From contig JASBVM010000009.1 of assembly GCA_029961055.1 (NCBI GenBank), positions 124,001-188,000 of the forward strand: a stretch of 64,000 nt of DNA. Direction: 5' to 3'. The notes below the pieces were generated by a model. It saw only the letters and a list, made by a program, of their open reading frames with translations. It was not told the DNA's origin and did no database searches. Below, piece after piece: positions 1 to 64,000 of this stretch. Source of the DNA: Bacillota bacterium (GTDB taxonomy: Bacteria > Bacillota > Sulfobacillia > JAIMAT01). Positions within the stretch are counted from its first letter, which is position 1; every line of letters begins with the position of its first letter. The translations under genes were made by a program, and so were the position numbers.

Positions 1-944
1 TCGACCATGCGCGCCAATCGCTCCAGGCCGGCGCCCCGCGACCAGGTCTGGCGCACCTGGGCCAGCGCCGCCTCCTGGTCCGGCGCCCTGCCGGAGAGCA
101 GGAGCGCCTCCGCCGCCAGCGCCTCGGTGCAGGCGCGCAGGTCCGGTTCGGCCCGCCCGGCCAACGCCTCGACGGCCTCACGCACCTCCAGGGCGTTGCC
201 CACCGTCCGGCCCAGCGGCTGCTCCATCTGGGTCAGCACGCCGTGGACGGTCAGGCCCAGCTCCCGCCCCGTGGCCACCAGGCTCCGCGCCAGGCGGAGC
301 GCCTCTTCCTCCCGGCTCATGAAGGCGCCGGAGCCCACCTTGACATCGATCACCACCGCGTCCGCACCGCCCGCCAGCTTCTTGGAGAGGATGCTGGCGG
401 TGATCAGGGGGATGGAGTCGACGGTGGCGGTCACGTCGCGAAGGGCGTACATGCGGGCGTCGGCGGGCGCCAGCCGGGCGGAGTGGCCGGCGACCACCAG
501 GCCGATGCGGCGGGCCTGCGCCAGCGCCTCCTCCGCCTCGAGGCGGGTGCGGAAGCCCGGGATGGACTCCAGCTTGTCCAGGGTACCGCCGGTGTGGCCG
601 AGGCCGTGGCCGGAGAGCTTGACCACCGGCAGGCCCAGCGCCGCCAGGAGGGGAATGGCCACCAGCGTCACCTTGTCGCCCACGCCGCCGGTGCTGTGCT
701 TGTCCACGTGCGGCCCGGGGAGGGAGCCGAGATCGAGGCGCTCGCCCGTGGCCGCCATCGCCTGCGTCAGCGCCGCGGTCTCCGCCGGACTCATCCCCCG
801 CCAGAGCACCGCCATCATCCAGGCAGCCATCTGGGCGTCGCTCACCTGGCCGGCCATGTACGCCTCGATCCAGGCGCGGATGGCGCCTGCGGGATGCTCC
901 TCGCCCCGCTTCTTCGCCTCGATGAAGTCGACGGGCCGGCTCAC
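1..944 (-). CDS. pdp: Pyrimidine-nucleoside phosphorylase (N-terminal part; runs off the window)
   Basis: Cytosolic phosphorolysis of pyrimidine nucleosides to base and (deoxy)ribose-1-phosphate. About 314 of the usual ~435 residues are present; the C-terminus lies beyond the left edge. The N-terminus reads SRPVDFIEAKKRGEEHP, followed by the helical domain (AYMAGQVSDAQMAAWMMAV) and then KHSTGGVGDKVTL, the thymidine-phosphorylase-family phosphate-binding signature, and SGHGLGHTGGTLDKLES. The GTG start at 944 shares a GTGA overlap with the stop of the upstream cytidine deaminase gene, so the two are translationally coupled and form a pyrimidine salvage operon. Pyrimidine-nucleoside phosphorylase and thymidine phosphorylase (deoA) cannot be told apart from this part; in Bacillota the broad-specificity Pdp is usual. 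Confidence 0.9.
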   Translation of the reverse strand, partial: MSRPVDFIEAKKRGEEHPAGAIRAWIEAYMAGQVSDAQMAAWMMAVLWRGMSPAETAALTQAMAATGERLDLGSLPGPHVDKHSTGGVGDKVTLVAIPLLAALGLPVVKLSGHGLGHTGGTLDKLESIPGFRTRLEAEEALAQARRIGLVVAGHSARLAPADARMYALRDVTATVDSIPLITASILSKKLAGGADAVVIDVKVGSGAFMSREEEALRLARSLVATGRELGLTVHGVLTQMEQPLGRTVGNALEVREAVEALAGRAEPDLRACTEALAAEALLLSGRAPDQEAALAQVRQTWSRGAGLERLARMV

Positions 945-1465
945 CGGGAACCACCCCCGCGGCCGGGGCGGGTGGCCTCCGGGTCGGATCGGGCGTCCCG
1001 GAGCCCGGGCGGTGCCAGCCGGAAGGTGCGGGGGAGCAGCTCTTCCAGTCGCAGGAGGAGAGGGGTGCCGTCGGCCCGTTCCAGGATGACGGGCAGGTCC
1101 GGGTCGGCGAACTCCGCCAGCGTCTGCCGGCAACCGCCGCAAGGCAGGCATTCCGGGCTGTCGGGGCTGACCACGGCCAGCGCCCGGATCCGCCGGGCGC
1201 CTGCGGCCACCGCCGCCGCCACCGCAGCCTGTTCGGCACAGGTGGTCAGCCGGTAGGAGGCGACCTCCACGTTGCATCCGCTGAAGAGGCGCCCCTCCTG
1301 ATCGAGCAGCGCCGCCCCGACGCGGAAACGCGAGTACGGCGCCCAGGCGTGGAGGGCCACCTGGTGCGCCGCCTTCAGCAGTCGTTCCATCTCCTCGGGA
1401 GCCGGTCGCGGAGCAGGCGACGGCCCCCGGTCGGGGGTGCCAGCCTGCGAACCTGCGGACGCCAT
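941..1465 (-). CDS. cdd: Cytidine deaminase
   Basis: Zinc-dependent deamination of cytidine/deoxycytidine to uridine/deoxyuridine in pyrimidine salvage. The zinc site is visible as TCAEQAA (Cys and the catalytic Glu) and PCGGCRQ (two Cys); APYSRFRVGAAL and the substrate-binding GCNVEVASY are also present. I chose the ATG at 1465 (174 aa) because a strong GGAGGTG (1474-1480) stands eight bases upstream; an in-frame ATG at 1486 has no better site. The protein is longer than the usual ~135 residues: it has a low-complexity Pro/Ala-rich N-terminal stretch of about 20 residues and a basic C-terminal tail of about 25. It couples to the downstream phosphorylase gene by a GTGA overlap, which supports joint nucleoside salvage. 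Confidence 0.93.
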   Translation of the reverse strand: MASAGSQAGTPDRGPSPAPRPAPEEMERLLKAAHQVALHAWAPYSRFRVGAALLDQEGRLFSGCNVEVASYRLTTCAEQAAVAAAVAAGARRIRALAVVSPDSPECLPCGGCRQTLAEFADPDLPVILERADGTPLLLRLEELLPRTFRLAPPGLRDARSDPEATRPGRGGGSR

Positions 1466-1539
1466 CTCGCGCTCACCTCCGGCCACCCGCCAGCCGGCGG
1501 GCGGCGGGCGCCGGGCCTTATGTTACACCGTCGGACGCC

Positions 1540-2424
1540 TCAGCTGGGCACGCGGTCGCGGCTGGACGGGCTGGGGGGTGAGGGGGGATCCGACCTGGCC
1601 GGGGCGGCCGCCGGCGGCGCCGGCGTCTCGAGGCGGTGGTGGACGCGGTCGACGATGGTCAGCACCGCCAGGGCATACCCGCTGGGGGCGGCCCAGGTGG
1701 AGCCGGCGTTGTAGGCGGTCAGCGCCAGGGCCACGTCGCCGCCGTTCTGCCGGATCAGCCGCGCCAGGTAGGCCGTCCCGTAGCGGACGTTGGTGACGGG
1801 GTCGAACAGGGCGGAGAGCTGCAGCTCGCCCCCGCCCATCAGGTTCCGGTGGATCCAGCGGGCGGTGGAGGGGAGGATCTGCATCAGCCCGATCTCACCG
1901 GCGGCGCCGCGCGCCTCCGGGTTGAAGCCGCTTTCGTGGCGGATCACGGCGTAGATCAGCCAGGGGTCGAGCTGGTGGCGCCGCCCCTCGCGCACGATCG
2001 TCTCGGCCACCAGCGAGACCTCTCCCGGGCCCATGGAGGTGCCGCCCGCCCGGATCGCCGCCGCCAGCTGGGAGGCCAGCCCCTCGCCGTCCTCCACCAC
2101 CGGTCCGCGCCCGTTCGGGCTTTCCCCCGCCGCCGGGCCCGCCGGCTTCGCCGCCTCCCCCGGGGCCGCAGGCGCCCCGGGCGGCGGAGAGCCGAGAAGG
2201 GACGGTGCGGGCCGGGGACGTAAGTGGGGATCCTCCTCCCCGCTCACCCCGCCCAAGGTGAGGCCGGCTCCGGCGGCAGGGTCGTTCGCCGCAGCCGGAG
2301 CCGCCCTCACCTCCCGGGCTGCAGGAGCCGGTGCGACCGCGCGCGCCAGGGCTGCGCCCCCGGCCGCCGAGAGGCCCACCGTGACGACCACCCATCCAGC
2401 CACCAGACGCCGCCGTGCGGACAC
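1540..2424 (-). CDS. Secreted lytic transglycosylase (SLT, GH23-like)
   Basis: Predicted membrane-anchored or exported murein lytic transglycosylase. With a GTG start at 2424 (good GGAGG about 7 bases upstream) it is 294 residues: a basic N-terminus and a hydrophobic signal/anchor segment (about residues 6-26), a Pro/Ala-rich linker of about 100 residues, then the catalytic domain. That domain shows AVIRHESGFNPEARG with the catalytic Glu, GEIGLMQILPSTARW and LTAYNAGS, the standard SLT motifs. A further Pro/Ser-rich tail of about 30 residues follows. An in-frame ATG at about 2445 would add seven residues. The gene stands alone, convergent with nothing, with about 250 bases upstream that hold a large hairpin. 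Its substrate specificity is not predictable from sequence. Confidence 0.88.
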   Translation of the reverse strand: MSARRRLVAGWVVVTVGLSAAGGAALARAVAPAPAAREVRAAPAAANDPAAGAGLTLGGVSGEEDPHLRPRPAPSLLGSPPPGAPAAPGEAAKPAGPAAGESPNGRGPVVEDGEGLASQLAAAIRAGGTSMGPGEVSLVAETIVREGRRHQLDPWLIYAVIRHESGFNPEARGAAGEIGLMQILPSTARWIHRNLMGGGELQLSALFDPVTNVRYGTAYLARLIRQNGGDVALALTAYNAGSTWAAPSGYALAVLTIVDRVHHRLETPAPPAAAPARSDPPSPPSPSSRDRVPS

Positions 2425-2603
2425 AAGGATAGCCTCCTTCCTCCACATCTCCGGGACGTTCAGTCCCCTGCGGCACGGGGCGAGTATGTGCAGGAAGATC
2501 AAAAGTTACTCGCCCGGAGCGAGGAGGTGGATCGTTGGAGGCCTCTCGGACCTACGCTGAGGGAGTTGCAGCAAGCTCGCGGAGCGGAGGAGTGGCAACA
2601 TGC

Positions 2604-2631
2604 AAGGACGGCCCGGATCCGGGCCGTCCTT
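2604..2631. terminator. 28-bp perfect palindrome, probable terminator hairpin
   Basis: A perfect inverted repeat with arms starting AAGGACGGCCCGG, in the space between the zinc-ribbon gene (ends 2672) and the transglycosylase gene. It sits about 40 bases past the zinc-ribbon stop codon, where a terminator is expected. There is no clear U-tract on the minus strand; a short T run (CTTTTT) lies 16 bases beyond it on the plus strand. It could also be a processing or regulatory hairpin. Confidence 0.5.
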
Positions 2632-2671
2632 CTCCTGTCTCTACCTTTTTCGACAGCGCAGGGTCGCCCGA

Positions 2672-3094
2672 TCAGGCGCCGGGGACCTGCTCCTTCGCGG
2701 GCAGCCGGTTCCCGCAGTGGTAGCAGAAGCGCCATTCCTCGGCCACCGGCGAACCGCACCAGGGGCAGTAGACACGGCTGTCCGAAACAGCCGCCGCCAC
2801 TTCCGCCGCCTGTCCGCCACGGCGGCCCCGTGCAGCCCCGCGGGCGCCCGTCCGGCCCCGACCCCGGGTGGCCAGCCGCGCCACGCCGCTTCCCGGGCGA
2901 CCGATCTCCATGCCCAGCCGGCCGCGGTTCCGCGTCTCGATCTGGCCCTTCTCCCGCCACTTGTTGAGCAGGTAATAGAGCTTGCTGCGCTCGACGCCCA
3001 AGCTTTCAGCCAGCTCCTGCACCGGGACGGAGAACTTGCCGCCGCCCTCGTCGCATCGCCGCAAGATTTCCTCCAGCAGCTGCTGTTCGTCCAT
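2672..3094 (-). CDS. Small helix-turn-helix / zinc-ribbon protein, putative regulator
   Basis: 140 residues; I do not recognise the family. Residues about 1-58 look like a winged-helix DNA-binding domain (EEILRRCDEG, then VPVQELAESLGVERSKLYY and LLNKWREKGQIETRNRGR). Residues about 60-100 are a basic Arg/Gly-rich linker. The C-terminus is a compact zinc ribbon with two CxxC pairs, CPWCGSP and CYHCGNRLP. The ATG at 3094 has GGGGGAG seven bases upstream. The architecture, a small HTH plus a double-CxxC ribbon, suggests a DNA- or RNA-binding regulator or a transcription-associated factor; no target is evident. It is a single-gene unit upstream of bshA's 3' end, with about 130 bases between them. 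Confidence 0.6.
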   Translation of the reverse strand: MDEQQLLEEILRRCDEGGGKFSVPVQELAESLGVERSKLYYLLNKWREKGQIETRNRGRLGMEIGRPGSGVARLATRGRGRTGARGAARGRRGGQAAEVAAAVSDSRVYCPWCGSPVAEEWRFCYHCGNRLPAKEQVPGA

Positions 3095-3231
3095 GGATGC
3101 TCCCCCTTGCGTGGAACCTTGCGTTTACCCTGCAAAGATATTCGATCCGGGCGCTCGACGCAAAGGGAATCTTTCGAACGGAAGGGGGGAGGGTCGACCG
3201 CTTTCATTGGTCATGACGGCGCTCACGACGG

Positions 3232-4359
3232 TCACCCGGCCAGGCTCTGATAGAGACGCTCGTAGCTTCCCACCACCTGCTCCACACCGAACCCCTCCAT
3301 CGCCCTCCGGCGCGCCGCGCGACCGATGGCACGGCGGCGTTCCGGGTCCCGGGCCAGGGCCACGATCACGTCGGCCATCCGCTCTTCCTGCTCCGGAGGG
3401 AAGAGGAAGCCGGTCTCGCCGTCCACCACCACCTCCGGCAGCCCACCCCGGTTCGAGGCGATCACCACCGCTTCCGCGGCCATCGCCTCCAGCGCCACCA
3501 GTCCGAAGCTCTCGGTCTCGGACGGCAGGAGGAGCACGTCGGCCTCCCCCAGGAGCGCGGTCACGTCGTCCTGACGCCCCAGGAAGCGGACCCGCTCCCC
3601 CACCCCCAGCGCGTCCACCGCCGCCTCGGCGCTGGCCAGCTCCGGTCCGTCGCCGACCATCAGCAGCCGCGCCGGCACAGAGGCCGCGACTCGGGCGAAG
3701 ATGCGGACGACCGCCTGCACCCGCTTGACGGGGCGGAAGTTGGAGACGTGGCAGAGCACGAGCTCGCCCGGCGCGGCCCACTCCTTCACCAGCTGGCGCC
3801 GCGGCCGGCGGCGGTAGACCTCGGCGTCGACGAAGTTGGGGATGACCTGGGGTCTGGGCACGCCCAGCTGGCGGACCGTCTCGTCCGCCAGCCAGCGGGA
3901 GACGGCGGTGACCGCGTCGCTCTCCCGGATGCTGTGCGCGGTCACCTCCCGGAAGGAAGGGTCCCGTCCGATCAGGCTGATGTCGGTTCCGTGGAGCGTG
4001 GTCACCACCGGCGTCCGCAGGGGCCGCAGGATCTCCCGCGCCAGCTCCGCGGCCGCCGCGTGGGGGATCGCGTAGTGGACGTGGAAGAGGTCGATCCGTT
4101 GCCGGCGGGCCACGTCCACCAGCTTGTTGGTCAGCGCCAGCTCGTACGGCGGGTAGTCGAAGAGCGGGTAGCGGGGGACCTCGACGCGGTGGAAGCGGAT
4201 CAGGCGCTCCACCTCCGTCCCGGGGCGACGAAGCCGGAAGGGCAGCTCGTAGCTGATGAAGTGGACCTCGTGACCTCGCCGCGCCAGCGCCAACCCCAGC
4301 TCGCTGGCCACCACGCCGCTCCCGCCGTACGCCGGGTAGCCGACCATGGCGATCCGCAT
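3232..4359 (-). CDS. bshA: N-acetyl-alpha-D-glucosaminyl L-malate synthase BshA
   Basis: GT4 glycosyltransferase that joins UDP-GlcNAc to L-malate, the first step of bacillithiol synthesis. 375 residues, the usual BshA length. The N-terminus MRIAMVGYPAYGGSGVVASE and the stretch HEVHFISYELPFR are characteristic of BshA; also visible are FHVHYAIPHAAAA, TTLHGTDISLIG, the nucleotide-sugar site SNFRPVKRV, and ETESFGLVALEAMA with the conserved Glu residues. It starts three bases after the stop of the (frameshifted) HD-domain gene, so the two are in one operon. The second pathway gene, bshB1, is in this window at 38686-39390; bshC is not in the window. Family assignment is from characteristic motifs; general GT4 function is certain. 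Confidence 0.88.
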   Translation of the reverse strand: MRIAMVGYPAYGGSGVVASELGLALARRGHEVHFISYELPFRLRRPGTEVERLIRFHRVEVPRYPLFDYPPYELALTNKLVDVARRQRIDLFHVHYAIPHAAAAELAREILRPLRTPVVTTLHGTDISLIGRDPSFREVTAHSIRESDAVTAVSRWLADETVRQLGVPRPQVIPNFVDAEVYRRRPRRQLVKEWAAPGELVLCHVSNFRPVKRVQAVVRIFARVAASVPARLLMVGDGPELASAEAAVDALGVGERVRFLGRQDDVTALLGEADVLLLPSETESFGLVALEAMAAEAVVIASNRGGLPEVVVDGETGFLFPPEQEERMADVIVALARDPERRRAIGRAARRRAMEGFGVEQVVGSYERLYQSLAG

Positions 4360-4362
4360 CGC

Positions 4363-5633
4363 TCACGCCGCCTCCATGGCCCGCCGGAGGAGCGGCGCCA
4401 GGCGCGGGCGGAGCTCCTCGGGCGCGTACCAGACGATCGCCTGGCGCGGCACGGTGAGGGCGGCCACCGTGGGCGAGAGCTCCTCCAGGGGGACGGGACG
4501 TCCCCTCTCGTCCTCCACCCAGATGGGTGGCGAGCCCGCGCCGGCCCCCTGGTACGGCGCGTACCCGGGCCGGCCGGTGCGGTCCAGGTGCAGGTAGAAC
4601 TCGGGGTCGCAGCCGGCCGCGCGCACCTCGTCGGCGGCAAGGCGATGGGCCTCCGCCACCGCTTCCTCGTCCACCTCCCGGAAGGTCCGGCGGTAGACGG
4701 GTTTGAAGAGCCGCCGCTCCAGGAGCCGCCGGCTGAGGTCGGCCAGGATCGGGTCGGGTCCCTCCCGCCAGCGCTTCAGCGCCACCCAGAGCTCCACGTC
4801 GTCCAGCTCGAGGTACTCCTCCACCCCCGCCGTGCCGAGAAGGATCGGAGCCAGCGGTGCCTCACGGGGGAGGAGACCCTGCCGGCAGAGAAGGCGGGCG
4901 CGGCGGACGACCGCCTGGAAGAGCCGCTCGGCGCCGCGCGTGGTCTTGTGGTGGTAGACCTGCTGGTACATGTAGTAGCGGGCGAAGAATACTCCTCCAC
5001 GGTCCAGACGCCCTTGTGGAGGACGACCGGATGCTCCTCGTGCACGCCCCCCAGCACGTGGATCAGCTGGCCCACGTCGAAACGACCGGCGCTGGCGCCG
5101 GTGTAGAGCGAGTCCCGGACGAGGTAGTCCATGCGGTCCACGTCCAGCTGGCTGGAGATCAGGTGGTGGAGGAGGGGCTCCCGCCTTCCCTCCAGCACCG
5201 CCGCGATCCGCTCCGGCAGCTCCCGGTCCAGCGCCTCCAGCCGGCGGTGGATCTCCGTCTCGCCGAGGAGGATCCGCCGTCCCCAGCTCTCGTGGCCGAG
5301 GCCGCCGGTCGACTCGGCCTCCAGGGCATGGGAGAGCGGCCCGTGGCCCAGGTCGTGGAGGAGCGCCGCCAGCGAGCCCAGCAGCCGCTGTTCCGGCGTG
5401 AGGCCCACCCCCAGCCGGCCCAGCTGGTCGGCCACCTCCCCGAAGAGGAACATGGCCCCCAGCGCGTGTCCGAAGCGCGAGTGCTCCGCCCCGTGAAACG
5501 TCAGGAAGCTCATCCCCAGCTGGGCGATCCGGCGGAGGCGCTGCAACTCCGGCGCGTCGACCACCGGCACGATCTCCGCCGGGACGCGGATCAGGCCGTG
5601 GACCGGATCCCGCAGCACCTTGTCCCCCCGCAT
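4363..5633 (-). pseudogene. HD-domain phosphohydrolase (YwfO / dNTPase-like) interrupted by a one-base deletion
   Basis: The first part (from ATG 5633, behind GGGGGGA) reads MRGDKVLRDPVHGLIRVP, GAEHSRFGHALGAM, LHDLGHGPLSHALE and the HD metal-site residues, then SSQLDVDRMDYLVRDSLYTG, as in HD-domain dNTP triphosphohydrolase-like proteins such as YwfO. The homologous end (MYQQVYHHKTTRGAERL to RRAMEAA) lies in another frame from 4971 to 4363. At 4988-4989 the plus strand reads GAAGAATACTCC; restoring one A (T on the minus strand) gives VEEYFFARYYMYQQVY in one frame. Either a real frameshift has inactivated the gene or the base is a sequencing error in a short homopolymer. Repaired, the protein would be about 423 residues, normal for the family. 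The gene is three bases upstream of bshA. Confidence 0.8.
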
Positions 5634-5656
5634 CGCCGTCCCCCCCAGACGACGGA

Positions 5657-5684
5657 CGGCCGGGGCGCCCGCGCGCCCCGGCCG
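5657..5684. terminator. GC-rich 12-bp hairpin after the GH18 gene
   Basis: Arms CGGCCGGGGCGC and GCGCCCCGGCCG around a four-base loop, about 60 bases past the stop of the SLH-GH18 gene and just before the start of the HD-domain gene. There is no U-tract. It may be a weak terminator or a leader hairpin of the following operon. Confidence 0.4.
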
Positions 5685-5746
5685 CCGGCTCACCTCGCCG
5701 CCCTCGCCCTCAGGCCCGGGCGGGACCCTCGAACCCCCGGACCCTC

Positions 5747-7387
5747 TCAGGGCAGTGCCTGCCGGATCACGCCCCACCAGTCCGGCGTCTCATAGCCGAA
5801 CTTCCAGATGGCAGCACCCGCCAACCCGTATTGTCGCACCAGGCCCAGCTTGGCCGCCAGGCCGGCGTTGTCGGTGAACCAGACCTCGTGCCGGACGCCG
5901 CTGCTATCGGTGTAGAAGAACTGCGTCTCGCCCAGGTCGGGATGCGGAATGGGCTGGACGCCGTACTTCGCGATCAGGTTGCGCGCGCCTTCAATGTACC
6001 AGGCCCTGGTGGGCTGGCCCGGCGCCCAGTCGTCGGCATAGGCCGGGATGCCGAGAAGGATCTTCTGCGCCGGTGCCTGCTGGACGGCCCAGGCGAGCCC
6101 CTGCTGCATCCACGGAAGCGAGCCGACGGGTCCGGGAGCGCTGCCGGGGTAATGCTGGTCGTAGGTCATGATGATCAGGTAGTCGGCTACCTTGCCCAGC
6201 GCAGCATAGTCGAAGTCGTGACCCCAGCTGTTGGCGCTGGCTGCGTCGCGCCAGGGCAGATCGATCGTCAGGAGCAGGTTCTGGGCGTGCAGCCGCTGGG
6301 CCAGCGTCGTCGCGAACTGGGTGAAGAGATCCCGGTCGGCGTTCTGCAGGTACTCGAAGTCGATGTTGACGCCGCTGTAGCCGCGGCTGGCGACGGTCAG
6401 GATGTTCTGGATCAGCCGCTGCTGTGCGGCCGGGTCGGCCAACACCCGGTGGATGCCGGGACCGCCGAACAGGCTCACCCGGAAGAACAACGGCTTCTGG
6501 TGGTCGCGCGCCCACTGGAAGAGCGCCGGGCTGTCGCTGCCCACGAGCGTGCCGGCTCCACCCGCCGAAGTATCCACCGTGTATCCCATGGTGATCACCC
6601 AGTTGATCCGGTCGGCACCCGCGTCGAGCGAGTCCAGATCGCCGGAGGACGCCCAGCCGGTCAGGATCGTTCCCGGTGTGGGCGCCGGTTTGGGCGGCGG
6701 CTGGACGCCCAGGAGCTGGAAGCGTACGTCCATGAAGCGGACCAGCATCGTGACCGTCTCCGCCCGGGTGGTGGCGTCGAAGGGCGCGTAGAGCGCCAGC
6801 TGGCCCGGCGCCGAGGGCCTGCCGGTGATGATGTTCTTCTTCACCGCGGCGCTGGCCTCGTTCGCCCAGGCGGGGATGGCGTCGTGATCCTGAAACTCCC
6901 AGAAGTACCGCGGCTCCGGCGTGACGCCCAGCTTCTCGAGGGCCCGGCCGAAGATGACGCCCATCTCGGCGCGGTTGAGCGCCCGGTTCGGCAGGAAGTA
7001 CCCGCCCGGATAGCCCTTGAGGACGCCCGCCTGGACCGCCGCGGCGACCAGTCCCCGATCCTCGGCGGGAATGCTGCTCCAGTCGACGAAGGGCGCCTTC
7101 TGCGGCGTCACCGGTTGGAGTTCCAGGGCCCGTGCCATCCAGACGGCGAAGGCCTCGCGCGTGGTCGCCGCGTCCGGACGGAACTTGCCGTCCTCCGGGA
7201 CGGTGAGCACGCCGGCCGACTGGGCGGCCAGGATGTAAGCCTCGGCCCAGTGCCCCCCGATGTCGGTGAAGCTCTGGGGCGACTGGGCCGAGGCGAAACC
7301 TGCCGGCGCGCCGGCCGCGAGCAGGACGGCCAGGAGCAGAACCGCCAGGGTCCGGAAGAGACCCGGTCGGTAGAGACGAACGGTCAA
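5747..7387 (-). CDS. SLH-domain glycoside hydrolase family 18 protein (cell-wall associated)
   Basis: 546 residues. A signal peptide (hydrophobic run about 11-34, ending AGFASAQS) precedes three S-layer homology modules at about residues 38-225 (FTDIGGHWAEAYI, VDWSSIPAEDRGLVAAAVQ, DHDAIPAWANEASAAVKKN). Residues about 240-546 form a GH18 TIM barrel: INWVITMGYTVD, GYSGVNIDFEYL with the catalytic Glu of the DxxDxDxE-type motif, YLIIMTYDQHYPG, and GAAIWKFGYETPDWW. Such proteins are wall-bound N-acetylglucosaminidases or chitinase-like enzymes, often of the YaaH/spore-cortex type. SLH modules bind pyruvylated secondary wall polymer; the pyruvyl transferase CsaB is encoded at 26039. Single gene, with a long upstream region divergent from the flavin module. 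Confidence 0.9.
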   Translation of the reverse strand: MTVRLYRPGLFRTLAVLLLAVLLAAGAPAGFASAQSPQSFTDIGGHWAEAYILAAQSAGVLTVPEDGKFRPDAATTREAFAVWMARALELQPVTPQKAPFVDWSSIPAEDRGLVAAAVQAGVLKGYPGGYFLPNRALNRAEMGVIFGRALEKLGVTPEPRYFWEFQDHDAIPAWANEASAAVKKNIITGRPSAPGQLALYAPFDATTRAETVTMLVRFMDVRFQLLGVQPPPKPAPTPGTILTGWASSGDLDSLDAGADRINWVITMGYTVDTSAGGAGTLVGSDSPALFQWARDHQKPLFFRVSLFGGPGIHRVLADPAAQQRLIQNILTVASRGYSGVNIDFEYLQNADRDLFTQFATTLAQRLHAQNLLLTIDLPWRDAASANSWGHDFDYAALGKVADYLIIMTYDQHYPGSAPGPVGSLPWMQQGLAWAVQQAPAQKILLGIPAYADDWAPGQPTRAWYIEGARNLIAKYGVQPIPHPDLGETQFFYTDSSGVRHEVWFTDNAGLAAKLGLVRQYGLAGAAIWKFGYETPDWWGVIRQALP

Positions 7388-7761
7388 ACGGACGACCTCC
7401 CCGGGGCCTCAGGCTCCGAAGGAGGTCCCCCTTCCTCCGGACGCCTGGTGCGGAATGTGACAGTAAGGGAGAGTTGCCTCCACGGGCGAGGCTACCATGG
7501 CTGGAAGAGCCGCCTCAATCGGAGCGCGCGAAGCGTAACCAACTTGTAATCCCTTTCGCGATCTGTCAGGAAGGTTGCGGAAGGTTTCTGAACCGTTGCC
7601 TGGGATGGACGTTCTTCGCACCGGCGGGGGACGGCTACGTGGCCATGCCACTTCTTACCCGTTTCTCAGGTTCCCCTTGGCCGGCCGTGAGAGCCGCCGG
7701 GTACCTTTGCCCCCGAGGCTGGACCCGTGGGAGGAAAGGGTCCGGCGGGAGGCGTGAGGCG
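7388..7761. other. Divergent intergenic region, 374 bp
   Basis: Lies between the GH18 gene (minus) and the flavin module (plus) and must hold both promoters. It is somewhat less GC-rich than its surroundings around 7540-7610. I see no convincing -35/-10 pair, operator palindrome or small ORF with a ribosome binding site. Short open frames on the plus strand that run into the first flavin-module gene (from 7474 and 7642) lack start signals. Confidence 0.5.
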
Positions 7762-8220
7762 ATGGCACGAGTGGGACGGACGCTGGCCGTACTGGGGGCC
7801 GTGGGCGCCTTCGTCGCCGGGGGGGCCGCCGCGCTGCGAGACGCCCCGGGGGTGGTCCAGGCCGCTCCCGGCACCGCTTCCTCGGGCATGTCGACGGCGC
7901 AGCTGAAGGCGCTCCAGGAGAGCCTGAGCCGGCAGGTGGCGGCCCAGGAGCAGACGCTCTCCTCGCTCAACGACCGGGAGCGGCAGCTGGAGCAGGCGCT
8001 GGCCGCGGCCCAGCAGCAGCTCCGGCAGGAGCAGGCGCTCCTCGCCCGGGCGCGCCAGGCCCGGCTCCAGGCCCAGCAGGCCGCGCAGGCGGCGCCGCGC
8101 GTGGACACGACGACCGGCGCCTCTTCCAGCCGCGGCGACGAGGGAGAGCGCGAGCACGACGGCATCTCCTCCTTCTTCGGGTCCGGGGAGGAAGAGGGCT
8201 CCGAGGGGTGGGGAGAATGA
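7762..8220 (+). CDS. Small membrane-anchored coiled-coil protein with flavinylation-like motif (first of pair)
   Basis: 152 residues, no recognised family. Residues 1-26 form a signal peptide or anchor (MARVGRTLAVLGAVGAFVAG); residues about 44-110 are a Gln/Ala/Leu-rich coiled coil; then D115-T-T-T-G-A-S121-S-S, followed by an acidic tail. D-x-x-[S/T]-G-A-[S/T] is the consensus to which ApbE attaches FMN through a phosphoester bond, with the last Ser/Thr as acceptor, so Ser121 is the predicted site. The gene overlaps the next one by ATGA, and an ApbE gene follows two genes on. Start ATG 7762 with GGGAGG upstream. No FMN_bind domain is present, which is unusual for an ApbE substrate. The function as an extracytoplasmic flavin carrier is inference. 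Confidence 0.7.
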   Translation: MARVGRTLAVLGAVGAFVAGGAAALRDAPGVVQAAPGTASSGMSTAQLKALQESLSRQVAAQEQTLSSLNDRERQLEQALAAAQQQLRQEQALLARARQARLQAQQAAQAAPRVDTTTGASSSRGDEGEREHDGISSFFGSGEEEGSEGWGE

Positions 8221-8615
8221 GCCGCCGGGCGCGGCACGCGGCGCAGCCCGGCCCGGTGACGCGGCTCGAGCTGCGCCGGAGGCGGATGGCCCGCTGGACG
8301 GCCGGATGGCTGGCGGGCGCGCTGGCGCTCTTCGGCGGAACGGTGGCCTGGGCGGCGGGCCATCCGCCGCGCCCGGCCCATCCCACCGCCGCCAGCCGCC
8401 GGGCGTCCCAGGCGGACCTTCCTCCCGAGCTCCGCCAGCTCCTCCAGCGCTCGCAGGAGCTGGACCAGCGGCTCCGCACGGCCGAGGTGCAGCTGACCGC
8501 GCTGGACCGCCGGGCCCGCGCCGCCGCGGGGCAGGCGGCCGCGCTGCCCCCGCCCCCTCCGGCGCCGAGCCTTCCGTCCATGCCGCAGGTGCAGACGACC
8601 ACGGGCGCCAGTTGA
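8217..8615 (+). CDS. Small membrane-anchored coiled-coil protein ending in TTTGAS (second of pair)
   Basis: 132 residues. A basic N-terminus (RLELRRRRMARW) precedes one membrane segment or signal sequence (about 29-49, TAGWLAGALALFGGTVAWAA); residues about 62-100 form a coiled coil (LPPELRQLLQRSQELDQRL); then a Pro-rich stretch and the C-terminal VQTTTGAS, where Ser132 is the last residue. The same six residues TTTGAS occur in the preceding protein, which suggests common processing by the ApbE protein encoded 22 bases downstream. The Asp three positions before the second Thr is Gln here, so it fits the flavinylation consensus less fully. It overlaps the preceding gene by ATGA (start 8217). 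An alternative ATG at 8208 would add three residues. Confidence 0.68.
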   Translation: MSRRARHAAQPGPVTRLELRRRRMARWTAGWLAGALALFGGTVAWAAGHPPRPAHPTAASRRASQADLPPELRQLLQRSQELDQRLRTAEVQLTALDRRARAAAGQAAALPPPPPAPSLPSMPQVQTTTGAS

Positions 8616-8637
8616 CCGGGCCGAGGAAGCGATCCTC

Positions 8638-9588
8638 ATGGGCGAGTGGCACGGCCGCGCCATGGCGACCGAGATCGAGATCCGCACCGTCGAGCCGCCG
8701 GGGGCCCCTGCGGGGGTGGAACGCCTGGACGAGGCGGCGCGCCGGGCGCTGGCCCGGTTCGCCGAGGTGGAACGGGTCTGCACCCGCTTCCAGCCCGACT
8801 CGCCGCTGATGCGGTTCAACCGGGGCGGCGACGGCTGGCAGGAGGTCGACCCGCTCCTCTACCGGGTGGTCGCCCTGGCGGCGCGGGCCCGGCGACGGAC
8901 CGGCGGCCGCTTCGACCCGCGCGTGCTGGAGGCGCTGGTCAGGATCGGCTACGACCGGACGCTGCCGGTCGGGCGGGGAACCCTTCGCCTCCCCGCTCCC
9001 CAGGGCCGGGCACGGCCGCTGCGAGACTCCGGCTGGCTCCAGCGCCGGCCGCGACGGCGCGCGCTCCGGCTGCGGGGGGCGCCGCTCGACCTGGGCGGGA
9101 TCGGCAAGGGCTACGCGGTCCGGTTGGCCGCGCGGGAGATGGCGCCCGTCTCGGGCAACTTCCTGGTCAACGCCGGGGGCGATCTCGTCTGCCGGGGCCC
9201 CGGACCGGAAGGGGACGGGTGGCGCGTGGGGGTGGAGGATCCGCGCGGGGGCGCGGCCCCGGTGGCGGTGCTGGCGGTCCGGGACCGGGCGGTCTGCACC
9301 TCCTCCGTCCGCCGCCGGCGCTGGCTGGCCGGTGACCGGCCGGTCCACCACCTGATCGACCCGCGGACCGGCGAGCCGGCCGCCTCCGGGCTCCTGGCGG
9401 TGACGGTGGTGGGCGCGGATCCGGCCTGGTGCGAGGTCTGGTCCAAGGCGCTCTTCGTGGAGGGGGCGACGGGGGTGCGGGAGCTGGCGGAGCGCGAGCG
9501 ACTGGCCGCCCTCTGGGTGACGGAGGAAGAGGAGCTGGGCTGGAGCAGCCGGATGGCGCCCTTCCTCATCTGGAGGGCCGCGGCATGA
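8638..9588 (+). CDS. apbE: FAD:protein FMN transferase (ApbE family)
   Basis: Transfers FMN from FAD to a Ser/Thr of target proteins outside the cytoplasmic membrane. 316 residues, usual length. Seen: HGRAMATEIEIRTV near the N-terminus (ApbE mgT.f.i), RFAEVERVCTRFQPDSPLMRFN, LDLGGIGKGYAVRLAA, NAGGDLVCRG, VHHLIDPRTGEPA and the metal-site region near VVGADPAWCEVWSKAL. No obvious signal peptide or lipobox is present, so either it is exported another way or its start is unusual; ATG 8638 has GAGGAA about 10 bases upstream. It follows the two TTTGAS proteins and overlaps the ferric-reductase-like gene by ATGA, so all four form one operon and the small proteins are its likely substrates. Confidence 0.9.
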   Translation: MGEWHGRAMATEIEIRTVEPPGAPAGVERLDEAARRALARFAEVERVCTRFQPDSPLMRFNRGGDGWQEVDPLLYRVVALAARARRRTGGRFDPRVLEALVRIGYDRTLPVGRGTLRLPAPQGRARPLRDSGWLQRRPRRRALRLRGAPLDLGGIGKGYAVRLAAREMAPVSGNFLVNAGGDLVCRGPGPEGDGWRVGVEDPRGGAAPVAVLAVRDRAVCTSSVRRRRWLAGDRPVHHLIDPRTGEPAASGLLAVTVVGADPAWCEVWSKALFVEGATGVRELAERERLAALWVTEEEELGWSSRMAPFLIWRAAA

Positions 9589-10385
9589 GCGCGGGACGGC
9601 AGGGCGCGGTGGAGGCCGAGCGGAACGAGGGCGGCCTCTCGATCCCGGGGTTCTTCCTCGCGCTGGGCGCGGGCTGGCTGGCCGGCTACCTGCTCGGGAC
9701 GCTGGCCGCGCCCTTTTTCGGCAGCCGGACCTTTCCCTGGGTGGTGGCGCGGGCAGCCGGGATGAGCGCCTATGTGCTGCTGGAGCTGGCCGTCCTCGCC
9801 GGCCTCGCGCTCTCCCACCCGTGGCGCTGGGGCCGGCGGCGCCCGTCGCCCGACTTCCTGTACCGGACGCACTCGGTCCTCTCGCTGGCAGCGCTGGCGC
9901 TGGTGGCCACCCACGCCGTCGCCCTGGCGCTGGACCCCTTCGTCCAGGTGGGCTGGCGCGGTGCGCTCCTGCCCGGGGGCGCGGTCTACCGGACGGGTCC
10001 GGTGGCGGCCGGCGTCCTGGGCGCCTACCTGGCGCTCCTGGGCGCGGTGAGCGCCGGGCTCGGCCCGGCCATGGCCCGCCGCTGGGGCCCACACCTGGGA
10101 CGGCGGCTCTGGCTCCCGCTCCACCGCGTGGTGCTCCTGGCCTGGGTGCTGGCCTGGTTCCACGGCGTCCTGGCAGGAAGCGACACCCCCGCGCTCCGCG
10201 CCTTCTACGCGGTCAGCGGCGGGCTGGTCGTCCTCCTGGCCGCCACCCGCTACCTGGCCCGCCGGCCGCAGGCGGCGGCCAGCTCGCCCCAGACGGCCAG
10301 CTGGACGGCGGAGGGGACCGTGCTCCGGGCGGATGGGTTGGGCAGGCAGGCGACGGGCAGGGGACCCCGGGAGAGCTCCAGCTGA
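9585..10385 (+). CDS. Ferric-reductase-like transmembrane haem protein
   Basis: 266 residues with about six membrane segments (about 19-41, 50-72, 89-108, 137-156, 177-195 and 205-220). Two helices each carry a pair of histidines separated by about 13 residues: HSVLSLAALALVATHAVAL and LHRVVLLAWVLAWFHGVL. This is the bis-haem pattern of the ferric reductase-like / YedZ (MsrQ) superfamily, which passes electrons across the membrane. In an operon with ApbE and two putative flavin carriers it is the obvious quinol- or haem-side partner. Start ATG 9585 overlaps apbE by ATGA. The last 45 residues are hydrophilic and their DNA lies antisense to the end of mug (136 bp convergent overlap), so the natural C-terminus may be this long only for lack of an earlier stop. 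Confidence 0.82.
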   Translation: MSAGRQGAVEAERNEGGLSIPGFFLALGAGWLAGYLLGTLAAPFFGSRTFPWVVARAAGMSAYVLLELAVLAGLALSHPWRWGRRRPSPDFLYRTHSVLSLAALALVATHAVALALDPFVQVGWRGALLPGGAVYRTGPVAAGVLGAYLALLGAVSAGLGPAMARRWGPHLGRRLWLPLHRVVLLAWVLAWFHGVLAGSDTPALRAFYAVSGGLVVLLAATRYLARRPQAAASSPQTASWTAEGTVLRADGLGRQATGRGPRESSS

Positions 10386-10801
10386 CCCGCGTCGGCCGAC
10401 CAGTCCAGGGGAGCCGAGCGGGGAAGGCCCAGCACCGCGCGGGCCACGTCCTTGCCGAGGCAGGCCAGGCGTCGCGGCCGCCAGCGCTCCGCCTCCGCGC
10501 GGAGGCGGCGGCCGCCCTCGACCATCTCCGGCCAGCCCAGGTCGGCCGACCCGGGCGTCACCCGGTCGACCAGGTTGACGATGCCGATGCCGTAGCGGGG
10601 GAGCTCCCGGTCCTGTTCGGGCGCCAGCTCCACCGGCGTCCAGCCCGAGCGGGCCAGCATGCGCCAGAAACGGTTGCCCGGGCCGGCGAAGTGGTGGCCG
10701 GTCAGGCCGCTCCGCCGGCCCGGGTTGTAGCCCACCACGAGCAGGTCCAAGCCGGGGGCCAGGACCGGCGGCACCCGCCAGCCGGCGGGGCCGGCGCTCA
10801 C
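10250..10801 (-). CDS. mug: G/T(U)-mismatch-specific uracil-DNA glycosylase (Mug/TDG family)
   Basis: Removes uracil or thymine from G:U/G:T mispairs as the first step of base excision repair. 183 residues. Family 2 UDG motifs are visible: LLVVGYNPGRRSGLTGHHFAGPG (active-site GxNPG with the catalytic Asn), NRFWRML, GIGIVNLVDR, and LPNPSARST (the intercalating loop). The GTG start at 10801 shares a GTGA overlap with the stop of the upstream glycosidase gene. The 3' end overlaps the convergent ferric-reductase-like gene by 136 bp, and the conserved part of this protein (LPNPSARS) lies within that overlap, so this gene's frame is the constrained one. Confidence 0.9.
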   Translation of the reverse strand: MSAGPAGWRVPPVLAPGLDLLVVGYNPGRRSGLTGHHFAGPGNRFWRMLARSGWTPVELAPEQDRELPRYGIGIVNLVDRVTPGSADLGWPEMVEGGRRLRAEAERWRPRRLACLGKDVARAVLGLPRSAPLDWSADAGQLELSRGPLPVACLPNPSARSTVPSAVQLAVWGELAAACGRRAR

Positions 10802-12660
10802 GCGTCCGCCCCCAGCCGGCGGAGAAGCGCCGTGCCGAGCCACCCCGCGCAGGTGGCGAAGGCGGCTCCCGTCGCCGCGGAGCCGTCCTCCTGGCGGACC
10901 GTCTCGCAGGCCAGGCCGCCGTCCAGTCGCGCCTCGGCCAGCTCGCGCAGGCGGCTCTCCACCTCCCAGCCGGCCAGGAGGTCGCTCACCGCCGCCAGCA
11001 GCCAGGGGTGGTCGGCGTGGGGCGAGCGCGCCCAGGGGAAGCGGCCCCGCGGCCCGTAGGGGTTGGCCGGGGAGTGGATCCAGCGGGCCGTCGCCTGCTG
11101 GATCGGGTCGCCGGAGTCCACCGCCCCGTAATACGGGAGAAGCATCAGGCTTCCCGCCGGTTCGTCGCCCGCCAGCACCCGCCCCCGGCCGTCGAAGGCG
11201 TACGCCCACATGGGCCCGAAGGGGCCCTCCGTCACCGCCAGGCGGCGGAGCTCGGCCAGGACCGCCTCCGCCTCCTGGCGCCGGAGGAAGGCGCCGGCGC
11301 GGTCTCCCTCCAGCTCCCGCACCCGGGCCAGCGCCCGCCAGGCGGCCGCCACCAGCGCCATGTCGTAGGTGAGATAGGGCGGGTCGGCCGGGTCGTCGCT
11401 GGGGTTGAGGAAGGTGCGGTAGAGCGGTCTCCCCCGCTCCCGCGCTCGCAGGAGCCGCGCCTCCACGGCGGCGAGCCGCTCGCGCACCTCCGGCTCCCTC
11501 CAGATGCCCTCGTCGCCCGTCGCCTCCTCATAGAGGCGGGTGGCGACCGGGAAGGCGGCCAGCTGGTCCAGCTCGAAGCCCGGGTAGAGGAGGCTCCCGT
11601 CCAGGTAGAGGCTGTGCTCGCCGGCGTTCCGGCCGTACCGCCCCCATGCCTGCAGGAGCGCCTCCCGCGCCCGCGACGGGTCCGCCAGGGTGAGGCCCGG
11701 CAGGCTCCAGAGCAGCGCGTCGCGGTTCCAGTGGGCGCCCGCCACGTAGTAGCGGGGCGAGCGCGAGGTGACCCAGACGCGCGCCTCGTCGTCCACGGTC
11801 CGCCCGGTGGCGAAGTGGAGGTTGAAGAGAAGGTTCCGGACGGCGCGCCAGGCGAGCGGGTCCCGCCGCCAGCGGCCGCCGCTCGCCCGGTCGGCCCGGG
11901 CCCGGGCCGCCTCCTCCGCGCTCCGCCAGAGCGCCGGGAAGCCGTGCCGCGCCAGGTCCACCGCGGCGGTGGCGGCGCCGTCGGCCTCGCGGCCGGCGCC
12001 CACGTAGGCGACCAACCGGGCTTCCTCCCCGGCGCCGAAGCGGGCGGCGAGGAGCAGCCCGACCCCCGCCCCGCCGCCCTCGCCCACGGTCTCGGCCGTC
12101 GTCGCCGGCTCCGCCCGCACCGCCAGGGCCGCCAGCGGCCCGTGGCCCCGCGCCTCCGCCACCCAGCTCCCCGTCCAGCGGTCGAAGAAGGTTGCGACAG
12201 GGGCGCCGCTGGGCCGTCGGCGGAGCGCCGCGTAGGCGGGGGAGGCGAGGCACCAGCGGAGCCCCAGCTCCACCGGCCGCCGCTCCCCGCCCGCCGGCTC
12301 CGCCTGGAGCGCCAGGGCGAAGCCGCGCCCTTCCTCCGGGGCGGCGATCTCCCAGCGGAAGCGGTAGCCCTCCGCCTCCGCCAGCAGGCGGATCGCCCAG
12401 AGGGGGCCGTCCGGCCAGGGTTCGGGCCGCCACTCCGGCTCGAGAGTCCTTCCCTCCATCCGGAGCTCCGGCGCCACCAGCGGGCGCTCGCCGGCTCCGC
12501 GCCACTCCAGCAGGCCGGCCAACCGGCCGTGGAGGAGGTTGGCGGAGAGGACGGCCCCGTCCGCGACGCGCACCTCGGGCAGCGCCACGAAGTCGTTCCC
12601 CGTCACCAGCGGCGGGTCGGAACGCTCCACCGTCTCCGGCACCGTCCGGATCACCGTCAA
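10798..12660 (-). CDS. Putative six-hairpin glycosidase (glycogen-debranching-like C-terminal domain)
   Basis: About 620 residues, exact family not recognised. The N-terminal half (about 1-240) looks beta-rich (LVTGNDFVALPEVRVADGAV, LRWCLASPAYAALRR). The C-terminal half is helical and resembles amylo-alpha-1,6-glucosidase/(alpha/alpha)6 domains: YVAGAHWNRDALLWSLPGLT, GEHSLYLDGSLLYPGFELDQ, VATRLYEEATGD, LTYDMALVAAAWRALARV and GAAFATCAGWLGTALL. No signal peptide, so it is probably cytoplasmic. The start is uncertain: TTG 12660 gives a TTGA overlap with the acyltransferase stop, matching the pattern of neighbouring genes; GTG 12654 is the alternative. It is followed by mug with a GTGA overlap. 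Substrate unknown; GH15, GH63 and GH133 relatives share this fold. Confidence 0.65.
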   Translation of the reverse strand: MTVIRTVPETVERSDPPLVTGNDFVALPEVRVADGAVLSANLLHGRLAGLLEWRGAGERPLVAPELRMEGRTLEPEWRPEPWPDGPLWAIRLLAEAEGYRFRWEIAAPEEGRGFALALQAEPAGGERRPVELGLRWCLASPAYAALRRRPSGAPVATFFDRWTGSWVAEARGHGPLAALAVRAEPATTAETVGEGGGAGVGLLLAARFGAGEEARLVAYVGAGREADGAATAAVDLARHGFPALWRSAEEAARARADRASGGRWRRDPLAWRAVRNLLFNLHFATGRTVDDEARVWVTSRSPRYYVAGAHWNRDALLWSLPGLTLADPSRAREALLQAWGRYGRNAGEHSLYLDGSLLYPGFELDQLAAFPVATRLYEEATGDEGIWREPEVRERLAAVEARLLRARERGRPLYRTFLNPSDDPADPPYLTYDMALVAAAWRALARVRELEGDRAGAFLRRQEAEAVLAELRRLAVTEGPFGPMWAYAFDGRGRVLAGDEPAGSLMLLPYYGAVDSGDPIQQATARWIHSPANPYGPRGRFPWARSPHADHPWLLAAVSDLLAGWEVESRLRELAEARLDGGLACETVRQEDGSAATGAAFATCAGWLGTALLRRLGADA

Positions 12661-13286
12661 CCGGGCAGCACTCCCCCCGTCGGCTCGTCGATGCCCGCCA
12701 GGCGGCGGAGCCGCCGCCGCATCCACTCCACCTCCGCCGCCACCTGCTCGGCCACCCGCTGGTGGTCGGCCGCCTCCTCGCGGCTGAAGCGGAGCGGCCG
12801 CCCGAACCAGACCCAGGCCCGGGAAGGAAGCGGCTGGTTGGTCCCCTCCACCGCCATCGGGACCACCGGCGCGCCGGTGTGCTCCACCAGGAAGCCCACC
12901 CCGCCCCGCGGCCGGAGCGGCACGCCGCTCCGGCTCCGCGTGCCCTCGTAGTGGACGCCCAGCACCCCGCCGTCCCGCAGCACGCGGAGCGCCCGGCGCA
13001 TGGCGTTCAGGTCGCCGCGGCCGCGGTCGACGGGGATGGCGAAGGCGTTGATCGCCTGGGCGACCAGGGGGTAGCGGAGGAGCTCCTGCTTGGCGAAGAA
13101 GTGGACCGGGCGCGGGCAGATCACCGCGATCAGGACGGGATCCGCCGCACTGATGTGGTTGCCGGCCAGGATGACCGGTCCCTCGGGCGGCACGTTCTCC
13201 CGCCCGTAGACGCGGCTCCGGTAGCGGAGCCAGAGCGCCGCCCCCACCAGCGGCTTCAGAACACGGTAGGCGGTCTCGGCCGCCAT
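12657..13286 (-). CDS. 1-acyl-sn-glycerol-3-phosphate acyltransferase (PlsC-like)
   Basis: 209 residues. Membrane-associated acyl transfer to lysophosphatidate or a related acceptor. The acyltransferase motif I is seen as GNHISAADP (H-x4-D variant, HISAAD), motif II-like FFAKQELLRYPLVAQAI, motif III-like HYEGTRSRSG and motif IV-like APVVPMAVEGTNQP. An N-terminal hydrophobic helix (about 8-22) anchors it. Start ATG 13286 with GAGGTGG upstream; 11 bases separate it from the penicillin-acylase-like gene. The catalytic motif carries I in place of the more common R/Q, and motif III has EGTRS as in PlsC. Substrate specificity cannot be read from sequence. Confidence 0.85.
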   Translation of the reverse strand: MAAETAYRVLKPLVGAALWLRYRSRVYGRENVPPEGPVILAGNHISAADPVLIAVICPRPVHFFAKQELLRYPLVAQAINAFAIPVDRGRGDLNAMRRALRVLRDGGVLGVHYEGTRSRSGVPLRPRGGVGFLVEHTGAPVVPMAVEGTNQPLPSRAWVWFGRPLRFSREEAADHQRVAEQVAAEVEWMRRRLRRLAGIDEPTGGVLPG

Positions 13287-13297
13287 GGAACCCCACC

Positions 13298-15433
13298 TCA
13301 CAGCCGGCGCGGTTCGGGCCGGAGGATCTGCCGCGCCGTACCCCGCCTGCCGGCCACCCGCACCGGATCCAGTTCGAACCGGTGCGCCCGGCCGTTCAGC
13401 CAGTCGCGCAGCCCGTCGTCGAAGTGGGCGCTTCCCGGGTGGCCCGAGGCGCCGCCGCAGAGCCTCCCCTCGAGCCACCCCCCCGACCCCAGATCCGCCA
13501 CCATGCTCCATACCGAGCCGGCCACCACGTGGAAGGGGCGCGCCGGATCGGCCACCGCCGCCTCCACCGTGGTCTCCGAGCCCGGGACGGGGAAGGGGCC
13601 CCGCCCGGCCCTGCCTCCCGGAGCGGGCGAACTCTCCGCCACCGCCGGGCGGAGGACGTGGAGCGCCCCCCAGCTCCAGCGCCGCGGCTCGGGTCCCAGC
13701 CGGCGCTCGGCCCAGGCGACCGCCCGGTGAAAGGCGCCCGGCGCCGCCGCCCGACCCGCCTCGCCGGCCACCCAGGCAGCCGCCCCCGCCGGGGCCGCGG
13801 CGGCCCGCAGCCAGTGCGCCCGCAGCCGTTCCGGAAGCGGCCGGCCCGCCATGGCCAGCGCCGCCTCCCGGAGGAAGAGGTGCCAGACGAGGGGGCCGGC
13901 CTCCTCCGCTTCCTCCCGGGCGCCCGCCGCGATCCACGCTTCCAGCAGCGCCAGCGCCGTCTCTTCCCCCGCATCCTGGACGGCTCCGCGCAGAACCGGA
14001 GCCAGCCGGTCCCAGAGCAGAGCGGGCAGCGGATCGGCCCGTTCCGCCAGGATCTCCGCCATCTCGCCCGCACCCAGGTCGTCCCGCGCCCGAAGCCGCT
14101 CCGCCAGCCTCCGGTAGCGGGCGGTCCCGCGAACCCAGCCGGGCGCGCCTCCCTCCCAGCCTTCCTGCTCCGCCAGCACCCGCTGCCCGGCCGCGGCCAG
14201 CCAGCCGGCCGCCGGATCCTCCACCGCCGGGGGCCGGCCGTCGGCCTCCCGGGGGTCCAGCAACCGGTAGAGGATGTGGCCGGCGGCGTCGGCCGCCACC
14301 AGATGGAAGCGCCCCGGGGGCGCCGCCGAGAGCGCCTCCGCCACCTCCCGCGCGCTCCCCGCGCGCAGGCAGCGGAGCAGGGGACCGACCCGGTCACCCG
14401 GCGCCCGCCCTCGCCAGGCGAGCCGGAGGGGTTCGAGCCCCCGGCGCAGGCGGGCGTTGATCTCCACCGCGGGCCAGGCCTCACCGGCTTCGCCGGGGAC
14501 GGCGCGTGCCCGCGCCGCGGGGTCGTCGCGCCGCAGCCGGTGCCCGCTCTCGGGTTCGGCCGGGACGAGGAACCAGGCCACCGACGGGCTCCGGCCCATC
14601 CAGAGGCCGGGCAGGCCGGGCACGGCCACGCCGGCCACGTTGATGCGGCCGTCCAGGCTGAGCAGATGGATCGGGTGGAGCAGAGGCGGCAGCCGGAGGG
14701 GCAGTTCCAGGCTGCCGGCCAGGAGCGGCCTGCCGCTCTGCGCCCTCCGCCCGGCGACGGCCCAGGCGGCGCCGCCGCGCGTGCCGGGCCAGCCGGCGCC
14801 GGAGCGGAGAACCAGGTCGGCCAGGTCCAGCGCCTCCTCCCAGGCGCCGTCCTCCTGTTCCAGCCGGAGCGCCAGCTCCACCAGCTCCGCGTAGAGCTGG
14901 CCGCCCTCCAGCCACCAGGCCAGGAGCCGCTCCACCGCCAGGGAGTCCTCGACGCTCCAGGGGCGGGGGAACGCGGGCCCCAGGAGTCGCCAGCCGCCGC
15001 CGATCCCGGCCTGGAGGGCGGCGTTGACCCCGTCGGCGTACGCCTCCAGAGCCAGCCTGGCCTCTCCATCCAGGAGCTCGGCCGATTCCTCCGCCGCCTC
15101 GAGGAGCCCCAGATTGCGCATCAGCCGGTCGAGCGGCTCCGACGCCGGCCCCTCGACCTCGGCCAGGCGGCCGCGGGCCCAGCGGCGAAGGTGGTCCAGC
15201 TGCCAGAGGCGATCCTGGGCGGTGCAGTAGCCCTGGGCGAAGAAGAGATCCCAGTCGGTCCGGGCCGTGACGTGCGCCCAGCCCCGGTCGTCCCGGGCGA
15301 TCTCCGCCTCGGCGTCGAGGCCGGCGACGGTGCGGTTGAGGCCCACCCGCCGGAGCCAGCGTTCGGTGACGGCCAGCAGCAGGCCGGCCGCCCCCGCGGC
15401 CATCCAGCCTGCCAGCCCCCTCGATTCGGCCAT
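13298..15433 (-). CDS. Penicillin acylase family protein lacking the catalytic Ser-Asn (probable pseudoenzyme)
   Basis: 711 residues, usual precursor length. An N-terminal hydrophobic segment (about 8-22) suggests export or anchoring. Alpha-chain hallmarks are intact: IARDDRGWAHVTARTDWD, FFAQGYCTAQDRLWQLD and LEAYADGVNAAL. The beta chain should begin with Ser-Asn in a GSNxWAV motif, where Ser is the autoproteolytic and catalytic nucleophile; here it reads GGAAWAV (residues 220-226), so Ser is Gly221 and Asn is Ala222. The following LLANDPHL motif is LLAGSLEL. The C-terminal region GGASGHPGSAHFDDGLRDW is conserved. Without the Ser it should neither self-cleave nor hydrolyse amides. The reading frame is open throughout, so it is kept as a protein. 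In operon between glpX (22 bp upstream) and plsC. Confidence 0.85.
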   Translation of the reverse strand: MAESRGLAGWMAAGAAGLLLAVTERWLRRVGLNRTVAGLDAEAEIARDDRGWAHVTARTDWDLFFAQGYCTAQDRLWQLDHLRRWARGRLAEVEGPASEPLDRLMRNLGLLEAAEESAELLDGEARLALEAYADGVNAALQAGIGGGWRLLGPAFPRPWSVEDSLAVERLLAWWLEGGQLYAELVELALRLEQEDGAWEEALDLADLVLRSGAGWPGTRGGAAWAVAGRRAQSGRPLLAGSLELPLRLPPLLHPIHLLSLDGRINVAGVAVPGLPGLWMGRSPSVAWFLVPAEPESGHRLRRDDPAARARAVPGEAGEAWPAVEINARLRRGLEPLRLAWRGRAPGDRVGPLLRCLRAGSAREVAEALSAAPPGRFHLVAADAAGHILYRLLDPREADGRPPAVEDPAAGWLAAAGQRVLAEQEGWEGGAPGWVRGTARYRRLAERLRARDDLGAGEMAEILAERADPLPALLWDRLAPVLRGAVQDAGEETALALLEAWIAAGAREEAEEAGPLVWHLFLREAALAMAGRPLPERLRAHWLRAAAAPAGAAAWVAGEAGRAAAPGAFHRAVAWAERRLGPEPRRWSWGALHVLRPAVAESSPAPGGRAGRGPFPVPGSETTVEAAVADPARPFHVVAGSVWSMVADLGSGGWLEGRLCGGASGHPGSAHFDDGLRDWLNGRAHRFELDPVRVAGRRGTARQILRPEPRRL

Positions 15434-15454
15434 TCCCCTCTCCCCGCCTGTCGC

Positions 15455-16486
15455 TCAGGCGCTCGCCGGCCGCCGGAAGGCCGGCAGGTCGCGCAGAACG
15501 GGCTTGCGCTCGGGATGGTGGAAGGCTCGCACCCGCCGGACCGTGCCCGTCCAGGCCCGCATCACCAGCGTCTCCGTCTCCGCGCCGTTCCGGGCGAAGC
15601 GGACGCCGCGCAGCAGGCTCCCCGGGGTGATGCCCGTGGCGCTGAAAATGACGTCGTCGCCGCGGACCAGCTCGTGCATGGTCAACACCTGCCCCGGATC
15701 CCGGATGCCCATCGCCTGGCAGCGGGCCGCTTCCTGGTCGTCCTGCGGGAGGAGCCGGGCCTGGAGCTCGCCGCCCAGGCAACGAAGCGCGGCCGCTGCC
15801 AGCACCCCCTCGGGCGCGCCGCCGATGCCCAGCAGGAGGTCGACGCCGCTCTCGGGCAGCGCCGTGGCCAGCGCGGCCAGGACGTCGCCGTCGGAGATGA
15901 ATCGGATGCGCGCGCCCACCTCGCGCACCTGCCGGACGATCTGCTCGTGGCGCGGCCGGTCGAGCAGGATGACCGTCACCTGGGAGACCTCCTTGCCCAG
16001 CGCCTTGGCGACGCGCCGGACGTTCTCGGCGGGCGGTGCGTCGATGTCCACCTTGCCGGCGGCCTCCGGCCCGACGGCGATCTTCTGCATGTACATGTCC
16101 GGCGCATGGAGGAGCGTTCCCCTGGGCGCCACCGCCACCACGGCGATGGCGTCCGGGAGGCCCCGGGCCACCAGGTTGGTCCCCTCCACCGGGTCGACGG
16201 CCACGTCCACCCTCGGTCCCCGCCCGGTGCCCAACCGTTCGCCGATGTAGAGCATGGGCGCCTCGTCCATCTCGCCCTCGCCGATGACCACGGTGCCGTC
16301 GATGTCCACGTTGTCGAAGAGCGCCCGCATCGTCTCCACCGCAGCCCCGTCGATGGCCTCTTTGTCGCCGCGCCCCATCCAGGGCGCAGCCGCCAGGGCC
16401 GCACCCTCCGTCACGCGGACGAACTCGAGCGCCAGCTCTCGCTCCAAAGGCAAAGGGAGATCGCCGTCCTCTCTCGAATTCCGCAT
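15455..16486 (-). CDS. glpX: Class II fructose-1,6-bisphosphatase
   Basis: Hydrolyses fructose-1,6-bisphosphate to fructose-6-phosphate in gluconeogenesis. 343 residues. Recognised by AAPWMGRGDKEAIDGAAV, VVIGEGEMDEAPMLYIGE, the metal-binding DPVEGTNLVARG, FISDGDVLAALATALP, LLLGIGGAPEGVLAAAALR and DDVIFSATGITPGSLLRGV. Start ATG 16486 with GGAAGGG upstream; an in-frame ATG at 16510 has no better site. It heads a minus-strand operon running through the acylase-like, PlsC-like and glycosidase genes to mug. With the split transketolase at 31288-33167 it is the second central sugar-phosphate enzyme in the window. The upstream DNA is shared with the divergent EamA transporter gene. Confidence 0.95.
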   Translation of the reverse strand: MRNSREDGDLPLPLERELALEFVRVTEGAALAAAPWMGRGDKEAIDGAAVETMRALFDNVDIDGTVVIGEGEMDEAPMLYIGERLGTGRGPRVDVAVDPVEGTNLVARGLPDAIAVVAVAPRGTLLHAPDMYMQKIAVGPEAAGKVDIDAPPAENVRRVAKALGKEVSQVTVILLDRPRHEQIVRQVREVGARIRFISDGDVLAALATALPESGVDLLLGIGGAPEGVLAAAALRCLGGELQARLLPQDDQEAARCQAMGIRDPGQVLTMHELVRGDDVIFSATGITPGSLLRGVRFARNGAETETLVMRAWTGTVRRVRAFHHPERKPVLRDLPAFRRPASA

Positions 16487-16575
16487 TTCGTCCCTTCCGC
16501 CGGCCCGCATCGCCCGGCTGCGCCGGGCGTCCGGGGCGTTCGCAAGGCCGGCTGGTCCGACTGGGGGGTTCTCGC

Positions 16576-17580
16576 TTGCCCGGCCCCGCACGAACGCCCG
16601 CTCTCCAGCCTACCGCCTCCACGCCTGCGCGGGGCACGCCGTTGGCGGGGCTTCTCGTCGGGGTGGCCGCCATCTCGTCGGCGGCCATTCTGACCCGGGC
16701 CTCGCTCTCCGACCCGCTCCTGATCGCGCTCTGGCGGCTGCTTCTGGCGGCCCTGCTCCTGCTGCCGGTCAGCCTCCTCCGCCACGCGGGCGCCGCCTTC
16801 CGGCTGGGCGGACAGGCGCTTCCCACGCTGGCCTCGGGTCTGGCGCTGGCCGTTCATTTCGCCGCCTGGAACCAGTCGCTCCTGCTCACCAGCGTGGCCA
16901 GCTCGGTCACCCTGGTCACCGTCCACCCCGTCTTCATCCTCCTCTGGGACCGCTGGCGGCTGGGGCGCTCCGCGCCCGCCGCCGCCTGGTGGGGATCGGC
17001 GCTGGCCGTGATCGGAAGCGGCGTGGTGGGGGGAGCCGACTGGCAGCTCTCGCCCCGGGCGCTGCAGGGCGACCTGCTGGCGCTGCTGGGCGCCGTGGCC
17101 ATGGCGGCCTACCTGCTCCTGGGCCGAAGAGTGCGGCGGCAGGCGGAGGCGCTCCCCTACTCGGTGGTCGTCTACCTGACCGCCTCCGCGGTGCTGGCGG
17201 GCTTCCTTCTCCTGGCCGGCCGCCCCCTCCTCCCGGCCGGGAGCCGGGAGTGGGCGCTGATGGGCGGGCTGGCGGTAGGGCCCACCGTCTTCGGCCACAC
17301 CGTCTTCAGCTGGGCGCTGGGTTACCTCCCCGCCCAGCTGGTCTCCGTCAGCATCCTGGGCGAGCCGGTGGGGGCGGGCCTTCTGGCCTGGCTCCTCCTG
17401 GGCGAGCGACCCTCGGCGGGGGCGATCCTGGGCGACCTCCTGATCCTGGGCGGGATCGCCCTCAGCCTCCAGCCGCCCGCCGGCGGCTGGAGGGCCGGGC
17501 CGAGGGAGGTCGCCGGCAAGGGGTCAGGGGCAGCCGTCGACGCCCGGCCGGGCACGCAGCCCGAGCAGGGTCAGGGCTGA
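16576..17580 (+). CDS. EamA/DMT-family membrane transporter
   Basis: 334 residues, ten predicted membrane helices in two five-helix EamA repeats (about 20-155 and 170-305). Visible EamA features: ISSAAILTRASLSDPLLIALWRL, FAAWNQSLLLTSVASSVTLV and the second-repeat ILGEPVGAGLLAWLLLGE. Export of small metabolites (amino acids, nucleobases, sugars) is typical; the substrate is unknown. The start is TTG 16576, behind GGGGGG; no other start in frame precedes the first helix. Divergent from glpX, with about 90 bases shared upstream. The hydrophilic C-terminal 30 residues lie antisense to the end of the gene at 17524 (57 bp convergent overlap). Confidence 0.88.
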   Translation: MPGPARTPALQPTASTPARGTPLAGLLVGVAAISSAAILTRASLSDPLLIALWRLLLAALLLLPVSLLRHAGAAFRLGGQALPTLASGLALAVHFAAWNQSLLLTSVASSVTLVTVHPVFILLWDRWRLGRSAPAAAWWGSALAVIGSGVVGGADWQLSPRALQGDLLALLGAVAMAAYLLLGRRVRRQAEALPYSVVVYLTASAVLAGFLLLAGRPLLPAGSREWALMGGLAVGPTVFGHTVFSWALGYLPAQLVSVSILGEPVGAGLLAWLLLGERPSAGAILGDLLILGGIALSLQPPAGGWRAGPREVAGKGSGAAVDARPGTQPEQGQG

Positions 17581-18486
17581 GGCGACCAGCCCCGCCTCCG
17601 GCTCCGGCGCCATCTCGGCCAGGCGCAGCCAGCGGAGCTCGGCCTCGTCGCGGCGGCCCAGGCAGGCGAGCAGCCACGCCTCCAGCGCAAGGCCGGGAGC
17701 GTCCTGGCGGCCGCCCAGCGGTTCCTCGCCCTGGCGCGCCAGCAGGCGGAGGAAGGATCTCCCCCGCGCGTCGACCACGTCGAAGGGGAAGCCCGCGGCC
17801 AGGAGCGGAGCGCGCGCGTCCGCCGGGGCTTCCCCGGCGGCAACCTCCTCGAACGCGGGCTGGACCTTCCTCCAGACGTCCACCAGGCGCGCCGCCAGGG
17901 GAGGGATGGCAAACCAGCGATCCATGGCGTTCAGCCCGCCGTAGACGGCGGCCCAGGCGGCCGCGCGCCCGGCCCGCTCCGCCCCTCCCCCCGCCTCCCG
18001 GTCGGGCGGCTCTTCCGCCGCCTCCATCTCCTCGACCAGGGCCAGGAGGCCGTCCACCGCCTGGCGGACGGGGCGCGCCAGCCGTCCCGGCACCGCCGCC
18101 GCCCCCTCCGCGGCCAGGTGTCGCGCCAGCGTCCACAGCCAGAGCCCCACCGCCCCGCCGGCGCGCACCCACTCCCGGCGGCCGCCCGGCAGGTCGGCCG
18201 CCCGCCGCACGGCCCGGGGACCGTAGCCCAAGGGGAGCCAGGCCGCCTCTCCCCGCTCCGCGCCGGCGCGCCGGATCAGCTCCGCCGCCCAGCGGTGAAA
18301 GGCGCGCACCCGTTCCACCTCGCCCGCCCGGTCCAGGGCGTAGGCCGCCCACGCCCCGGCCGCCAGCGGCGCCCAGCCCGGGGTGGCCAGGAAGGCGCCG
18401 TTGGCCCGCTGGCGCCGGCGGAGCGCCAGGAGCAGCTCCTCCTCCCGCCCGGGAAGGCGGGGAGGCCCCTCACCCATCACCGTCAC
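17524..18486 (-). CDS. Hypothetical helical protein, possibly six-hairpin-like
   Basis: 320 residues, Ala/Arg/Leu-rich, no family recognised. It appears almost wholly alpha-helical, without signal peptide or convincing membrane segments. The N-terminus (EEELLLALRRRQRANGAFLA, then AAYALDRAGEVERVRAFHRW) has the rhythm of helical-hairpin (alpha/alpha)6 proteins such as GH15-like glycosidases, but no catalytic motif is recognisable. Other conspicuous stretches are AVYGGLNAMDRWFAIPP and LEAWLLACLGRRDEAELRW. The GTG start at 18486 shares a GTGA overlap with the stop of the serine-hydrolase gene, so it is the third gene of that operon. Its 3' end overlaps the EamA gene by 57 bp. Confidence 0.6.
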   Translation of the reverse strand: MTVMGEGPPRLPGREEELLLALRRRQRANGAFLATPGWAPLAAGAWAAYALDRAGEVERVRAFHRWAAELIRRAGAERGEAAWLPLGYGPRAVRRAADLPGGRREWVRAGGAVGLWLWTLARHLAAEGAAAVPGRLARPVRQAVDGLLALVEEMEAAEEPPDREAGGGAERAGRAAAWAAVYGGLNAMDRWFAIPPLAARLVDVWRKVQPAFEEVAAGEAPADARAPLLAAGFPFDVVDARGRSFLRLLARQGEEPLGGRQDAPGLALEAWLLACLGRRDEAELRWLRLAEMAPEPEAGLVASALTLLGLRARPGVDGCP

Positions 18487-19349
18487 CTGCCCCCGGGGGC
18501 GTCCGGGACGTCCGGGACGCCGCGGAGCTCTTCGTAAAGCGCCTCGCCCGCCTCCGCCAGCGCCGCCCGCGCCTCCTCCGGGTGCGGGAAGCCCTCGGTG
18601 AAGGCGGCCACGGCCCAGACCCCCTCGGGCAGGTAGAGGAGGCCCGCATCGTGGAGCCGTCCTGTCACCCAGCCGGTCTTGTGCGCCCAGCGCCAGAGCG
18701 GGGCCTGGCCCACCCCGGGCCGCTCCGGCTCGGGCAGCCGGGCCGCCAGGTCGAGGTCGAGCTGCTGCGCCTCCAGGATGGCCACCATCCGGCGGCAGGC
18801 GTCGTACGAGACCACCTGGCCCAGGCCGATCAGCCGCAGGAGCCGCGCGGTCTCACCCGCCGTCATCTGGTTGCGCGCGCCCGCGGGCACCGGGACCACC
18901 TGGAGCTTCTGCCGGACGGCGATCCCCGGCAGCCCCAGCGCCTCCATCCGCGCCGTGATCGCATCGGCGCCAAGCCGGTCGATGAGCAGGTTGGTGGCGG
19001 TGTTGTCGCTGACGATGATCATCAGCGTCACCAGGTCCATCAGCGGATAGCGTCGCCCGGGGAGCAGGTGCTGGAGGACGCCCGACCCGGTCACCGTCTC
19101 GCTCTGCCGGACCACCAGCTCCTCCTCCAGGTCCACGCGGCCCTCCGCCGCCTGGGCGAAGGCCTCCACCATCACCGCCAGCTTGATGACGCTGGCCGGG
19201 TAGAAGGGGCGGTCCGCCTCGCGGGCGTAGACGCGACCGGCGTGGAGCCCCTCCACCACCAGCGCCATCGTTCCGGGGAGCCGCTCCAGCAGCGGATCGA
19301 GCCGCGCCGCCAGCCGCTCCCCCAGCCGGGCCGCATCGTCTCCGCTCAT
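18483..19349 (-). CDS. Beta-lactamase-like serine hydrolase (class A fold) without the omega-loop Glu
   Basis: 288 residues. The three active-site elements of class A beta-lactamases/PBPs are present: S53-V-I-K56, S114-D-N116 and K224-T-G226. The omega-loop Glu (E166 motif ExxLN) that deacylates beta-lactams is not recognisable; that region reads ARNQMTAGETARLLRLI, as in a family of Bacillota serine hydrolases (beta-lactamase2 group) of unknown function. No signal peptide is visible, so a cytoplasmic esterase, peptidase or D-Ala peptidase-like role is as likely as antibiotic resistance. ATG 19349 overlaps the stop of the metallo-hydrolase gene by ATGA; the downstream hypothetical gene overlaps by GTGA. 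Confidence 0.85.
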   Translation of the reverse strand: MSGDDAARLGERLAARLDPLLERLPGTMALVVEGLHAGRVYAREADRPFYPASVIKLAVMVEAFAQAAEGRVDLEEELVVRQSETVTGSGVLQHLLPGRRYPLMDLVTLMIIVSDNTATNLLIDRLGADAITARMEALGLPGIAVRQKLQVVPVPAGARNQMTAGETARLLRLIGLGQVVSYDACRRMVAILEAQQLDLDLAARLPEPERPGVGQAPLWRWAHKTGWVTGRLHDAGLLYLPEGVWAVAAFTEGFPHPEEARAALAEAGEALYEELRGVPDVPDAPGGR

Positions 19350-20218
19350 CGCTCCTCCTCCCTCCCCCCGGGCATCAGGAAGCCGAACCCGTCGACCGTC
19401 ACACGGCGCGCGCCGGTGCCCCAGCCTTCCGCCTCGCCCCGCTCCAGCCGGCGCCGCGCCTCCTCGAAGGCCGCCCGCAGCTCCGCCAGCATCGCCGGCG
19501 GCTGCGGCGCCGGGTCGTGGCCGCCGTAGAGCGCACGCACCCCGTCCAGCGCAGCGAGCCGGTCCAGGCTCCGCGCGTAGGCGGCGGGGTCCGCCTCCGC
19601 CTCCTGGAGCCAGAGGAGCCCGCCGCGGTAGGCCAGGTCGCCGGGGAAGAGCCAGCCGTCCGGCTCGAGCAGGAGCGTCAGGCCGCCGGGGGTGTGGCCG
19701 GGCGTGTGCAGGAGGAGCGCACGCCGGCCGCCGAGGTCGAAGCTCCGGCCTTCCTCGGCCGGGCGGGTGGGGAGCGGTCCGAGGTGCCCGGGCGCGAGGG
19801 CGTACTCGGCCGGGAGCAGGCCCCGCCGGATCTCCCCCGCCACCGCCTGGCGGAGGTCGTCGTCCGGCTCCCCCCGGGCGAGCAGCGCCCCGTCGGCCGG
19901 ATGGGCCCAGACCCCCTCCGCCAGGGCGGCGAGCCTGCGGGCGCCCCCGGCATGGTCCCAGTGCCAGTGGCTCAAGACGACGCTGAGCGGCTTGGCGGTC
20001 AGGAGACGGACCACCGCCTCCAGCGGGCCGACGCCCATGCCGCTGTCGAAGAGGAGCGCCCGCCTCTCGCCCTCCACCAGGAAGGCGTTCACCCAGTCGA
20101 CGCCCCACTCCCCCGTCCGCCCGACGGGCTCGGCGATTCGCCAGAGCCCCGGCGCCAGCGGCTCCACCCGGCCCCAGGAAGTGAGCCAGCGCGCCGCCCG
20201 CTCCGACTCTCCCTGCAC
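19346..20218 (-). CDS. MBL-fold metallo-hydrolase
   Basis: 290 residues. The zinc ligands are visible: H84-W-H86-W-D88-H89 (SHWHWDHAGG), then LLLHTPGHTPGGLTLL, WLFPGDLAYRGG with the bridging Asp, and ALYGGHDPAPQPP with the last His. This is the metallo-beta-lactamase fold of glyoxalase II-, lactonase- or phosphodiesterase-like hydrolases; the substrate is not predictable. No signal peptide. GTG start at 20218 behind GGGGTGGAGG. First gene of a three-gene operon with the serine hydrolase and the hypothetical helical protein, all with four-base overlaps, which suggests a shared pathway on one small molecule. Confidence 0.85.
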   Translation of the reverse strand: MQGESERAARWLTSWGRVEPLAPGLWRIAEPVGRTGEWGVDWVNAFLVEGERRALLFDSGMGVGPLEAVVRLLTAKPLSVVLSHWHWDHAGGARRLAALAEGVWAHPADGALLARGEPDDDLRQAVAGEIRRGLLPAEYALAPGHLGPLPTRPAEEGRSFDLGGRRALLLHTPGHTPGGLTLLLEPDGWLFPGDLAYRGGLLWLQEAEADPAAYARSLDRLAALDGVRALYGGHDPAPQPPAMLAELRAAFEEARRRLERGEAEGWGTGARRVTVDGFGFLMPGGREEER

Positions 20219-20271
20219 CAGCCTCCACCCCCCGTCGCCGCCGGTCCGCCCGGCCGCGCGGACGTCCGGCG

Positions 20272-21627
20272 TCAGTGCCGGTTCTGCTCGAGGAGCCGCA
20301 AGGCCGCGTCCAGCTGGGGATCGTGACCGGGCTCCCCCATCTGGGCCGGGTTCCAGTTCGCAGGCGCCTGCACCTCGACGTTCGGCTGGATCCCGCCCAC
20401 CGTCCTGCCGGTGCGCGGATCGACGTGCTTGTTGATGTCGCGGCCGGCCGCGGTCAGGTAGCGCTCCACCGTCAGCTTGATGCCGGTCCCGTCCGGGAAG
20501 GGGTAGACCTGCTGCACCAGGCCCTTGCCGAAGGTCCGCTCGCCGACCAGCGTCCCCACGCCCAGATCCTGCAGCGCACCGGCCAGGATCTCCGAGGCGC
20601 TGGCGCTGGCCCCGTTGACCAGCACCGCCAGGGGGACCCCCAGGCCTTTCCCGTCGCCCGGTACGCTGGCCGTGTCGCGGTGTCCCGCCCGGTCGACGGT
20701 GTGGACGATGGGGCTTCCTCCGGGCAGGAAGAGGCCGGCGATCTGCTCGACCGCGTCCAGCGAGCCGCCGGGGTTGTACCGCAGGTCCAGGACCAGCGCG
20801 CGCATGCCCCTCTTCCTCAAGCCATCCAGCGCCTTCTGGACCAGGGGAGGCGTCTTGTCGGTGAACTGCGTGATCTGCAGGTAGCCCACCGAGTGCGGCA
20901 GCATGGACGACTCGACCGTGGGCACCACCACGTTGGTCCGGGTCATCCGGAAGGTGAGGCGCTGGAACTGGTTGCCTTCGCCGGTGGGTCGCTCGACGCC
21001 CAGCACGACCGGCGTGCCCGGGGCGCCCCGGATCATCTGGGCCACGGCGTCGACGTCGACCCCCACCACGTTGTGGCCGTCCACCTCGACGATCCGGTCG
21101 CCGGGACGGAGCCCGCGCGGATCGCCGGGCCCGGCCCCCTCGTAGGAGGCGGTCGCGCTGGGCGTGCCCGGGAAGGGGGTCTGGACGACGACGTAGCGGC
21201 CCTCCGACGTCACCTGGACGCCGATGCCGCCGTACTCGCCGCTGGTGTCGCTGGTGAAGCTGGTGTAGGCGTTCCGGTCGAAGTAGACCGAATACGGGTC
21301 GTGGAGTGCGGAGAGCGCCCCACTGGTGGCGCCGGCCAGTACCTTCTCCATGTCCGGGCGGTCCACGTAGCGCGTCCGGATCAGGGTGAGCGTCTGGACG
21401 AAGTCCTGGAAGGCGGGGCTTCCCTGCAACTGGCGAAGCGTGGCCGCGTCCTCTCCGGTGGTGGGCAGGCCGTGGAGCGCGGCGGCGATCTGGTGGTCGG
21501 CGATGGCGTACGAGACTCCGGAGCTGACCAGCGCGATCAGCACGGCTCCCACCACGGCGGCACGCCAGGAAGGGCCGGGCCGCCGAGGCTTGATGGGGGG
21601 CTGCTCCCCGCCCATGGGCTCGGACAT
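20272..21627 (-). CDS. C-terminal processing peptidase, S41 family (CtpA/CtpB-like)
   Basis: 451 residues. One N-terminal membrane anchor (about 22-44, WRAAVVGAVLIALVSSGVSY), a helical region, a PDZ domain (about 125-225: YGGIGVQVTSEGRYVVVQTP, LRPGDRIVEVDGHNVVG) and an S41 protease domain with VLDLRYNPGGSLDAV, the nucleophile region NGASASASEILAGAL and the general-base Lys in ERTFGKGLVQQVYPF. Such proteases cut extracytoplasmic proteins, including in the sporulation checkpoint and in envelope turnover. Start ATG 21627 behind AAGGCGGTGA. It is the last gene of an ftsE-ftsX-M23-ctpA array, the classic Bacillota order; a hairpin (21684-21715) separates it from the M23 gene. Confidence 0.93.
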   Translation of the reverse strand: MSEPMGGEQPPIKPRRPGPSWRAAVVGAVLIALVSSGVSYAIADHQIAAALHGLPTTGEDAATLRQLQGSPAFQDFVQTLTLIRTRYVDRPDMEKVLAGATSGALSALHDPYSVYFDRNAYTSFTSDTSGEYGGIGVQVTSEGRYVVVQTPFPGTPSATASYEGAGPGDPRGLRPGDRIVEVDGHNVVGVDVDAVAQMIRGAPGTPVVLGVERPTGEGNQFQRLTFRMTRTNVVVPTVESSMLPHSVGYLQITQFTDKTPPLVQKALDGLRKRGMRALVLDLRYNPGGSLDAVEQIAGLFLPGGSPIVHTVDRAGHRDTASVPGDGKGLGVPLAVLVNGASASASEILAGALQDLGVGTLVGERTFGKGLVQQVYPFPDGTGIKLTVERYLTAAGRDINKHVDPRTGRTVGGIQPNVEVQAPANWNPAQMGEPGHDPQLDAALRLLEQNRH

Positions 21628-21683
21628 CGGTTCACCGCCTTTCGGAGACCAACATTATAGGATCAGGGCCGGAAAGAGACGAG

Positions 21684-21715
21684 GACGGTCCCGATCCCCC
21701 CGGATCGGGACCGTC
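21684..21715 (-). terminator. Terminator-like hairpin between M23 peptidase and ctpA genes
   Basis: 14-bp perfect stem (GACGGTCCCGATCC / GGATCGGGACCGTC) with a four-base loop, about 22 bases past the M23 stop. The following minus-strand sequence is pyrimidine-rich (CTCGTCTCTTTCC) but lacks a pure U-tract. It probably ends or attenuates the ftsEX-M23 message before ctpA. Confidence 0.65.
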
Positions 21716-21737
21716 CCGCCCGCTCGCCCCCGCGCGC

Positions 21738-22946
21738 CTACTGGATCGGGCGTCCCACGTAGCCCTCGGGGTTGACCGGCGTGCCGTTGACGCGGACCTC
21801 GAAGTGGAGGTGGGGTCCGGTCGAAAGGCCGGTGGAGCCGACCCTGCCGATCTCCTGCCAGGCGGAGACCCGCTGGTTGACGCTGACCTCGATGCTGGAC
21901 ATGTGGCCGTAGAGGGTGGAGATCCCGTTGCCGTGGATCAGGATGACGGTGTTGCCGTAGCCCGACATCCAGCCCGCGTAGAAGACGACCCCCGCCGCCG
22001 CCGCGTGGATCGGCGTCCCGTAGGGCGCCGCCAGGTCCATGCCGGTGTGCATCCTCCACTGCTGGAGGATGGGATGGTAGCGGGAGCCGAAGGGCGAGGT
22101 GACCGTGAAGGAGCTGAGCGGCCACTGCAGGATCCCGGATCCCGCCAGGCGGAGCGCTTCCTCGTACTTGCGCTGGAGCCGCTGGAGCTCGCCCTGGACG
22201 GCCTGGCTGGCCCGCTCCTGCGCGTCCAGCTCCGCGCGCAGCTCGTTGGCGCTCTGCTGGTACTCCTGGGTCACCTGCGCCTGCTGGGAGGTCTTCTGGT
22301 CGAGGCTCTGCTTGGCCGCCGCCACCTGGCGCGTGAGGGCGGCGATCTGGGCGACCTGTCGCTGCTGGAGCTGCGTCTGCCGCTCCACCTCCGCCCGCTG
22401 CGCCTGGACCTGGTGGAGGAGCGCCACGTCCGCCGCCACCACCTGTTCCAGCGTCTGCAGGCGGGTGACGAAGTCTGCAAAGCTGCGGGACGAGAGCAGG
22501 ACGTCCAGGTACGAGACGGTACCCATCTCGTAGGTGGCCCGCAGCCGGTCGCCCAGGCGCGTCCGCTGCTCTTCGAGCCGGGCCTGGGCGGCCTGCAGCG
22601 CCGCCTGCAGCTGGGTGAGCCGCGCCTGCGCCTGGGCCAGCTGGTTCTGCCGCCGCGCCAGCTCCTGCCGCGCCGCCGCCAGCTGTCGCTGGAGGACCGT
22701 CAGCTTCGCCTGGGCCGCCTGGGCCCGGCTTTGCGCCACCGAGAGCTGCTGCCGCGTCAGAGCCGCCTGGGAGCGCATCTGGCTCAGGCGCTGGTTGGTC
22801 CGGTGGATCTCCTGCAGGATGCTGGCCGGGTCAACGGCGGAGCTGGCTCGCGCCTCGGCCTGTCGAGCGAGCGCCGCCGGTGACAGCAGGAGCGCTGCCG
22901 CGGCCAGACCTGCCACAAGCGCCCGGAACCGGGCTCCTCTCCTCAC
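21738..22946 (-). CDS. Murein hydrolase activator / M23 metallopeptidase with coiled-coil (EnvC-like)
   Basis: 402 residues. A signal peptide (about 1-28, ending ALARQAEA) is followed by a long coiled coil (about 38-265, Gln/Leu/Ala-rich heptads) and a LytM/M23 domain with the zinc site HTGMDLAAPYG, STLYGHMSS and GPHLHFEVRVNG. All zinc ligands (HxxxD and HxH) appear intact, so it is probably an active DD- or DL-endopeptidase. Gene order directly after ftsX, and the coiled coil, fit a peptidoglycan hydrolase regulated by FtsEX (as EnvC, CwlO or PcsB are). GTG start at 22946 behind GGAGGAGGGAGG. The 60-bp gap to ftsX allows one transcript. Confidence 0.92.
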   Translation of the reverse strand: MRRGARFRALVAGLAAAALLLSPAALARQAEARASSAVDPASILQEIHRTNQRLSQMRSQAALTRQQLSVAQSRAQAAQAKLTVLQRQLAAARQELARRQNQLAQAQARLTQLQAALQAAQARLEEQRTRLGDRLRATYEMGTVSYLDVLLSSRSFADFVTRLQTLEQVVAADVALLHQVQAQRAEVERQTQLQQRQVAQIAALTRQVAAAKQSLDQKTSQQAQVTQEYQQSANELRAELDAQERASQAVQGELQRLQRKYEEALRLAGSGILQWPLSSFTVTSPFGSRYHPILQQWRMHTGMDLAAPYGTPIHAAAAGVVFYAGWMSGYGNTVILIHGNGISTLYGHMSSIEVSVNQRVSAWQEIGRVGSTGLSTGPHLHFEVRVNGTPVNPEGYVGRPIQ

Positions 22947-23006
22947 AACCTCCCTCCTCCCCCGCCGGGCTCCCCCTCTCCGCTCCGCGCTGGCGCGCCG
23001 GCTGCC

Positions 23007-23883
23007 TCAGATGCGCAGGTAGCGGCGGAGGGAGAGGCCGGAGCCCAGCATGCCGATGAGCAGGCCCGCCAGGACGATGCCTGCCGCCAGCTGCCGCATC
23101 AGCACCGGCGCCGAGAGAAGCGGCAGGAAGGGCAGGCTCTGGGTCACCCGCTGATGGATCCACGAGTAGCCGGCCCAGCCGACGCCCAGGGCGACCAGGG
23201 CGCCCACCAGGCCCAGGACCGCCCCCTCGACGATGAAGGGCCAGCGGATCAGCGAGTCGGTGGCACCCACCAGCTTCATGATCGCGATCTCGTGCCGCCG
23301 GGCATGGACGGTCACCCGGATGGTGTTGGCGATGAGGAAGACGGTGGCCGCGCCGAGGAGGGCCGCCAGCACGATCCCCGCCGTCCGCAGCCAGTTGGCC
23401 AGCGCGTCCAGGCGGTGGAGCGTCTCCGCCGGGTAGCTGACGTTCTCCACCACGTCGAGAGCCTTCAGCCGGCCGGCCACCGCGTCCACCTTGCCGGGGT
23501 CGGGGACGTTGACGTCCAGCTCGTCCCGGAGCGGGTTCATCTCCTGGACCGAGTCCAGCAGCGACGCCTGGTCGCCGAACTGGGCGCGCAGCCGGTCCAG
23601 CGCCTGTTCCCGGGTGACGAAGGTGACGCCGGAGACGCCCGGGATCTGCCGGACCCGGTCCAAGAGCGGAGGGACCTCCGTCCGCTGGAAGGTCGGCTTC
23701 AGGTAGGCGACCACCTGCACCTGCGACTCCAGCACCTGGGTCATATGGCCCAGGTTGAGCGCCGCCACGACGAAGAGGAGGAGGATCAGCAGCGTGACCG
23801 CCGCCGTCCCGGCCGACGCGAGGCTCATGGTCGAGTTGCGGCGCAGCGAGACGCCGCCTTCGCGCATCACGTACGCCCACGTC

Positions 23884-23894
<11 letters not shown>
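23007..23894 (-). CDS. ftsX: Cell division ABC transporter permease FtsX
   Basis: 295 residues, usual length. N-terminal cytoplasmic segment MKARTWAYVMREGGVSLRRN, TM1 (about 22-45), an extracellular domain (about 46-170) with VVAYLKPTFQ and VSGVTFVTREQALDRL, then three further membrane helices near 170-195, 215-245 and 262-285, and a C-terminal SLRRYLRI. FtsX with FtsE transmits a signal across the membrane to a peptidoglycan hydrolase, here presumably the M23 protein encoded 60 bp downstream. The TTG start at 23894 stands behind GGGGAGG and overlaps the end of ftsE by 11 bases. Confidence 0.95.
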
Positions 23895-24570
<676 letters not shown>

Positions 24571-24713
24571 GGGCCACACCTCGGTGATGGGGCGGTGGGG
24601 CTGCTGCCGCGCACGCGGTACAATTTGACAGCAAATCGCCCACGGCTAGCGTTTTTCGACGCGGACAGGTCAACTCCTGTCCATCCAGAATCACCAGCAT
24701 TGGCCAATCCGGT

Positions 24714-26042
24714 GTGAGAGGGGCTCCGGAAAGCTTTGGTCCCTGCCGGCGGCACGGGAACGGAACGGGGAGTGTCGGGCGCCGCCGGCCGGCCACCGGC
24801 CGACAAGGGAGGAGATGGACGATCAAGGGAGAGCCCGAACCGGGGCTGCAATCGGCACGGACGGACCCGCCTCCGCCCGGGGGGTCGCGGCGCCTGCTCC
24901 TGGCCGCCATGGCACTCGACCTCGGAGGTGCGGAGACCCACGTGGTCAGCCTCGCCCGGGCGCTCCGTCGGAGGGGGTGGGAGGTCGAGGTCACCTCGAG
25001 CGGCGGGCGCCTGGTCTCCCGGCTGGAGGAAGCCGGGATTCCGCACCACTTCCTGCCGCTCGGGAGCCGGCTCCCGTGGGAGCTGGAGAGGAGCGTCGCC
25101 GGTCTCCGCGCCCTGGTCCGGCGGCGTGCCATCGGCCTGGTCCACGCCCACGCCCGCATCCCGGCCTGGGTGGCCGACCACGCCCTGGCGGGCAGCGGCG
25201 TGCCGCTGGTGACCACCTACCATGGCCTCTACAACGCGGGCTGGTTCTGGCGCCGCATGACGCGCTGGGGCGAGCGGGCGATCGCGGTCAGCCAGGACGT
25301 CCGCGATCACCTGATCCGGCGGCTGGGCGCCGACCCTGACCGGGTGACGGTGATTCCGAACGGGATCGACCTGGAGGAGTACGCGGCGGCGCCGCGGGAG
25401 GGGCCGCCCGACCTGGACCTGCCCCCGGAGGCGCCGGTCGTCCTCCACGTCAGCCGGCTGAGCGAGTTCGTGGAAACCTCGCTCGCCCTGGCGGCGTCCG
25501 CCCCGGAACTGGCCGACCGGGTCAGGGACGTCCGGATCCTGATCGCCGGCGCCGGACGCCAGCTGGAGCGTCTCCGCCAGGAAGCCGACGCGGCCAACCG
25601 CCGCGCAGGCCGGACGGTGGTCTACACCCTGGGCGCCCGCTCCGACGTGCCGGCGCTCCTGGGGCGCGCCTGGGTGGCCGTGGGCGTCGGTCGCTCCGCC
25701 CTTGAGGCGATGGCCGCGGGGCGCCCCGTGATCATCTCGGGCAACGGCGGCTACGGCGGTATCCTGACCGAAGAGCGGCTGGCCCGGTTCGAGGCGCACA
25801 ACTTCACGGCCCGCGGCTTCGGCCGGCCCATCGAGGCCGAGGCCCTGCTGCCGGACTTGGTCCGCCTGCTCGGAGACGAGCCTCTTCGCCGGCGGCTGGG
25901 TGCGCTGGGCCGGGAGACGGTCCGCCAGCGGTATTCGATCGAAGAGACGGCCAGGGCGGTGGAGGCGGTCTACCGGGAGGTCGAGGCCACTTCCTCCCGG
26001 GAAGGCCGGCAGCGCGGCCGAGGAGGCGTGGGAGGCCGGTGA
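24714..26042 (+). CDS. Glycosyltransferase family 4 protein
   Basis: Up to 442 residues; the core begins about residue 60. GT-B fold features: MALDLGGAETHVVSLARAL, VHAHARIPAWVADHAL, TTYHGLYNAGWFW, AVSQDVRDHLIRRLG, VIPNGIDLEEYAA and the donor site VGRSALEAMAAGRPVI. It couples to csaB by a GTGA overlap, so it probably builds the surface polymer that CsaB pyruvylates. The start is unresolved: the open frame begins at GTG 24714 without a ribosome binding site, the well-placed GGGAGG at about 24805-24811 is followed by an out-of-frame ATG (24814), and no in-frame ATG occurs before the core. A nearby one-base error or a rare start codon (ATC about 24822) would explain this. Confidence 0.85.
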   Translation: MRGAPESFGPCRRHGNGTGSVGRRRPATGRQGRRWTIKGEPEPGLQSARTDPPPPGGSRRLLLAAMALDLGGAETHVVSLARALRRRGWEVEVTSSGGRLVSRLEEAGIPHHFLPLGSRLPWELERSVAGLRALVRRRAIGLVHAHARIPAWVADHALAGSGVPLVTTYHGLYNAGWFWRRMTRWGERAIAVSQDVRDHLIRRLGADPDRVTVIPNGIDLEEYAAAPREGPPDLDLPPEAPVVLHVSRLSEFVETSLALAASAPELADRVRDVRILIAGAGRQLERLRQEADAANRRAGRTVVYTLGARSDVPALLGRAWVAVGVGRSALEAMAAGRPVIISGNGGYGGILTEERLARFEAHNFTARGFGRPIEAEALLPDLVRLLGDEPLRRRLGALGRETVRQRYSIEETARAVEAVYREVEATSSREGRQRGRGGVGGR

Positions 26043-27154
26043 GGCGGGTCCTGCTGGCAGGCTATTACGGATTCGGCAATACGGGCGACGAAGCCCTCCT
26101 CACCGCCATGGTCGACTCGCTCCGCGCGGAGGTGGGCGACCTGGAGGTGGAGGTCCTCTCCGCCCAGCCTGAAGGGACCCGGCGCGCCCTCGACGTGGAG
26201 GCGGTCAACCGCTGGAGCCTGCGCGAGGTGGGGCGGGCGCTGCGGCGGGCCGACCTCTTCATCTCGGGCGGCGGCAGCCTCCTCCAGGACGCGACCAGCT
26301 TCCGCTCGCTCCTTTATTACGCGGGCCTGGTCCTCTGGGCGCACGCGCTGGGCCGGCCGGTGATGATCTACGCCAACGGCCTCGGGCCGCTGCGCAGCCG
26401 GCTCTCCCGGCGTGTGGCCCGCTCGGCGCTGCTGGCGGCCACGCGCATCACCGTCCGGGACAGCCGCTCCTTCCACCTGCTTCAGGAGCTGGCGCCGGAG
26501 GCCGTGGGCAGGGCGGAGCTCACCTCCGACCCGGCGCTCGCCCTGGAGCCCTCCGACCGTCTCTCGCTCCTCAGGCTGCGCCGGGAGCTGGGGCTGGACG
26601 GCCGCCCGCTGGCGCTGATCAGCGTCCGGCCCTGGCGCCCCTCCCCCCGCTCCGAGGCAGCGGTCGCCCGGGTCGCCGACCACCTGGCGGAGCGCGGTCT
26701 CCAGGTGGTCTTCGTTCCCATGCAGCTCCCCGGCGACCTGGAGGTGGGCCGCTCCATCGCCGCCCGCTGCCGCCGCCCCGTGCGGGTGGTCGAACGTCTT
26801 CTCCGCCCGCGGGAGTTCGCCGGTCTGGTGGGCGAGGCCGAACTCCTGGTGGCCATGCGCCTGCATGCGCTGATCCTGGCCTTCGCCCGCTGCGTCCCCG
26901 CCGTCGGTCTGGCCTATGACCCGAAGGTGGAGGGCTTCCTTCACGACGTCCAGCTCCCCACCTTCGGTCCCTGGGAGGCGCTGGAGGCCGCCCCCCTGGT
27001 GGAGGCGGTCGACCGGCTTCTCGACCACCGTGCGGAGACCGTGGCCGCCCTCCACCAGCGGGTCGCCCGCGCCCTGCCGCTGGCCCGCCGGAACGCGGTC
27101 ATCGCCGCCGAGATCCTCGACGGCTTCCGCCGCTCCGCCGCCGGCGTCCGTTAG
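26039..27154 (+). CDS. csaB: Polysaccharide pyruvyl transferase CsaB
   Basis: Adds pyruvate ketals to secondary cell-wall polysaccharide, creating the ligand for SLH domains. 371 residues. Recognised by VLLAGYYGFGNTGDEALL at the N-terminus, DLFISGGGSLLQDATS, VMIYANGLGPL, VRDSRSFHLLQEL, ISVRPW and LVAMRLHALILAF. GTG start at 26039 (GTGA overlap with the glycosyltransferase stop; GGAGG three bases before). The window also encodes an SLH protein (5747-7387), its likely beneficiary. A strong hairpin follows the gene. Confidence 0.93.
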   Translation: MRRVLLAGYYGFGNTGDEALLTAMVDSLRAEVGDLEVEVLSAQPEGTRRALDVEAVNRWSLREVGRALRRADLFISGGGSLLQDATSFRSLLYYAGLVLWAHALGRPVMIYANGLGPLRSRLSRRVARSALLAATRITVRDSRSFHLLQELAPEAVGRAELTSDPALALEPSDRLSLLRLRRELGLDGRPLALISVRPWRPSPRSEAAVARVADHLAERGLQVVFVPMQLPGDLEVGRSIAARCRRPVRVVERLLRPREFAGLVGEAELLVAMRLHALILAFARCVPAVGLAYDPKVEGFLHDVQLPTFGPWEALEAAPLVEAVDRLLDHRAETVAALHQRVARALPLARRNAVIAAEILDGFRRSAAGVR

Positions 27155-27196
27155 TCCCACTCCCCCCGGCAGAGCCTCCCCCCGCGCCACCGTCCC

Positions 27197-27239
27197 GGCC
27201 CTGCCGGGGACCGGGCCGGCAGGGCCCGGTTCGTCTTTC
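27197..27239 (+). terminator. Rho-independent terminator after csaB
   Basis: 11-bp stem GGCCCTGCCGG / CCGGCAGGGCC with an eight-base loop, followed by CGGTTCGTCTTT. It separates csaB from the PBP gene, whose start is 40 bases further on. Confidence 0.7.
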
Positions 27240-27279
27240 GGGACCGCTATCGTACCCTTTGTGGGGAAGGAGGCTGACC

Positions 27280-30200
27280 ATGCGCGAAGGCGAGGGTCGG
27301 GCTCCCGGCTCCTCCTCCGGCGGGCACCAGGGGACCGGCGGCGGGAGATCGGGCGCGGGGGCTCGGAACTCCGGATCGAGGCGCCGCACCGCCTGGGCGA
27401 TCTTCTGGATCGCCGTGGCGGCGGTGGCCGCGCTGGGAGTGGGCATGCTGCTCTACGCCCTGGTCGGTCCGTTGCCGGGCATCTCGCCGGATCGCCTCAT
27501 GGGCTCCTCGGCGACCCTGATCTACGACCGCTATGGAAACGAGGTGGGGGCGCTCCCCGGAACCGCCAACCGGAAGCCGGTCCCCCTCAGCCAGATCGCG
27601 CCCAGCATGCAACAGGCCGTCGTGGCCATCGAGGACCGGAACTTCTGGACGGAACCGGCCATCGACCCCCTGGCCATCGCCCGGGCGCTATGGGCGGACA
27701 TCCGCGCCGGCCGCATCGTCCAGGGCGGCTCCACCATCACCCAGCAGCTGGCGAAGAACGCCGTGGTCGGGAGCCAGCGCTCCGTGACGCGCAAGGTGCG
27801 CGAGGCGCTCTACGCCATCCGCATCTCGCGCCTCTACAGCAAGAAGCAGATCCTCGAATTTTATCTGAACCAGATCTACTTCGGCCATGGGGCGTACGGC
27901 GTCGAGGCCGCCGCGCGGACCTACTTCGACCGGCCGGCCTCCCGGCTGACGCTGGCGCAGTCGGCCTTCCTGGCCGGCCTGGTCAACGCCCCCTCGGCGC
28001 TCGACCCGCTGGTCTCGGACCCCCGGGCACGCGCGGAGCACCAGAAGGCCGCGCTGGAACGCCGGGACGTGGTCCTGCAGGCCATGGTCCGCACCGGCGC
28101 CATCACCGAGGCGGAGGCGAGGGCCGCCTCGCGCCAGGGTTACGCCGAGATGGGCCTCAGCCGGGGAAAGAGCGCCACCGTCCGCTACCCCTGGTTCCTG
28201 GCCTACGTCGACCGGGAGCTGACCCGCCTCGCCCAGAACTCCGATCTTCCGGTCAGCCCGACGCTCCTCCATACCGGCGGGTACCGCATCTACACCACGC
28301 TGGATCCGAAGGTGCAGCAGGCCGTGGAGGCCCAGTACAGCCCCGGGTACAACACCGGTGTCGTCGGGCAGCTGCAGAGGGACGGGAACCTGGACTCGGC
28401 CACGGTGGTCCTCGACCCGAAGAACGGCGCCGTCCGCGGGATCTACGGCTCCTACCAGAACAACCCGCTGGGTCAGGAGTTCGCGGCCGCCTGGTCCGGA
28501 AGAATGGCGCCGGGATCGGCGATCAAGCCGATCACCGTCTACGGTCCGGCGCTGGACGTGGGCAGGCTGACCGTCGTCTCCCAGGTCTCCGACGCCTCGG
28601 ACGTGACCGTGGACGGGCAGCCCGTCCGCAACTACCCAGGGGAGCCTTACCTGCCCATGGTGCCGGTCAGCCGGGCGGTGGGCCAGTCGTTCAATGTCTC
28701 GGCGGTCTGGACGCTCCAGCAGATCGGCGCCACCACCGCCACCCGGTACGCCCAGGCGTTCGGGCTGCCCCTGACCCAGGCCGACCTGAACAATGTCCGT
28801 CGCCTGGCGCTGGGAGGTCTGGACAAGGGCGCCAGCGTGCTGCAGATGGCGGCTGCGTACACGGCCTTCCCCAACGGCGGCATCCGCTCCGAGCCGTATG
28901 CGATCGAGCGGATCGTCGACGCGGCCGGCGACGCGGTCTACCAGCACCAGGGCGTCCAGAAACAGGTGATCCAGCCCTCCACCGCCTACCTGATGACCTA
29001 CCTGCTCCGATTCCCGCTGACCTCGGGCGGCACGGCGGCAGGGGCGGCCGCCGCCACCGGCGTGGGCCCCGACTGGCCGGCCGCGGGCAAGACGGGGACC
29101 GCCAGCCGCAACGTCAGTGTGGCGACCACCGCCACGGCCCACGTCTGGTTCTGCGGCTACACGCCGGACCTGGTCGGCTGCTCGTGGATCGGATGGCTGG
29201 ATCCCGAGAAGGCGGGGCCTTGGCCCCGTGAGCTCACCAGCGACAGCGCGGCCCGGCTCCTCCTGGGCGCGTTCCGCCAGGTCGGCCGCCCGAGCCACGG
29301 CTTCACCGTCCCCTCCAACGTGGTGCTGGTCAACGGCGTCCCCTTCGTCAAGGGGACCGTGCCGGCCAGCTTCCTGCTCGGCCAGCAGAACGTGATCCAG
29401 GGAACGGTGGCCTCCGTCTCCGCGCTCTCGCTGACGCTGGACACCTCCCTGGGACCGGTCGACATCCCGCTCGCCCCGGGCGCGGTGGCGGTCGGTCCAG
29501 GCGGGGCGGGCGACGTCCCCGGGGTCGTCCAGGTCGGTGACAGCGTCACCGTCTGGCTCTCCAACGGCCAGGCCGTGCTGGTGGTCGATCCCCGCGGCCA
29601 GAGCGGGCTCACCCTGGGGGGCACGCTGGACGCCCTCGGCAGCTCGCAGGTGACGCTGACGCTCTCGGGCGGAAGCCGCGTGACCCTGCCACTGGCGGCC
29701 GACGCGGCGATCACCGCCCAGGGCCAGCCGGTGGACCCGAGCCAGGTGCTCCCGGGAAGCCAGGCGACCCTCCGCCTGGACGGCTCCGGGCGTGTCACCG
29801 CCATCGCGCTGGCCCAGGCGCCGCCCTCCGGCACCCCGGGCGTCATCGTCTCCGTGGGAGCCGGCATGATCGTCTTCAACCCGGCTTCGGGCGGCGGGCC
29901 CGAGGTGCTGCCGCTGGACCCCAACGTGCGGGTGACGGTGGACGGGCGGCCGGCCGACCCGAGCGCACTCAAGCCGGGCATGGGCGCGCTGGTCGTCACC
30001 GATCCTCAGAGCGGGACGGCGGTCTCGGTCGCCGCCTCCAGCCAGGGGTCGCCCGCCGACCAGGGCGGCGGGGGATCCAACCCCGGCTCTACCGGCAGCA
30101 CCGTCAACGGATGGCTGGTGGGGGCCGGCGGTGGCAGCCTCACCGTCTGGACGGGCGGCTCGCTCCGCCAAGCCACCCTGGCCCCTGACGCCCGGGTGGG

Positions 30201-30522
30201 CACGGGTGGGGGGCAGGCTTCCCCGGGCCAACTGGATCGCTACACCGGGGACCAGGTCGTCCTGGCCGTGGACGCTCAGGGCCAGATCCAGGAAGTGACC
30301 GTCACGGTGCCCCCCGGCCAGGTCTCGGGCGCCGTCGTCGCCCTCCGCGGCGGGTTCCTCGTCCTGCAGACGGGCGGCGGCAGGGCCCGGGTCCCGCTGG
30401 GCCCCTCGCCGGTGGTGATCGTGGGTGGGCAGGTGGCGGAGGCGAGCGCCCTCCAGCCGGGCCAGGCGGTGGTGGTCAACCCGGGCGCGGCCGACGGTTC
30501 GGCGCTGGTGATCGCCCGCTAG
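27280..30522 (+). CDS. Class A penicillin-binding protein (PBP1A type) with C-terminal beta-repeat tail
   Basis: Bifunctional peptidoglycan glycosyltransferase/transpeptidase. 1080 residues with ATG 27280 (GGAGG seven bases upstream), about 350 longer than typical. Basic Gly/Ser-rich N-terminus, membrane anchor about 38-60; GT51 domain about 80-250 with the catalytic E118 in EDRNFW and GGSTITQQLAKN; transpeptidase with S413-A-I-K, S470-F-N and K604-T-G-T-A. After about residue 700 come roughly five divergent repeats of about 70 residues (TVASVSALSLTLDTS, VIVSVGAGMIVFNP, GWLVGAGGGSLTVWTG, GAVVALRGGFLVLQTG), each ending in a hydrophobic VVVDP/VVVNP-like strand, resembling DUF5666-type beta modules. 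One Gly/Ser linker divides repeats 3 and 4. The tail may bind wall polymer or span a thick envelope. Confidence 0.92.
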   Translation: MREGEGRAPGSSSGGHQGTGGGRSGAGARNSGSRRRTAWAIFWIAVAAVAALGVGMLLYALVGPLPGISPDRLMGSSATLIYDRYGNEVGALPGTANRKPVPLSQIAPSMQQAVVAIEDRNFWTEPAIDPLAIARALWADIRAGRIVQGGSTITQQLAKNAVVGSQRSVTRKVREALYAIRISRLYSKKQILEFYLNQIYFGHGAYGVEAAARTYFDRPASRLTLAQSAFLAGLVNAPSALDPLVSDPRARAEHQKAALERRDVVLQAMVRTGAITEAEARAASRQGYAEMGLSRGKSATVRYPWFLAYVDRELTRLAQNSDLPVSPTLLHTGGYRIYTTLDPKVQQAVEAQYSPGYNTGVVGQLQRDGNLDSATVVLDPKNGAVRGIYGSYQNNPLGQEFAAAWSGRMAPGSAIKPITVYGPALDVGRLTVVSQVSDASDVTVDGQPVRNYPGEPYLPMVPVSRAVGQSFNVSAVWTLQQIGATTATRYAQAFGLPLTQADLNNVRRLALGGLDKGASVLQMAAAYTAFPNGGIRSEPYAIERIVDAAGDAVYQHQGVQKQVIQPSTAYLMTYLLRFPLTSGGTAAGAAAATGVGPDWPAAGKTGTASRNVSVATTATAHVWFCGYTPDLVGCSWIGWLDPEKAGPWPRELTSDSAARLLLGAFRQVGRPSHGFTVPSNVVLVNGVPFVKGTVPASFLLGQQNVIQGTVASVSALSLTLDTSLGPVDIPLAPGAVAVGPGGAGDVPGVVQVGDSVTVWLSNGQAVLVVDPRGQSGLTLGGTLDALGSSQVTLTLSGGSRVTLPLAADAAITAQGQPVDPSQVLPGSQATLRLDGSGRVTAIALAQAPPSGTPGVIVSVGAGMIVFNPASGGGPEVLPLDPNVRVTVDGRPADPSALKPGMGALVVTDPQSGTAVSVAASSQGSPADQGGGGSNPGSTGSTVNGWLVGAGGGSLTVWTGGSLRQATLAPDARVGTGGGQASPGQLDRYTGDQVVLAVDAQGQIQEVTVTVPPGQVSGAVVALRGGFLVLQTGGGRARVPLGPSPVVIVGGQVAEASALQPGQAVVVNPGAADGSALVIAR

Positions 30523-30564
30523 GTCGCGCCGGGTTGCGCGAGACGGGGGTCGGAGCCTTCCCGG

Positions 30565-30593
30565 GCGGCCGCCCCCTCACAGGGGGCGGCCGC
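30565..30593. terminator. GC hairpin between PBP gene and mobA
   Basis: 13-bp perfect stem (GCGGCCGCCCCCT / AGGGGGCGGCCGC) with a three-base loop, between two convergent genes; it includes the mobA stop codon. There is no U-tract on either strand. Position argues for a bidirectional terminator. Confidence 0.5.
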
Positions 30594-31260
30594 GCGGTGG
30601 GGCGGGGGGCGCCTCCTCGGGATCGGGGTCGAGCGCCAGGGTGCGCAGCGCCTGCCGGTACTCCTCGGGGCGGTTGACGTTGATCAGGAGGCGCTCCGGC
30701 GGGCCGCAGGGGGATATCTCTTCCTCGGCCAGGCGGCGGGCCGGGAGCGCCGCCAGGAAGCCGGCCAGGCTCCGCACCCCGGCGCGGAGAGCCTCTTCCA
30801 CCTTCGTTGCGAGATCCCGGCGGTAGGCGGCGAAGAGCGGGTGGGCGCGGCCGCCGGCCACGGGAAGGGCCGCGGGCCAGCCGCGATCCACCTCGGCCAG
30901 GAGAAGCCGCGCCAGGCAGGGGGAGGCGAAGGGCATGTCGCAGGCGACCAGGAGGGCCGCTTCCTGGCGTGCGGCGGCCAGCCCGGCCCGGAGCGCCGCC
31001 AGGGGGCCCTGGCCTTCCCAGCCGGGCGGGTCGGCGACGACGCGATAGCCCATCTGCCGGTAGGGCTCCGGCCGGCTGGTCACGACGAGCAGCTCGGCGG
31101 TGACCGGCTCCAGGCGCCGCGCGATCCGCCGGATGAGGGGCTCGCCGCCGAAGGGGAGGAGCGCCTTCTCTCTCCCCATGCGGCGGCTCTGGCCCCCGGC
31201 CAGCAGGAGGAGCGTCGCCCTGCCGGCGGCGCGGTGCTCGACGGCGGGGGGACGGGCCAT
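30577..31260 (-). CDS. mobA: Molybdenum cofactor guanylyltransferase
   Basis: Attaches GMP to molybdopterin to form the guanine dinucleotide cofactor. 227 residues. Motifs: LLLLAGGQSRRMGREKALLP (nucleotide-binding G-x4-R-x-G-x2-K), LVVTSRPEPY, GPLAALRAGLAAA, LVACDMPFASPCL and LINVNRPEEYRQAL. A C-terminal Pro-rich tail of about 20 residues is extra. No other molybdenum cofactor gene is nearby. Start ATG 31260 has only a weak ribosome binding site; it lies 27 bases after the transketolase subunit gene, so it is probably cotranscribed. The related nucleotidyltransferases (MocA, IspD) lack the INVN ending seen here. Confidence 0.88.
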   Translation of the reverse strand: MARPPAVEHRAAGRATLLLLAGGQSRRMGREKALLPFGGEPLIRRIARRLEPVTAELLVVTSRPEPYRQMGYRVVADPPGWEGQGPLAALRAGLAAARQEAALLVACDMPFASPCLARLLLAEVDRGWPAALPVAGGRAHPLFAAYRRDLATKVEEALRAGVRSLAGFLAALPARRLAEEEISPCGPPERLLINVNRPEEYRQALRTLALDPDPEEAPPAPPRGRPL

Positions 31261-31287
31261 GGCCCCGAGCGAGGGCGGCGCCTTGCC

Positions 31288-32259
31288 TCAGGCCGGCGAG
31301 CCGCGCCGGGCGAGCTGCTTGCGGGTGACCGCGCGCCGCGCCGCCTCCGCGATGGCGTCCGCCGTCAGGCCATACTTCCGGAGGAGCTCCTCGGGCCTGC
31401 CCGACTCGGCGAAGGTGTCGCGGATGGCGACGAACTCCACCGGCACCGGCTCCATCTCGGCCACGGCCACGGCGACGCTGGAGCCGAGGCCGCCGAAGAT
31501 CTGGTGCTCCTCCGCCACCACGAGGGCGCCCGTCTCGCGCGCCGCCGCACGGAGCGCCTCGCGGTCGAGCGGTTTGACCGAGGCCATGTCCAGGACCCGG
31601 GCGGAGATCCCCTCCCGGGAGAGCGCCTCGGCTGCCTCCAGCGCGGCCGCCACCATCAGGCCATCGGCCACCAGGGTGATGTCGCGCCCCTCGCGCAGGA
31701 GCTGGGCGCGGCCGATCCGGAACGGGAAGGGCCGCTCGTAGACGACCGGCGCCTTGGGGCGCCCGACCCGGATGAAGACCGGACCGGGGTGGCGGGCCGC
31801 GGCACGGACCGCCTGGCGGGTCTCCTCGGCGTCGGCCGGGACCAGGACGGTGAAGCCGGGGAGCGCCTGCGCCAGCGCGACGTCCTCGATGGACATCTGG
31901 GAGACGCCGTCCTCGCCGATGGAGATGCCCCCGTGGCTGCCCACGATCTTGACGTTGGCGCCGCTGTAGGCCACCGCCAGGCGCATCGGGTCGAAGGCCT
32001 TGGACATGACGAAAGTGGCGAAACTGGAGACGAAGGGGACCTTGCCCGAGAGCGCCAGGCCGGCGGCCACGCCGACCATGTTCGCCTCCTGGATGCCCAT
32101 GTCGAAGAAGCGCTCGGGGAAGGCCTCGGCGAACCTCTTCGTGTACGTCGACTTGGCCAGGTCGGCGTCCAGCACCACCAGCTCGGGCATCTCGTGCCCC
32201 AGCTCCACCAGCGTCTCGCCGTACGCCTCGCGCGTGGCCGGACCGAGAGCCAGCGCCAT
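31288..32259 (-). CDS. Transketolase, C-terminal subunit
   Basis: 323 residues: the pyrimidine-binding and C-terminal domains of a split transketolase. Motifs: LDADLAKSTYTKRFAEAFP, DMGIQEANMVGVAAGLAL, FATFVMSK, the pyrimidine-binding region HGGISIGEDGVSQMSIED and VRVGRPKAPVVYE. The catalytic Glu equivalent is in DMGIQEANM. It works as a heterodimer with the N-terminal subunit encoded just upstream (TGATG overlap at 32259-32261) in the pentose phosphate pathway. Split transketolases are common in Clostridia-like Bacillota and archaea. A DXS-like or acetoin dehydrogenase role is less likely given the partner. Confidence 0.9.
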   Translation of the reverse strand: MALALGPATREAYGETLVELGHEMPELVVLDADLAKSTYTKRFAEAFPERFFDMGIQEANMVGVAAGLALSGKVPFVSSFATFVMSKAFDPMRLAVAYSGANVKIVGSHGGISIGEDGVSQMSIEDVALAQALPGFTVLVPADAEETRQAVRAAARHPGPVFIRVGRPKAPVVYERPFPFRIGRAQLLREGRDITLVADGLMVAAALEAAEALSREGISARVLDMASVKPLDREALRAAARETGALVVAEEHQIFGGLGSSVAVAVAEMEPVPVEFVAIRDTFAESGRPEELLRKYGLTADAIAEAARRAVTRKQLARRGSPA

Positions 32260-33167
32260 CAGGCCTCACCCCCCAGCTCGGCCAGGGCCCGCGCCGCTTC
32301 CTCGCGGGTGGGCGCGCGACCGTGGAACTCGTTGTTCCCTTCCATGAAGGAGACGCCCTTCCCCTTGACCGTGTGCGCGATCAGGACCGCGGGCCTTCCG
32401 GCCCGGCGGGGCGGGAGCTTCAGCCCGCCGGGAGGAAGGGCGCCGTCGCCTCCCGCCTCCGCCTCCCGGTCGCGCCGGGAGGCCCACAGGAGCGCGGGGA
32501 CGATCTCGGCCATCTCATGGCCGTCGATCTCCGCCACGTCCCAGCCGAACTGGCGCCACTTCTCCGCCAGCGGCTCCAGGGGCAGGATCTCGTCGACGGG
32601 GCCGTCCAGCTGCAGGCGGTTGTAGTCGACGATGGCCACCAGGTTCTCCAGCTGCCAGCGGGGTGCTGACAGCGCGGCCTCCCAGACCTGCCCCTCCTGC
32701 AGCTCGCCGTCGCCCAGGAGGACGAAGACGCGGCTCTCCCGGCCGTCGAGACGGGCGCCCAGGGCCATGCCCGCGCCGATGGAGAGTCCCTGGCCGAGCG
32801 AACCGGTGGAAGCCTCGACGGCGGGCAGGTCGCGGTGCGAGGGGTGGCCCTGCAGCCGGCTGTCGATGCGGCGGAGCGTCTTCAGCTCCTCGCGCGGGAA
32901 GTAGCCCGACTCCGCCAGCGCCGCGTAGAGGACGGGGACAGCGTGTCCCTTGGAGAGCACGAAGCGATCCCGCTCCGGCCAGCCGGGGTTGGCCGGATCA
33001 TGGCGAAGGATCCCGAAGTAGAGCGCCGCCACCAGGTCCGCGGCCGACAGGGAACCGCCGGGGTGGCCGGAGCCCGCCTCCTCCAGCATGCGGATCACAT
33101 CAAGGCGCAGGGTCCGCGCCTGGCGGCGCAGAAAGTCGACGTCCAAGGTGTTCTGGAGCAGGCTCAA
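32259..33167 (-). CDS. Transketolase, N-terminal (TPP-binding) subunit
   Basis: 302 residues. Thiamine diphosphate subunit: AGSGHPGGSLSAADLVAALY, RFVLSKGHAVPVLYAAL, STGSLGQGLSIGAGMALGAR, the TPP motif GDGELQEGQVWEAAL ending VDYNRLQLDG, and AHTVKGKGVSFMEGNNEFHG. The TTG start at 33167 has GGAGGTG (33174-33180) six bases upstream and gives MSLLQNTLDVDFL; no better start exists in frame. An insertion of about 25 residues (REAEAGGDGALPPGG) interrupts the C-terminal part. The divergent iaaA gene shares the 117-bp upstream region. Confidence 0.92.
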   Translation of the reverse strand: MSLLQNTLDVDFLRRQARTLRLDVIRMLEEAGSGHPGGSLSAADLVAALYFGILRHDPANPGWPERDRFVLSKGHAVPVLYAALAESGYFPREELKTLRRIDSRLQGHPSHRDLPAVEASTGSLGQGLSIGAGMALGARLDGRESRVFVLLGDGELQEGQVWEAALSAPRWQLENLVAIVDYNRLQLDGPVDEILPLEPLAEKWRQFGWDVAEIDGHEMAEIVPALLWASRRDREAEAGGDGALPPGGLKLPPRRAGRPAVLIAHTVKGKGVSFMEGNNEFHGRAPTREEAARALAELGGEA

Positions 33168-33284
33168 GGCCAACACCTCCGAGGATTGGGGCGGTCCGAG
33201 CGCCGCCTCGGGGGTTATTCTACCGCCGTCGGACCCGCGCCTGCGGGGAGCCCCCGCGGACCGGGCGGAGGGAGAGAGGCGAAG

Positions 33285-34178
33285 ATGGCAGGCATCGTGG
33301 TACACGGGGGCGCCGGACACGTAGAGGACCCTGACGGGCTCCAGCGAGCCGGCGTGGAGAAGGCCGCCCGCGCCGGCTGGGAGGTGCTCTCCGCGGGGGG
33401 CTCCGCCCTGGAGGCGGTACTGGCCGCCGTGCGGACGCTGGAGGACGACCCCCACTTCAACGCCGGTACCGGCGCGGTCCTCAACCTGGCCGGCGAGGCG
33501 GAGATGGACGCCGCCGTCGCCACCGGCGAGGGCGGCTTCGGCGCGGTGGCGGCGCTCACCCGTGTCCGCCATCCCGTCGACGTGGCCCGGGCCGTCATGG
33601 ACGAGACCGACCACCTCCTGCTGGCCGGCCAGGGTGCGCTGGAGTTCGCCCGCGCCCGCGGCTTCGAGCCGTACAACCCGGTGACCGTGGAGCGGCTGGA
33701 GCGCTGGCAGCGCGACAGGCAGCTGCTGGAGTCGGGCCGCTCCACGTTCTGGCCGAAGCTCGCCCGGAGGGCCGGTCACGAGGCTCGCTACTCCACGGTG
33801 GGCGCCGTCGCGGTCGACGCCGAAGGACGCGTCGCCGCGGCCACCTCCACCGGCGGCATCTCGCTCAAGCTGCCGGGGCGGGTCGGCGACACGCCGGTGA
33901 TGGGCGCCGGCACCTTCGCCAGCCCGCTGGGCGCCGCCTCGGCCACCGGCCACGGCGAGGGCATCCTCCGCCTGGGGCTGACCCGGCTGGCCGTGGAGCG
34001 GATGGAACGGGAGGACGCCATGGAGGCCGTCCGCGCCGCCATCGACCTGGCCGGCCGGGCGGGCGTGGAGGCGGGCCTGATCGGCGTGGACGCCCGCGGC
34101 GGCCTCGGCTTCGCCTTCAACACCGCCGGCATGGCGCGCGCCTGGGCCGGCGAGCGCGGCATCGAGGCGTGGAGCTGA
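33285..34178 (+). CDS. iaaA: Isoaspartyl peptidase / L-asparaginase (Ntn-hydrolase)
   Basis: 297 residues. N-terminal nucleophile hydrolase that self-cleaves before a Thr. Seen: MAGIVVHGGAGHVEDPDG, DDPHFNAGTGAVLNLAGEAEMDA in the alpha chain, the cleavage/nucleophile site ARYSTVGAVAVD (Thr of STVG), then AAATSTGGISLKLPGRVGDT and GAGTFAS. It hydrolyses isoaspartyl dipeptides or asparagine, recycling damaged-protein fragments. ATG 33285 behind GGAGGGAGAGAGG. Followed 54 bp later by phhB on the same strand. The nucleophile and GTGD-like loop are intact, so it should be active. Confidence 0.92.
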   Translation: MAGIVVHGGAGHVEDPDGLQRAGVEKAARAGWEVLSAGGSALEAVLAAVRTLEDDPHFNAGTGAVLNLAGEAEMDAAVATGEGGFGAVAALTRVRHPVDVARAVMDETDHLLLAGQGALEFARARGFEPYNPVTVERLERWQRDRQLLESGRSTFWPKLARRAGHEARYSTVGAVAVDAEGRVAAATSTGGISLKLPGRVGDTPVMGAGTFASPLGAASATGHGEGILRLGLTRLAVERMEREDAMEAVRAAIDLAGRAGVEAGLIGVDARGGLGFAFNTAGMARAWAGERGIEAWS

Positions 34179-34232
34179 ACGGATCGCGAACTGCAACGGA
34201 CCGGTTATGGACCGGCTGAGGGAGGGATATCC

Positions 34233-34523
34233 ATGGCGGTTCTGGACGAGGAAGAGGTCCGCCGGCGCCTCGGCGCGCTGCCCTTCTGGCGGTGGGCGGA
34301 CGGTGCCATCCATCGTTCCTACCGCTTCCGCGACTTCGTCGAGGCCATGGGCTTCGTCCAGCAGGTGGCGCTCCTGGCGGAGAAAGCCGACCACCACCCG
34401 GACGTTCTCGTCCGCTACAACGAGGTGACGCTCACCCTCGCCACCCACAGCGAGGGCGGCGTCACCGAGAAGGACCTGGAGATGGCCGAGCGGATCGAGC
34501 GTCGCCTGAGCCCGGCGGAGTAG
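34233..34523 (+). CDS. phhB: 4a-hydroxytetrahydrobiopterin (pterin carbinolamine) dehydratase
   Basis: 96 residues, full family length. Signature KADHHPDVLVRYNEVTLTLATHSEGGVTEKD, with the catalytic His pair (HHPD) and a second His in THSEGGVT, and preceding IHRSYRFRDFVEAMGFV. Dehydrates 4a-carbinolamine pterin in aromatic amino acid hydroxylation; in bacteria without that pathway it may act in cofactor recycling or molybdopterin context. ATG 34233 behind GAGGGAGGG. Its last 62 bp overlap the end of the convergent heptose adenylyltransferase gene. Confidence 0.93.
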   Translation: MAVLDEEEVRRRLGALPFWRWADGAIHRSYRFRDFVEAMGFVQQVALLAEKADHHPDVLVRYNEVTLTLATHSEGGVTEKDLEMAERIERRLSPAE

Positions 34524-35454
34524 CCGGCCGGCGGCCGCCGGCGGCTTCCAGCAGGCCCAGGAGTCTCTCCCGCCGGAGGAGGAGCGCCTCCAGACGGCCG
34601 GCCAGGTCCGTGCGCCGCAGGCGGACGGCAGCGCCGGCCTCCCCGCCCGGGCCGCCATCCGCCCCGCCACCGCCGGCCAGCCACGCGCCCGCCGGCAGCC
34701 GCTCCAGCGCCGCTTCCAGCCGCTCGTCCCAGGCGCGGAGCGCCGCCAGGAGCGCCTCGATCCCGGTACCGGAGGTCTCCCCGCCCGCCGGCGCCAGCCC
34801 GGCCGGCTCCTGCGCGCCTCCCTCCCGTCCCAGGACCCGGAAGAGCTCGCTCTCCTCGGCCAGCAGTGCCCTTGCGGCCGGACCCGCCTCCACCTCCGGC
34901 CGGGAGCCCGCCATCCGTGCGAACTCCCCGCGCTGCCGCCTCCAGGCTGCCAGGAAGCGCTCCCGCGCCCGCTCCCCGCCCAGGCGCGCCGCCACGCGCT
35001 CCGCCAGCGCGGTGGTGCTCCGCCCCTCCGCCTCCGGCAGGAGGACCACCTGGCCGCCATACGCCTCCACCAGCGGCCGCTCGGGCAGGGCCCGCCGGGC
35101 GTAGTCGCCGCCCTTGGCGTAGACCTCCGGCCGGAGCGCCGCGATCAGCCGCGCGGGGCTGGCTTCCTCGAAGAGGACCACGTAGTCGACGGAGGCCAGG
35201 GCGGCCAGCACCTCCGCCCGCTCCTGCTGGGGGACGAAGGGCCGCAGCGGGCCCTTCAGGCGGCGGACGCTGGCGTCGCTGTTCAGGCCCACCGCCAGCA
35301 GGTCGCCCAGCGCCCGCGCCCCCGCCAGGTAGCGGACATGGCCGCTGTGGAGCAGGTCGAAGCAGCCGTTGGTGAAGACGAGGCGCTTTCCCTGGCGCCG
35401 CGCCTCCGCCACCAGCTCGAGAAGGCTCTCCGCATCGACGATCCGGCCGATCAG
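34462..35454 (-). CDS. rfaE2: D-glycero-beta-D-manno-heptose 1-phosphate adenylyltransferase (RfaE2-like) with long C-terminal extension
   Basis: About 330 residues; normal RfaE2/HldE adenylyltransferase domains are about 160. The first 150 carry the nucleotidyltransferase motifs: RLVFTNGCFDLLHSGHVRYL (HxGH-type site, HSGH), AVGLNSDASVRRLKGPLRP, VPQQERAEVLAALASVDYVV, RPEVYAKGGDY and EGRSTTALAERVA. The remaining about 175 residues are helical and Ala/Glu/Arg-rich (RARERFLAAWRRQRGEFARM, ALLAALRAWDERLEAALERL, GRLEALLLRRERLLGLLEAA), unknown. The start is probably CTG 35454, six bases after GGGGGG and sharing a CTGA overlap with the GT9 stop; no ATG, GTG or TTG lies close in frame. Supplies ADP-heptose for a surface glycan with the GT9 and polymerase genes upstream. 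Confidence 0.82.
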   Translation of the reverse strand: MIGRIVDAESLLELVAEARRQGKRLVFTNGCFDLLHSGHVRYLAGARALGDLLAVGLNSDASVRRLKGPLRPFVPQQERAEVLAALASVDYVVLFEEASPARLIAALRPEVYAKGGDYARRALPERPLVEAYGGQVVLLPEAEGRSTTALAERVAARLGGERARERFLAAWRRQRGEFARMAGSRPEVEAGPAARALLAEESELFRVLGREGGAQEPAGLAPAGGETSGTGIEALLAALRAWDERLEAALERLPAGAWLAGGGGADGGPGGEAGAAVRLRRTDLAGRLEALLLRRERLLGLLEAAGGRRPATPPGSGDARSARPSPGPSR

Positions 35455-36623
35455 GCGCCACCCCCCGGTCCCGCGCCCCGGTTGCGGAGCGCGGAGGGAG
35501 TCGCGAGCAGCGTCGCCGCCTCCTCCGCCACCTGGGCTTCCTCCAGGTCGGCGAGGCAGCGGTTCCGGCCCAGCGGGCAGTCGACGCTCCAGCACGGCCA
35601 GCAGGAAGGGCGCGTGGCCAGCGCCCGGCCGCGTTCGCCCAGCGGGCCCAGCCGGTCGGGATCGGTCGGGCCGTAGAGCCCGACCACCCGAGCGCCCACG
35701 GCGCTGGCCAGGTAGAGCACCCCGGTGTCGGGCGCGATCACCAGGTCCGACTCGGCCGCCAGCGCGGCCGTCTCCCGCAGCGAGGTCCGGCCGGCCAGCG
35801 GCAGGACGCGGACCCTCCCCGCCTCCTCCACCCCGCCCCCGCCCTCCCGGACGGGCGTGGCCGGCGCCTCCGGCGGCTGCCCGAGAAGCCGCAGCACCTC
35901 GCGCTGGACCGCTTCCTCCGCCGGCCCGCCGGTCAACAGGATGCGCGCGTCCAGCCGCTCCATCAGGAGGCGGGCCAGTCCGGCCCAGCGCTCCACCGGC
36001 CAGCGCTTGGAAGGCCAGTTGGCGCCCAGCTGGAGAAGGACGACCGGGCCGCCCGGCCGGAGCCGCTCCGCCAGGGTGCGCCGGGCCGCCGCCCGCTCCT
36101 CCCGGTCGAGGCGGATCGACAGGCGCCGCTCCCCGGGCGCGCCACCGGGATCCTCCGGCAGCGTCTGCCAGCCCGGCCGCAGGCGGCCCTCCAGCGCCTC
36201 CACCGCCACCTCCGCCGTCCCCGCCAGCAGGTCGACGATGGGCCGGTCCTCGCGGAAGGGGACGCGGTGGGTCAGGAGCCAGCCGCCGCGGCCGGTGGAG
36301 AAGCCGGCCCGGACCGGCGCGCCGGAGGCCCAGCCCAGGAAGTGGGCCTTCAGGTTTCCGTGCAGGTCGAGCACGGCGTCGTAGCGCTCGGCGCGCAGGC
36401 GGCGCACGAGCCGGAGCAGGCCGGCCGGCCCGCGGTGGGCGCCGCCGGGCTCGTAGGTGAGCACCCGGTCGACGCCGGGCAGGCGCTCGGCGACAGGCGC
36501 CGTCCAGCGCTGGACCAGCAGGTCGATCCGGGCGCCCGGCAGCCGCCTGCGCAGGAGGCGGAGCGCCGGGCCGGTGAAGACCACATCCCCGATGTAGAAG
36601 AGGCGCAGGACCAGGATCTTCAT
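35451..36623 (-). CDS. Glycosyltransferase family 9 (heptosyltransferase-like)
   Basis: 390 residues. GT9 features: MKILVLRLFYIGDVVFTGPAL at the N-terminus, DAVLDLHGNLKAHFL, VVLLQLGANWPSKRWPVERW, ARILLTGGPAEEAV, the ADP-heptose-binding ESDLVIAPDTGVLYLASAVG and VVGLYGPTDPDRLGP. Four Cys (SCWPCWSVDCPLGRNRC) lie near the C-terminus, as in many heptosyltransferases. ATG 36623 overlaps the polymerase stop by ATGA; its own stop overlaps the RfaE2 start. In a single-membrane organism it would add heptose to an S-layer glycan, teichoic-type polymer or capsule, not to lipopolysaccharide. Confidence 0.9.
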   Translation of the reverse strand: MKILVLRLFYIGDVVFTGPALRLLRRRLPGARIDLLVQRWTAPVAERLPGVDRVLTYEPGGAHRGPAGLLRLVRRLRAERYDAVLDLHGNLKAHFLGWASGAPVRAGFSTGRGGWLLTHRVPFREDRPIVDLLAGTAEVAVEALEGRLRPGWQTLPEDPGGAPGERRLSIRLDREERAAARRTLAERLRPGGPVVLLQLGANWPSKRWPVERWAGLARLLMERLDARILLTGGPAEEAVQREVLRLLGQPPEAPATPVREGGGGVEEAGRVRVLPLAGRTSLRETAALAAESDLVIAPDTGVLYLASAVGARVVGLYGPTDPDRLGPLGERGRALATRPSCWPCWSVDCPLGRNRCLADLEEAQVAEEAATLLATPSALRNRGAGPGGGA

Positions 36624-38134
36624 GCCTCTCCCCGCCCCGCCCAGGCCCCCGCCCGCCGCAGGCCGGGCGCAGGCTCCTCCCGGTCCTCGCCCGGCGCCTC
36701 CGGTCCCTCCACCGCGGCGCGCAGGGCGCCGGCCGCGCCGGTGATCAACCAGAAGAGCATGATCACCCGCGGGCTGTACCAGCTGGTGTCCACGAAGCCG
36801 TGGACCATGTTGCCCACGACGGCCGTCATGGCGCCCACCGCGGCGGCCGCCATCCAGGCGTCGCGCCGGCTCCAGAACCGCCAGGCGTTCCATGCCACCT
36901 GGAAGGTGCGCAGGCCCAGGGCCAGGTAGGCGATCAGCCCGACCAGGCCCAGCTCCGCGGCGATCTCCAGGTACTGGTTGTGGCTGGAGAGGGCGACGAT
37001 GCCGGTGATCATCCAGTGCGGGTAGACCCACTGGAACGTCCGCAGCCCCAGCCCCGCGCCAAAGAGCCAGTAGGCCTTGATCATCTGCAGGACGCCCGTC
37101 CAGATGTAGATCCGGAAAGAGTTGGAACTGTCGGCCAGGGTGAAGGAGGAGAAAAAGCGGTCGCGCAGCGGCGTCACCGCCAGCAGGGCGAGGACGCCCG
37201 CAGCGGTACCGTAGAGGAGCCAACGGGGCTGGAGCAGCAGGAGCAGGATCACCACCGCCACGGCGAACGAGAGCCACCCGCCGCGGGAGAAGCTGAGCAC
37301 CAGCCCCACCAGCATCAGCACCGTTCCGCCCGCCAGCCACCACCAGTCCCGCCCTCGCATCCGCTCCCGCATCCGGCCGGAGACCAGCAGGGCGAGGGCC
37401 GTGGTGAGCAGGAGCACCATGTACTGGGCGTAGACGTTGGGGTTCTCCAGCGCCGCGTAGACCCGGGCGCGGATCCCCGGGGAAGTCTCCACGTCGATCC
37501 AGGCCTGCGGCACCCCGCGCAGCGTGAAGTACTGGTAGACGCCGTCCAGGCCGGCCAGGGCCCCGGAGGCCAGCGCCGCCAGCCAGAAGGCCCGCACCGC
37601 GCGCACGTCGCCCAGGAGCCGCGAGGCGAGGACGTAGGCGGTGAGGTAGACGGCGTACTGGCCCAGGGTGTAGATGCTGCCGGCCGGGTGCACCGAGGTG
37701 ACCGCTCCGACGACCGCCACCCAGGCGAAGAGGAGGACCACCGTGTCCAGCGGTGCGCCGCGCAGCCTCACCCGGCCGCGGGCCGCCTCCATGCCGAGCA
37801 GGAGCAGGTCGAGAAGGAGGAGGGCGGCGTCCAGCGGTTCCGGCACCCACGGGAGGAGCGCCACGATCACGGCCAGGAGGCCGGCCGGCGCGTTGCCCCC
37901 CAGCCTGGCCAGCGCGTCCAGCAGCCAACCGCCGGTGCGGCTGGATTCCACCTGCGCGTCCAGGGCGCCCAGCGGCCCGCGCAACCGGGCCGCCAGCCAG
38001 GCTTCCCATCCGGTCAGGAGCCGCCCGCTCCGGCTGCGACGCCAAGCCGGGCGCCCGTCCAGATCCAGCGTCAGCCCGCGAAGAAGCGCGCTCCGGGGCC
38101 GGGTCTCGGCCGTTCGCGCGACGGTTCCCGCCAC
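36620..38134 (-). CDS. O-antigen ligase / Wzy-type polymerase family membrane protein
   Basis: 504 residues, about 11-12 membrane helices. Characteristic motifs: LENPNVYAQYMVLLLTTALA, VLSFSRGGWLSFAVAVVIL and the Wzy_C motif SSNSFRIYIWTGVLQMI with GAGLGLRTF and IVALSSHNQYLEIAAELGLV. Acts at the membrane in joining or polymerising glycan repeats. GTG start at 38134 behind GGAAG. Hydrophilic N-terminus of about 75 residues. First of three genes (polymerase, GT9, RfaE2) with four-base overlaps; a DUF4330 gene is 20 bp upstream, likely the same operon. Confidence 0.88.
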   Translation of the reverse strand: MAGTVARTAETRPRSALLRGLTLDLDGRPAWRRSRSGRLLTGWEAWLAARLRGPLGALDAQVESSRTGGWLLDALARLGGNAPAGLLAVIVALLPWVPEPLDAALLLLDLLLLGMEAARGRVRLRGAPLDTVVLLFAWVAVVGAVTSVHPAGSIYTLGQYAVYLTAYVLASRLLGDVRAVRAFWLAALASGALAGLDGVYQYFTLRGVPQAWIDVETSPGIRARVYAALENPNVYAQYMVLLLTTALALLVSGRMRERMRGRDWWWLAGGTVLMLVGLVLSFSRGGWLSFAVAVVILLLLLQPRWLLYGTAAGVLALLAVTPLRDRFFSSFTLADSSNSFRIYIWTGVLQMIKAYWLFGAGLGLRTFQWVYPHWMITGIVALSSHNQYLEIAAELGLVGLIAYLALGLRTFQVAWNAWRFWSRRDAWMAAAAVGAMTAVVGNMVHGFVDTSWYSPRVIMLFWLITGAAGALRAAVEGPEAPGEDREEPAPGLRRAGAWAGRGEA

Positions 38135-38153
38135 TAGGAAGCACTTCCTTCGA

Positions 38154-38582
38154 TCACTTGACCGGTCGCACCTCGACGACGACGCCGGTGGTCGCCCAGT
38201 CCCGCGTCTCCATGCTGAGGCTGGAGCCGATGCGGACCTCCTGCCCGGCCAGCAGGATCCGGTTGGGGCTGACCGAGCCGGGTCCGCGCAGGACCAGGGT
38301 GACGTCGCTGTACAGCGGCGACGGCGCCACGATCAGGCGGCCGTCGGGCAGCGCCACCTGCTGCGGCGTGGGCGCCACGCTCTTGCTCACGATGGTGCCC
38401 AGCGGCTCCACGCCCTTGGCGTCGTAGACGGTCTGCCCCTGCCGGATGGCGTTGACCGAAGGCGGCCGCAGGTTGCTGACCAGGACGGTCACCTCCACCG
38501 TCTGCGCGGAGACCGGCCGCGCCTGCCCCACGCCCTTCTGCCAGACGAGCGCAGCCGCGCCGAGGACGATGACGGCGACCAC
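38154..38582 (-). CDS. DUF4330-like membrane-anchored protein
   Basis: At least 142 residues. One N-terminal membrane segment (VAVIVLGAAALVW), then a beta-rich extracytoplasmic domain (VEVTVLVSNLRPPSVNAIRQ, VYDAKGVEPLGTIVSKSV, SVSPNRILLAGQEVRIGSS). This resembles DUF4330 proteins, which are often coded beside capsule or O-antigen polymerase genes in Clostridia-like bacteria, as here. The GTG at 38582 is the only standard start in frame, but the frame is open upstream for 45 more bases (RRRFNWFDVLVV), which reads like the usual DUF4330 N-terminus without any start codon. A one-base indel near 38600-38620 linking to the GTG at 38632 in another frame would solve this. Function unknown. Confidence 0.62.
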   Translation of the reverse strand: MVAVIVLGAAALVWQKGVGQARPVSAQTVEVTVLVSNLRPPSVNAIRQGQTVYDAKGVEPLGTIVSKSVAPTPQQVALPDGRLIVAPSPLYSDVTLVLRGPGSVSPNRILLAGQEVRIGSSLSMETRDWATTGVVVEVRPVK

Positions 38583-38685
38583 CAGAACGTCGAACCAGTT
38601 GAACCTGCGCCTTGCTTCCGTTCCCGTCTCTGTTCACTCCTCGGACGCCGGGTCGACCCATGATTCCCGTATCACAGAAGCAGCG

Positions 38686-39390
38686 TCAAGACGAAAAGAA
38701 GGCCAGCGGATCCTCCAGGCGCAGGGGGTCGCGGGTGAGGTAGGCCTCGGCGTAGCGGGCGCCGATCATCCGCCCGTACTGGACCGCGCGCCCCTCCATG
38801 GCCTCGAGGAAGCCCCCGTGGCCGAAGAACCTCCTGTCGATCTCCAACCCGGTCTCGCCGACCTGGGAGGCGTGCGCCTCCAGCGCCGCCACCTTCTCCT
38901 CCCAGACCTCCGTCACGTCGACGCAGAAGCTGGGGCGCTCGACCAGCTCGTTGATGGGGTAGAAGAGGAGGGTGCGGACCACGTGGTGGGCTTCCTCCAG
39001 GTCGAGGCGGCGGAGCCCGGCGTAGAGGACCGCCCGCTGGACGAGCAGACCCGCCGCGGCGTGGTCCGGGTGCCGGTCGACCGGGTAGGGCGCCAGCACC
39101 AGCGCCGGCCGGGCCTGCCGGATCCAGACGGCGAGGCGTCGTGCCGCCGCCGGGTCGTCCTGGATGCGGGTGTCGGGCAGGCCCAGGTTGAGCCGGAAGC
39201 GGGCCCCCAGCCGGCGGGCCGCCTCGGTCGCCTCCCGGGCCCGGATCTCCGCGTTCCCGCGGCTTCCCATCTCGCCGCGGCTCAGGTCGATGAGGCCGAT
39301 GGAGTGGCCGCGCCGCCGCTCCAGGGCCAGGAGCCCGGCGGTGCCCAGCTCGATGTCGTCCGGGTGCGGCCCGATGGCCAGGATCTCCAC
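38686..39390 (-). CDS. bshB1: Bacillithiol biosynthesis deacetylase BshB1
   Basis: Zinc-dependent deacetylation of GlcNAc-malate, second step of bacillithiol synthesis. 234 residues. LmbE/PIG-L fold: ILAIGPHPDDIELGTAGLLA with the metal-binding HPDD, LIDLSRGEMGSRGNAEIRAREATEAA, LNLGLPDTRIQD, VLAPYPVDRHPDHAAAG with the second His site, and DVTEVWEEKVAALEAHASQ typical of BshB1. GTG start at 39390 gives nearly the same length as the Bacillus protein; GGAG lies close upstream. Unlinked to bshA (3232) by 34 kb, and no bshC is in the window. Monocistronic by position, between DUF4330 and the yhaN-like gene. Confidence 0.88.
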   Translation of the reverse strand: MEILAIGPHPDDIELGTAGLLALERRRGHSIGLIDLSRGEMGSRGNAEIRAREATEAARRLGARFRLNLGLPDTRIQDDPAAARRLAVWIRQARPALVLAPYPVDRHPDHAAAGLLVQRAVLYAGLRRLDLEEAHHVVRTLLFYPINELVERPSFCVDVTEVWEEKVAALEAHASQVGETGLEIDRRFFGHGGFLEAMEGRAVQYGRMIGARYAEAYLTRDPLRLEDPLAFFSS

Positions 39391-39524
39391 CGGCTCCGCC
39401 CGGGTGGTCGCAGGCCCCTCGCCACCGGCCGTCGGTCCACTCGGATGCGTCGCTCCGCGCCCCCTTCCTCGCCGCGCGCTGCACCGTCGCTCAGCATAGC
39501 GCAGCCGGCGGGGAGGCGGAGCGA

Positions 39525-42377
39525 TCAGGGGAGCTCCAGCACGTGCGCGTCCGGCACCTCCCGGCGGGCCGCGTCCACCACGTGCGGGTGGCAGGTGAAG
39601 AGGAGCACCTGGTGGCCGCGGGCGAACTCGCCCAGGGCGCGCAGGGCGGCCCTCAGCCGGGCGGGGTCGAAGTCGGCCAGCGCGTCGTCGATGACCACGG
39701 GGAGGCTGCCGCCGTTGCGCCGGACTTCCTCGATGTAAGCCAGGCGCATGGCCAGGTAGAGCTGCTCCTGGGTGCCCCGGCTGAGCTGCCAGGGTTCCAG
39801 AGGCGCCGCCCCCGCCCCGCGCGGGACGAGGCGCGGACGCTGCTCCCCCAGGCCGACTGTCACGCGCTCGTAGCGCCCGCCGGTGAAGTGGACGAAGAGG
39901 CGCGAGGCGCTCTGCACGACGGCCGGTTGGCGCTCCTGCTCGAACCTCTCGCGGGCCGCCCGCAGGATCTCCAGCGCCAGGGTGAGCCGCCGCCACTCGG
40001 CTGCCCGCGCCTCCAAGCGGGCGCGGAGGCGGGCCGCCTCGTCGCCCAGCTCGGCCACGCGCCGGCTCCTCTCCAGCTGCTCGATCCGGACCCGCAACTC
40101 GCCCAGCCGCTGGTGCGCCCGGGCGATGCGCTCGCGGACCTCCGCCGCCTCGGCCTCGGCTTTCCCCTGCTCCTGCTCCAGCGCCTCCGGATCGGTGGCG
40201 GCCAGGCGGCGGTCCAGTTCCGCCAGGGGATCGGCGGGCTCGGGCCAGAGCTCCAGCGCGGCCGCCCGGAGGCGGCTCTCCAGATCCTGGAGCTCCGCTC
40301 CCTGCCTCCGCCAGCGCTCCGCCTGGGCGGCCGCCTCGGGCAGCTCCGCGACCTCCCCCACGCCCGCCTTCTCGAGAAGGCTCCGCAGGAGACCCTCCGC
40401 CTCGGCCGACTCCACCGCCAGCTCCTTCTCGCGATCGCGCAGCCGGCGCAGGCTCTCGGCCGCCTGCCGCCGCCGCTCCTGCTGCCGGCGGGCCGCCTCG
40501 AGCCGCTCCCGGAGCCGGTCCGGGTCCGCCTCCACGCCGAGCCGCCCGGCCTGCTCTCCCAGCCGCGCGGCGAAGGCGTCCGACTGCGACCGGAGCTCCG
40601 CCAGCTCCCGCTCGAGTCGTTCCCGGCCTGCCAGCAGCTGCGGGAGCCGGCGCGCCTCCGCCAGCCAGCCGGCCAGCTCTTCCGGCGCCAGCCCGGTGGG
40701 GAGACCGTGGCGCCGGCACCAGGCGACCAGGCGCCCGCGTGCCTCCGCCTCCTCCCGTTCCGCCGCCTCCCTCGCCTGCGCCAGCCGCCGGCGCTCGCTC
40801 TCCCAGAGGAGCCGTGCCCGCTCCACCTCCTCGCGGACCGCGGCCGTGCCGCCCCGGGCGGGCGCGAGGGCCAGGGCGAGGGCGCCGCCGACGGCCAGGA
40901 GTCCAAGCCAGCCCGCCCAGGCGGGCCCGTGGAGGAGCGCCGCGCCCAGCGCCAGGAAGCCGGCCAGCCCGAGGCCCACAACGACCGCGCCCCGGCGCCG
41001 GCCGCGGGCGCCGGCGCCCCCGGCCTCCCCGGGATCCGGTGCGGAGACCGCCGCCTCGGCGCCGCCGAGCTCCTGCTCCTCCCACCGGCTCCGGGCCAGC
41101 AGCGCGTGCTTCCGGGCCTCCATCGCCCTGGCGGCCAGCTCCTGGCCCTCCGCCTCGGGCAGGCCGGTCTCGCCCCAGCGCTCCACGAGCGCCGGAAGCG
41201 CGTCCGGGTCGAGGCGCAGGCGGCGGGCCGCCGCCTCCAGCTCCGCCTCCGCGTCGTGCAGGCGCTGCTCCTTCTCGGCGAGAGCGGCCGCCCGCCGTTG
41301 CTGGTCGGGGAGCTCCCGGAGCAGCGCCTCCACCTGGGCGGCCGCCTCCAGGAGCGCGACGGGCAGGGGCTCGTCCAGGATCGCCTCCTCGCCGGAGACC
41401 TCCCGGCGCAGCTGCCGCCTCTGCTCCTCCAGGCGGCGGAGCCGCTCCTCCAGCTCCTCCGACCGCTCGGTCGCCTCCGCCGGAAAGGTCGCCCAGCGGC
41501 GCCCCGCCTCCACCTCGCCGCGCAGGACGCGCCATCTCTGCCAGTCCGGCCGGAGCTCCCGCAGGCGCCGGAGGCGCCGCGCCTGCCGCTCCGCCTCCGC
41601 CTGTAGGGGCTCGAGCCGCGCGACCTCTTCCTCGGCCCGGCGCTGCTCGGCGCGCAGCGGCTCCAGCTCCCCCAGCGCGTGCCGCGCCGACTCCAGCTCG
41701 CGCTCCTTGTCGACCAGCAGCTGGAGCAGCTGGTTGAGCTCGGGTCCCTTCCGCGCCCTGGGTTTCCAGAGTTCGCCTCGCCGCCGCTCCAGCTCGTCCT
41801 CCACGGCGGGCACCTCGGCCGCCCCGAAGCCCGCGCTGTAGATGCGCTTCCCCACCTCGCCCTGGTCGAGCCGGCGGAGGGCCTCCAGCTCCGCCAGGGA
41901 GAAGGCGAAGACGGTGGTGTAGTCGCTCCGCGCCACCTGGCCGAGCAGGCGCTCCAGCTCCGCCTCCGCCGCCTCCCCCTCCCAGCTGCTCCCGTCCCGC
42001 TCCAGCCAGAGCCGCCCGGCGCGCCGCCTCCCCTCATGGAAGAGACGGCGCAGCCGGATCGGGCCGGCGGCGCTCTCCAGCTCCACCTCGCCGCCCCACT
42101 CTTCCCCGGGCTGCGGGCGATAGGGGTCGACCGCCTGGCTGCTCCGGGAGGCGGCAGGAAGGTCGTAGAGCATATCCACCCAGAAGGCGAGAAGCGTGCT
42201 CTTCCCGGCCTCGTTGGGGCCCAGGAGGAGCGTCAGCCCCGGGCCCAGGTGGTCCAGGCGGACGTCGCGCAGCGCGGCGAAGCGCTGGACGCTCAGTCTC
42301 CGGAGCCGGAAGCCCCAACCGCTCCAGCCGCTCCGGCCACCCGACCCGTCCGGTGCCGCGCCCTCCCGCTCCGTCAC
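39525..42377 (-). CDS. yhaN: YhaN-like AAA ATPase (SMC/Rad50-type) with membrane hairpin
   Basis: 950 residues. The N-terminus reads FRLRRLSVQRFAALRDVRLDHL with Walker A GPNEAGKST (residues 53-61). Long coiled coils (about 190-450 and 530-800) flank two hydrophobic segments near residues 475-520 (VVVGLGLAGFLALGAALL, LGLLAVGGALALALAP), as in Bacillus YhaN. The C-terminal lobe has the signature LSRGTQEQLYLAMRLAYIEE and Walker B LPVVIDDALADFDPARL with the D-loop. Such SbcC/RecF-like ATPases work with a YhaO-type phosphoesterase in DNA-end processing. GTG start at 42377 with a GTGA overlap to the yhaO stop: clearly coupled. Confidence 0.9.
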   Translation of the reverse strand: MTEREGAAPDGSGGRSGWSGWGFRLRRLSVQRFAALRDVRLDHLGPGLTLLLGPNEAGKSTLLAFWVDMLYDLPAASRSSQAVDPYRPQPGEEWGGEVELESAAGPIRLRRLFHEGRRRAGRLWLERDGSSWEGEAAEAELERLLGQVARSDYTTVFAFSLAELEALRRLDQGEVGKRIYSAGFGAAEVPAVEDELERRRGELWKPRARKGPELNQLLQLLVDKERELESARHALGELEPLRAEQRRAEEEVARLEPLQAEAERQARRLRRLRELRPDWQRWRVLRGEVEAGRRWATFPAEATERSEELEERLRRLEEQRRQLRREVSGEEAILDEPLPVALLEAAAQVEALLRELPDQQRRAAALAEKEQRLHDAEAELEAAARRLRLDPDALPALVERWGETGLPEAEGQELAARAMEARKHALLARSRWEEQELGGAEAAVSAPDPGEAGGAGARGRRRGAVVVGLGLAGFLALGAALLHGPAWAGWLGLLAVGGALALALAPARGGTAAVREEVERARLLWESERRRLAQAREAAEREEAEARGRLVAWCRRHGLPTGLAPEELAGWLAEARRLPQLLAGRERLERELAELRSQSDAFAARLGEQAGRLGVEADPDRLRERLEAARRQQERRRQAAESLRRLRDREKELAVESAEAEGLLRSLLEKAGVGEVAELPEAAAQAERWRRQGAELQDLESRLRAAALELWPEPADPLAELDRRLAATDPEALEQEQGKAEAEAAEVRERIARAHQRLGELRVRIEQLERSRRVAELGDEAARLRARLEARAAEWRRLTLALEILRAARERFEQERQPAVVQSASRLFVHFTGGRYERVTVGLGEQRPRLVPRGAGAAPLEPWQLSRGTQEQLYLAMRLAYIEEVRRNGGSLPVVIDDALADFDPARLRAALRALGEFARGHQVLLFTCHPHVVDAARREVPDAHVLELP

Positions 42378-43663
42378 CGGGAACCACCCCCGCGCTGCTG
42401 CCGTTCGTCGTCCATCAGGTCCAGCGCCAGCGCCAGCGCCTCCAGGAGCTCCGACCGCAGCTCCGTCTCCTCCGGCGGGACCAGGCGGCCCTCCACCCCG
42501 CGCTGGCCGTACAGCTCCTGCAAGGCTCCGCGGAAGCGGTCCAGGACGGCGCCGCCGGCCAGCGCCTCCCGCACCTGGCGCGCCATCTCCCCCTCCAGGG
42601 AAGGCTCCTCGGCCAGCGCCTCCACCGGCCGCGGCGGGCGCGTCTCCCGCTCCAGCCGTCCCACCCAGACCGGTGGGCGCCGCCCCTCCACCCGCTGGCG
42701 GAGGACCGCCAGGAGCTCCTCCATGACGCGGGGCCGTCGCAGCGTCGCGTCCAGCGGCCCGCGGCCGGTCAGCCGGAGGAGCGCGATCAGGCCGCGCCCC
42801 TCCCGGGCCAGCTCGGCCGCCGCCTCCTCGACCGCCTCGGCCAGCGCCTCCTGCAGCGACTCCTCGTCCTCCATCCCGTCGATGGGGACCTCCAGCCGGC
42901 GCCACTCGACGCCGTGGGTGGGAACGAAGCGGAGGCGGCTCTCGCGGCCGTCCACCTCCACCAGGTAGCAGCCCCTCGGGCCGACCTCGCGCGGGTTCCG
43001 CCCCTGGGTGTTTCCGGGGTAGACCACCGCCGGCGACGAGACGCGCAGCTCCAGCCGGGTGTGGACGTGGCCCAGCGCCCAGTAGTCGAAGCCCCCCTGC
43101 AGGAGCTCCTCCAGGCTGGCGGGAGCGTAGGCGTCGTGGCCGGGCTGACCGCCCACGTTGGCGTGGAGGACCGCCACCGCGTAGGGCGTCTCCGCGTCCC
43201 GGCGGAAGAGGCGGGCCAGGTTGTCGCGCACCTCCCGCCGCGGGTAGCCGATCCCCCAGACCCGAGCCAGCTCCCGGCCCCCGCGCGTCACCGGGAAGGA
43301 GGCCGGGCGGCCGGACGGGAAGAAGTGGACCTCCCCCGGCCAGGCCAGCCGCGGCCGCCAGCCGCCGTCGTGGTCGTGGTTGCCGGAGGCGATGAAGCTG
43401 GGGATGCCGTGCCGCGCCAGCTCCGCCAGCCCGTCGCGCAGCCGGTTGGCCGCCAGCAGGCTCCGGTCCGCCTCGTCCCAGACGTCGCCCGCCAGCACCA
43501 GGAAGCTGGCCTCCTCCTCGATGCAGAGGCGGACGATCCGGTCCAGGGCGCCGAGCGACGCCTCCCGCACCGCCCGCGCCATCTCCGGCGCCACTTCCTC
43601 GAGACCGGTCAGGCCGCTGTCCAGGTGGAGGTCGGCGGCATGCACGAACTTGAAACGGGACAT
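42374..43663 (-). CDS. yhaO: YhaO-like DNA repair exonuclease (metallophosphoesterase, SbcD/Mre11-type)
   Basis: 429 residues. Phosphoesterase motifs: FVHAADLHLDSGL, VLAGDVWDEADRS, FIASGNHDHDGGW, AVAVLHANVGG and WALGHVHTRLEL, giving the complete two-metal site. A C-terminal helical region of about 170 residues binds the ATPase partner. Start ATG 43663 behind GGGGAG. It forms a two-gene unit with the YhaN-like ATPase (GTGA overlap), as in Bacillus yhaO-yhaN. Role: nuclease in DNA repair, by family. Upstream lies a 167-bp region shared with the divergent IclR gene. Confidence 0.92.
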   Translation of the reverse strand: MSRFKFVHAADLHLDSGLTGLEEVAPEMARAVREASLGALDRIVRLCIEEEASFLVLAGDVWDEADRSLLAANRLRDGLAELARHGIPSFIASGNHDHDGGWRPRLAWPGEVHFFPSGRPASFPVTRGGRELARVWGIGYPRREVRDNLARLFRRDAETPYAVAVLHANVGGQPGHDAYAPASLEELLQGGFDYWALGHVHTRLELRVSSPAVVYPGNTQGRNPREVGPRGCYLVEVDGRESRLRFVPTHGVEWRRLEVPIDGMEDEESLQEALAEAVEEAAAELAREGRGLIALLRLTGRGPLDATLRRPRVMEELLAVLRQRVEGRRPPVWVGRLERETRPPRPVEALAEEPSLEGEMARQVREALAGGAVLDRFRGALQELYGQRGVEGRLVPPEETELRSELLEALALALDLMDDERQQRGGGSR

Positions 43664-43830
43664 GCTCCGTCTTTCTCCCCGCCGGGGACGATCCCTCCGC
43701 AGCCGCGGCGTGACGGACCTTCCCCCCGGGGTGGAATTGCAGCTATTTTCACTTTGTGCAACAATCGGGCTGACTCCAGACGGAGCGGGGTCGCACACAG
43801 CCCCGGAACGCGAGGAAGAGGGGACCATCC

Positions 43831-44637
43831 ATGCCGAGACCGCGCACGCGTCGACCCGGTTCCACGCCCCGGGAGAGCCCGCACGTCCAGGTTCTGGACC
43901 GGGCCCTGACGCTTTTGGAGACGCTCTCGCAGGAGGAGAACGGGCTCGGGCTGGTGGAGGCGGCCAACCGCGCCCAGCTCCACCCGAGCACCACGTACCG
44001 GCTGCTGAGCACGCTGGTCAGCCACGGCTTCGTCACCCACGACGAGGAGACCGGCCGCTACCGGATCGGCCTCAAGGCGTTCGAGGTGGGGAGCGCCTTC
44101 CGCCTGCCCAGCGAGCTGAGGAAGCTGGCGCCCGGCCTGCTCCGCGCGCTCATGTCGCTGACGGGCGAGACGGCCAACCTGGCCATCCTCGAGCGCGGCG
44201 AGGTGACCTACATCGACCAGGTCGAATCGCCGGGTCTGCTGGGGATGCACGCGGGCATCGGTCGCCGCGTCCCCGCCCACTGCACCGGCGCCGGCAAGGC
44301 GATCCTGAGCCGTCTCACCGAGGAAGAGGTGGACGCCATCATCGCCGAGCACGGCCTGCCCGCCTACACCCCGCACACCATCACCCAGCGGGCTGCGCTG
44401 ATGGAGGAGCTGGCGAAGATCCGGGAGCAGGGCTACGCCCTGGACAACGAGGAGATCGAGGTGGGTGTCCGCTGCGTGGCCGCGCCCGTCCTGGACGACA
44501 AGGGGCGGCCGGTGGCGGCGCTCAGCGTCACCGGACCGGTCACGCGCTTCCATGACGAGCGGCTGCCCACCCTGGCCAACGCCATCCGGGCCGCCGCCGC
44601 CGACCTCTCGGCCAAGCTGGGCTACCGCTCGGCCTGA
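43831..44637 (+). CDS. IclR-family transcriptional regulator
   Basis: 268 residues. An N-terminal winged helix (about 18-80: VQVLDRALTLLETLSQEENG, NRAQLHPSTTYRLLSTLVSHGFV) and an IclR effector domain (about 90-262: GIGRRVPAHCTGAGKAILS, EEIEVGVRCVAAPVLDDKG, AALSVTGPVTRF). The ligand is unknown and neither neighbour is an obvious catabolic target, so it may act on unlinked genes. ATG 43831 behind AGGAAGAGGGGA. The 167-bp upstream region is relatively AT-rich near 43735-43770, with a TTGT-GCA-ACAA repeat at about 43755 that could be an autoregulatory site (weak). Confidence 0.92.
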   Translation: MPRPRTRRPGSTPRESPHVQVLDRALTLLETLSQEENGLGLVEAANRAQLHPSTTYRLLSTLVSHGFVTHDEETGRYRIGLKAFEVGSAFRLPSELRKLAPGLLRALMSLTGETANLAILERGEVTYIDQVESPGLLGMHAGIGRRVPAHCTGAGKAILSRLTEEEVDAIIAEHGLPAYTPHTITQRAALMEELAKIREQGYALDNEEIEVGVRCVAAPVLDDKGRPVAALSVTGPVTRFHDERLPTLANAIRAAAADLSAKLGYRSA

Positions 44638-44669
44638 GAGCCCAAGCCGTGCCCGCCCGACGGGGAGGA

Positions 44670-44706
44670 CCGCCCCGGCCGTTGGCGCGGCCGGGGCGGC
44701 TCTCTT
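44670..44706 (+). terminator. Terminator after the IclR gene
   Basis: 12-bp perfect GC stem (CCGCCCCGGCCG / CGGCCGGGGCGG, loop TTGGCG) followed by CTCTCTTCC. Ends the regulator transcript before the promoter of the thioredoxin-reductase-like gene. Confidence 0.75.
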
Positions 44707-44741
44707 CCCGGGCTGCACCGGGGCTTGACGCCGCTGCTACT

Positions 44742-44757
44742 ATACCCCTAGGGGTAT
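44742..44757. promoter_or_regulatory. CsoR/CstR-type operator palindrome
   Basis: A perfect 16-bp palindrome, ATACCCCTAGGGGTAT, 22 bases before the start codon of the thioredoxin-reductase-like gene. ATACCCC-GGGGTAT palindromes are the operators of the CsoR/CstR/FrmR (DUF156) repressors, which sense Cu(I), persulfide or aldehydes. A -35-like TTGACG lies at 44725-44730, so the palindrome covers the promoter spacer/-10 region, the usual place for repression. No CsoR-family gene is in the window. Confidence 0.7.
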
Positions 44758-44779
44758 CATCCCCGAGGAGGTGAGGTTG

Positions 44780-45742
44780 ATGGGCATGCTGGGACCCCTG
44801 TTCCACCAGAGCGATCTCGTCATCGCCGGCGGCGGCCCGGCGGGGGCTACCGCGGCCCTCTATGCGGCGCGCGCGCAGCTGGACGTGGTCGTCGTCGACA
44901 AGGGGCTGAGCAGCGGCGCCCTGGGCATGACGGGGCGGGTGGAGAACTATCCGGGCCTGCCCGGCGCGACAGGCCCGGAGATCGTCGAGGCCATCCGGCG
45001 CCAGGCCACCTCCTTCGGGGCCAAGTTCGTCCAGGCGCAGGTGATCGGCGTCGACTTCTCCGGCGACCCCAAGGTCGTCTACACGTCCGACGGCGACTAC
45101 CGGGCGCGGGCCGTCATCCTGGCCACCGGCGCCATGGGGCGGGCGCGGAGGGTGCCCGGCGAGGACGAGTACGTGGGCCGGGGTGTCTCCTACTGCGCCA
45201 CCTGCGACGCCGCCTTCTTCCGCGGCCAGCGGATCGCGGTGGTGGGCAGCTCCGACGAAGCGGTGGAGGAGGCGCTCTTCGCCGCCACCTTCGCCTCGGA
45301 GCTCCTCTTCCTGGTGCCCGGCCGCGAGCTGAAGGCGGCGGTCAGCCTGGTGGAGCAGCTGGAGGGTGCGCCCAACGTCCGCATCCTCTACGGCTACCGC
45401 CTGCTGGCGGTCGAGGGCGACGGCCTGCGTCTGACCGGCCTGCGCGTGCGGACGCCCCAAGGGAGCGAGAGCGTCGTCGAGGCGTCCGCGGCCTTCATCT
45501 ATCTGCAGGGGAACAAGCCGGTGACCGACTTCCTGGGCGGCGCCGTCCGCCTCAAGCCCGAGGGCTGCGTCGACGTGGACGAGCACTTCGAGACCAGCGT
45601 GGAGGGCGTCTACGCGGTGGGCGATCTGCTCTGCTCCGAGGTGAAGCAGGCCGTCATCTCGGCGGCGCAGGGAACCCTGGTCGCCATCGAGGTGGAGAAG
45701 CGGCTGCGCGGGCGCGCGGTCGCCCGCGTCGACTGGAAGTAG
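44780..45742 (+). CDS. Thioredoxin-reductase-like flavoprotein without NADPH-binding motifs (probable ferredoxin-dependent type)
   Basis: 320 residues. FAD motif VIAGGGPAGATAALYAARAQ, GRVENYPGLPG, VILATGAMGRARRVPGE, redox disulfide SYCATCDAAFF and the C-terminal FAD motif GVYAVGDLLCSEVKQAVISAAQG. In NADPH enzymes the second nucleotide fold reads GGGxSAxEEA followed by HRRxxxR; here it reads VGSSDEAVEEALFAA followed by LVPGRELKA, so both NADPH determinants are missing. This is the pattern of ferredoxin-dependent flavin thioredoxin reductases. ATG 44780 behind AGGAGGTGA, with GTG 44771 as a poorer alternative. A CsoR/CstR-like operator lies upstream and the ferredoxin-reducing KorAB genes converge from downstream. 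It should reduce thioredoxin or a related disulfide protein. Confidence 0.85.
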   Translation: MGMLGPLFHQSDLVIAGGGPAGATAALYAARAQLDVVVVDKGLSSGALGMTGRVENYPGLPGATGPEIVEAIRRQATSFGAKFVQAQVIGVDFSGDPKVVYTSDGDYRARAVILATGAMGRARRVPGEDEYVGRGVSYCATCDAAFFRGQRIAVVGSSDEAVEEALFAATFASELLFLVPGRELKAAVSLVEQLEGAPNVRILYGYRLLAVEGDGLRLTGLRVRTPQGSESVVEASAAFIYLQGNKPVTDFLGGAVRLKPEGCVDVDEHFETSVEGVYAVGDLLCSEVKQAVISAAQGTLVAIEVEKRLRGRAVARVDWK

Positions 45743-45790
45743 GGAAGTAGACCGCTCCCGGTCGCTCCGCCCGCCGGTCGCCCGACACCC

Positions 45791-45828
45791 AGGGGGCCAT
45801 ACCCATGCGGGTATGGCCCCCTCCTCTT
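45791..45828. terminator. Bidirectional terminator between trxB-like gene and korB
   Basis: 14-bp perfect stem (AGGGGGCCATACCC / GGGTATGGCCCCCT, loop ATGC) followed on the plus strand by CCTCTTTCC. It lies between convergent genes, 17 bases from the end of korB. Its centre, ATACCCATGCGGGTAT, resembles the CsoR-type palindrome upstream of the same gene. Confidence 0.75.
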
Positions 45829-45839
45829 TCCACGCGGCC

Positions 45840-46736
45840 CTATTCCCCGGTGAGGCTGAAGGCCTCCAGGATCGACTGCCGCTCGTCCTCCTTCAACGGC
45901 GCCACCCGGCGGGTGAGCGGCTCGTGCGCGAACTGCGGCAGCAGCTCGTCGTAGGCGACCCGCTCCGGATCCTCGAAGAGGATCCCTTCCACGAGACCGC
46001 CGGTCTCGGCCAGCTTGGCCGCGGCCGTGGCCCGGTCCAGCCTGCGGTAGGAGGGGTCGGCGTCCACGTCCACCAGCCGCTGGCGCAGGTAGTCGTAGCC
46101 GTACTCCTCGTTGAAGGTGACGCAGGGGCTGAAGACGTTGACCAGGGAGAAGCCCCTGTGCTGGATGGCGGCGCGCAGGATGACCGCCAGGTGGTCGATG
46201 TGGCCCGAGAAGCCCTGCGCCACGAAGGAGGCGCCGAGACCCAGGGCCATGCCCAGCGGCGAGAGCGGGTAGTCGGAACTGCCGAAGGGCGAGGAGCGCG
46301 TCACCCGGCCCAGCGGCGTGGTGGGCGCCGTCTGGCCCACCGTCAGGCCGTAGACGTCGTTGTTCATGACCACGTAGGTGACGTCCACGTTCCGGCGGAT
46401 GGCATGGACCAGGTGGCCCACGCCGATGCCGTAGCCGTCGCCGTCGCCGCCGACGGCGATGACGGTCAGCTCCGGGTTGGCCAGCTTGGCCGCCTGGGCG
46501 ACCGGCAGGGTCCGGCCGTGCAGGCCGTGGAAGCCGTAGGTGCCGATGTAGCTGGAGAGCTTGCCCGAGCAGCCGATGCCGCTGACCACCAGGACGCGGT
46601 GCGGCTCGATCTGGAGGTCGACCAGCGCCCGCTGGAGGCCGCGGAGCACTCCGAAGTCGCCGCACCCGGGGCACCAGGTGGGCGTCTCGGCGCGGTAGTC
46701 GTTCAGGGTCACCTTCCTCGCTTCCGTCACGCTCAT
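45840..46736 (-). CDS. korB: 2-oxoacid:ferredoxin oxidoreductase, beta subunit
   Basis: 298 residues. TPP- and [4Fe-4S]-binding subunit: PTWCPGCGDFGVLRGLQRAL and VVSGIGCSGKLSSYI supply three cluster Cys, with FSPCVTFNEEYGYDY as the fourth; TPP motif VGGDGDGYGIGVGHLVHAI; MNNDVYGLTVGQTAPTTPLG is typical of the 2-oxoglutarate/2-oxoacid class. Oxidatively decarboxylates a 2-oxoacid to acyl-CoA with reduction of ferredoxin. ATG 46736 overlaps the korA stop by ATGA. The reduced ferredoxin could feed the neighbouring thioredoxin-reductase-like protein. 2-Oxoglutarate is the likeliest substrate, but pyruvate or branched-chain acids are possible. Confidence 0.92.
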   Translation of the reverse strand: MSVTEARKVTLNDYRAETPTWCPGCGDFGVLRGLQRALVDLQIEPHRVLVVSGIGCSGKLSSYIGTYGFHGLHGRTLPVAQAAKLANPELTVIAVGGDGDGYGIGVGHLVHAIRRNVDVTYVVMNNDVYGLTVGQTAPTTPLGRVTRSSPFGSSDYPLSPLGMALGLGASFVAQGFSGHIDHLAVILRAAIQHRGFSLVNVFSPCVTFNEEYGYDYLRQRLVDVDADPSYRRLDRATAAAKLAETGGLVEGILFEDPERVAYDELLPQFAHEPLTRRVAPLKEDERQSILEAFSLTGE

Positions 46737-48472
46737 CGTGCGAGCACCTCCCTGACCGAGGCCAGAACCTCGGCGGTGGTGAAGGGGTTGCCGTCGAACT
46801 TCAGGCAGGAGTGGAAGCCGTCGGAACCCAGCTGCCGGCGCAGCTCGCCCGCCAGCTGCCCGGTGGCGTTCTGCTCCACGACCAGCACCTTCTTGCCCTC
46901 CAGCTCGGCCGCCAGCGCCCGGGTGGGGAAGGGGCGCAGGACGCGCAGGTGGACGTGGCGGGCCGGGACCCCTTCCGCCTCGAGCAGCTGGCGCGCCTCC
47001 TCGATGGGACCGTAGGTGCCGGCGAAGCCGACCAGGACCAGATCGGCGTCCTCGGGCCCGCTGGTCCAGAGCGCCTCCCTCGTCAGCTCGGGGTCGGCGG
47101 CGGCCGTCTCCATCTTCTTGAGCCGCTTGGTCATCTGGGCCACGCGCGGCTCCGCGTCCTCGGTGATGTGACCCTCCACCGTGTGCTCGTCGCCCACCGC
47201 CGCCGTGGTCTTGCCCGGCACCCCGGGCAGCACCCGTGGCGAGACCCCGGTGTCGGTCAGCTGGAAGCGCGGGTAGGTGTGCGGCGCGAAGGCGCCCGGC
47301 TCCAGGTCGAGCTGCCCGCGCTCGACGGGGATGCGCCGCAGCTCCTCCAGGTCCACGTTGCGCACGTCCAGGGCCAGATTGAGGTCGGCGGCCACGATGA
47401 CCGGGCACTGGTACTTCTCCGCCGCGTTGAAGGCCGCCTGGATCGCCCAGAAGGCGTCGGCCGTGGTGGCCGGGCTGATGACGATGCGCGGCTGGTCTCC
47501 GTGCGAGCCGTAGAGGATCTCGTTCAGGTCGCTCTGCTCCGGGCGCGTGGGCAGTCCGGTGGCCGGGCCGCCGCGCTGGGCGTCGACGATCACCACCGGC
47601 GTCTCCGTCATGGCCGCGATGGCGATCCCTTCCTGCATCAGGGAGAAGCCCGGGCCGGAGGTCGCCGTCCAGGCGCGCTGCCCGGCCAGGTTGGCGCCGA
47701 TGGCGTAGTTGACCGCGGCGATCTCGTCCTCGGCCTGGACCACCGCGCCGCCCACCTTGGGCAGCCACTTGGCCAGCCACTGGAGGATCTCGCTGGCGGG
47801 CGTGATGGGGTAGGCGAAGAAGAGCCTGCTGCCCGCCTCCAACGACCCCCAGCCCATCGCCTCGTCGCCCTGGAGGAGGACGCGCCGCCCGGGGGCCGGC
47901 TTCTCCGGCATGGCGAGCGGCGGGATCCCCAGCTTGTGGACGGCCTCCCACCCCAGCCGGTAGGCGTTCCGGTTCTGCTCCACCACCTCGTCGCCCTTGC
48001 GGCCGAAGCGGCTGGTGAAGTACTCGTCCAGCGCCTCCTCGCCCCAGCCCAGCAGCGCGCCGGTGGCGCCCAGCGCCACCGTGTTGGCCATGATGGCGCC
48101 GCCCGCCTGCTTGGCCAGCGCCAGGAAGTCGACCGGCAGCAACCGTCCCGGGCTCCCCTCCGGGAGGTGCGGCTTCTTGGCCGCGTTGGCCAGGACCAGC
48201 GAGCCCTCGTGCAGCTTGTCGGCGTCGTGTTCGATGGAGAGTTGGTCGAAGGCGACCAGGATGTCGACCCGGTCCCCGGGCGTCAGGAGCGGCCGGGAGC
48301 CGACGCGCACCTGGTAGTGCGTGTGGCCGCCCTTGATCAGGCTCATGAAGTGCCGGTGCGACGCGACGTAGTAGCCTTCCTCGTGCATGATCTGGAGGAA
48401 GAGCGCCCCGGCCGACTCGATCCCCTCGCCCTGGGCGCCGCCGACCTGCCAGACCAGATCTCGGCGTTCCAC
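46733..48472 (-). CDS. korA: 2-oxoacid:ferredoxin oxidoreductase, fused gamma-alpha subunit
   Basis: 579 residues. The gamma domain (about 1-185: VWQVGGAQGEGIESAGALFL, HRHFMSLIKGGHTHYQVRV) is fused to the alpha domain (about 200-579: LFFAYPITPASEILQWLA, QAEDEIAAVNYAIGANLAG, TATSGPGFSLMQEGIAIAA, QRGGPATGLPTRPEQSDL). This is the usual two-subunit KorAB form of aerobic and thermophilic Bacillota and Actinobacteria. GTG start at 48472 behind GGGGGGATGAG. Its upstream region (48473-48655) is unusually AT-rich for this genome and holds two TTTCACAA direct repeats 20 bp apart on the minus strand. Confidence 0.93.
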   Translation of the reverse strand: MERRDLVWQVGGAQGEGIESAGALFLQIMHEEGYYVASHRHFMSLIKGGHTHYQVRVGSRPLLTPGDRVDILVAFDQLSIEHDADKLHEGSLVLANAAKKPHLPEGSPGRLLPVDFLALAKQAGGAIMANTVALGATGALLGWGEEALDEYFTSRFGRKGDEVVEQNRNAYRLGWEAVHKLGIPPLAMPEKPAPGRRVLLQGDEAMGWGSLEAGSRLFFAYPITPASEILQWLAKWLPKVGGAVVQAEDEIAAVNYAIGANLAGQRAWTATSGPGFSLMQEGIAIAAMTETPVVIVDAQRGGPATGLPTRPEQSDLNEILYGSHGDQPRIVISPATTADAFWAIQAAFNAAEKYQCPVIVAADLNLALDVRNVDLEELRRIPVERGQLDLEPGAFAPHTYPRFQLTDTGVSPRVLPGVPGKTTAAVGDEHTVEGHITEDAEPRVAQMTKRLKKMETAAADPELTREALWTSGPEDADLVLVGFAGTYGPIEEARQLLEAEGVPARHVHLRVLRPFPTRALAAELEGKKVLVVEQNATGQLAGELRRQLGSDGFHSCLKFDGNPFTTAEVLASVREVLAR

Positions 48473-48655
48473 CGTCTCATCCCCCCCGCCGGGCCCTCAC
48501 ACTCTCCCGGCGGTGGGGACCCGGTCACCGTTTTGCTCGGCAGCAGTTCGTTTTGCGTTGCGGAATCGCGTATCTATTCCGAATTGATTCTATCAATGCG
48601 TCGGCAGAATTGTAAGTCGTACCATTGTGAAATCGCTTGCCATGTTGTGAAAGTT
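48473..48655 (-). promoter_or_regulatory. AT-rich control region upstream of korAB
   Basis: 183 bp between pabA and korA on the same strand, markedly richer in A+T than the surroundings. On the minus strand, TTTCACAA occurs at 48652-48645 and again at 48632-48625, two helical turns apart, and GTGAAA-G-TTTCAC spans the pabA stop. Promoter-like elements (TACAAT, TAGAAT) are present, but no single pair with a good -35 at 17 bp stands out. No coding frame with a start signal. Confidence 0.4.
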
Positions 48656-49273
48656 TCACGGGGAGGCGAGGCTCGCCACCCAGTTGGCCAGGAGCCTCGG
48701 CCCGGCAGGCGTCAGGACCGACTCGGGATGGAACTGGACGCCTTCGCAAGCAAATTTCTTGTGGCGGACCCCCATCACGAGCTCCCCGCCGGGGCCGGAG
48801 CCGGAGCCGGTCACCGCCGTCACCACCAGCTCCGGCGCGGGTTCCCCCCCGCGCCCGGGATCCACCACCAGCGAGTGGTAGCGCGTCGCTTCGAAGGGGT
48901 CAGGAAGCCCCCGGTAGAGCGGCGAGCCCGCCTCCGCCCGCGGCCGGATGGGCGAGGTCTTCCCGTGGACCGGCACCGGAGCGGGGACGACCCGGGCACC
49001 GAAGGCGACCCCGATGGCCTGGTGGCCCAGGCAGATGCCCAGGATGGGGATGCGCGGCGCCAGCTCCCGCACCAGGTCGACGCAGATGCCCGCCTTCTCG
49101 GGCCGTCCGGGACCCGGGGAGAGGACGATGCCGCGCGGCTGCATGCGCGCGATCTGCTCGACGGAGGCGGTGTCGTTGCGGACCACCTCCACCGTCTCCC
49201 CCCCGCTCACGACCTCCAGCGCCTGGACGAGGTTGTAGGTGAAGGAGTCGTAGTTGTCCACCACCAGGATCAC
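48656..49273 (-). CDS. trpG: Anthranilate / aminodeoxychorismate synthase glutamine amidotransferase subunit
   Basis: 205 residues. Class I glutaminase: VDNYDSFTYNLVQALE, GIVLSPGPGRPEKAG, nucleophile Cys in ILGICLGHQAIGVAFG, and CEGVQFHPESVLTPAG with the catalytic His and Glu. Supplies ammonia to the chorismate-binding subunit encoded upstream. GTG 49273 shares a GTGA overlap with the trpE stop. In Bacillus this subunit (PabA) serves both anthranilate and PABA synthesis; control by a Trp T-box argues that tryptophan is its main role here. Confidence 0.92.
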   Translation of the reverse strand: MILVVDNYDSFTYNLVQALEVVSGGETVEVVRNDTASVEQIARMQPRGIVLSPGPGRPEKAGICVDLVRELAPRIPILGICLGHQAIGVAFGARVVPAPVPVHGKTSPIRPRAEAGSPLYRGLPDPFEATRYHSLVVDPGRGGEPAPELVVTAVTGSGSGPGGELVMGVRHKKFACEGVQFHPESVLTPAGPRLLANWVASLASP

Positions 49274-50880
49274 CGGCTGCCCACCTGCCTTCCCGGCGCG
49301 GCCGGCGCCACGTCCCGGGAGGCGCCGGCGGCGGCGCGCTCCCGGGCCTCCGCCAGCGCCTGCATCAGGCCCGCCGCCTTGTTCCGGCTCTCCTCCCACT
49401 CGCGCTCGGGCACCGAGTCGTAGACGACGCCGGCACCCGCCTGGACCTCCGCCCGCCCGGGCTGGCAGAGGATCGTCCGGATGGCGATGCAGGTGTCCAG
49501 GTTCCCGTCGAAGCCCACCCAGCCCACAGCGCCCGCGTAGGGGCCGCGACGCTCGCCTTCCTCGGCGGCCAGGAGCTCGATGGCCCGCACCTTGGGGGCG
49601 CCCGAGACGGTCCCCGCCGGGAAGCAGGCGGCCAGCGCGTCGATCGCGTCCAGCCCGGGGCGCAGCCGCCCGCGCACGGAGCTGACCATGTGCATCACGT
49701 GCGAGTAGCGCTCGACGCCCATCAGCTGGTCGACCCGGACGCTCCCCCGTTCCGCCACCCGGCCGACGTCGTTCCGCGCCAGGTCCACCAGCATCACGTG
49801 CTCGGCTCGCTCCTTGGGGTCCGCCAGCAGCTCCTCCTCCAGCCGCCGCTCCTCCTCGGCCGTCGCGCCGCGCGGGCGCGTCCCCGCGATGGGGCGGGTG
49901 CTCACCTGCCCCTCCTCCACGCGCACCAGCATCTCGGGGGAGGAGCCGACCAGCTGCCGCCCCCCGAAGTCGATCAGGAAGAGGTACGGCGAGGGGTTGA
50001 CGGCGCGGAGCGCCCGGTAGACCTCCAGCGCCCCCGGCGCCCCCTCCAGCACCCAGCGCTGGGAGAGGACCGCCTGGAAGATCTCCCCCGCGGCGATGGC
50101 GCCGCGCAGCCTCTCCACCTGCTCGAGGAAGCGGGCGCGCGGCGTCCCCTCGCGGACGCGCAGGCTTCCTCCCGGAGCCGCCGGGTCGCCGGCCGGCTCC
50201 GTCCCCTGCGCGGGGGCGGACCAGCCCTCCGCCGGCAGCCCGCCGTGGATGGCGGCCAGCACCTCCTCCACCGCCGCCAGCGCCGCGTGGTAGGCGGCCA
50301 GCGGCGAGGGGCCGGCCGGCGCCAGGTGGAGCACGCCGACCCGGTGGAGCAGGTGGTCGAGGAAGACGACCGTCTCGGCGAACTGGAACTCCGCCTCCGG
50401 CCAGGCGGCGGCCGGGCTCTCCGGCTCGCGCAGCCGGCCGGGGCCCAGCACCTCCTCCAGCCGCGGCTCCAGGTGGCGGACCGCCTCGTAGGCCAGATAG
50501 CCGACCGCCCCGCCGCGGAAGCGGACGTCGGCCTCCACCGGCGCCACCCGCTCGCGCCGCAGCTCGCTGCGCAGCGCCTCCCAGGGCGTCCCCGGGAGCC
50601 AGGAGCGCTCCCACCTCGCCCCGGTCCGGCGGTCCACCTCGGTCCCGCCCGGCCGCGAGCGCAGCCAGGCGTACGGGCGGAGGCCGATGAAGGAGTAGCG
50701 GCCCACGCTCTGCCCGCCCTCCGCGCTCTCCAGGAGGAAGCTGGCGCCCAGCGGCCTCAGCTTCAGGTAGAGGCTGATGGGCGTCTCCAGGTCGTTGGTC
50801 TCCACCCGCAGGAGCGGCACCCGCTCGTACCGCCGTGCCAGCTCGAGGAAGCGCTGCTCTTCCCGGTCCGTCAACCGCAT
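49270..50880 (-). CDS. trpE: Anthranilate synthase component I
   Basis: Converts chorismate to anthranilate with ammonia from the TrpG subunit. 536 residues, slightly long because of a Pro/Ala/Gly-rich insertion at about 210-245. Motifs: LRPLGASFLLESAEGGQSVGRYSFIG (feedback-inhibition LLES element), FQAVLSQRWVL, NPSPYLFLIDFG, SSPEMLVRVEEGQVSTRPIAGTRPRG, LLADPKERAEHVMLVDLARND and GTVSGAPKVRAIELLAAEE. The LLES sequence that binds tryptophan in TrpE favours this over PabB. ATG 50880 behind GGAAGGAGGGG. The gene is preceded by a tryptophan-type T-box leader, which confirms the pathway. Confidence 0.95.
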   Translation of the reverse strand: MRLTDREEQRFLELARRYERVPLLRVETNDLETPISLYLKLRPLGASFLLESAEGGQSVGRYSFIGLRPYAWLRSRPGGTEVDRRTGARWERSWLPGTPWEALRSELRRERVAPVEADVRFRGGAVGYLAYEAVRHLEPRLEEVLGPGRLREPESPAAAWPEAEFQFAETVVFLDHLLHRVGVLHLAPAGPSPLAAYHAALAAVEEVLAAIHGGLPAEGWSAPAQGTEPAGDPAAPGGSLRVREGTPRARFLEQVERLRGAIAAGEIFQAVLSQRWVLEGAPGALEVYRALRAVNPSPYLFLIDFGGRQLVGSSPEMLVRVEEGQVSTRPIAGTRPRGATAEEERRLEEELLADPKERAEHVMLVDLARNDVGRVAERGSVRVDQLMGVERYSHVMHMVSSVRGRLRPGLDAIDALAACFPAGTVSGAPKVRAIELLAAEEGERRGPYAGAVGWVGFDGNLDTCIAIRTILCQPGRAEVQAGAGVVYDSVPEREWEESRNKAAGLMQALAEARERAAAGASRDVAPAAPGRQVGSR

Positions 50881-50949
50881 CCCCTCCTTCCCGGCCCAGG
50901 CCGGCCCGGCCCCGCGCCCGCCGCGCCTCCGCCGGACGGGGCCGGAATG

Positions 50950-50985
50950 AAAAAGGCCTTCCGTCCCACATGGGACGGAAGGCCT
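50950..50985 (-). terminator. T-box terminator hairpin
   Basis: 15-bp perfect stem (AGGCCTTCCGTCCCA / TGGGACGGAAGGCCT) with a two-base loop and a following run of five T on the minus strand, 70 bases before trpE. Alternative pairing with the T-box sequence forms the antiterminator. Confidence 0.9.
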
Positions 50986-51335
50986 GGCCTCCGTTGTGCC
51001 ACCCAGCTTCGGGAGCCCCCGGCCCGCGCGGCCCCGCCGTGGCGGGGCGGCACGGGTGGCACTCCCCTCGGCCCGGTACGCGGAACGCCCGGACGCACCG
51101 GGCGGTCCTGAATACCGGCCCCCTGGTAACGGTGGGGCTCCGGGTCCGCCTACCCGCCGCAGCCGGCTCGTGGGGTGCTGCGCGCCTCCCACGGCTGGTG
51201 CGATCGCTCGGGGACCGGCTCGGGGATCCATTCGCCGGGCGGCGCACCGCCGGTTCGCACCCTCCACCGGCTCTCTGCGGGCCCGCCGAGCCCGGTTACT
51301 CTTCCCGTCACCGCCGTCGTCAGCCGATCCGATGT
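50950..51335 (-). promoter_or_regulatory. T-box leader, tryptophan specificity
   Basis: Minus-strand leader of trpE of nearly 400 nt with T-box landmarks in order: GAAGAGTAAC (AGUA bulge, near 51300); AGAGAGCCGGTGGAGGGTG; the specifier region GCGAATGGATCC near 51232, with UGG (Trp) in GAA-UGG; the T-box itself, CTGGGTGGCACAACGGAGG (about 51006-50988), then a terminator with a U-tract. The tRNA-end-pairing bases read TGGC, complementary to GCCA, fitting the G discriminator base of bacterial tRNA-Trp. Uncharged tRNA-Trp should stabilise the antiterminator and allow trpEG transcription. The T-box core deviates from the common UGGNACCGCG in its last bases (AACGG). Confidence 0.9.
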
Positions 51336-51342
51336 TGCTCGC

Positions 51343-51372
51343 ATTGTAGGAAGGGCGCTTCGTCCGCGTCAA
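51343..51372 (-). promoter_or_regulatory. Promoter of trpEG
   Basis: TTGACG (51372-51367) and TACAAT (51348-51343) on the minus strand, 18 bp apart: a good sigma-A-type promoter placed just upstream of the T-box leader. Confidence 0.8.
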
Positions 51373-51403
51373 GCTTCCTGCGGCCCGGCGCCCCTTCCGC
51401 ACA

Positions 51404-51417
51404 TGCATGTTCATGCA
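51404..51417. promoter_or_regulatory. ArgR-like operator, distal box
   Basis: TGCATGTTCATGCA, a perfect 5-4-5 inverted repeat that fits the ARG box TGNATWWWWATNCA except for two of the four central bases. It lies between the divergent trpEG and amino acid transporter promoters. Its centre is 63 bp, six helical turns, from the second box at 51467-51480. Confidence 0.55.
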
Positions 51418-51444
51418 GGTTCTCGCCGGGCGATTGCCGTGTTG

Positions 51445-51480
51445 TTCGCACATTGCGACGGCCGCGTGTATAATCATGCA
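51445..51480 (+). promoter_or_regulatory. Promoter of the amino acid ABC transporter with overlapping ArgR-like box
   Basis: TATAAT at 51469-51474 with TTCGCA at 51445-51450, spacing 18. The sequence TGTATAATCATGCA (51467-51480) covers the -10 and fits the ARG box TGNATWWWWATNCA at all but one of its central positions. With the distal box this is the arrangement expected for ArgR/AhrC repression by arginine. Confidence 0.6.
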
Positions 51481-51589
51481 GTCCTAGGGCGCTCCGACGC
51501 CGGGAAGGTACGGGCGCCTCTCCGTCGAACTGCGTAGCCCGGAAGCCGCAGCTCGCAACCTTACCATCATCGCGAGGAGAGATGACGAC

Positions 51590-52405
51590 ATGATTCGCAA
51601 GACCCACCTGCTCCGGTGGCTTGCACCCGCTCTGCTGGCGAGCCTGGTTCTCGCCGCGGCAGGGTGCGGGGGAAAGGCGCCCGCCGCGGGCGGCAACGGC
51701 GGCTCCACCGCCGCCAACGGCGGCAACAAACCCTACCTCCAGGTCGGCTCGGAGGTTGCCTATGCGCCCTTCGAGTCGGTCGACCCGACCACGGGCAAGT
51801 TCGTCGGCTTCGACATGGAGCTGATCGACGCGATCGCCAAGGCGGCCGGCTACGCCGGCGCCCAGGTCCACAACATCAAGTGGGACGGCCTGATCCCCGC
51901 CCTGAACAACCGCGAGGTGGACGCGGTCATCTCCGCCATGACCATCACGGACGAGCGGGCCCAGAGCGTCACCTTCTCCGACCCGTACTTCACCGCCGGC
52001 CAGGTGATCGGGGTCAAGAAGGGCAGCCCGATCAAGACCCCGCAGGACCTGGCGGGCAAGAAGGTGGGCGTCCAGGCCGACACCACCGGCGACTACGCCG
52101 CCCAGAAGGTGAAGGGCACCACCATCGTGCGCTACCCGCAGACACCCGACGCCATCAACGCGCTCCTCAACGGCGACGTGGACGCGGTGGTGATCGACGC
52201 CCCCGTGCTCTACAACTTCATCAAGGAGAACCCGAACCGCGGCGTCGTCGCCGCCGGGCAGCCGTTCACGGTGGAGTACTACGGCATCGCCATGCGCAAG
52301 GACGACACGGAACTGGTCCGCAAGATCAACCAGGCGCTGGCCAAGCTGAAGGCGGACGGCACCTACCAGAAGCTGTACGACCAGTACTTCTCGTCGTCGA
52401 AGTGA
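51590..52405 (+). CDS. Amino acid ABC transporter substrate-binding lipoprotein
   Basis: 271 residues. Lipoprotein signal with lipobox LAAAGC (Cys26), a Gly/Asn-rich linker, then a family 3 binding domain: EVAYAPFESVDPTTGKFVGF, DMELIDAIAKAAGY, MTITDERAQSVTFSDPYFT and GKKVGVQADTTGDYAAQKVK. This family binds polar amino acids (Arg, Lys, His, Gln, Glu). Two ArgR-like boxes upstream favour arginine or another basic amino acid. ATG 51590 behind GAGGAGAGA. First gene of a three-gene importer operon, 12 bp before the permease gene. Confidence 0.93.
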   Translation: MIRKTHLLRWLAPALLASLVLAAAGCGGKAPAAGGNGGSTAANGGNKPYLQVGSEVAYAPFESVDPTTGKFVGFDMELIDAIAKAAGYAGAQVHNIKWDGLIPALNNREVDAVISAMTITDERAQSVTFSDPYFTAGQVIGVKKGSPIKTPQDLAGKKVGVQADTTGDYAAQKVKGTTIVRYPQTPDAINALLNGDVDAVVIDAPVLYNFIKENPNRGVVAAGQPFTVEYYGIAMRKDDTELVRKINQALAKLKADGTYQKLYDQYFSSSK

Positions 52406-52417
52406 GCCTGGCTGCCG

Positions 52418-53098
52418 ATGGATATCCGCTGGGACGTCGTCGTCCGGTACCTCCCCTTCCTGGTCGAGGGCGTACCGATGACGCTCCTGCTCTCCGGGGC
52501 GGGGATCGGCATCGCCCTCGTCTGGGGGCTCTTCCTGGCCTTGGGGCGGCTCTCGCAGCGCGCCTGGCTCAACCGCCCGGCCGCCGCCTACATCACGTTC
52601 TTCCGCGGGACGCCGCTCCTGGTCCAGATCATGCTCATCCACTTCGCGGCGCCGCAGCTCTTCGGCTACCGCCCGCTGCCGCCGCTGGTGGACGGCATCG
52701 TCGCGCTCGGCCTCAACTCCTCGGCCTACGTGGCCGAGATCTACCGGGCCGGCATCCTCTCCGTGCCGCACGGGCAGATGGAGGCTGCCCGCTCCCTGGG
52801 CATGAGCTACGGCCTGGCCATGCGCCTGGTGGTCCTGCCGCAGGCCTTCCGCGTGGCCGTGCCCCCTCTCTTCAACGAGTTCATCGCCCTGACCAAGGAC
52901 TCGTCGCTGGTCTTCGTCCTGGGGGTGGCGGAGCTGATGAGCCGCGGCAGCGTCTCGGCCGGCAACGCCTTCCGCTACCTGGAGATCTGGGTGCCGGTCG
53001 CCCTCCTCTACCTGCTGCTCACCTCCGTCTTCACGGTCTTCGCCTCGGCGGTGGAGAGGAGGCTGGGCGTCCATGATCAGCGTCCGCAACTTGCGTAA
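52418..53098 (+). CDS. Amino acid ABC transporter permease
   Basis: 226 residues, about five membrane helices. HisM-type permease signatures: [39 protein letters not shown], the EAA loop [25 protein letters not shown] and [18 protein letters not shown]. Probably acts as a homodimer because only one permease gene is present. The reading frame runs 26 bp into the ATPase gene. Confidence 0.93.
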
Positions 53099-53798
53099 GC
53101 GCTTCGGTGCCTTCGAGGTGCTGCGCGGCATCGACCTGGAGGTCGACCCGCGCGAGGTGATCGTCATCGTCGGACCGAGCGGCTCGGGGAAGTCCACCTT
53201 CCTCCGCTGCCTCAACGGGCTGGAGCGGCCGAGCGAGGGCGAGGTGCGCATCGACGGCATCTCGCTCACCGACCCGGCCACCGACCTGGACCGGGTCCGC
53301 CAGCGGGTGGGGATGGTCTTCCAGGCGTTCAACCTCTTCCCGCACCTGACGGCGCTGCAGAACGTGACGCTGGCGCCGATCCGCGTCCGCGGCATGAAGC
53401 CGGCCGAGGCCCGGGAGCTGGGCATGGCCATGCTGGCGCGCGTCGGCCTCGCCGAGAAGGCGTCCGCCTACCCCTCCCAGCTCTCCGGCGGCCAGCAGCA
53501 GCGGGTGGCCATCGCCCGCGCGCTCGCCATGCAACCCGAGGTGATGCTCTTCGACGAGCCCACCTCGGCGCTGGACCCCGAGATGATCAACGAAGTCCTG
53601 GACGTGATGGAGGCGCTGGCGCGGGACGGGATGACCATGGTGGTGGTCAGCCACGAGATGGGCTTCGCCCGCCACGTGGGGACGCGCCTGCTCTTCATGG
53701 ACCAGGGCGTGATCCTGGAGGAAGCCGAGCCCGACGCCTTCTTCCAGCACCCGCAGCACCCGCGCGCGCAGGCCTTCCTCTCCAAGATCCTCCGCTGA
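53073..53798 (+). CDS. Amino acid ABC transporter ATP-binding protein
   Basis: 241 residues. Walker [11 protein letters not shown]-loop [19 protein letters not shown], signature [17 protein letters not shown], Walker [16 protein letters not shown] and switch [13 protein letters not shown], the last typical of GlnQ/ArtM-type importers. ATG 53073 overlaps the permease gene by 26 bp. A GC-rich stretch without an obvious U-tract follows before the convergent metX gene. Confidence 0.94.
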
Positions 53799-53902
53799 AC
53801 CGGCCTGCGCCGCGCCGGCGCGCGGCCGCCGGGGCGGCGGGGTCACCCCCGGCAGGCAGGCGGGACGGGGGCCCGGCCGGGGCCGCCCCCCATCCCTTCG
53901 CC

Positions 53903-55036
53903 CTAGGCGGCTGCCATCGCCCGCTCGAGGAAGCCGGAGATCAGCGGCCCCAGCGCCCCCAGGTCGGTCAGGAAGGCGTCGTGCCCGTCGTCCGAGGGCA
54001 TCTCCACGTAGCTGGCCCGCACCCCCGCGCGCCGTGCCGCCTGGAAGACGGCCCGGACCTCCTCGGCCGGGTAGAGGCGGTCACTGGCGATGCCCACCAG
54101 CAGGAGCTCCCCCCGGATCCTCGCCAGCGCGGCCTCGAGACCGCCCCAGGCCTCGCCCAGGTCGTAGAGGTCCATCGCCCGGGTCAGGTACAGGTAGGAG
54201 TTGGCGTCGAAGCGGTCGACCAGCTTCTCCCCCTGGTAGGCGAGGTAGCTCTCCACCGCCATCTGGTCGCCCCAGCCGCCCTGGGGCGGCCTCTGCCAGC
54301 GCCGGCCGAACTTCCGCTCCATGGAGCCCCAGGAGTGGTAGGTGACCATGGCCACCTGGCGCGCCACCGAGAGGCCGCGGACGGGGCCGGCGGTGCCGTA
54401 GTAGTCGCCGCTCCGCCACCCGGGATCGGCCATGATCGCCGCCCGTTGCGCGGCGCTCCAGGCGACGGCGGTCGCCGAGTGCGCCGCCGGCGCGCCGATG
54501 GCGACCGCCCGCTCCACCCGCTCCGGAGCCTCCACCGCCCAGGTGAGCGCACGCATGCCGCCCAGCGACCCGCCGACGACGCAGGCCAGGCGCCCGATGC
54601 CCAGCCGTTCCAGGAGGCGCACCTCCGCCCGGACCATGTCGCGGACGGTGATCAGGGGGAAGCGGAGCGCCCAAGGCCGGCCGTCGGGCGAGGGCGAGGC
54701 GGGGCCGGTCGAGCCCTGGCACCCGCCCAGGACGTTGGCGGCCAGGACGAACCAGCGCTCCGTGTCGATGGGAGCGCCCGGGCCGACCATCCCCTCCCAC
54801 CAGCCGGGCACGTCTTCCTCGCCGTGGGAGGCGACGTGGGCGTCACCGGTCAGCGCGTGCTCGATCAGGACCACGTTGGAGCCGTCGGCGGCGAGGTGCC
54901 CCCAGCTCTCGAAGCGGAGACGAAAGGGGCCCAGGGTGCCGCCCAGGTCCAGCTGCAGCGGCGGGTCGCCCGGTTCGCCCGTCCCCAGCGTGACGGAACC
55001 ACGGGTCGGTAGGACCACAGGGCTCACCGCGGTCAC
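53903..55036 (-). CDS. metX: Homoserine O-acetyltransferase
   Basis: 377 residues, alpha/beta hydrolase fold. Motifs: NVVLIEHALTGDAHVASH, nucleophile elbow VVGGSLGGMRALTWA, KFGRRWQRPPQGGWGDQMAVESYLAYQGEKLVDRFDANSYLYLT in part conserved across MetX, IASDRLYPAEE (Asp) and SDDGHDAFLTD (His). Activates homoserine for direct sulfhydrylation by MetY, encoded upstream. GTG start at 55036, seven bases after the metY stop. Under the same S-box. Specificity for acetyl- versus succinyl-CoA is inferred from the MetY partner. Confidence 0.94.
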   Translation of the reverse strand: MTAVSPVVLPTRGSVTLGTGEPGDPPLQLDLGGTLGPFRLRFESWGHLAADGSNVVLIEHALTGDAHVASHGEEDVPGWWEGMVGPGAPIDTERWFVLAANVLGGCQGSTGPASPSPDGRPWALRFPLITVRDMVRAEVRLLERLGIGRLACVVGGSLGGMRALTWAVEAPERVERAVAIGAPAAHSATAVAWSAAQRAAIMADPGWRSGDYYGTAGPVRGLSVARQVAMVTYHSWGSMERKFGRRWQRPPQGGWGDQMAVESYLAYQGEKLVDRFDANSYLYLTRAMDLYDLGEAWGGLEAALARIRGELLLVGIASDRLYPAEEVRAVFQAARRAGVRASYVEMPSDDGHDAFLTDLGALGPLISGFLERAMAAA

Positions 55037-55043
55037 CGCCGCT

Positions 55044-56357
<1,314 letters not shown>

Positions 56358-56394
56358 TCACCTCTCCTCTCCCGCCGCAGTCCGCAGGGGCACG

Positions 56395-56424
56395 AAAAAG
56401 CCCCTTCTCAGACCGAGAAGAGGC
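56395..56424 (-). terminator. S-box terminator
   Basis: GCCTCTTCTC / GAGAAGGGGC stem (with G-U pairs) and five T residues on the minus strand, 43 bases before metY. Confidence 0.9.
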
Positions 56425-56580
56425 GCTGCGAGGGCGCTCTCCTCTCATCTCTCAGGCCAAGCCTGCAGGAGTTGGCACCCTTGGCGGGCCGGCCCGGCGT
56501 CGTCGACGACGACCGCCTGAGCCGCCCCGGGTTGCCGGGCTTCATCGGGCCAGTCCCTCCGCCACTCTGGATAAGAGGCT
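56395..56580 (-). promoter_or_regulatory. SAM-I (S-box) riboswitch
   Basis: On the minus strand: CTCTTATCCAGAG (P1 5' side), GGCGGAGGGACTGGCCC, GATGAAGCCCGGCAACC, GGTGCCAACTCC and TTGGCCTGAGAGATGAGAG, all hallmark SAM-I elements in order, followed by a terminator. SAM binding should terminate metYX transcription. The P3/P4 region is extended by a GC-rich insert near 56495-56525. Confidence 0.96.
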
Positions 56581-56603
56581 GCGGCGCTATTTAGTTGGGA
56601 AAA

Positions 56604-56633
56604 ACCATATCATCGCGGTTCCGCGGGCGTCAA
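56604..56633 (-). promoter_or_regulatory. Promoter of metYX
   Basis: TTGACG (56633-56628) and TATGGT (56609-56604) on the minus strand with an 18-bp spacer, placing the start just before the riboswitch. A TATAAT on the plus strand (56638-56643), without a good -35, is the probable -10 for the divergent pspA gene. Confidence 0.65.
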
Positions 56634-56717
56634 CCCGTATAATCCGAAGCGGAGCGCGCGGACGGCAGGGCCCGCGGCGAGCCGATCGGCGCGCGCTGCA
56701 CTGGAGGTGGGGCAAAG

Positions 56718-57416
56718 GTGGGAGTCCTGTCCAGGATCTCGACCGTGGTCAAGGCGAAGGTGAACAAGCTCCTCGACGCCGCGGAGGATCCGCGGGAGAC
56801 GCTCGACTACTCGTACGAGAGGCAATTGGAGCAGCTCCGCCAGGTGAAGCGAGGCCTGGCCGAAGTGGTCACCTCGAAGAAGCGGATCGAGCTGGAGGCG
56901 GCCCAGCTCCGCCAGACCGCCCAGAAGCTGGAGGACCAGGCGAAGCAGGCGCTGGCCGCCGGCCGCGAAGACCTGGCGCGCACCGCGCTCGAGCGGAAGG
57001 CCGGCATCACCGCCCAGCTGGAGGGGTTGGATCAGCAGATCGCCTCCCTGGAGGCCGAACAGCAGAAGCTGACCGACCTGGAGGTGAAGCTCCGCACCAA
57101 GGTCGAGGCCTTCCGCTCCCAGAAGGAAGTGATCAAGGCCCAGTACTCCGCCTCGGAGGCGCAGGTGCGGATCAGCGAGGCGCTCAGCGGCCTGTCGGAG
57201 GAGATGAGCGACGTCGGCCTGGCGGTCGACCGCGCCCGGGAGAAGACGGAGCGGATGAAGGCGCGGGCCGCGGCCATCGACGAGCTCTCGCAGAGCGGCG
57301 TGCTGGAGGATCCCCTGGGTTCGGACGACATCGACCGCGAGCTCCGCAAGGTGGCGGCCGGAAACCGGGTGGAGAGCGACCTGGAGCGCCTGAAGAAGGA
57401 GGTCGGCCGCTCGTGA
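56718..57416 (+). CDS. pspA: Phage shock protein A / IM30 family (ESCRT-III-like membrane stress protein)
   Basis: 232 residues, almost entirely helical. N-terminal amphipathic helix GVLSRISTVVKAKVNKLLDA, then LDYSYERQLEQLRQVKRGLAEV and long coiled coils, as in PspA/Vipp1. Assembles on stressed membranes. Start GTG 56718 behind GGAGGTGGGG. It overlaps pspAA by GTGA; PspAB and HtpX genes converge from the other strand just downstream, giving a Psp-type envelope stress module. Divergent from the metYX unit. Confidence 0.93.
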   Translation: MGVLSRISTVVKAKVNKLLDAAEDPRETLDYSYERQLEQLRQVKRGLAEVVTSKKRIELEAAQLRQTAQKLEDQAKQALAAGREDLARTALERKAGITAQLEGLDQQIASLEAEQQKLTDLEVKLRTKVEAFRSQKEVIKAQYSASEAQVRISEALSGLSEEMSDVGLAVDRAREKTERMKARAAAIDELSQSGVLEDPLGSDDIDRELRKVAAGNRVESDLERLKKEVGRS

Positions 57417-57697
57417 TCGTCCGCATCCAGACCGAGCACCAGTACCGCCTGGAGGGCGAGGCGCTCCGCCGCCTCGACGAGGAGGACAACCTCCTTCTCG
57501 AGGCGGTCCGCGCCGGTGACGAGGCCGCCTTTCGCGAGGTCTTCGGGCGGATCCTCAACCTGATCCGGTCGGAGGGAGAGCCCCTGCCGGCCACCCACCT
57601 GGGGCCCTCCGACGTCATCTTGCCTCCCCCGGAGACCACGCTGGAGGAGGCCCGCAAGATCCTGGCCAACTACCCCGAGGACCTGGTCGAACGCTGA
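57413..57697 (+). CDS. pspAA: PspA-associated protein PspAA
   Basis: 94 residues. Begins MIVRIQTEHQYRLEGEALRRL and contains LLEAVRAGDEAAFREVFGRI, LNLIRSEGEPLP and GPSDVILPPPETTLEEARKIL, the pattern of the small PspAA domain found beside PspA in Bacillota, Actinobacteria and archaea. Couples to pspA by a GTGA overlap. Probably modulates PspA assembly; a detailed function is not known. Confidence 0.85.
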   Translation: MIVRIQTEHQYRLEGEALRRLDEEDNLLLEAVRAGDEAAFREVFGRILNLIRSEGEPLPATHLGPSDVILPPPETTLEEARKILANYPEDLVER

Positions 57698-57720
57698 TGC
57701 CTGGCCGGGGCGCGGGCGAA

Positions 57721-57749
57721 GGGGCGGCGGGTCGCAGACCCGCCGCCCC
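57721..57749. terminator. Hairpin between pspAA and pspAB (convergent)
   Basis: 13-bp perfect stem GGGGCGGCGGGTC / GACCCGCCGCCCC with a three-base loop, 24 bases past the pspAA stop and 65 bases from the end of pspAB. GC-rich, no U-tract; position suggests a shared terminator. Confidence 0.6.
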
Positions 57750-57813
57750 TCGTGGCCCTTCGCCGTCTCTCGCAGAAGAGATGGGGCGCCCTTGACCTGG
57801 TAACGGGCGCGGC

Positions 57814-58386
57814 TCAGACCGGGCAATCCCAGAGCGCGTACCAGCGCGTCGGGTCGGTCTCCCAGGGGAGCTCGCCCTCCAGCACCGCCCCGGCGCGCAA
57901 CTCCAGCGCGTTGTTCCGTTTCTTCTCTCCCTCGGCCGGGATGAACGGGTAGAAGTTCCCCCGCTTGTAGTTGTAGACGAGGTAGGCGCCCCGCCCTTCC
58001 TCGGTGAGAAAGCGCCAGACCGCCGAGAGCAGCTGGCTGCCGTATCCCTTCTCCTTCAGCGTCTCCGCCACCATGTGGACGGTGGTCACCAGGTCGTCGA
58101 AGTCGGGATCGGTGAGGATCGCCCAGCGGTAGCCGTACGCGTCGTGCTGGAACTCCACCCGCGCATGCGACTCCTCCGAGCTGAACCGGAGGAGCTCCTC
58201 CAGCTCCTTCTCCACGTCCGCGAAGTCGCCCGACTCCACCGGCCGGTAGCAGACGCCGGCCCGGCCGGCGCTCTTCCATTGCAGGCTGGTCTCGAGCGTC
58301 ACCTGGGCCGTGGAAAGGGCGAAGAACGCCTCCGTCTTGGGCCGCGTCGGTCGCGAGCGGCCGAAGAGTGCATCCAGGAAGCCCAT
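57814..58386 (-). CDS. pspAB: PspA-associated protein PspAB
   Basis: 190 residues. N-terminus MGFLDALFGRSRPTRPKTEAFFALSTAQVTLET, then GRAGVCYRPVESGDFADVEKEL and LTDPDFDDLVTTVHMVAETLKEKGYGSQLLSAV, and YLVYNYKRGNFYPFIP, which I recognise as the PspAB family (found with PspA, PspAA and HtpX). No membrane segment. The gene lies 90 bp after htpX on the same strand and converges on pspA-pspAA. Confidence 0.85.
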   Translation of the reverse strand: MGFLDALFGRSRPTRPKTEAFFALSTAQVTLETSLQWKSAGRAGVCYRPVESGDFADVEKELEELLRFSSEESHARVEFQHDAYGYRWAILTDPDFDDLVTTVHMVAETLKEKGYGSQLLSAVWRFLTEEGRGAYLVYNYKRGNFYPFIPAEGEKKRNNALELRAGAVLEGELPWETDPTRWYALWDCPV

Positions 58387-58475
58387 CGCGCGCCCCTCCC
58401 GCTCAGGCTGCCGTCCCGTCGTCCCCGCCCTCCGCGCCCTGTGTCCCGGCCTGGGCGGGCCACCCGCCGCGCGCC

Positions 58476-59384
58476 TCAGCGCGGCCGGCTCTCCAGCTCC
58501 CGCTGGAGCCGCTCCAGCTGTTCGAGGCGCCGCTCAAGCGAGGGGTGGGTGGAGAAGAGCTCCATGACGTCCTCCCCGCTGAGGGCGGGCACGATGAAGA
58601 AGGCGTTGAGCGCCTCCGCCTGGCGCAGGTCGCGGGTGGGGATCATCTGCATCCGCCCGCTGATCTTCTGCAGCGCGCTGGCCAGGCGCGAGGGGGCCCC
58701 TGTCAGGATGGCCGAGCCCCGGTCGGCCGCCAGCTCCCGGTAGCGCGAAAGCGCCCGGATCAGGAAGAAGCTGATCACCCAGACCACCAGCGAGGCAAGG
58801 TAGACGACGATCCAGGCGACTCCCGAGTTGTTGTTCCGGTCGTCCCGGCCGCCCACCATCCAGCCGATCAGGTAGAAGCGCTGGACGATGAAGGAGGCGA
58901 TGGTGGCGAAGAAACTGGCCCACGTGATCACCGCCACGTCGCGGTTCTTCACGTGCGTCAGCTCGTGCCCGAGGACCGCCTCCACCTCCTCCGGCTCCAG
59001 GCGGTTGAGGAGCCCGGTGGTGACGGTCACCACCGCGTGGCTGGGGCTGCGGCCCGTGGCGAAGGCGTTGGGAACGTCGGTGCGAGCCACCGCCACCCGC
59101 GGCTTGGGCAGGTCGGCGGCCGCCGCCAGCCGTTCCACCATGGCGTGGAGCTCCGGCGCCTCCGCCTCCGTGACCTCCCGGGCGCCCATCGACCAGAGCA
59201 CCAGGCGGTCGGAGAGGAAGTACTGGAGCGCCATCATGCCGCCGACGACGACCACGAGCGTGACGAAGTCGACGCCCGCGTTCCAGAGGATCAGGGCGAA
59301 GGCCAGGTAGAGCGCTGCCAGGAGGAAGAGCGTCACAAACATGCGGGCGGAGAGACCCCAGTCGTGACTCAGCCGGCGTTCCAT
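58476..59384 (-). CDS. htpX: Membrane zinc metalloprotease HtpX
   Basis: 302 residues. Zinc site HELTH in EAVLGHELTHVKNRDVAVIT, third ligand Glu in LSRYRELAADRGSAIL. Four membrane segments: about 13-32, 36-55, 165-182 and 192-215. NAFATGRSPSHAVVTVTTGLL is the typical active-site-preceding strand. Quality-control protease that cuts misfolded membrane proteins. ATG 59384 behind GGAGGGA. Cotranscribed with pspAB, which fits a membrane-stress module. Confidence 0.95.
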   Translation of the reverse strand: MERRLSHDWGLSARMFVTLFLLAALYLAFALILWNAGVDFVTLVVVVGGMMALQYFLSDRLVLWSMGAREVTEAEAPELHAMVERLAAAADLPKPRVAVARTDVPNAFATGRSPSHAVVTVTTGLLNRLEPEEVEAVLGHELTHVKNRDVAVITWASFFATIASFIVQRFYLIGWMVGGRDDRNNNSGVAWIVVYLASLVVWVISFFLIRALSRYRELAADRGSAILTGAPSRLASALQKISGRMQMIPTRDLRQAEALNAFFIVPALSGEDVMELFSTHPSLERRLEQLERLQRELESRPR

Positions 59385-59476
59385 CTTCCGAATCCCTCCG
59401 TCAAGGTCAGCCGCCACGACCACCATACCATAGGGAGCCTCGCCCACCGAGATGCGTATGCGGCCCCCACAGTGGC

Positions 59477-60211
59477 CTAGCGCCTTCGCCGCGCGCGTTC
59501 CACGGCCAGGACGAAGCGGGGCAGCGCCAGCTGCCGCCGCCATCGAGAAGGTTGCCGCACCAGCCGGTAGAGCCATTCCAGCCGGGCCCGGATCATCCAC
59601 GCCGGCGCCCGCCGCGTGACGCCCGCCAGCACGTCCAGGGCTCCGCCCACGCCCATGCCCACCGCCGCCCCGGTCTCCTCGCGGTGGGCCACCAGCCAGC
59701 GCGGGTCGCGCCCCATTCCCATCCCCGCCACCAGCAACTGGGGCTGCAGGGCCCGGATCGTATCCAGGACGTAGCTCTCCTCGTCCGCCTCGAAATAGCC
59801 GTGGTGCGTGCCCACCACCCGGACCCCCGGGTACCGCCGCTCGATGGTCCGGGCCGCCTGCTCGGCCACCTGCGGCGCGCCACCCAGCAGGAAGAGCCGC
59901 AATCCCTCCGCCGCCCCCTCGGCCAGCAGCCGCTCCAGCAGGTCGACCCCGGTCACCCGTTCGCGGAGCGGATGACCCAGCCGCCCTGCCGCCCAGAGGA
60001 CGCCGACGCCGTCCGGGGCCAGGAGGTCGGCCTCCTCCAGCCAGCGGCGCAGGTGAGGGTCGGCCTGGGCGGCCATGATCATCTCCGGGTTGGGCGTCAG
60101 GACCACGCGCATCCGCCCGCCCGGCTCCCGGCACCAGCCCAGGATGCGGCCCGCCGCCTCGTCCATCGTCACCGCGTCCACCGGGACGCCAAGGATGCGG
60201 AACCGTTCCAT
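59477..60211 (-). CDS. WecG/TagA/CpsF-family glycosyltransferase
   Basis: 244 residues, GT26. Motifs: ILGVPVDAVTMDEAAGRIL, VVLTPNPEMIMAAQADP (catalytic-region Asn/Glu), LLAPDGVGVLWAAGRLG, RVTGVDLLERLLAEG, RLFLLGGAPQVAEQAA and GMGMGRDPRWLVAHRE; ends in a basic membrane-surface tail LYRLVRQPSRWRRQLALPRF. Transfers N-acetylmannosamine or a similar sugar to a lipid-linked precursor in wall teichoic acid or secondary polymer synthesis. ATG 60211 is preferred (AGGGAG eight bases upstream); GTG 60232 is possible. Single gene divergent from the YtxH gene. Confidence 0.93.
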   Translation of the reverse strand: MERFRILGVPVDAVTMDEAAGRILGWCREPGGRMRVVLTPNPEMIMAAQADPHLRRWLEEADLLAPDGVGVLWAAGRLGHPLRERVTGVDLLERLLAEGAAEGLRLFLLGGAPQVAEQAARTIERRYPGVRVVGTHHGYFEADEESYVLDTIRALQPQLLVAGMGMGRDPRWLVAHREETGAAVGMGVGGALDVLAGVTRRAPAWMIRARLEWLYRLVRQPSRWRRQLALPRFVLAVERARRRR

Positions 60212-60300
60212 CGTCGACGCTCCCTGTTCCACCGCCCTCTCTTCCTTAGTTTACCATCCCGCCGGCCAGCGACGAGGCTGCCGACCGGGCTCGTCCAGCC

Positions 60301-60318
60301 GGTTGGTATAATGCAACC
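60301..60318 (+). promoter_or_regulatory. Extended -10 promoter within an inverted repeat, upstream of YtxH gene
   Basis: TGGTATAAT (60304-60312), an extended -10, sits between GGTTG (60301-60305) and CAACC (60314-60318). No good -35 is visible. The flanking repeat may be a small operator. Confidence 0.5.
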
Positions 60319-60398
60319 ATAACGTGGCAAGCCTGATCCGCGCTCGTTCTCGCGGTCCAGCTCCGTCCGGCCGCGGGCGGGCCAAGGAAGGTGAGAGG

Positions 60399-60761
60399 AT
60401 GAGCCGAGAAAGCACGGGCAGCACGATCGCCGCCCTTCTGCTGGGGGCGGCAGCCGGCTTCGTCGCCGGCCTTCTCCTCGCTCCGGCCTCCGGGGCTGCG
60501 ACGCGCGACGCGGTCCGCCAGCGCGCCTCGGAGACCTTCTCACGCGCCGGCGGCGGTCTTCTCGAATCCGCCCAGGGCATCACCGCCTCCGCCGGCCACT
60601 GGGTCGAGCGCGCCCAGGGCGGTCTCGGTTCCGCCTGGGAGACGGCCCGGTCCCGCCTGGGGCGGCGGGAGGAGGGAACCGGGGAGGCGTCCGCCGAGCA
60701 TGACGGCGACGACCTGCCCGGGGCCCCGGACGAGAGCCCCGAGCCCGGGGGCTCCTTCTAG
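60399..60761 (+). CDS. YtxH-domain membrane protein
   Basis: 120 residues. One N-terminal membrane segment with the YtxH pattern (STIAALLLGAAAGFVAGLLLAPASGAATR), then an amphipathic helical region and an acidic tail. YtxH proteins are general-stress or envelope proteins of unknown mechanism. ATG 60399 behind AAGGAAGGTGAG. Directly abuts the DUF948 gene (stop 60759-60761, next ATG 60762), so the two form a bicistron. Confidence 0.85.
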   Translation: MSRESTGSTIAALLLGAAAGFVAGLLLAPASGAATRDAVRQRASETFSRAGGGLLESAQGITASAGHWVERAQGGLGSAWETARSRLGRREEGTGEASAEHDGDDLPGAPDESPEPGGSF

Positions 60762-61187
60762 ATGGCCTCCCTCACCGTCATCGCCGTGGCCACCTCGGTG
60801 ATGGCGCTGGCCACCATCGTGGCGGCGGTGGCGATGGGTATCCTGATGGCCCGCATGGCCGCGGCGCTCCGCTCGCTCCAGGGGGAGCTGGACCAGCTGC
60901 GCGAGGACGTCTTCCACGCGGTCCACGACGTACGCCAGGTGACCGATGACGCCGCCGCCCTCGTCCACGGCGGCAGACGGCTGGCCGAGCAGGCGGGCAC
61001 CATGGTGACCGCGCTCGCCTTCAGCCGCGCCTTCGGCCGCGGGGGCGGCAGCTTCTGGTCGGCGCTCGGCCAGGCTGCCGCCGGCGCCCTGGCGCCGGCG
61101 CTCGGCCACTTCCTCAGCCGGCGCCTGGGGAGCTCCCCCGACGGCCCGGGAGAGAGGGACCAAGGGTTCGGCAAGCCGAAGGCGTGA
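60762..61187 (+). CDS. DUF948-like membrane protein
   Basis: 141 residues. One N-terminal membrane helix (TVIAVATSVMALATIVAAVAMGIL), then LRSLQGELDQLREDVFHAVHDVRQVTDDAAAL, a helical region as in DUF948 proteins, and a Gly/Ala-rich C-terminal part (SALGQAAAGALAPALGHFL). It starts immediately after the YtxH gene's stop codon. YtxH/DUF948 pairs recur in Bacillota; function unknown. Confidence 0.8.
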   Translation: MASLTVIAVATSVMALATIVAAVAMGILMARMAAALRSLQGELDQLREDVFHAVHDVRQVTDDAAALVHGGRRLAEQAGTMVTALAFSRAFGRGGGSFWSALGQAAAGALAPALGHFLSRRLGSSPDGPGERDQGFGKPKA

Positions 61188-61216
61188 GGCCCCGCCGCCC
61201 GGGCGGCGGGGCCTCA
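61183..61216. terminator. 34-bp perfect palindrome after the DUF948 gene
   Basis: Two 17-base arms (GTGAGGCCCCGCCGCCC and its complement) without a loop, overlapping the DUF948 stop codon and 34 bases from the end of the convergent prfB. A very stable hairpin on either strand; bidirectional terminator likely. Confidence 0.75.
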
Positions 61217-61249
61217 CGGCGTCCCCCCCTCCCCCGGGCCGGCCGGACC

Positions 61250-62387
61250 TCACAGCGCCTCGTGCACCTGGCGCTGGGCCTCCGACTCCAGGAGCGCCTC
61301 GATGAACGGGTCGATCTCCCCGTCCATCACCGCCTGGACGTTGCCTACCTCGGTCCCCGTCCGGTGGTCCTTGACCAGCGTATAGGGCTGGAAGACGTAG
61401 GAGCGGATCTGGTTCCCCCAGGCGATCTCGCCCTGCTCGCCGCGGGCGGCCGCCTTCTCCCGCTCCCTCTCCTCCAGCCGGAGCTCCAGCAGCCGGGCCT
61501 TCAGGATGCGCATGGCGTTCTCCCGGTTGGCGTGCTGCGAACGCTCCGTCTGGCAGGTGACCACGATCCCCGTGGGGATGTGGACGATGCGGACCGCCGT
61601 CTCCACCTTGTTGACGTTCTGCCCGCCGTGACCCCCCGAGCGGTAGGTGTCGATGCGGAGGTCGCCCGGGTCGATCTCGACCTCGCTCTCTTCCTCCACC
61701 TGGGGTGCCACGTCCACCGACGCGAAGGAAGTGTGGCGGCGAGCGGCGGCGTCGAAGGGGGAGATGCGGACCAGGCGGTGGACCCCCCTCTCGCCGCGGA
61801 GGTAGCCGTACGCGTACGGACCGCGGATCGAGAGCGTGGCGCTCTTGATCCCCGCCTCGTCCCCCGGCTGCAGATCCAGGGTCTCCACCTGGAAGCCGTG
61901 GGCCTCCGCCCAGCGCATGTACATGCGCAGGAGCATCTCCGCCCAGTCCTGGGCCTCGGTCCCTCCCGCCCCGGGATGGAGCGAGAGAAGGGCGTCCCGG
62001 GCGTCGTACTCGCCCGAGAAGAGCATCTGGAAGCGGAGCCGGGAGAGCTGCTCCTCCGCCTTCCCCAGCGCGGCCTCCGCCTCGCGCTCCGAGTCGCCCG
62101 CCAGCTCCGGCGCCTCGCTCGCCGCCTCTTCGGCCATCTCCAGGTACTCCCGGGCCTGGTCGAGGAGCCGGTCGACCCCGCGCATCGCCTCCACCGGTTC
62201 GCGGAGGCGGCTCAGCTTCTTCATCAGCTGCTGGCCGCGGGCCGGATCGCTCCAGATCTCCGGCTTGGCGCTCTCCGTCTCCAGCCTTCCGATCTCTTCG
62301 TTCAACCGGGGGAGGTCAAAGAGACCTCCCGATGCGCTCCGCCTCGAGGCGGGCCTTTTCAAGCCGCTCCTGCAGCTCCTCGATCAT
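61250..62387 (-). CDS. prfB: Peptide chain release factor 2, with programmed +1 frameshift
   Basis: About 378 residues after recoding. The first frame starts at ATG 62387 ([20 protein letters not shown]) and stops at TGA 62318-62316, after 23 codons; reading continues in the +1 frame from GAC 62317 as [14 protein letters not shown]. The shift site is GGGAGG-TCT-CTT-T-GAC, the standard prfB signal of an SD-like element, three bases, and CUU UGA C. Downstream: codon-recognition region and the catalytic GGQ in [17 protein letters not shown], and [22 protein letters not shown]2 regulates its own synthesis through this UGA. Lies 71 bp after secA, the usual secA-prfB order. Confidence 0.96.
62310..62330 (-). 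other. prfB recoding site enclosed in an 8-bp hairpin
   Basis: On the minus strand GGGAGGTC (62330-62323), loop TCTTT, GACCTCCC (62317-62310). The SD-like GGGAGG that promotes the frameshift is therefore exactly complementary to the bases just after the shift, so the slippery CTT lies in the loop. Confidence 0.85.
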
Positions 62388-62458
62388 CTTCTCCCAACCT
62401 CCCGCAGACTCTCGTCTCGCCCCGCACCGGGGCGGCGGATGCGGCCGTGCGCGCCGGC

Positions 62459-64000
<1,542 letters not shown>

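Follow-up and report, generated by a model that had tools for sequence, protein, structure and literature searches.

A four-gene operon of a Sulfobacillia bacterium pointing to FMN tags on membrane tethers as simple electron carriers

Introduction

To which protein does an ApbE flavin transferase attach FMN when its genome encodes no FMN_bind protein? This question is raised by an operon of four genes in the window, i.e., the whole stretch of 64,000 nucleotides analysed here. A published survey reports that about 4% of ApbE-encoding genomes (670) have no known substrate and predicts undiscovered ones (PMC8238504). A reading of the window made from sequence only proposed that two small proteins of the operon, referred to here as carriers A and B, lack an FMN_bind domain and act as minimal FMN carriers for the membrane haem protein encoded beside them. 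We found no published description of such a carrier class. Results of our analysis point to an undescribed and very simple way of carrying electrons out of the cell.

Results

The four genes (Table 1) form an isolated operon. All four open reading frames were found again at the positions given previously, as were the ATGA overlaps that join A to B and ApbE to the membrane protein, and the 22-bp gap between B and ApbE. The gene that follows is a convergent gene of the UDG family, and a scan for promoters and terminators returned nothing useful. The dN/dS values against the closest relative (L002), 0.475 (0.48) for A and 0.45 for B, indicate that both are real genes.

Table 1. Genes of the operon and features of their products, in positions of the window
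Feature	Position	Strand	Description
Carrier A	7762..8220	+	152 aa; hydrophobic segment at the N-terminus, then a long helix, the TTTGAS motif and an acidic tail rich in Gly and Glu
A, predicted single long helix (coiled coil)	7894..8091	+	Residues 45-110; AlphaFold2 model m17ca4741bdfc, pLDDT about 97
A, putative flavinylation motif	8104..8124	+	D115-T-T-T-G-A-S121; predicted disordered (low pLDDT)
Carrier B	8217..8615	+	132 aa; N-terminus rich in Arg, then a membrane anchor, a short helix, a linker rich in Pro and the terminal TTTGAS
B, motif	8592..8612	+	Q126-T-T-T-G-A-S132, very C-terminus
ApbE (FAD:protein FMN transferase)	8638..9588	+	316 aa, no signal peptide; PF02424, E 3.3e-55
ApbE, E266...K270	9433..9447	+	Glu replaces the catalytic-triad Asp; Lys replaces Thr four residues on
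Dihaem-type membrane protein	9585..10385	+	266 aa, six helices (FRD/MsrQ/NOX-like), no dehydrogenase domain
Presumed inner-haem ligands H96 and H180	9870..9872 (H96); 10122-10124 (H180)	+	Invariant in 29 relatives; H96 in HX13H
Presumed outer-haem ligands H193 and H110	10161..10163 (H193); 9912-9914 (H110)	+	Invariant in 29 relatives; H193 in HX12H
Conserved outer loop	9933..9995	+	Residues 117-137 (D117...VGW.GA..P130....Y135-R); putative site at which the tethered flavin docks

The TTTGAS motifs on which the proposal had been built are present in both carriers and are far above chance. The motif [ST]GA[ST] occurs within the last 12 residues of 21 of 30 relatives of B, whereas shuffling these tails gives an expectation of 0.87, and TGAS occurs in 12 of 25 relatives of A (0.74 expected from shuffles). 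Among the main-clade loci with a readable B, [ST]GA[ST] stands at the C-terminus of B in 23/28; in four of the remaining five (L008, L021, L022, and L024), A carries it (twice in L022). In L025, neither carrier has a strict motif. The use of TTGA[ST] as a genome-wide marker was rejected, since TTGA[S/T]-like DNA sites showed no enrichment across the genome (38 vs. 116 for a reversed-pattern control). Yet two such sites fall within the reading frames of adjacent genes, immediately ahead of the only apbE of the genome.

The full pattern D-x-x-[ST]-G-A-[ST], known as the site of FMN attachment by ApbE, holds for A, in which Asp (D115) stands three residues before the motif [ST], but not for B, in which Gln (Q126) takes its place; the acceptor site [ST]GA[ST] is present in both. 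His, Ser or Val occupies this position in relatives of B, and Asp is missing from most B tails. In more divergent loci, the small anchored proteins beside such ApbEs end with Ser in 16 of 17 cases, which may suggest that hardly more than the C-terminal Ser is left of the motif there. As the ORFs had been selected by eye, some of the loci (several) are close relatives, and a C-terminal Ser is also common in neighbouring gene families (9/29 and 8/34), we keep this rule as a suggestion.

A coiled coil, which had been proposed for both carriers, is predicted for A, but conservation of it does not extend to the family at large. The tethers of relatives are of coiled-coil, Pro/Thr-rich or Asn/Ser-rich type, and in loci L072-L074 the tag is borne by a tether rich in Asn, Ser, and Asp, so the coiled coil was rejected as a defining trait. 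About half of the A homologues retain the helix or the acidic tail yet lost the motif, with B retaining it; the combination of a retained coiled coil, a lost motif and no apbE was not observed among these low-complexity sequences, in which carriers were compared beside apbE. The assignment of A and B to a known family was also rejected, because the many weak Pfam and NCBIfam matches are generic for coiled coils, with the matches of the window proteins falling below the cut-offs. The conserved core consists of a membrane anchor at the N-terminus, a tether of variable type, and the motif, which is located at the C-terminus or close to it. The tethers are rich in Ala, Thr, Ser, and Pro, with flanks of low complexity. 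A positive-inside bias, i.e., a basic N-terminus before the single anchor, characterizes 26 of 30 B proteins, and we infer for A and B a type II membrane topology with the N-terminus inside and the C-terminus outside. In one carrier (L029), a peptidoglycan-binding domain (PF01471, 8.5e-16) is located between the anchor and the C-terminus, which likewise favours an outside location of the tag.

The identity of ApbE was borne out by its PF02424 domain. The partner ApbEs of the carriers form one tree group (31/31), in which the triad Ser and His are conserved (31/31), the GGD and HHLIDP blocks are retained, and the triad Asp (Asp285 in V. cholerae ApbE) is replaced by Glu and the Thr four residues on by Lys, in all 31 cases. 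Asp and Thr are kept in 28/28 ApbEs of the lipoprotein (canonical) and FMN_bind-linked groups, with Glu/Lys in 0/28. The change of Asp to Glu is conservative, and the residue replaced by Lys (Lys270 in the window ApbE) is known as a metal ligand; with both residues replaced, the activity of the window ApbE cannot be assumed. Carrier-clade ApbEs have no signal peptide, and that of the window, which begins directly at its domain, is therefore probably cytosolic. The missing signal peptide was rejected as a unique trait, since the FMN_bind-linked ApbEs of the same genomes also have none, and for the same reason it is no mark of a cytosolic carrier. In L018, a carrier-clade apbE directly follows a molybdopterin oxidoreductase gene, and no carrier was seen.

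The genome of the window encodes this single ApbE. The substrate types searched for were FMN_bind, NqrB/RnfD, DUF2271, DUF3570, and FAD_binding_2. A genome-wide search returned no FMN_bind (PF04205, also without a match in A or B), NqrB/RnfD, DUF2271 or DUF3570 gene, and that for FAD_binding_2 gave one full-length match and short nucleotide-binding fragments. The genomes of L002, L022, L026, L027, and L029 likewise have a single ApbE and no FMN_bind. In carrier genomes that do have FMN_bind genes, most of these adjoin a different ApbE of a separate tree group.

The membrane protein contains the two His pairs seen earlier, H96-x13-H110 and H180-x12-H193, all four residues being invariant in 29 relatives, and thus appears to carry an FRD/NOX fold signature. 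PF01794 is matched by 11 of the 29 relatives (best 2.4e-10), and the window protein has no Pfam match. Its best Foldseek matches, NOX5 (5o0t) and STEAP, have probabilities of 0.99-1.00, but E values of 0.03-0.13 (best 0.033) and TM-scores of 0.43-0.53. The mean frequency of the top residue is 0.61 and 0.71 in outer loops 2 and 3, as compared to 0.36 and 0.28 in the inner loops.

Related modules, with a C-terminal motif, apbE and an FRD-type dihaem protein, occur in at least three phyla (Bacillota, Actinomycetota, and Chloroflexota), including the named cultured strain Paractinoplanes durhamensis NBRC 14914 (L006), in which both motifs are present. This recurrence, together with the single ApbE, lends good comparative support to the proposed role of A and B as minimal FMN carriers. 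In Actinomycetota, the gene next after the membrane gene is NuoF-like (PF01512, mostly with PF10589), which suggests NADH as a donor; such a gene is present in L004-L011, L014-L016, L019, and L034, and absent after the membrane gene of the window. Other flanking genes differ between loci and therefore gave no hint of the acceptor.

Discussion

We consider it probable, at roughly three chances in four, that the operon encodes a minimal flavin device that moves electrons across the membrane, with FMN tags on membrane tethers passing them from haems to an outside acceptor. With FAD as the source, the ApbE would attach FMN to the final Ser of the TTTGAS tag of A and B before their export, and the tag would end up outside, as predicted from the type II topology, where it would be held by a long tether that is part helical and part disordered. 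The six-helix protein would carry two b haems in series and conduct electrons outward from the inner face of the membrane, and at the outer face its conserved loops would meet the swinging FMN. The latter would take these electrons and deliver them to a cell-wall or outside acceptor, e.g., ferric iron, quinone or a secreted reductase. The Actinomycetota version would be fed at the inner haem by a cytosolic NuoF-like protein that oxidises NADH, while menaquinol or another cytosolic reductase is the probable donor in the window.

This flavin device is favoured by the enrichment of the motif and its recurrence across loci, the lack of FMN_bind, NqrB/RnfD, DUF2271, and DUF3570 genes beside the only ApbE, the separate Glu/Lys subfamily of that enzyme, the FRD-type His signature with its PF01794 and Foldseek matches, and the NuoF-like neighbour in Actinomycetota. 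It is also favoured by the reports that a 7-residue terminal tag suffices for ApbE and that changing the motif Asp to Ala matters little (review PMC12052999). Counted against it are L025, with no strict motif, L018, with no carrier, and the window membrane protein, with no Pfam match and a best Foldseek E of only 0.033.

Two further points count against the flavin device and lead to other explanations. As the ApbE has no signal peptide and the tag is placed outside the membrane, export would have to follow modification. Such export of the product would be unnecessary if the tags were cytosolic or in the membrane, with A and B as scaffolds and FMN relaying electrons from a cytosolic donor to the inner haem; the uniform lack of signal peptides in carrier-clade ApbEs agrees with this, and the cytosolic NuoF-like partner could in principle reduce such FMN. 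We regard this arrangement as improbable, because the basic N-termini of most B proteins predict an outside C-terminus, one carrier has a peptidoglycan-binding domain, the membrane protein is most conserved at outer loops 2 and 3, and the FMN_bind-linked ApbEs have no signal peptide either.

The other point concerns the Glu/Lys replacements and the absence of the motif Asp from B, which would both be in line with an altered ApbE that transfers no FMN but, e.g., hydrolyses FAD or takes TTGAS tails as pseudo-substrates, with A and B serving as anchors, structural or regulatory, by which the enzyme is kept at the membrane protein. This is more doubtful still, given the retained Ser, His, GGD, and HHLIDP elements and the selection of the exact [ST]GA[ST] acceptor residues at the terminus of fast-changing tails, as would be expected of a substrate more than of a docking partner; beyond the tag, no conserved fold or domain is seen. 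Since tethers and flanks are of low complexity, the TTGAS ends might also have nothing to do with flavin and represent a sorting or proteolysis tag, or a chance run of Thr, Ala, and Ser, but the excess over shuffled tails and the tie of the motif to one ApbE subfamily across phyla make this very unlikely.

A broader proposition is one that we put forward tentatively and hold to be slightly more likely to fail than to stand. A and B may represent a widespread carrier class, in which a pocket-less FMN is borne by the bare C-terminal Ser of a largely unfolded, anchored tether, being added in the cytosol by a dedicated Glu/Lys ApbE subfamily before the chain is exported; no flavin exporter would then be needed, as the flavin-bearing chain itself would cross the membrane. 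Such a class would be a likely substrate for orphan ApbEs of the kind counted in the survey, in a form that the signal-peptide filter described there would miss (PMC8238504). The Glu/Lys pair offers a sequence marker for finding more such modules, and the export of flavin-bearing chains becomes a testable question.

Among known systems, the closest are the MsrQ-like (PF01794) flavinylation clusters of Meheust et al. 2021, found mostly in Actinobacteria, in which apbE lies by a gene for a six-helix dihaem FRD-type protein, in some cases with a NuoF-like NADH partner, and for which transmembrane electron flow to an extracytosolic flavin was proposed (PMC8238504). These clusters typically contain an FMN_bind gene, whereas the module described here has none and its flavin site would be a short C-terminal tag on a tether; the 31 NuoF-containing clusters of the survey may overlap with the present modules. 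DUF2271, DUF3570, Flavodoxin_4, and FMN_red proteins are described as ApbE substrates other than FMN_bind that are flavinylated at [ST]GA[ST], the site of FMN_red lying on a C-terminal extension that is disordered (PMC8238504; Huang et al. 2024, PMC11334425). All four contain a recognised domain, with a flavin pocket in the case of Flavodoxin_4 and FMN_red, while no domain can be recognised in A and B.

A cytosolic ApbE that functions without a signal peptide is known from Klebsiella pneumoniae (review PMC12052999), but it acts on a soluble fumarate reductase of the cytoplasm and not on a membrane-anchored tether. In Gram-positive bacteria, Listeria PplA/FmnB provides a flavinylated carrier for extracellular acceptors (PMC12052999, PMC9973259). 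FmnB acts outside the cytosol, whereas the window ApbE is probably cytosolic. In contrast to the carriers described here, the proteins modified by FmnB are lipoproteins that contain FMN_bind domains. The Flavin-tag (Tong et al. 2021, as cited in review PMC12052999) is a 7-residue terminal D-x-x-[ST]-G-A-[ST] described there as enough for, typically, full flavinylation by ApbE. It is a laboratory tool, whereas A and B would be its natural counterpart, a class apparently built on the same principle, often without the Asp, and would show that an anchor, a tether and a tag can suffice to make an electron carrier.

Proposed carriers and operon

The four ORFs proposed in the sequence-only reading were all found where it had placed them, and the flanking ORFs, read on both sides, leave them as an operon isolated from its neighbours. 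The convergent uracil-DNA-glycosylase (UDG)-family gene, in antisense, may shape the poorly conserved C-terminal tail of the membrane protein. ApbE matches PF02424 (3.3e-55) and is encoded by the sole apbE of the 2.28 Mb genome, in which the known ApbE substrate families tested (FMN_bind, NqrB/RnfD, DUF2271, and DUF3570) are all absent.

The genome as a whole shows no enrichment of TTGA[ST]-type DNA sites (38 vs. 116 in the control). Two of them lie in consecutive genes immediately 5' of the single apbE, one at the exact C-terminus. The [ST]GA[ST] motif occurs in the last 12 residues of carrier B in 21 of 30 relatives (0.87 expected from shuffles), and TGAS in carrier A in 12/25 (0.74 expected). 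Both carriers evolve like coding genes, with dN/dS against the related locus L002 of 0.48 (A) and 0.45 (B).

An ApbE scan yielded 35 loci, to which genome searches added further Bacillota loci; several are MAG contigs, and several carrier-gene starts were picked by eye. In most loci, one or two small genes adjoining apbE encode a motif like P-x-x-x-[AT]-[TSV]-[TS]-G-A-S close to the C-terminus. A proteins usually have an acidic Gly/Asp-rich tail; in B proteins, a basic N-terminus is followed by an anchor and by a linker that is either Pro/Thr-rich or helical. AlphaFold2 models A as an anchor helix and a helix of 66 residues, with the motif and tail disordered. The coiled coil, part of the carrier shape in the sequence-only reading, was ruled out as a conserved feature, since L072-L074 (three genomes, 6.5-7.3 Mb) have one carrier each, which bears its tag on an Asn/Ser/Asp-rich tether and ends in QSRTGAS; what is conserved is thus the tag with an anchor.

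Carrier A of L022 is possibly a double-flavin tether. Next to divergent signal-less ApbEs, 16 of 17 small anchored proteins end in Ser, in [ST]xxS-like fashion (TRSS, TRGS, SNGS, SGGS, TRAS, THAS, TRPS), which is suggestive of the GA of the motif being relaxed there. The modules of L013 and L014 are near-identical although their MAGs are labelled Actinomycetes and Acidobacteriota, respectively, probably owing to mis-binning or recent transfer.

Occurrence of the motif among the window and related loci (L numbers)
Motif	Loci
Both A and B	window, L002, L004-L007, L012, L019, L067, L069, L070
B alone	L003, L009, L013, L014, L016, L017, L020, L023, L026, L028
B, A partly readable	L010, L015
A alone	L008, L021, L024, L022 (twice)
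Neither carrier	L025
C-terminal Ser (16 of the 17 listed)	L027, L029, L031, L032, L034, L071-L077, L079, L132, L134-L136

Coordinates of features in the window and related loci
Feature	Position	Remark
SLH/GH18 gene	window 5747-7387	minus strand; divergent, upstream of operon
UDG-family gene		convergent, downstream of operon
Overlap of membrane-protein gene 3' end with UDG-family ORF	window 10250-10385	136 bp
Carrier A with two TGAS motifs	L022:5377-5820	QAVTGASG, QSITGASG
Carrier with PF01471	L029:5303-5992	peptidoglycan-binding domain between anchor and C-terminal tag
Carrier-clade apbE	L018:2851-5822	directly overlaps end of molybdopterin oxidoreductase gene
Two-component genes	L006:2958-5062, L022:7658-9007, L027:7629-8294, L030:3767-5784	histidine kinase and/or response regulator

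ApbE and membrane protein

The ApbEs encoded at carrier loci lack a signal peptide. A tree built from 79 ApbEs gathers the carrier-linked enzymes, 31 in all, into a single group (support 91/99); FMN_bind-linked ApbEs from these genomes (100/99) and canonical ApbEs, whose N-terminus has a hydrophobic segment (99/95), fall into groups apart from it. All 31 have Glu at the triad Asp position and Lys four positions on; at these positions, the canonical and FMN_bind-linked groups have Asp and Thr (28/28), and the remaining 20 enzymes are mixed, mostly Glu/Lys. The Thr four residues after the triad Asp is a metal ligand. The triad of V. cholerae ApbE is Ser241-His257-Asp285 (PMC12052999). FMN_bind is absent in 14/31 carrier genomes, a count affected by genome incompleteness. 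Actinobacterial FMN_bind-linked ApbEs (L119-L131), mostly short and signal-less, make up a separate clade that has the canonical Asp/Thr; the pairing of a signal-less ApbE and FMN_bind is therefore common in that group. In L018, a low-coverage contig, no carrier was seen beside apbE.

The membrane protein keeps W52, R56, G59, G73, H96, H110, D117, G143, W176, H180, H193, G198, and D200 in 29 relatives, and its HX13H and HX12H spacings are those of the FRD/NOX family. PF01794 matches 11 relatives, and a profile search gave a weak match to the bacterial NOX-type structure 8qt6. The best matches of its model (pLDDT 83.5) are the NOX5 membrane domain and STEAP, with probability ~1 but E-values of only 0.03-0.13. 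Conservation is higher in two of its three outer loops than in the inner ones, as expected if a flavin docks outside.

In Actinomycetota, the gene following that of the membrane protein is NuoF-like, usually with an ATGA overlap, which suggests NADH as donor and outward electron flow. The window operon has no NuoF-like gene; by analogy with MsrQ, its donor may be quinol. Two-component genes adjoin the module in unrelated loci.

Proposed flavinylation and topology

A terminal 7-residue tag is enough for ApbE, replacement of the motif Asp by Ala has little effect, and a functional cytosolic ApbE is known (PMC12052999), which makes the proposed mechanism plausible. The positive-inside bias of 26 of 30 B proteins and the peptidoglycan-binding domain of the L029 carrier place the tag, by prediction, outside the membrane. 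The flavin-bearing chain would then cross the membrane after modification; many B proteins have Arg pairs ahead of the anchor, which are compatible with Tat export but prove nothing.

Comparison with known systems

The survey of flavinylation systems in PMC8238504 removed genes without a signal peptide, demanded a signal peptide for its clusters, and left 670 orphan-apbE genomes. The parts of the 2024 follow-up open to search (PMC11334425) add Flavodoxin_4 and FMN_red substrates and DUF4405 cytochromes, and contain no tethered-tag carrier of this kind. Our literature search, with most subscription papers, preprints, and supplements beyond its reach, found no description of such carriers. The present module would work in the same way as the MsrQ-like systems (PMC8238504), but it falls outside their definition in its signal-less ApbE and has no FMN_bind gene, which is typical of their clusters. 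Given this likeness and the outcome of the literature search, the tethered-tag module, itself apparently undescribed, can be regarded from its sequence as a newly recognised variant on known flavinylation systems.
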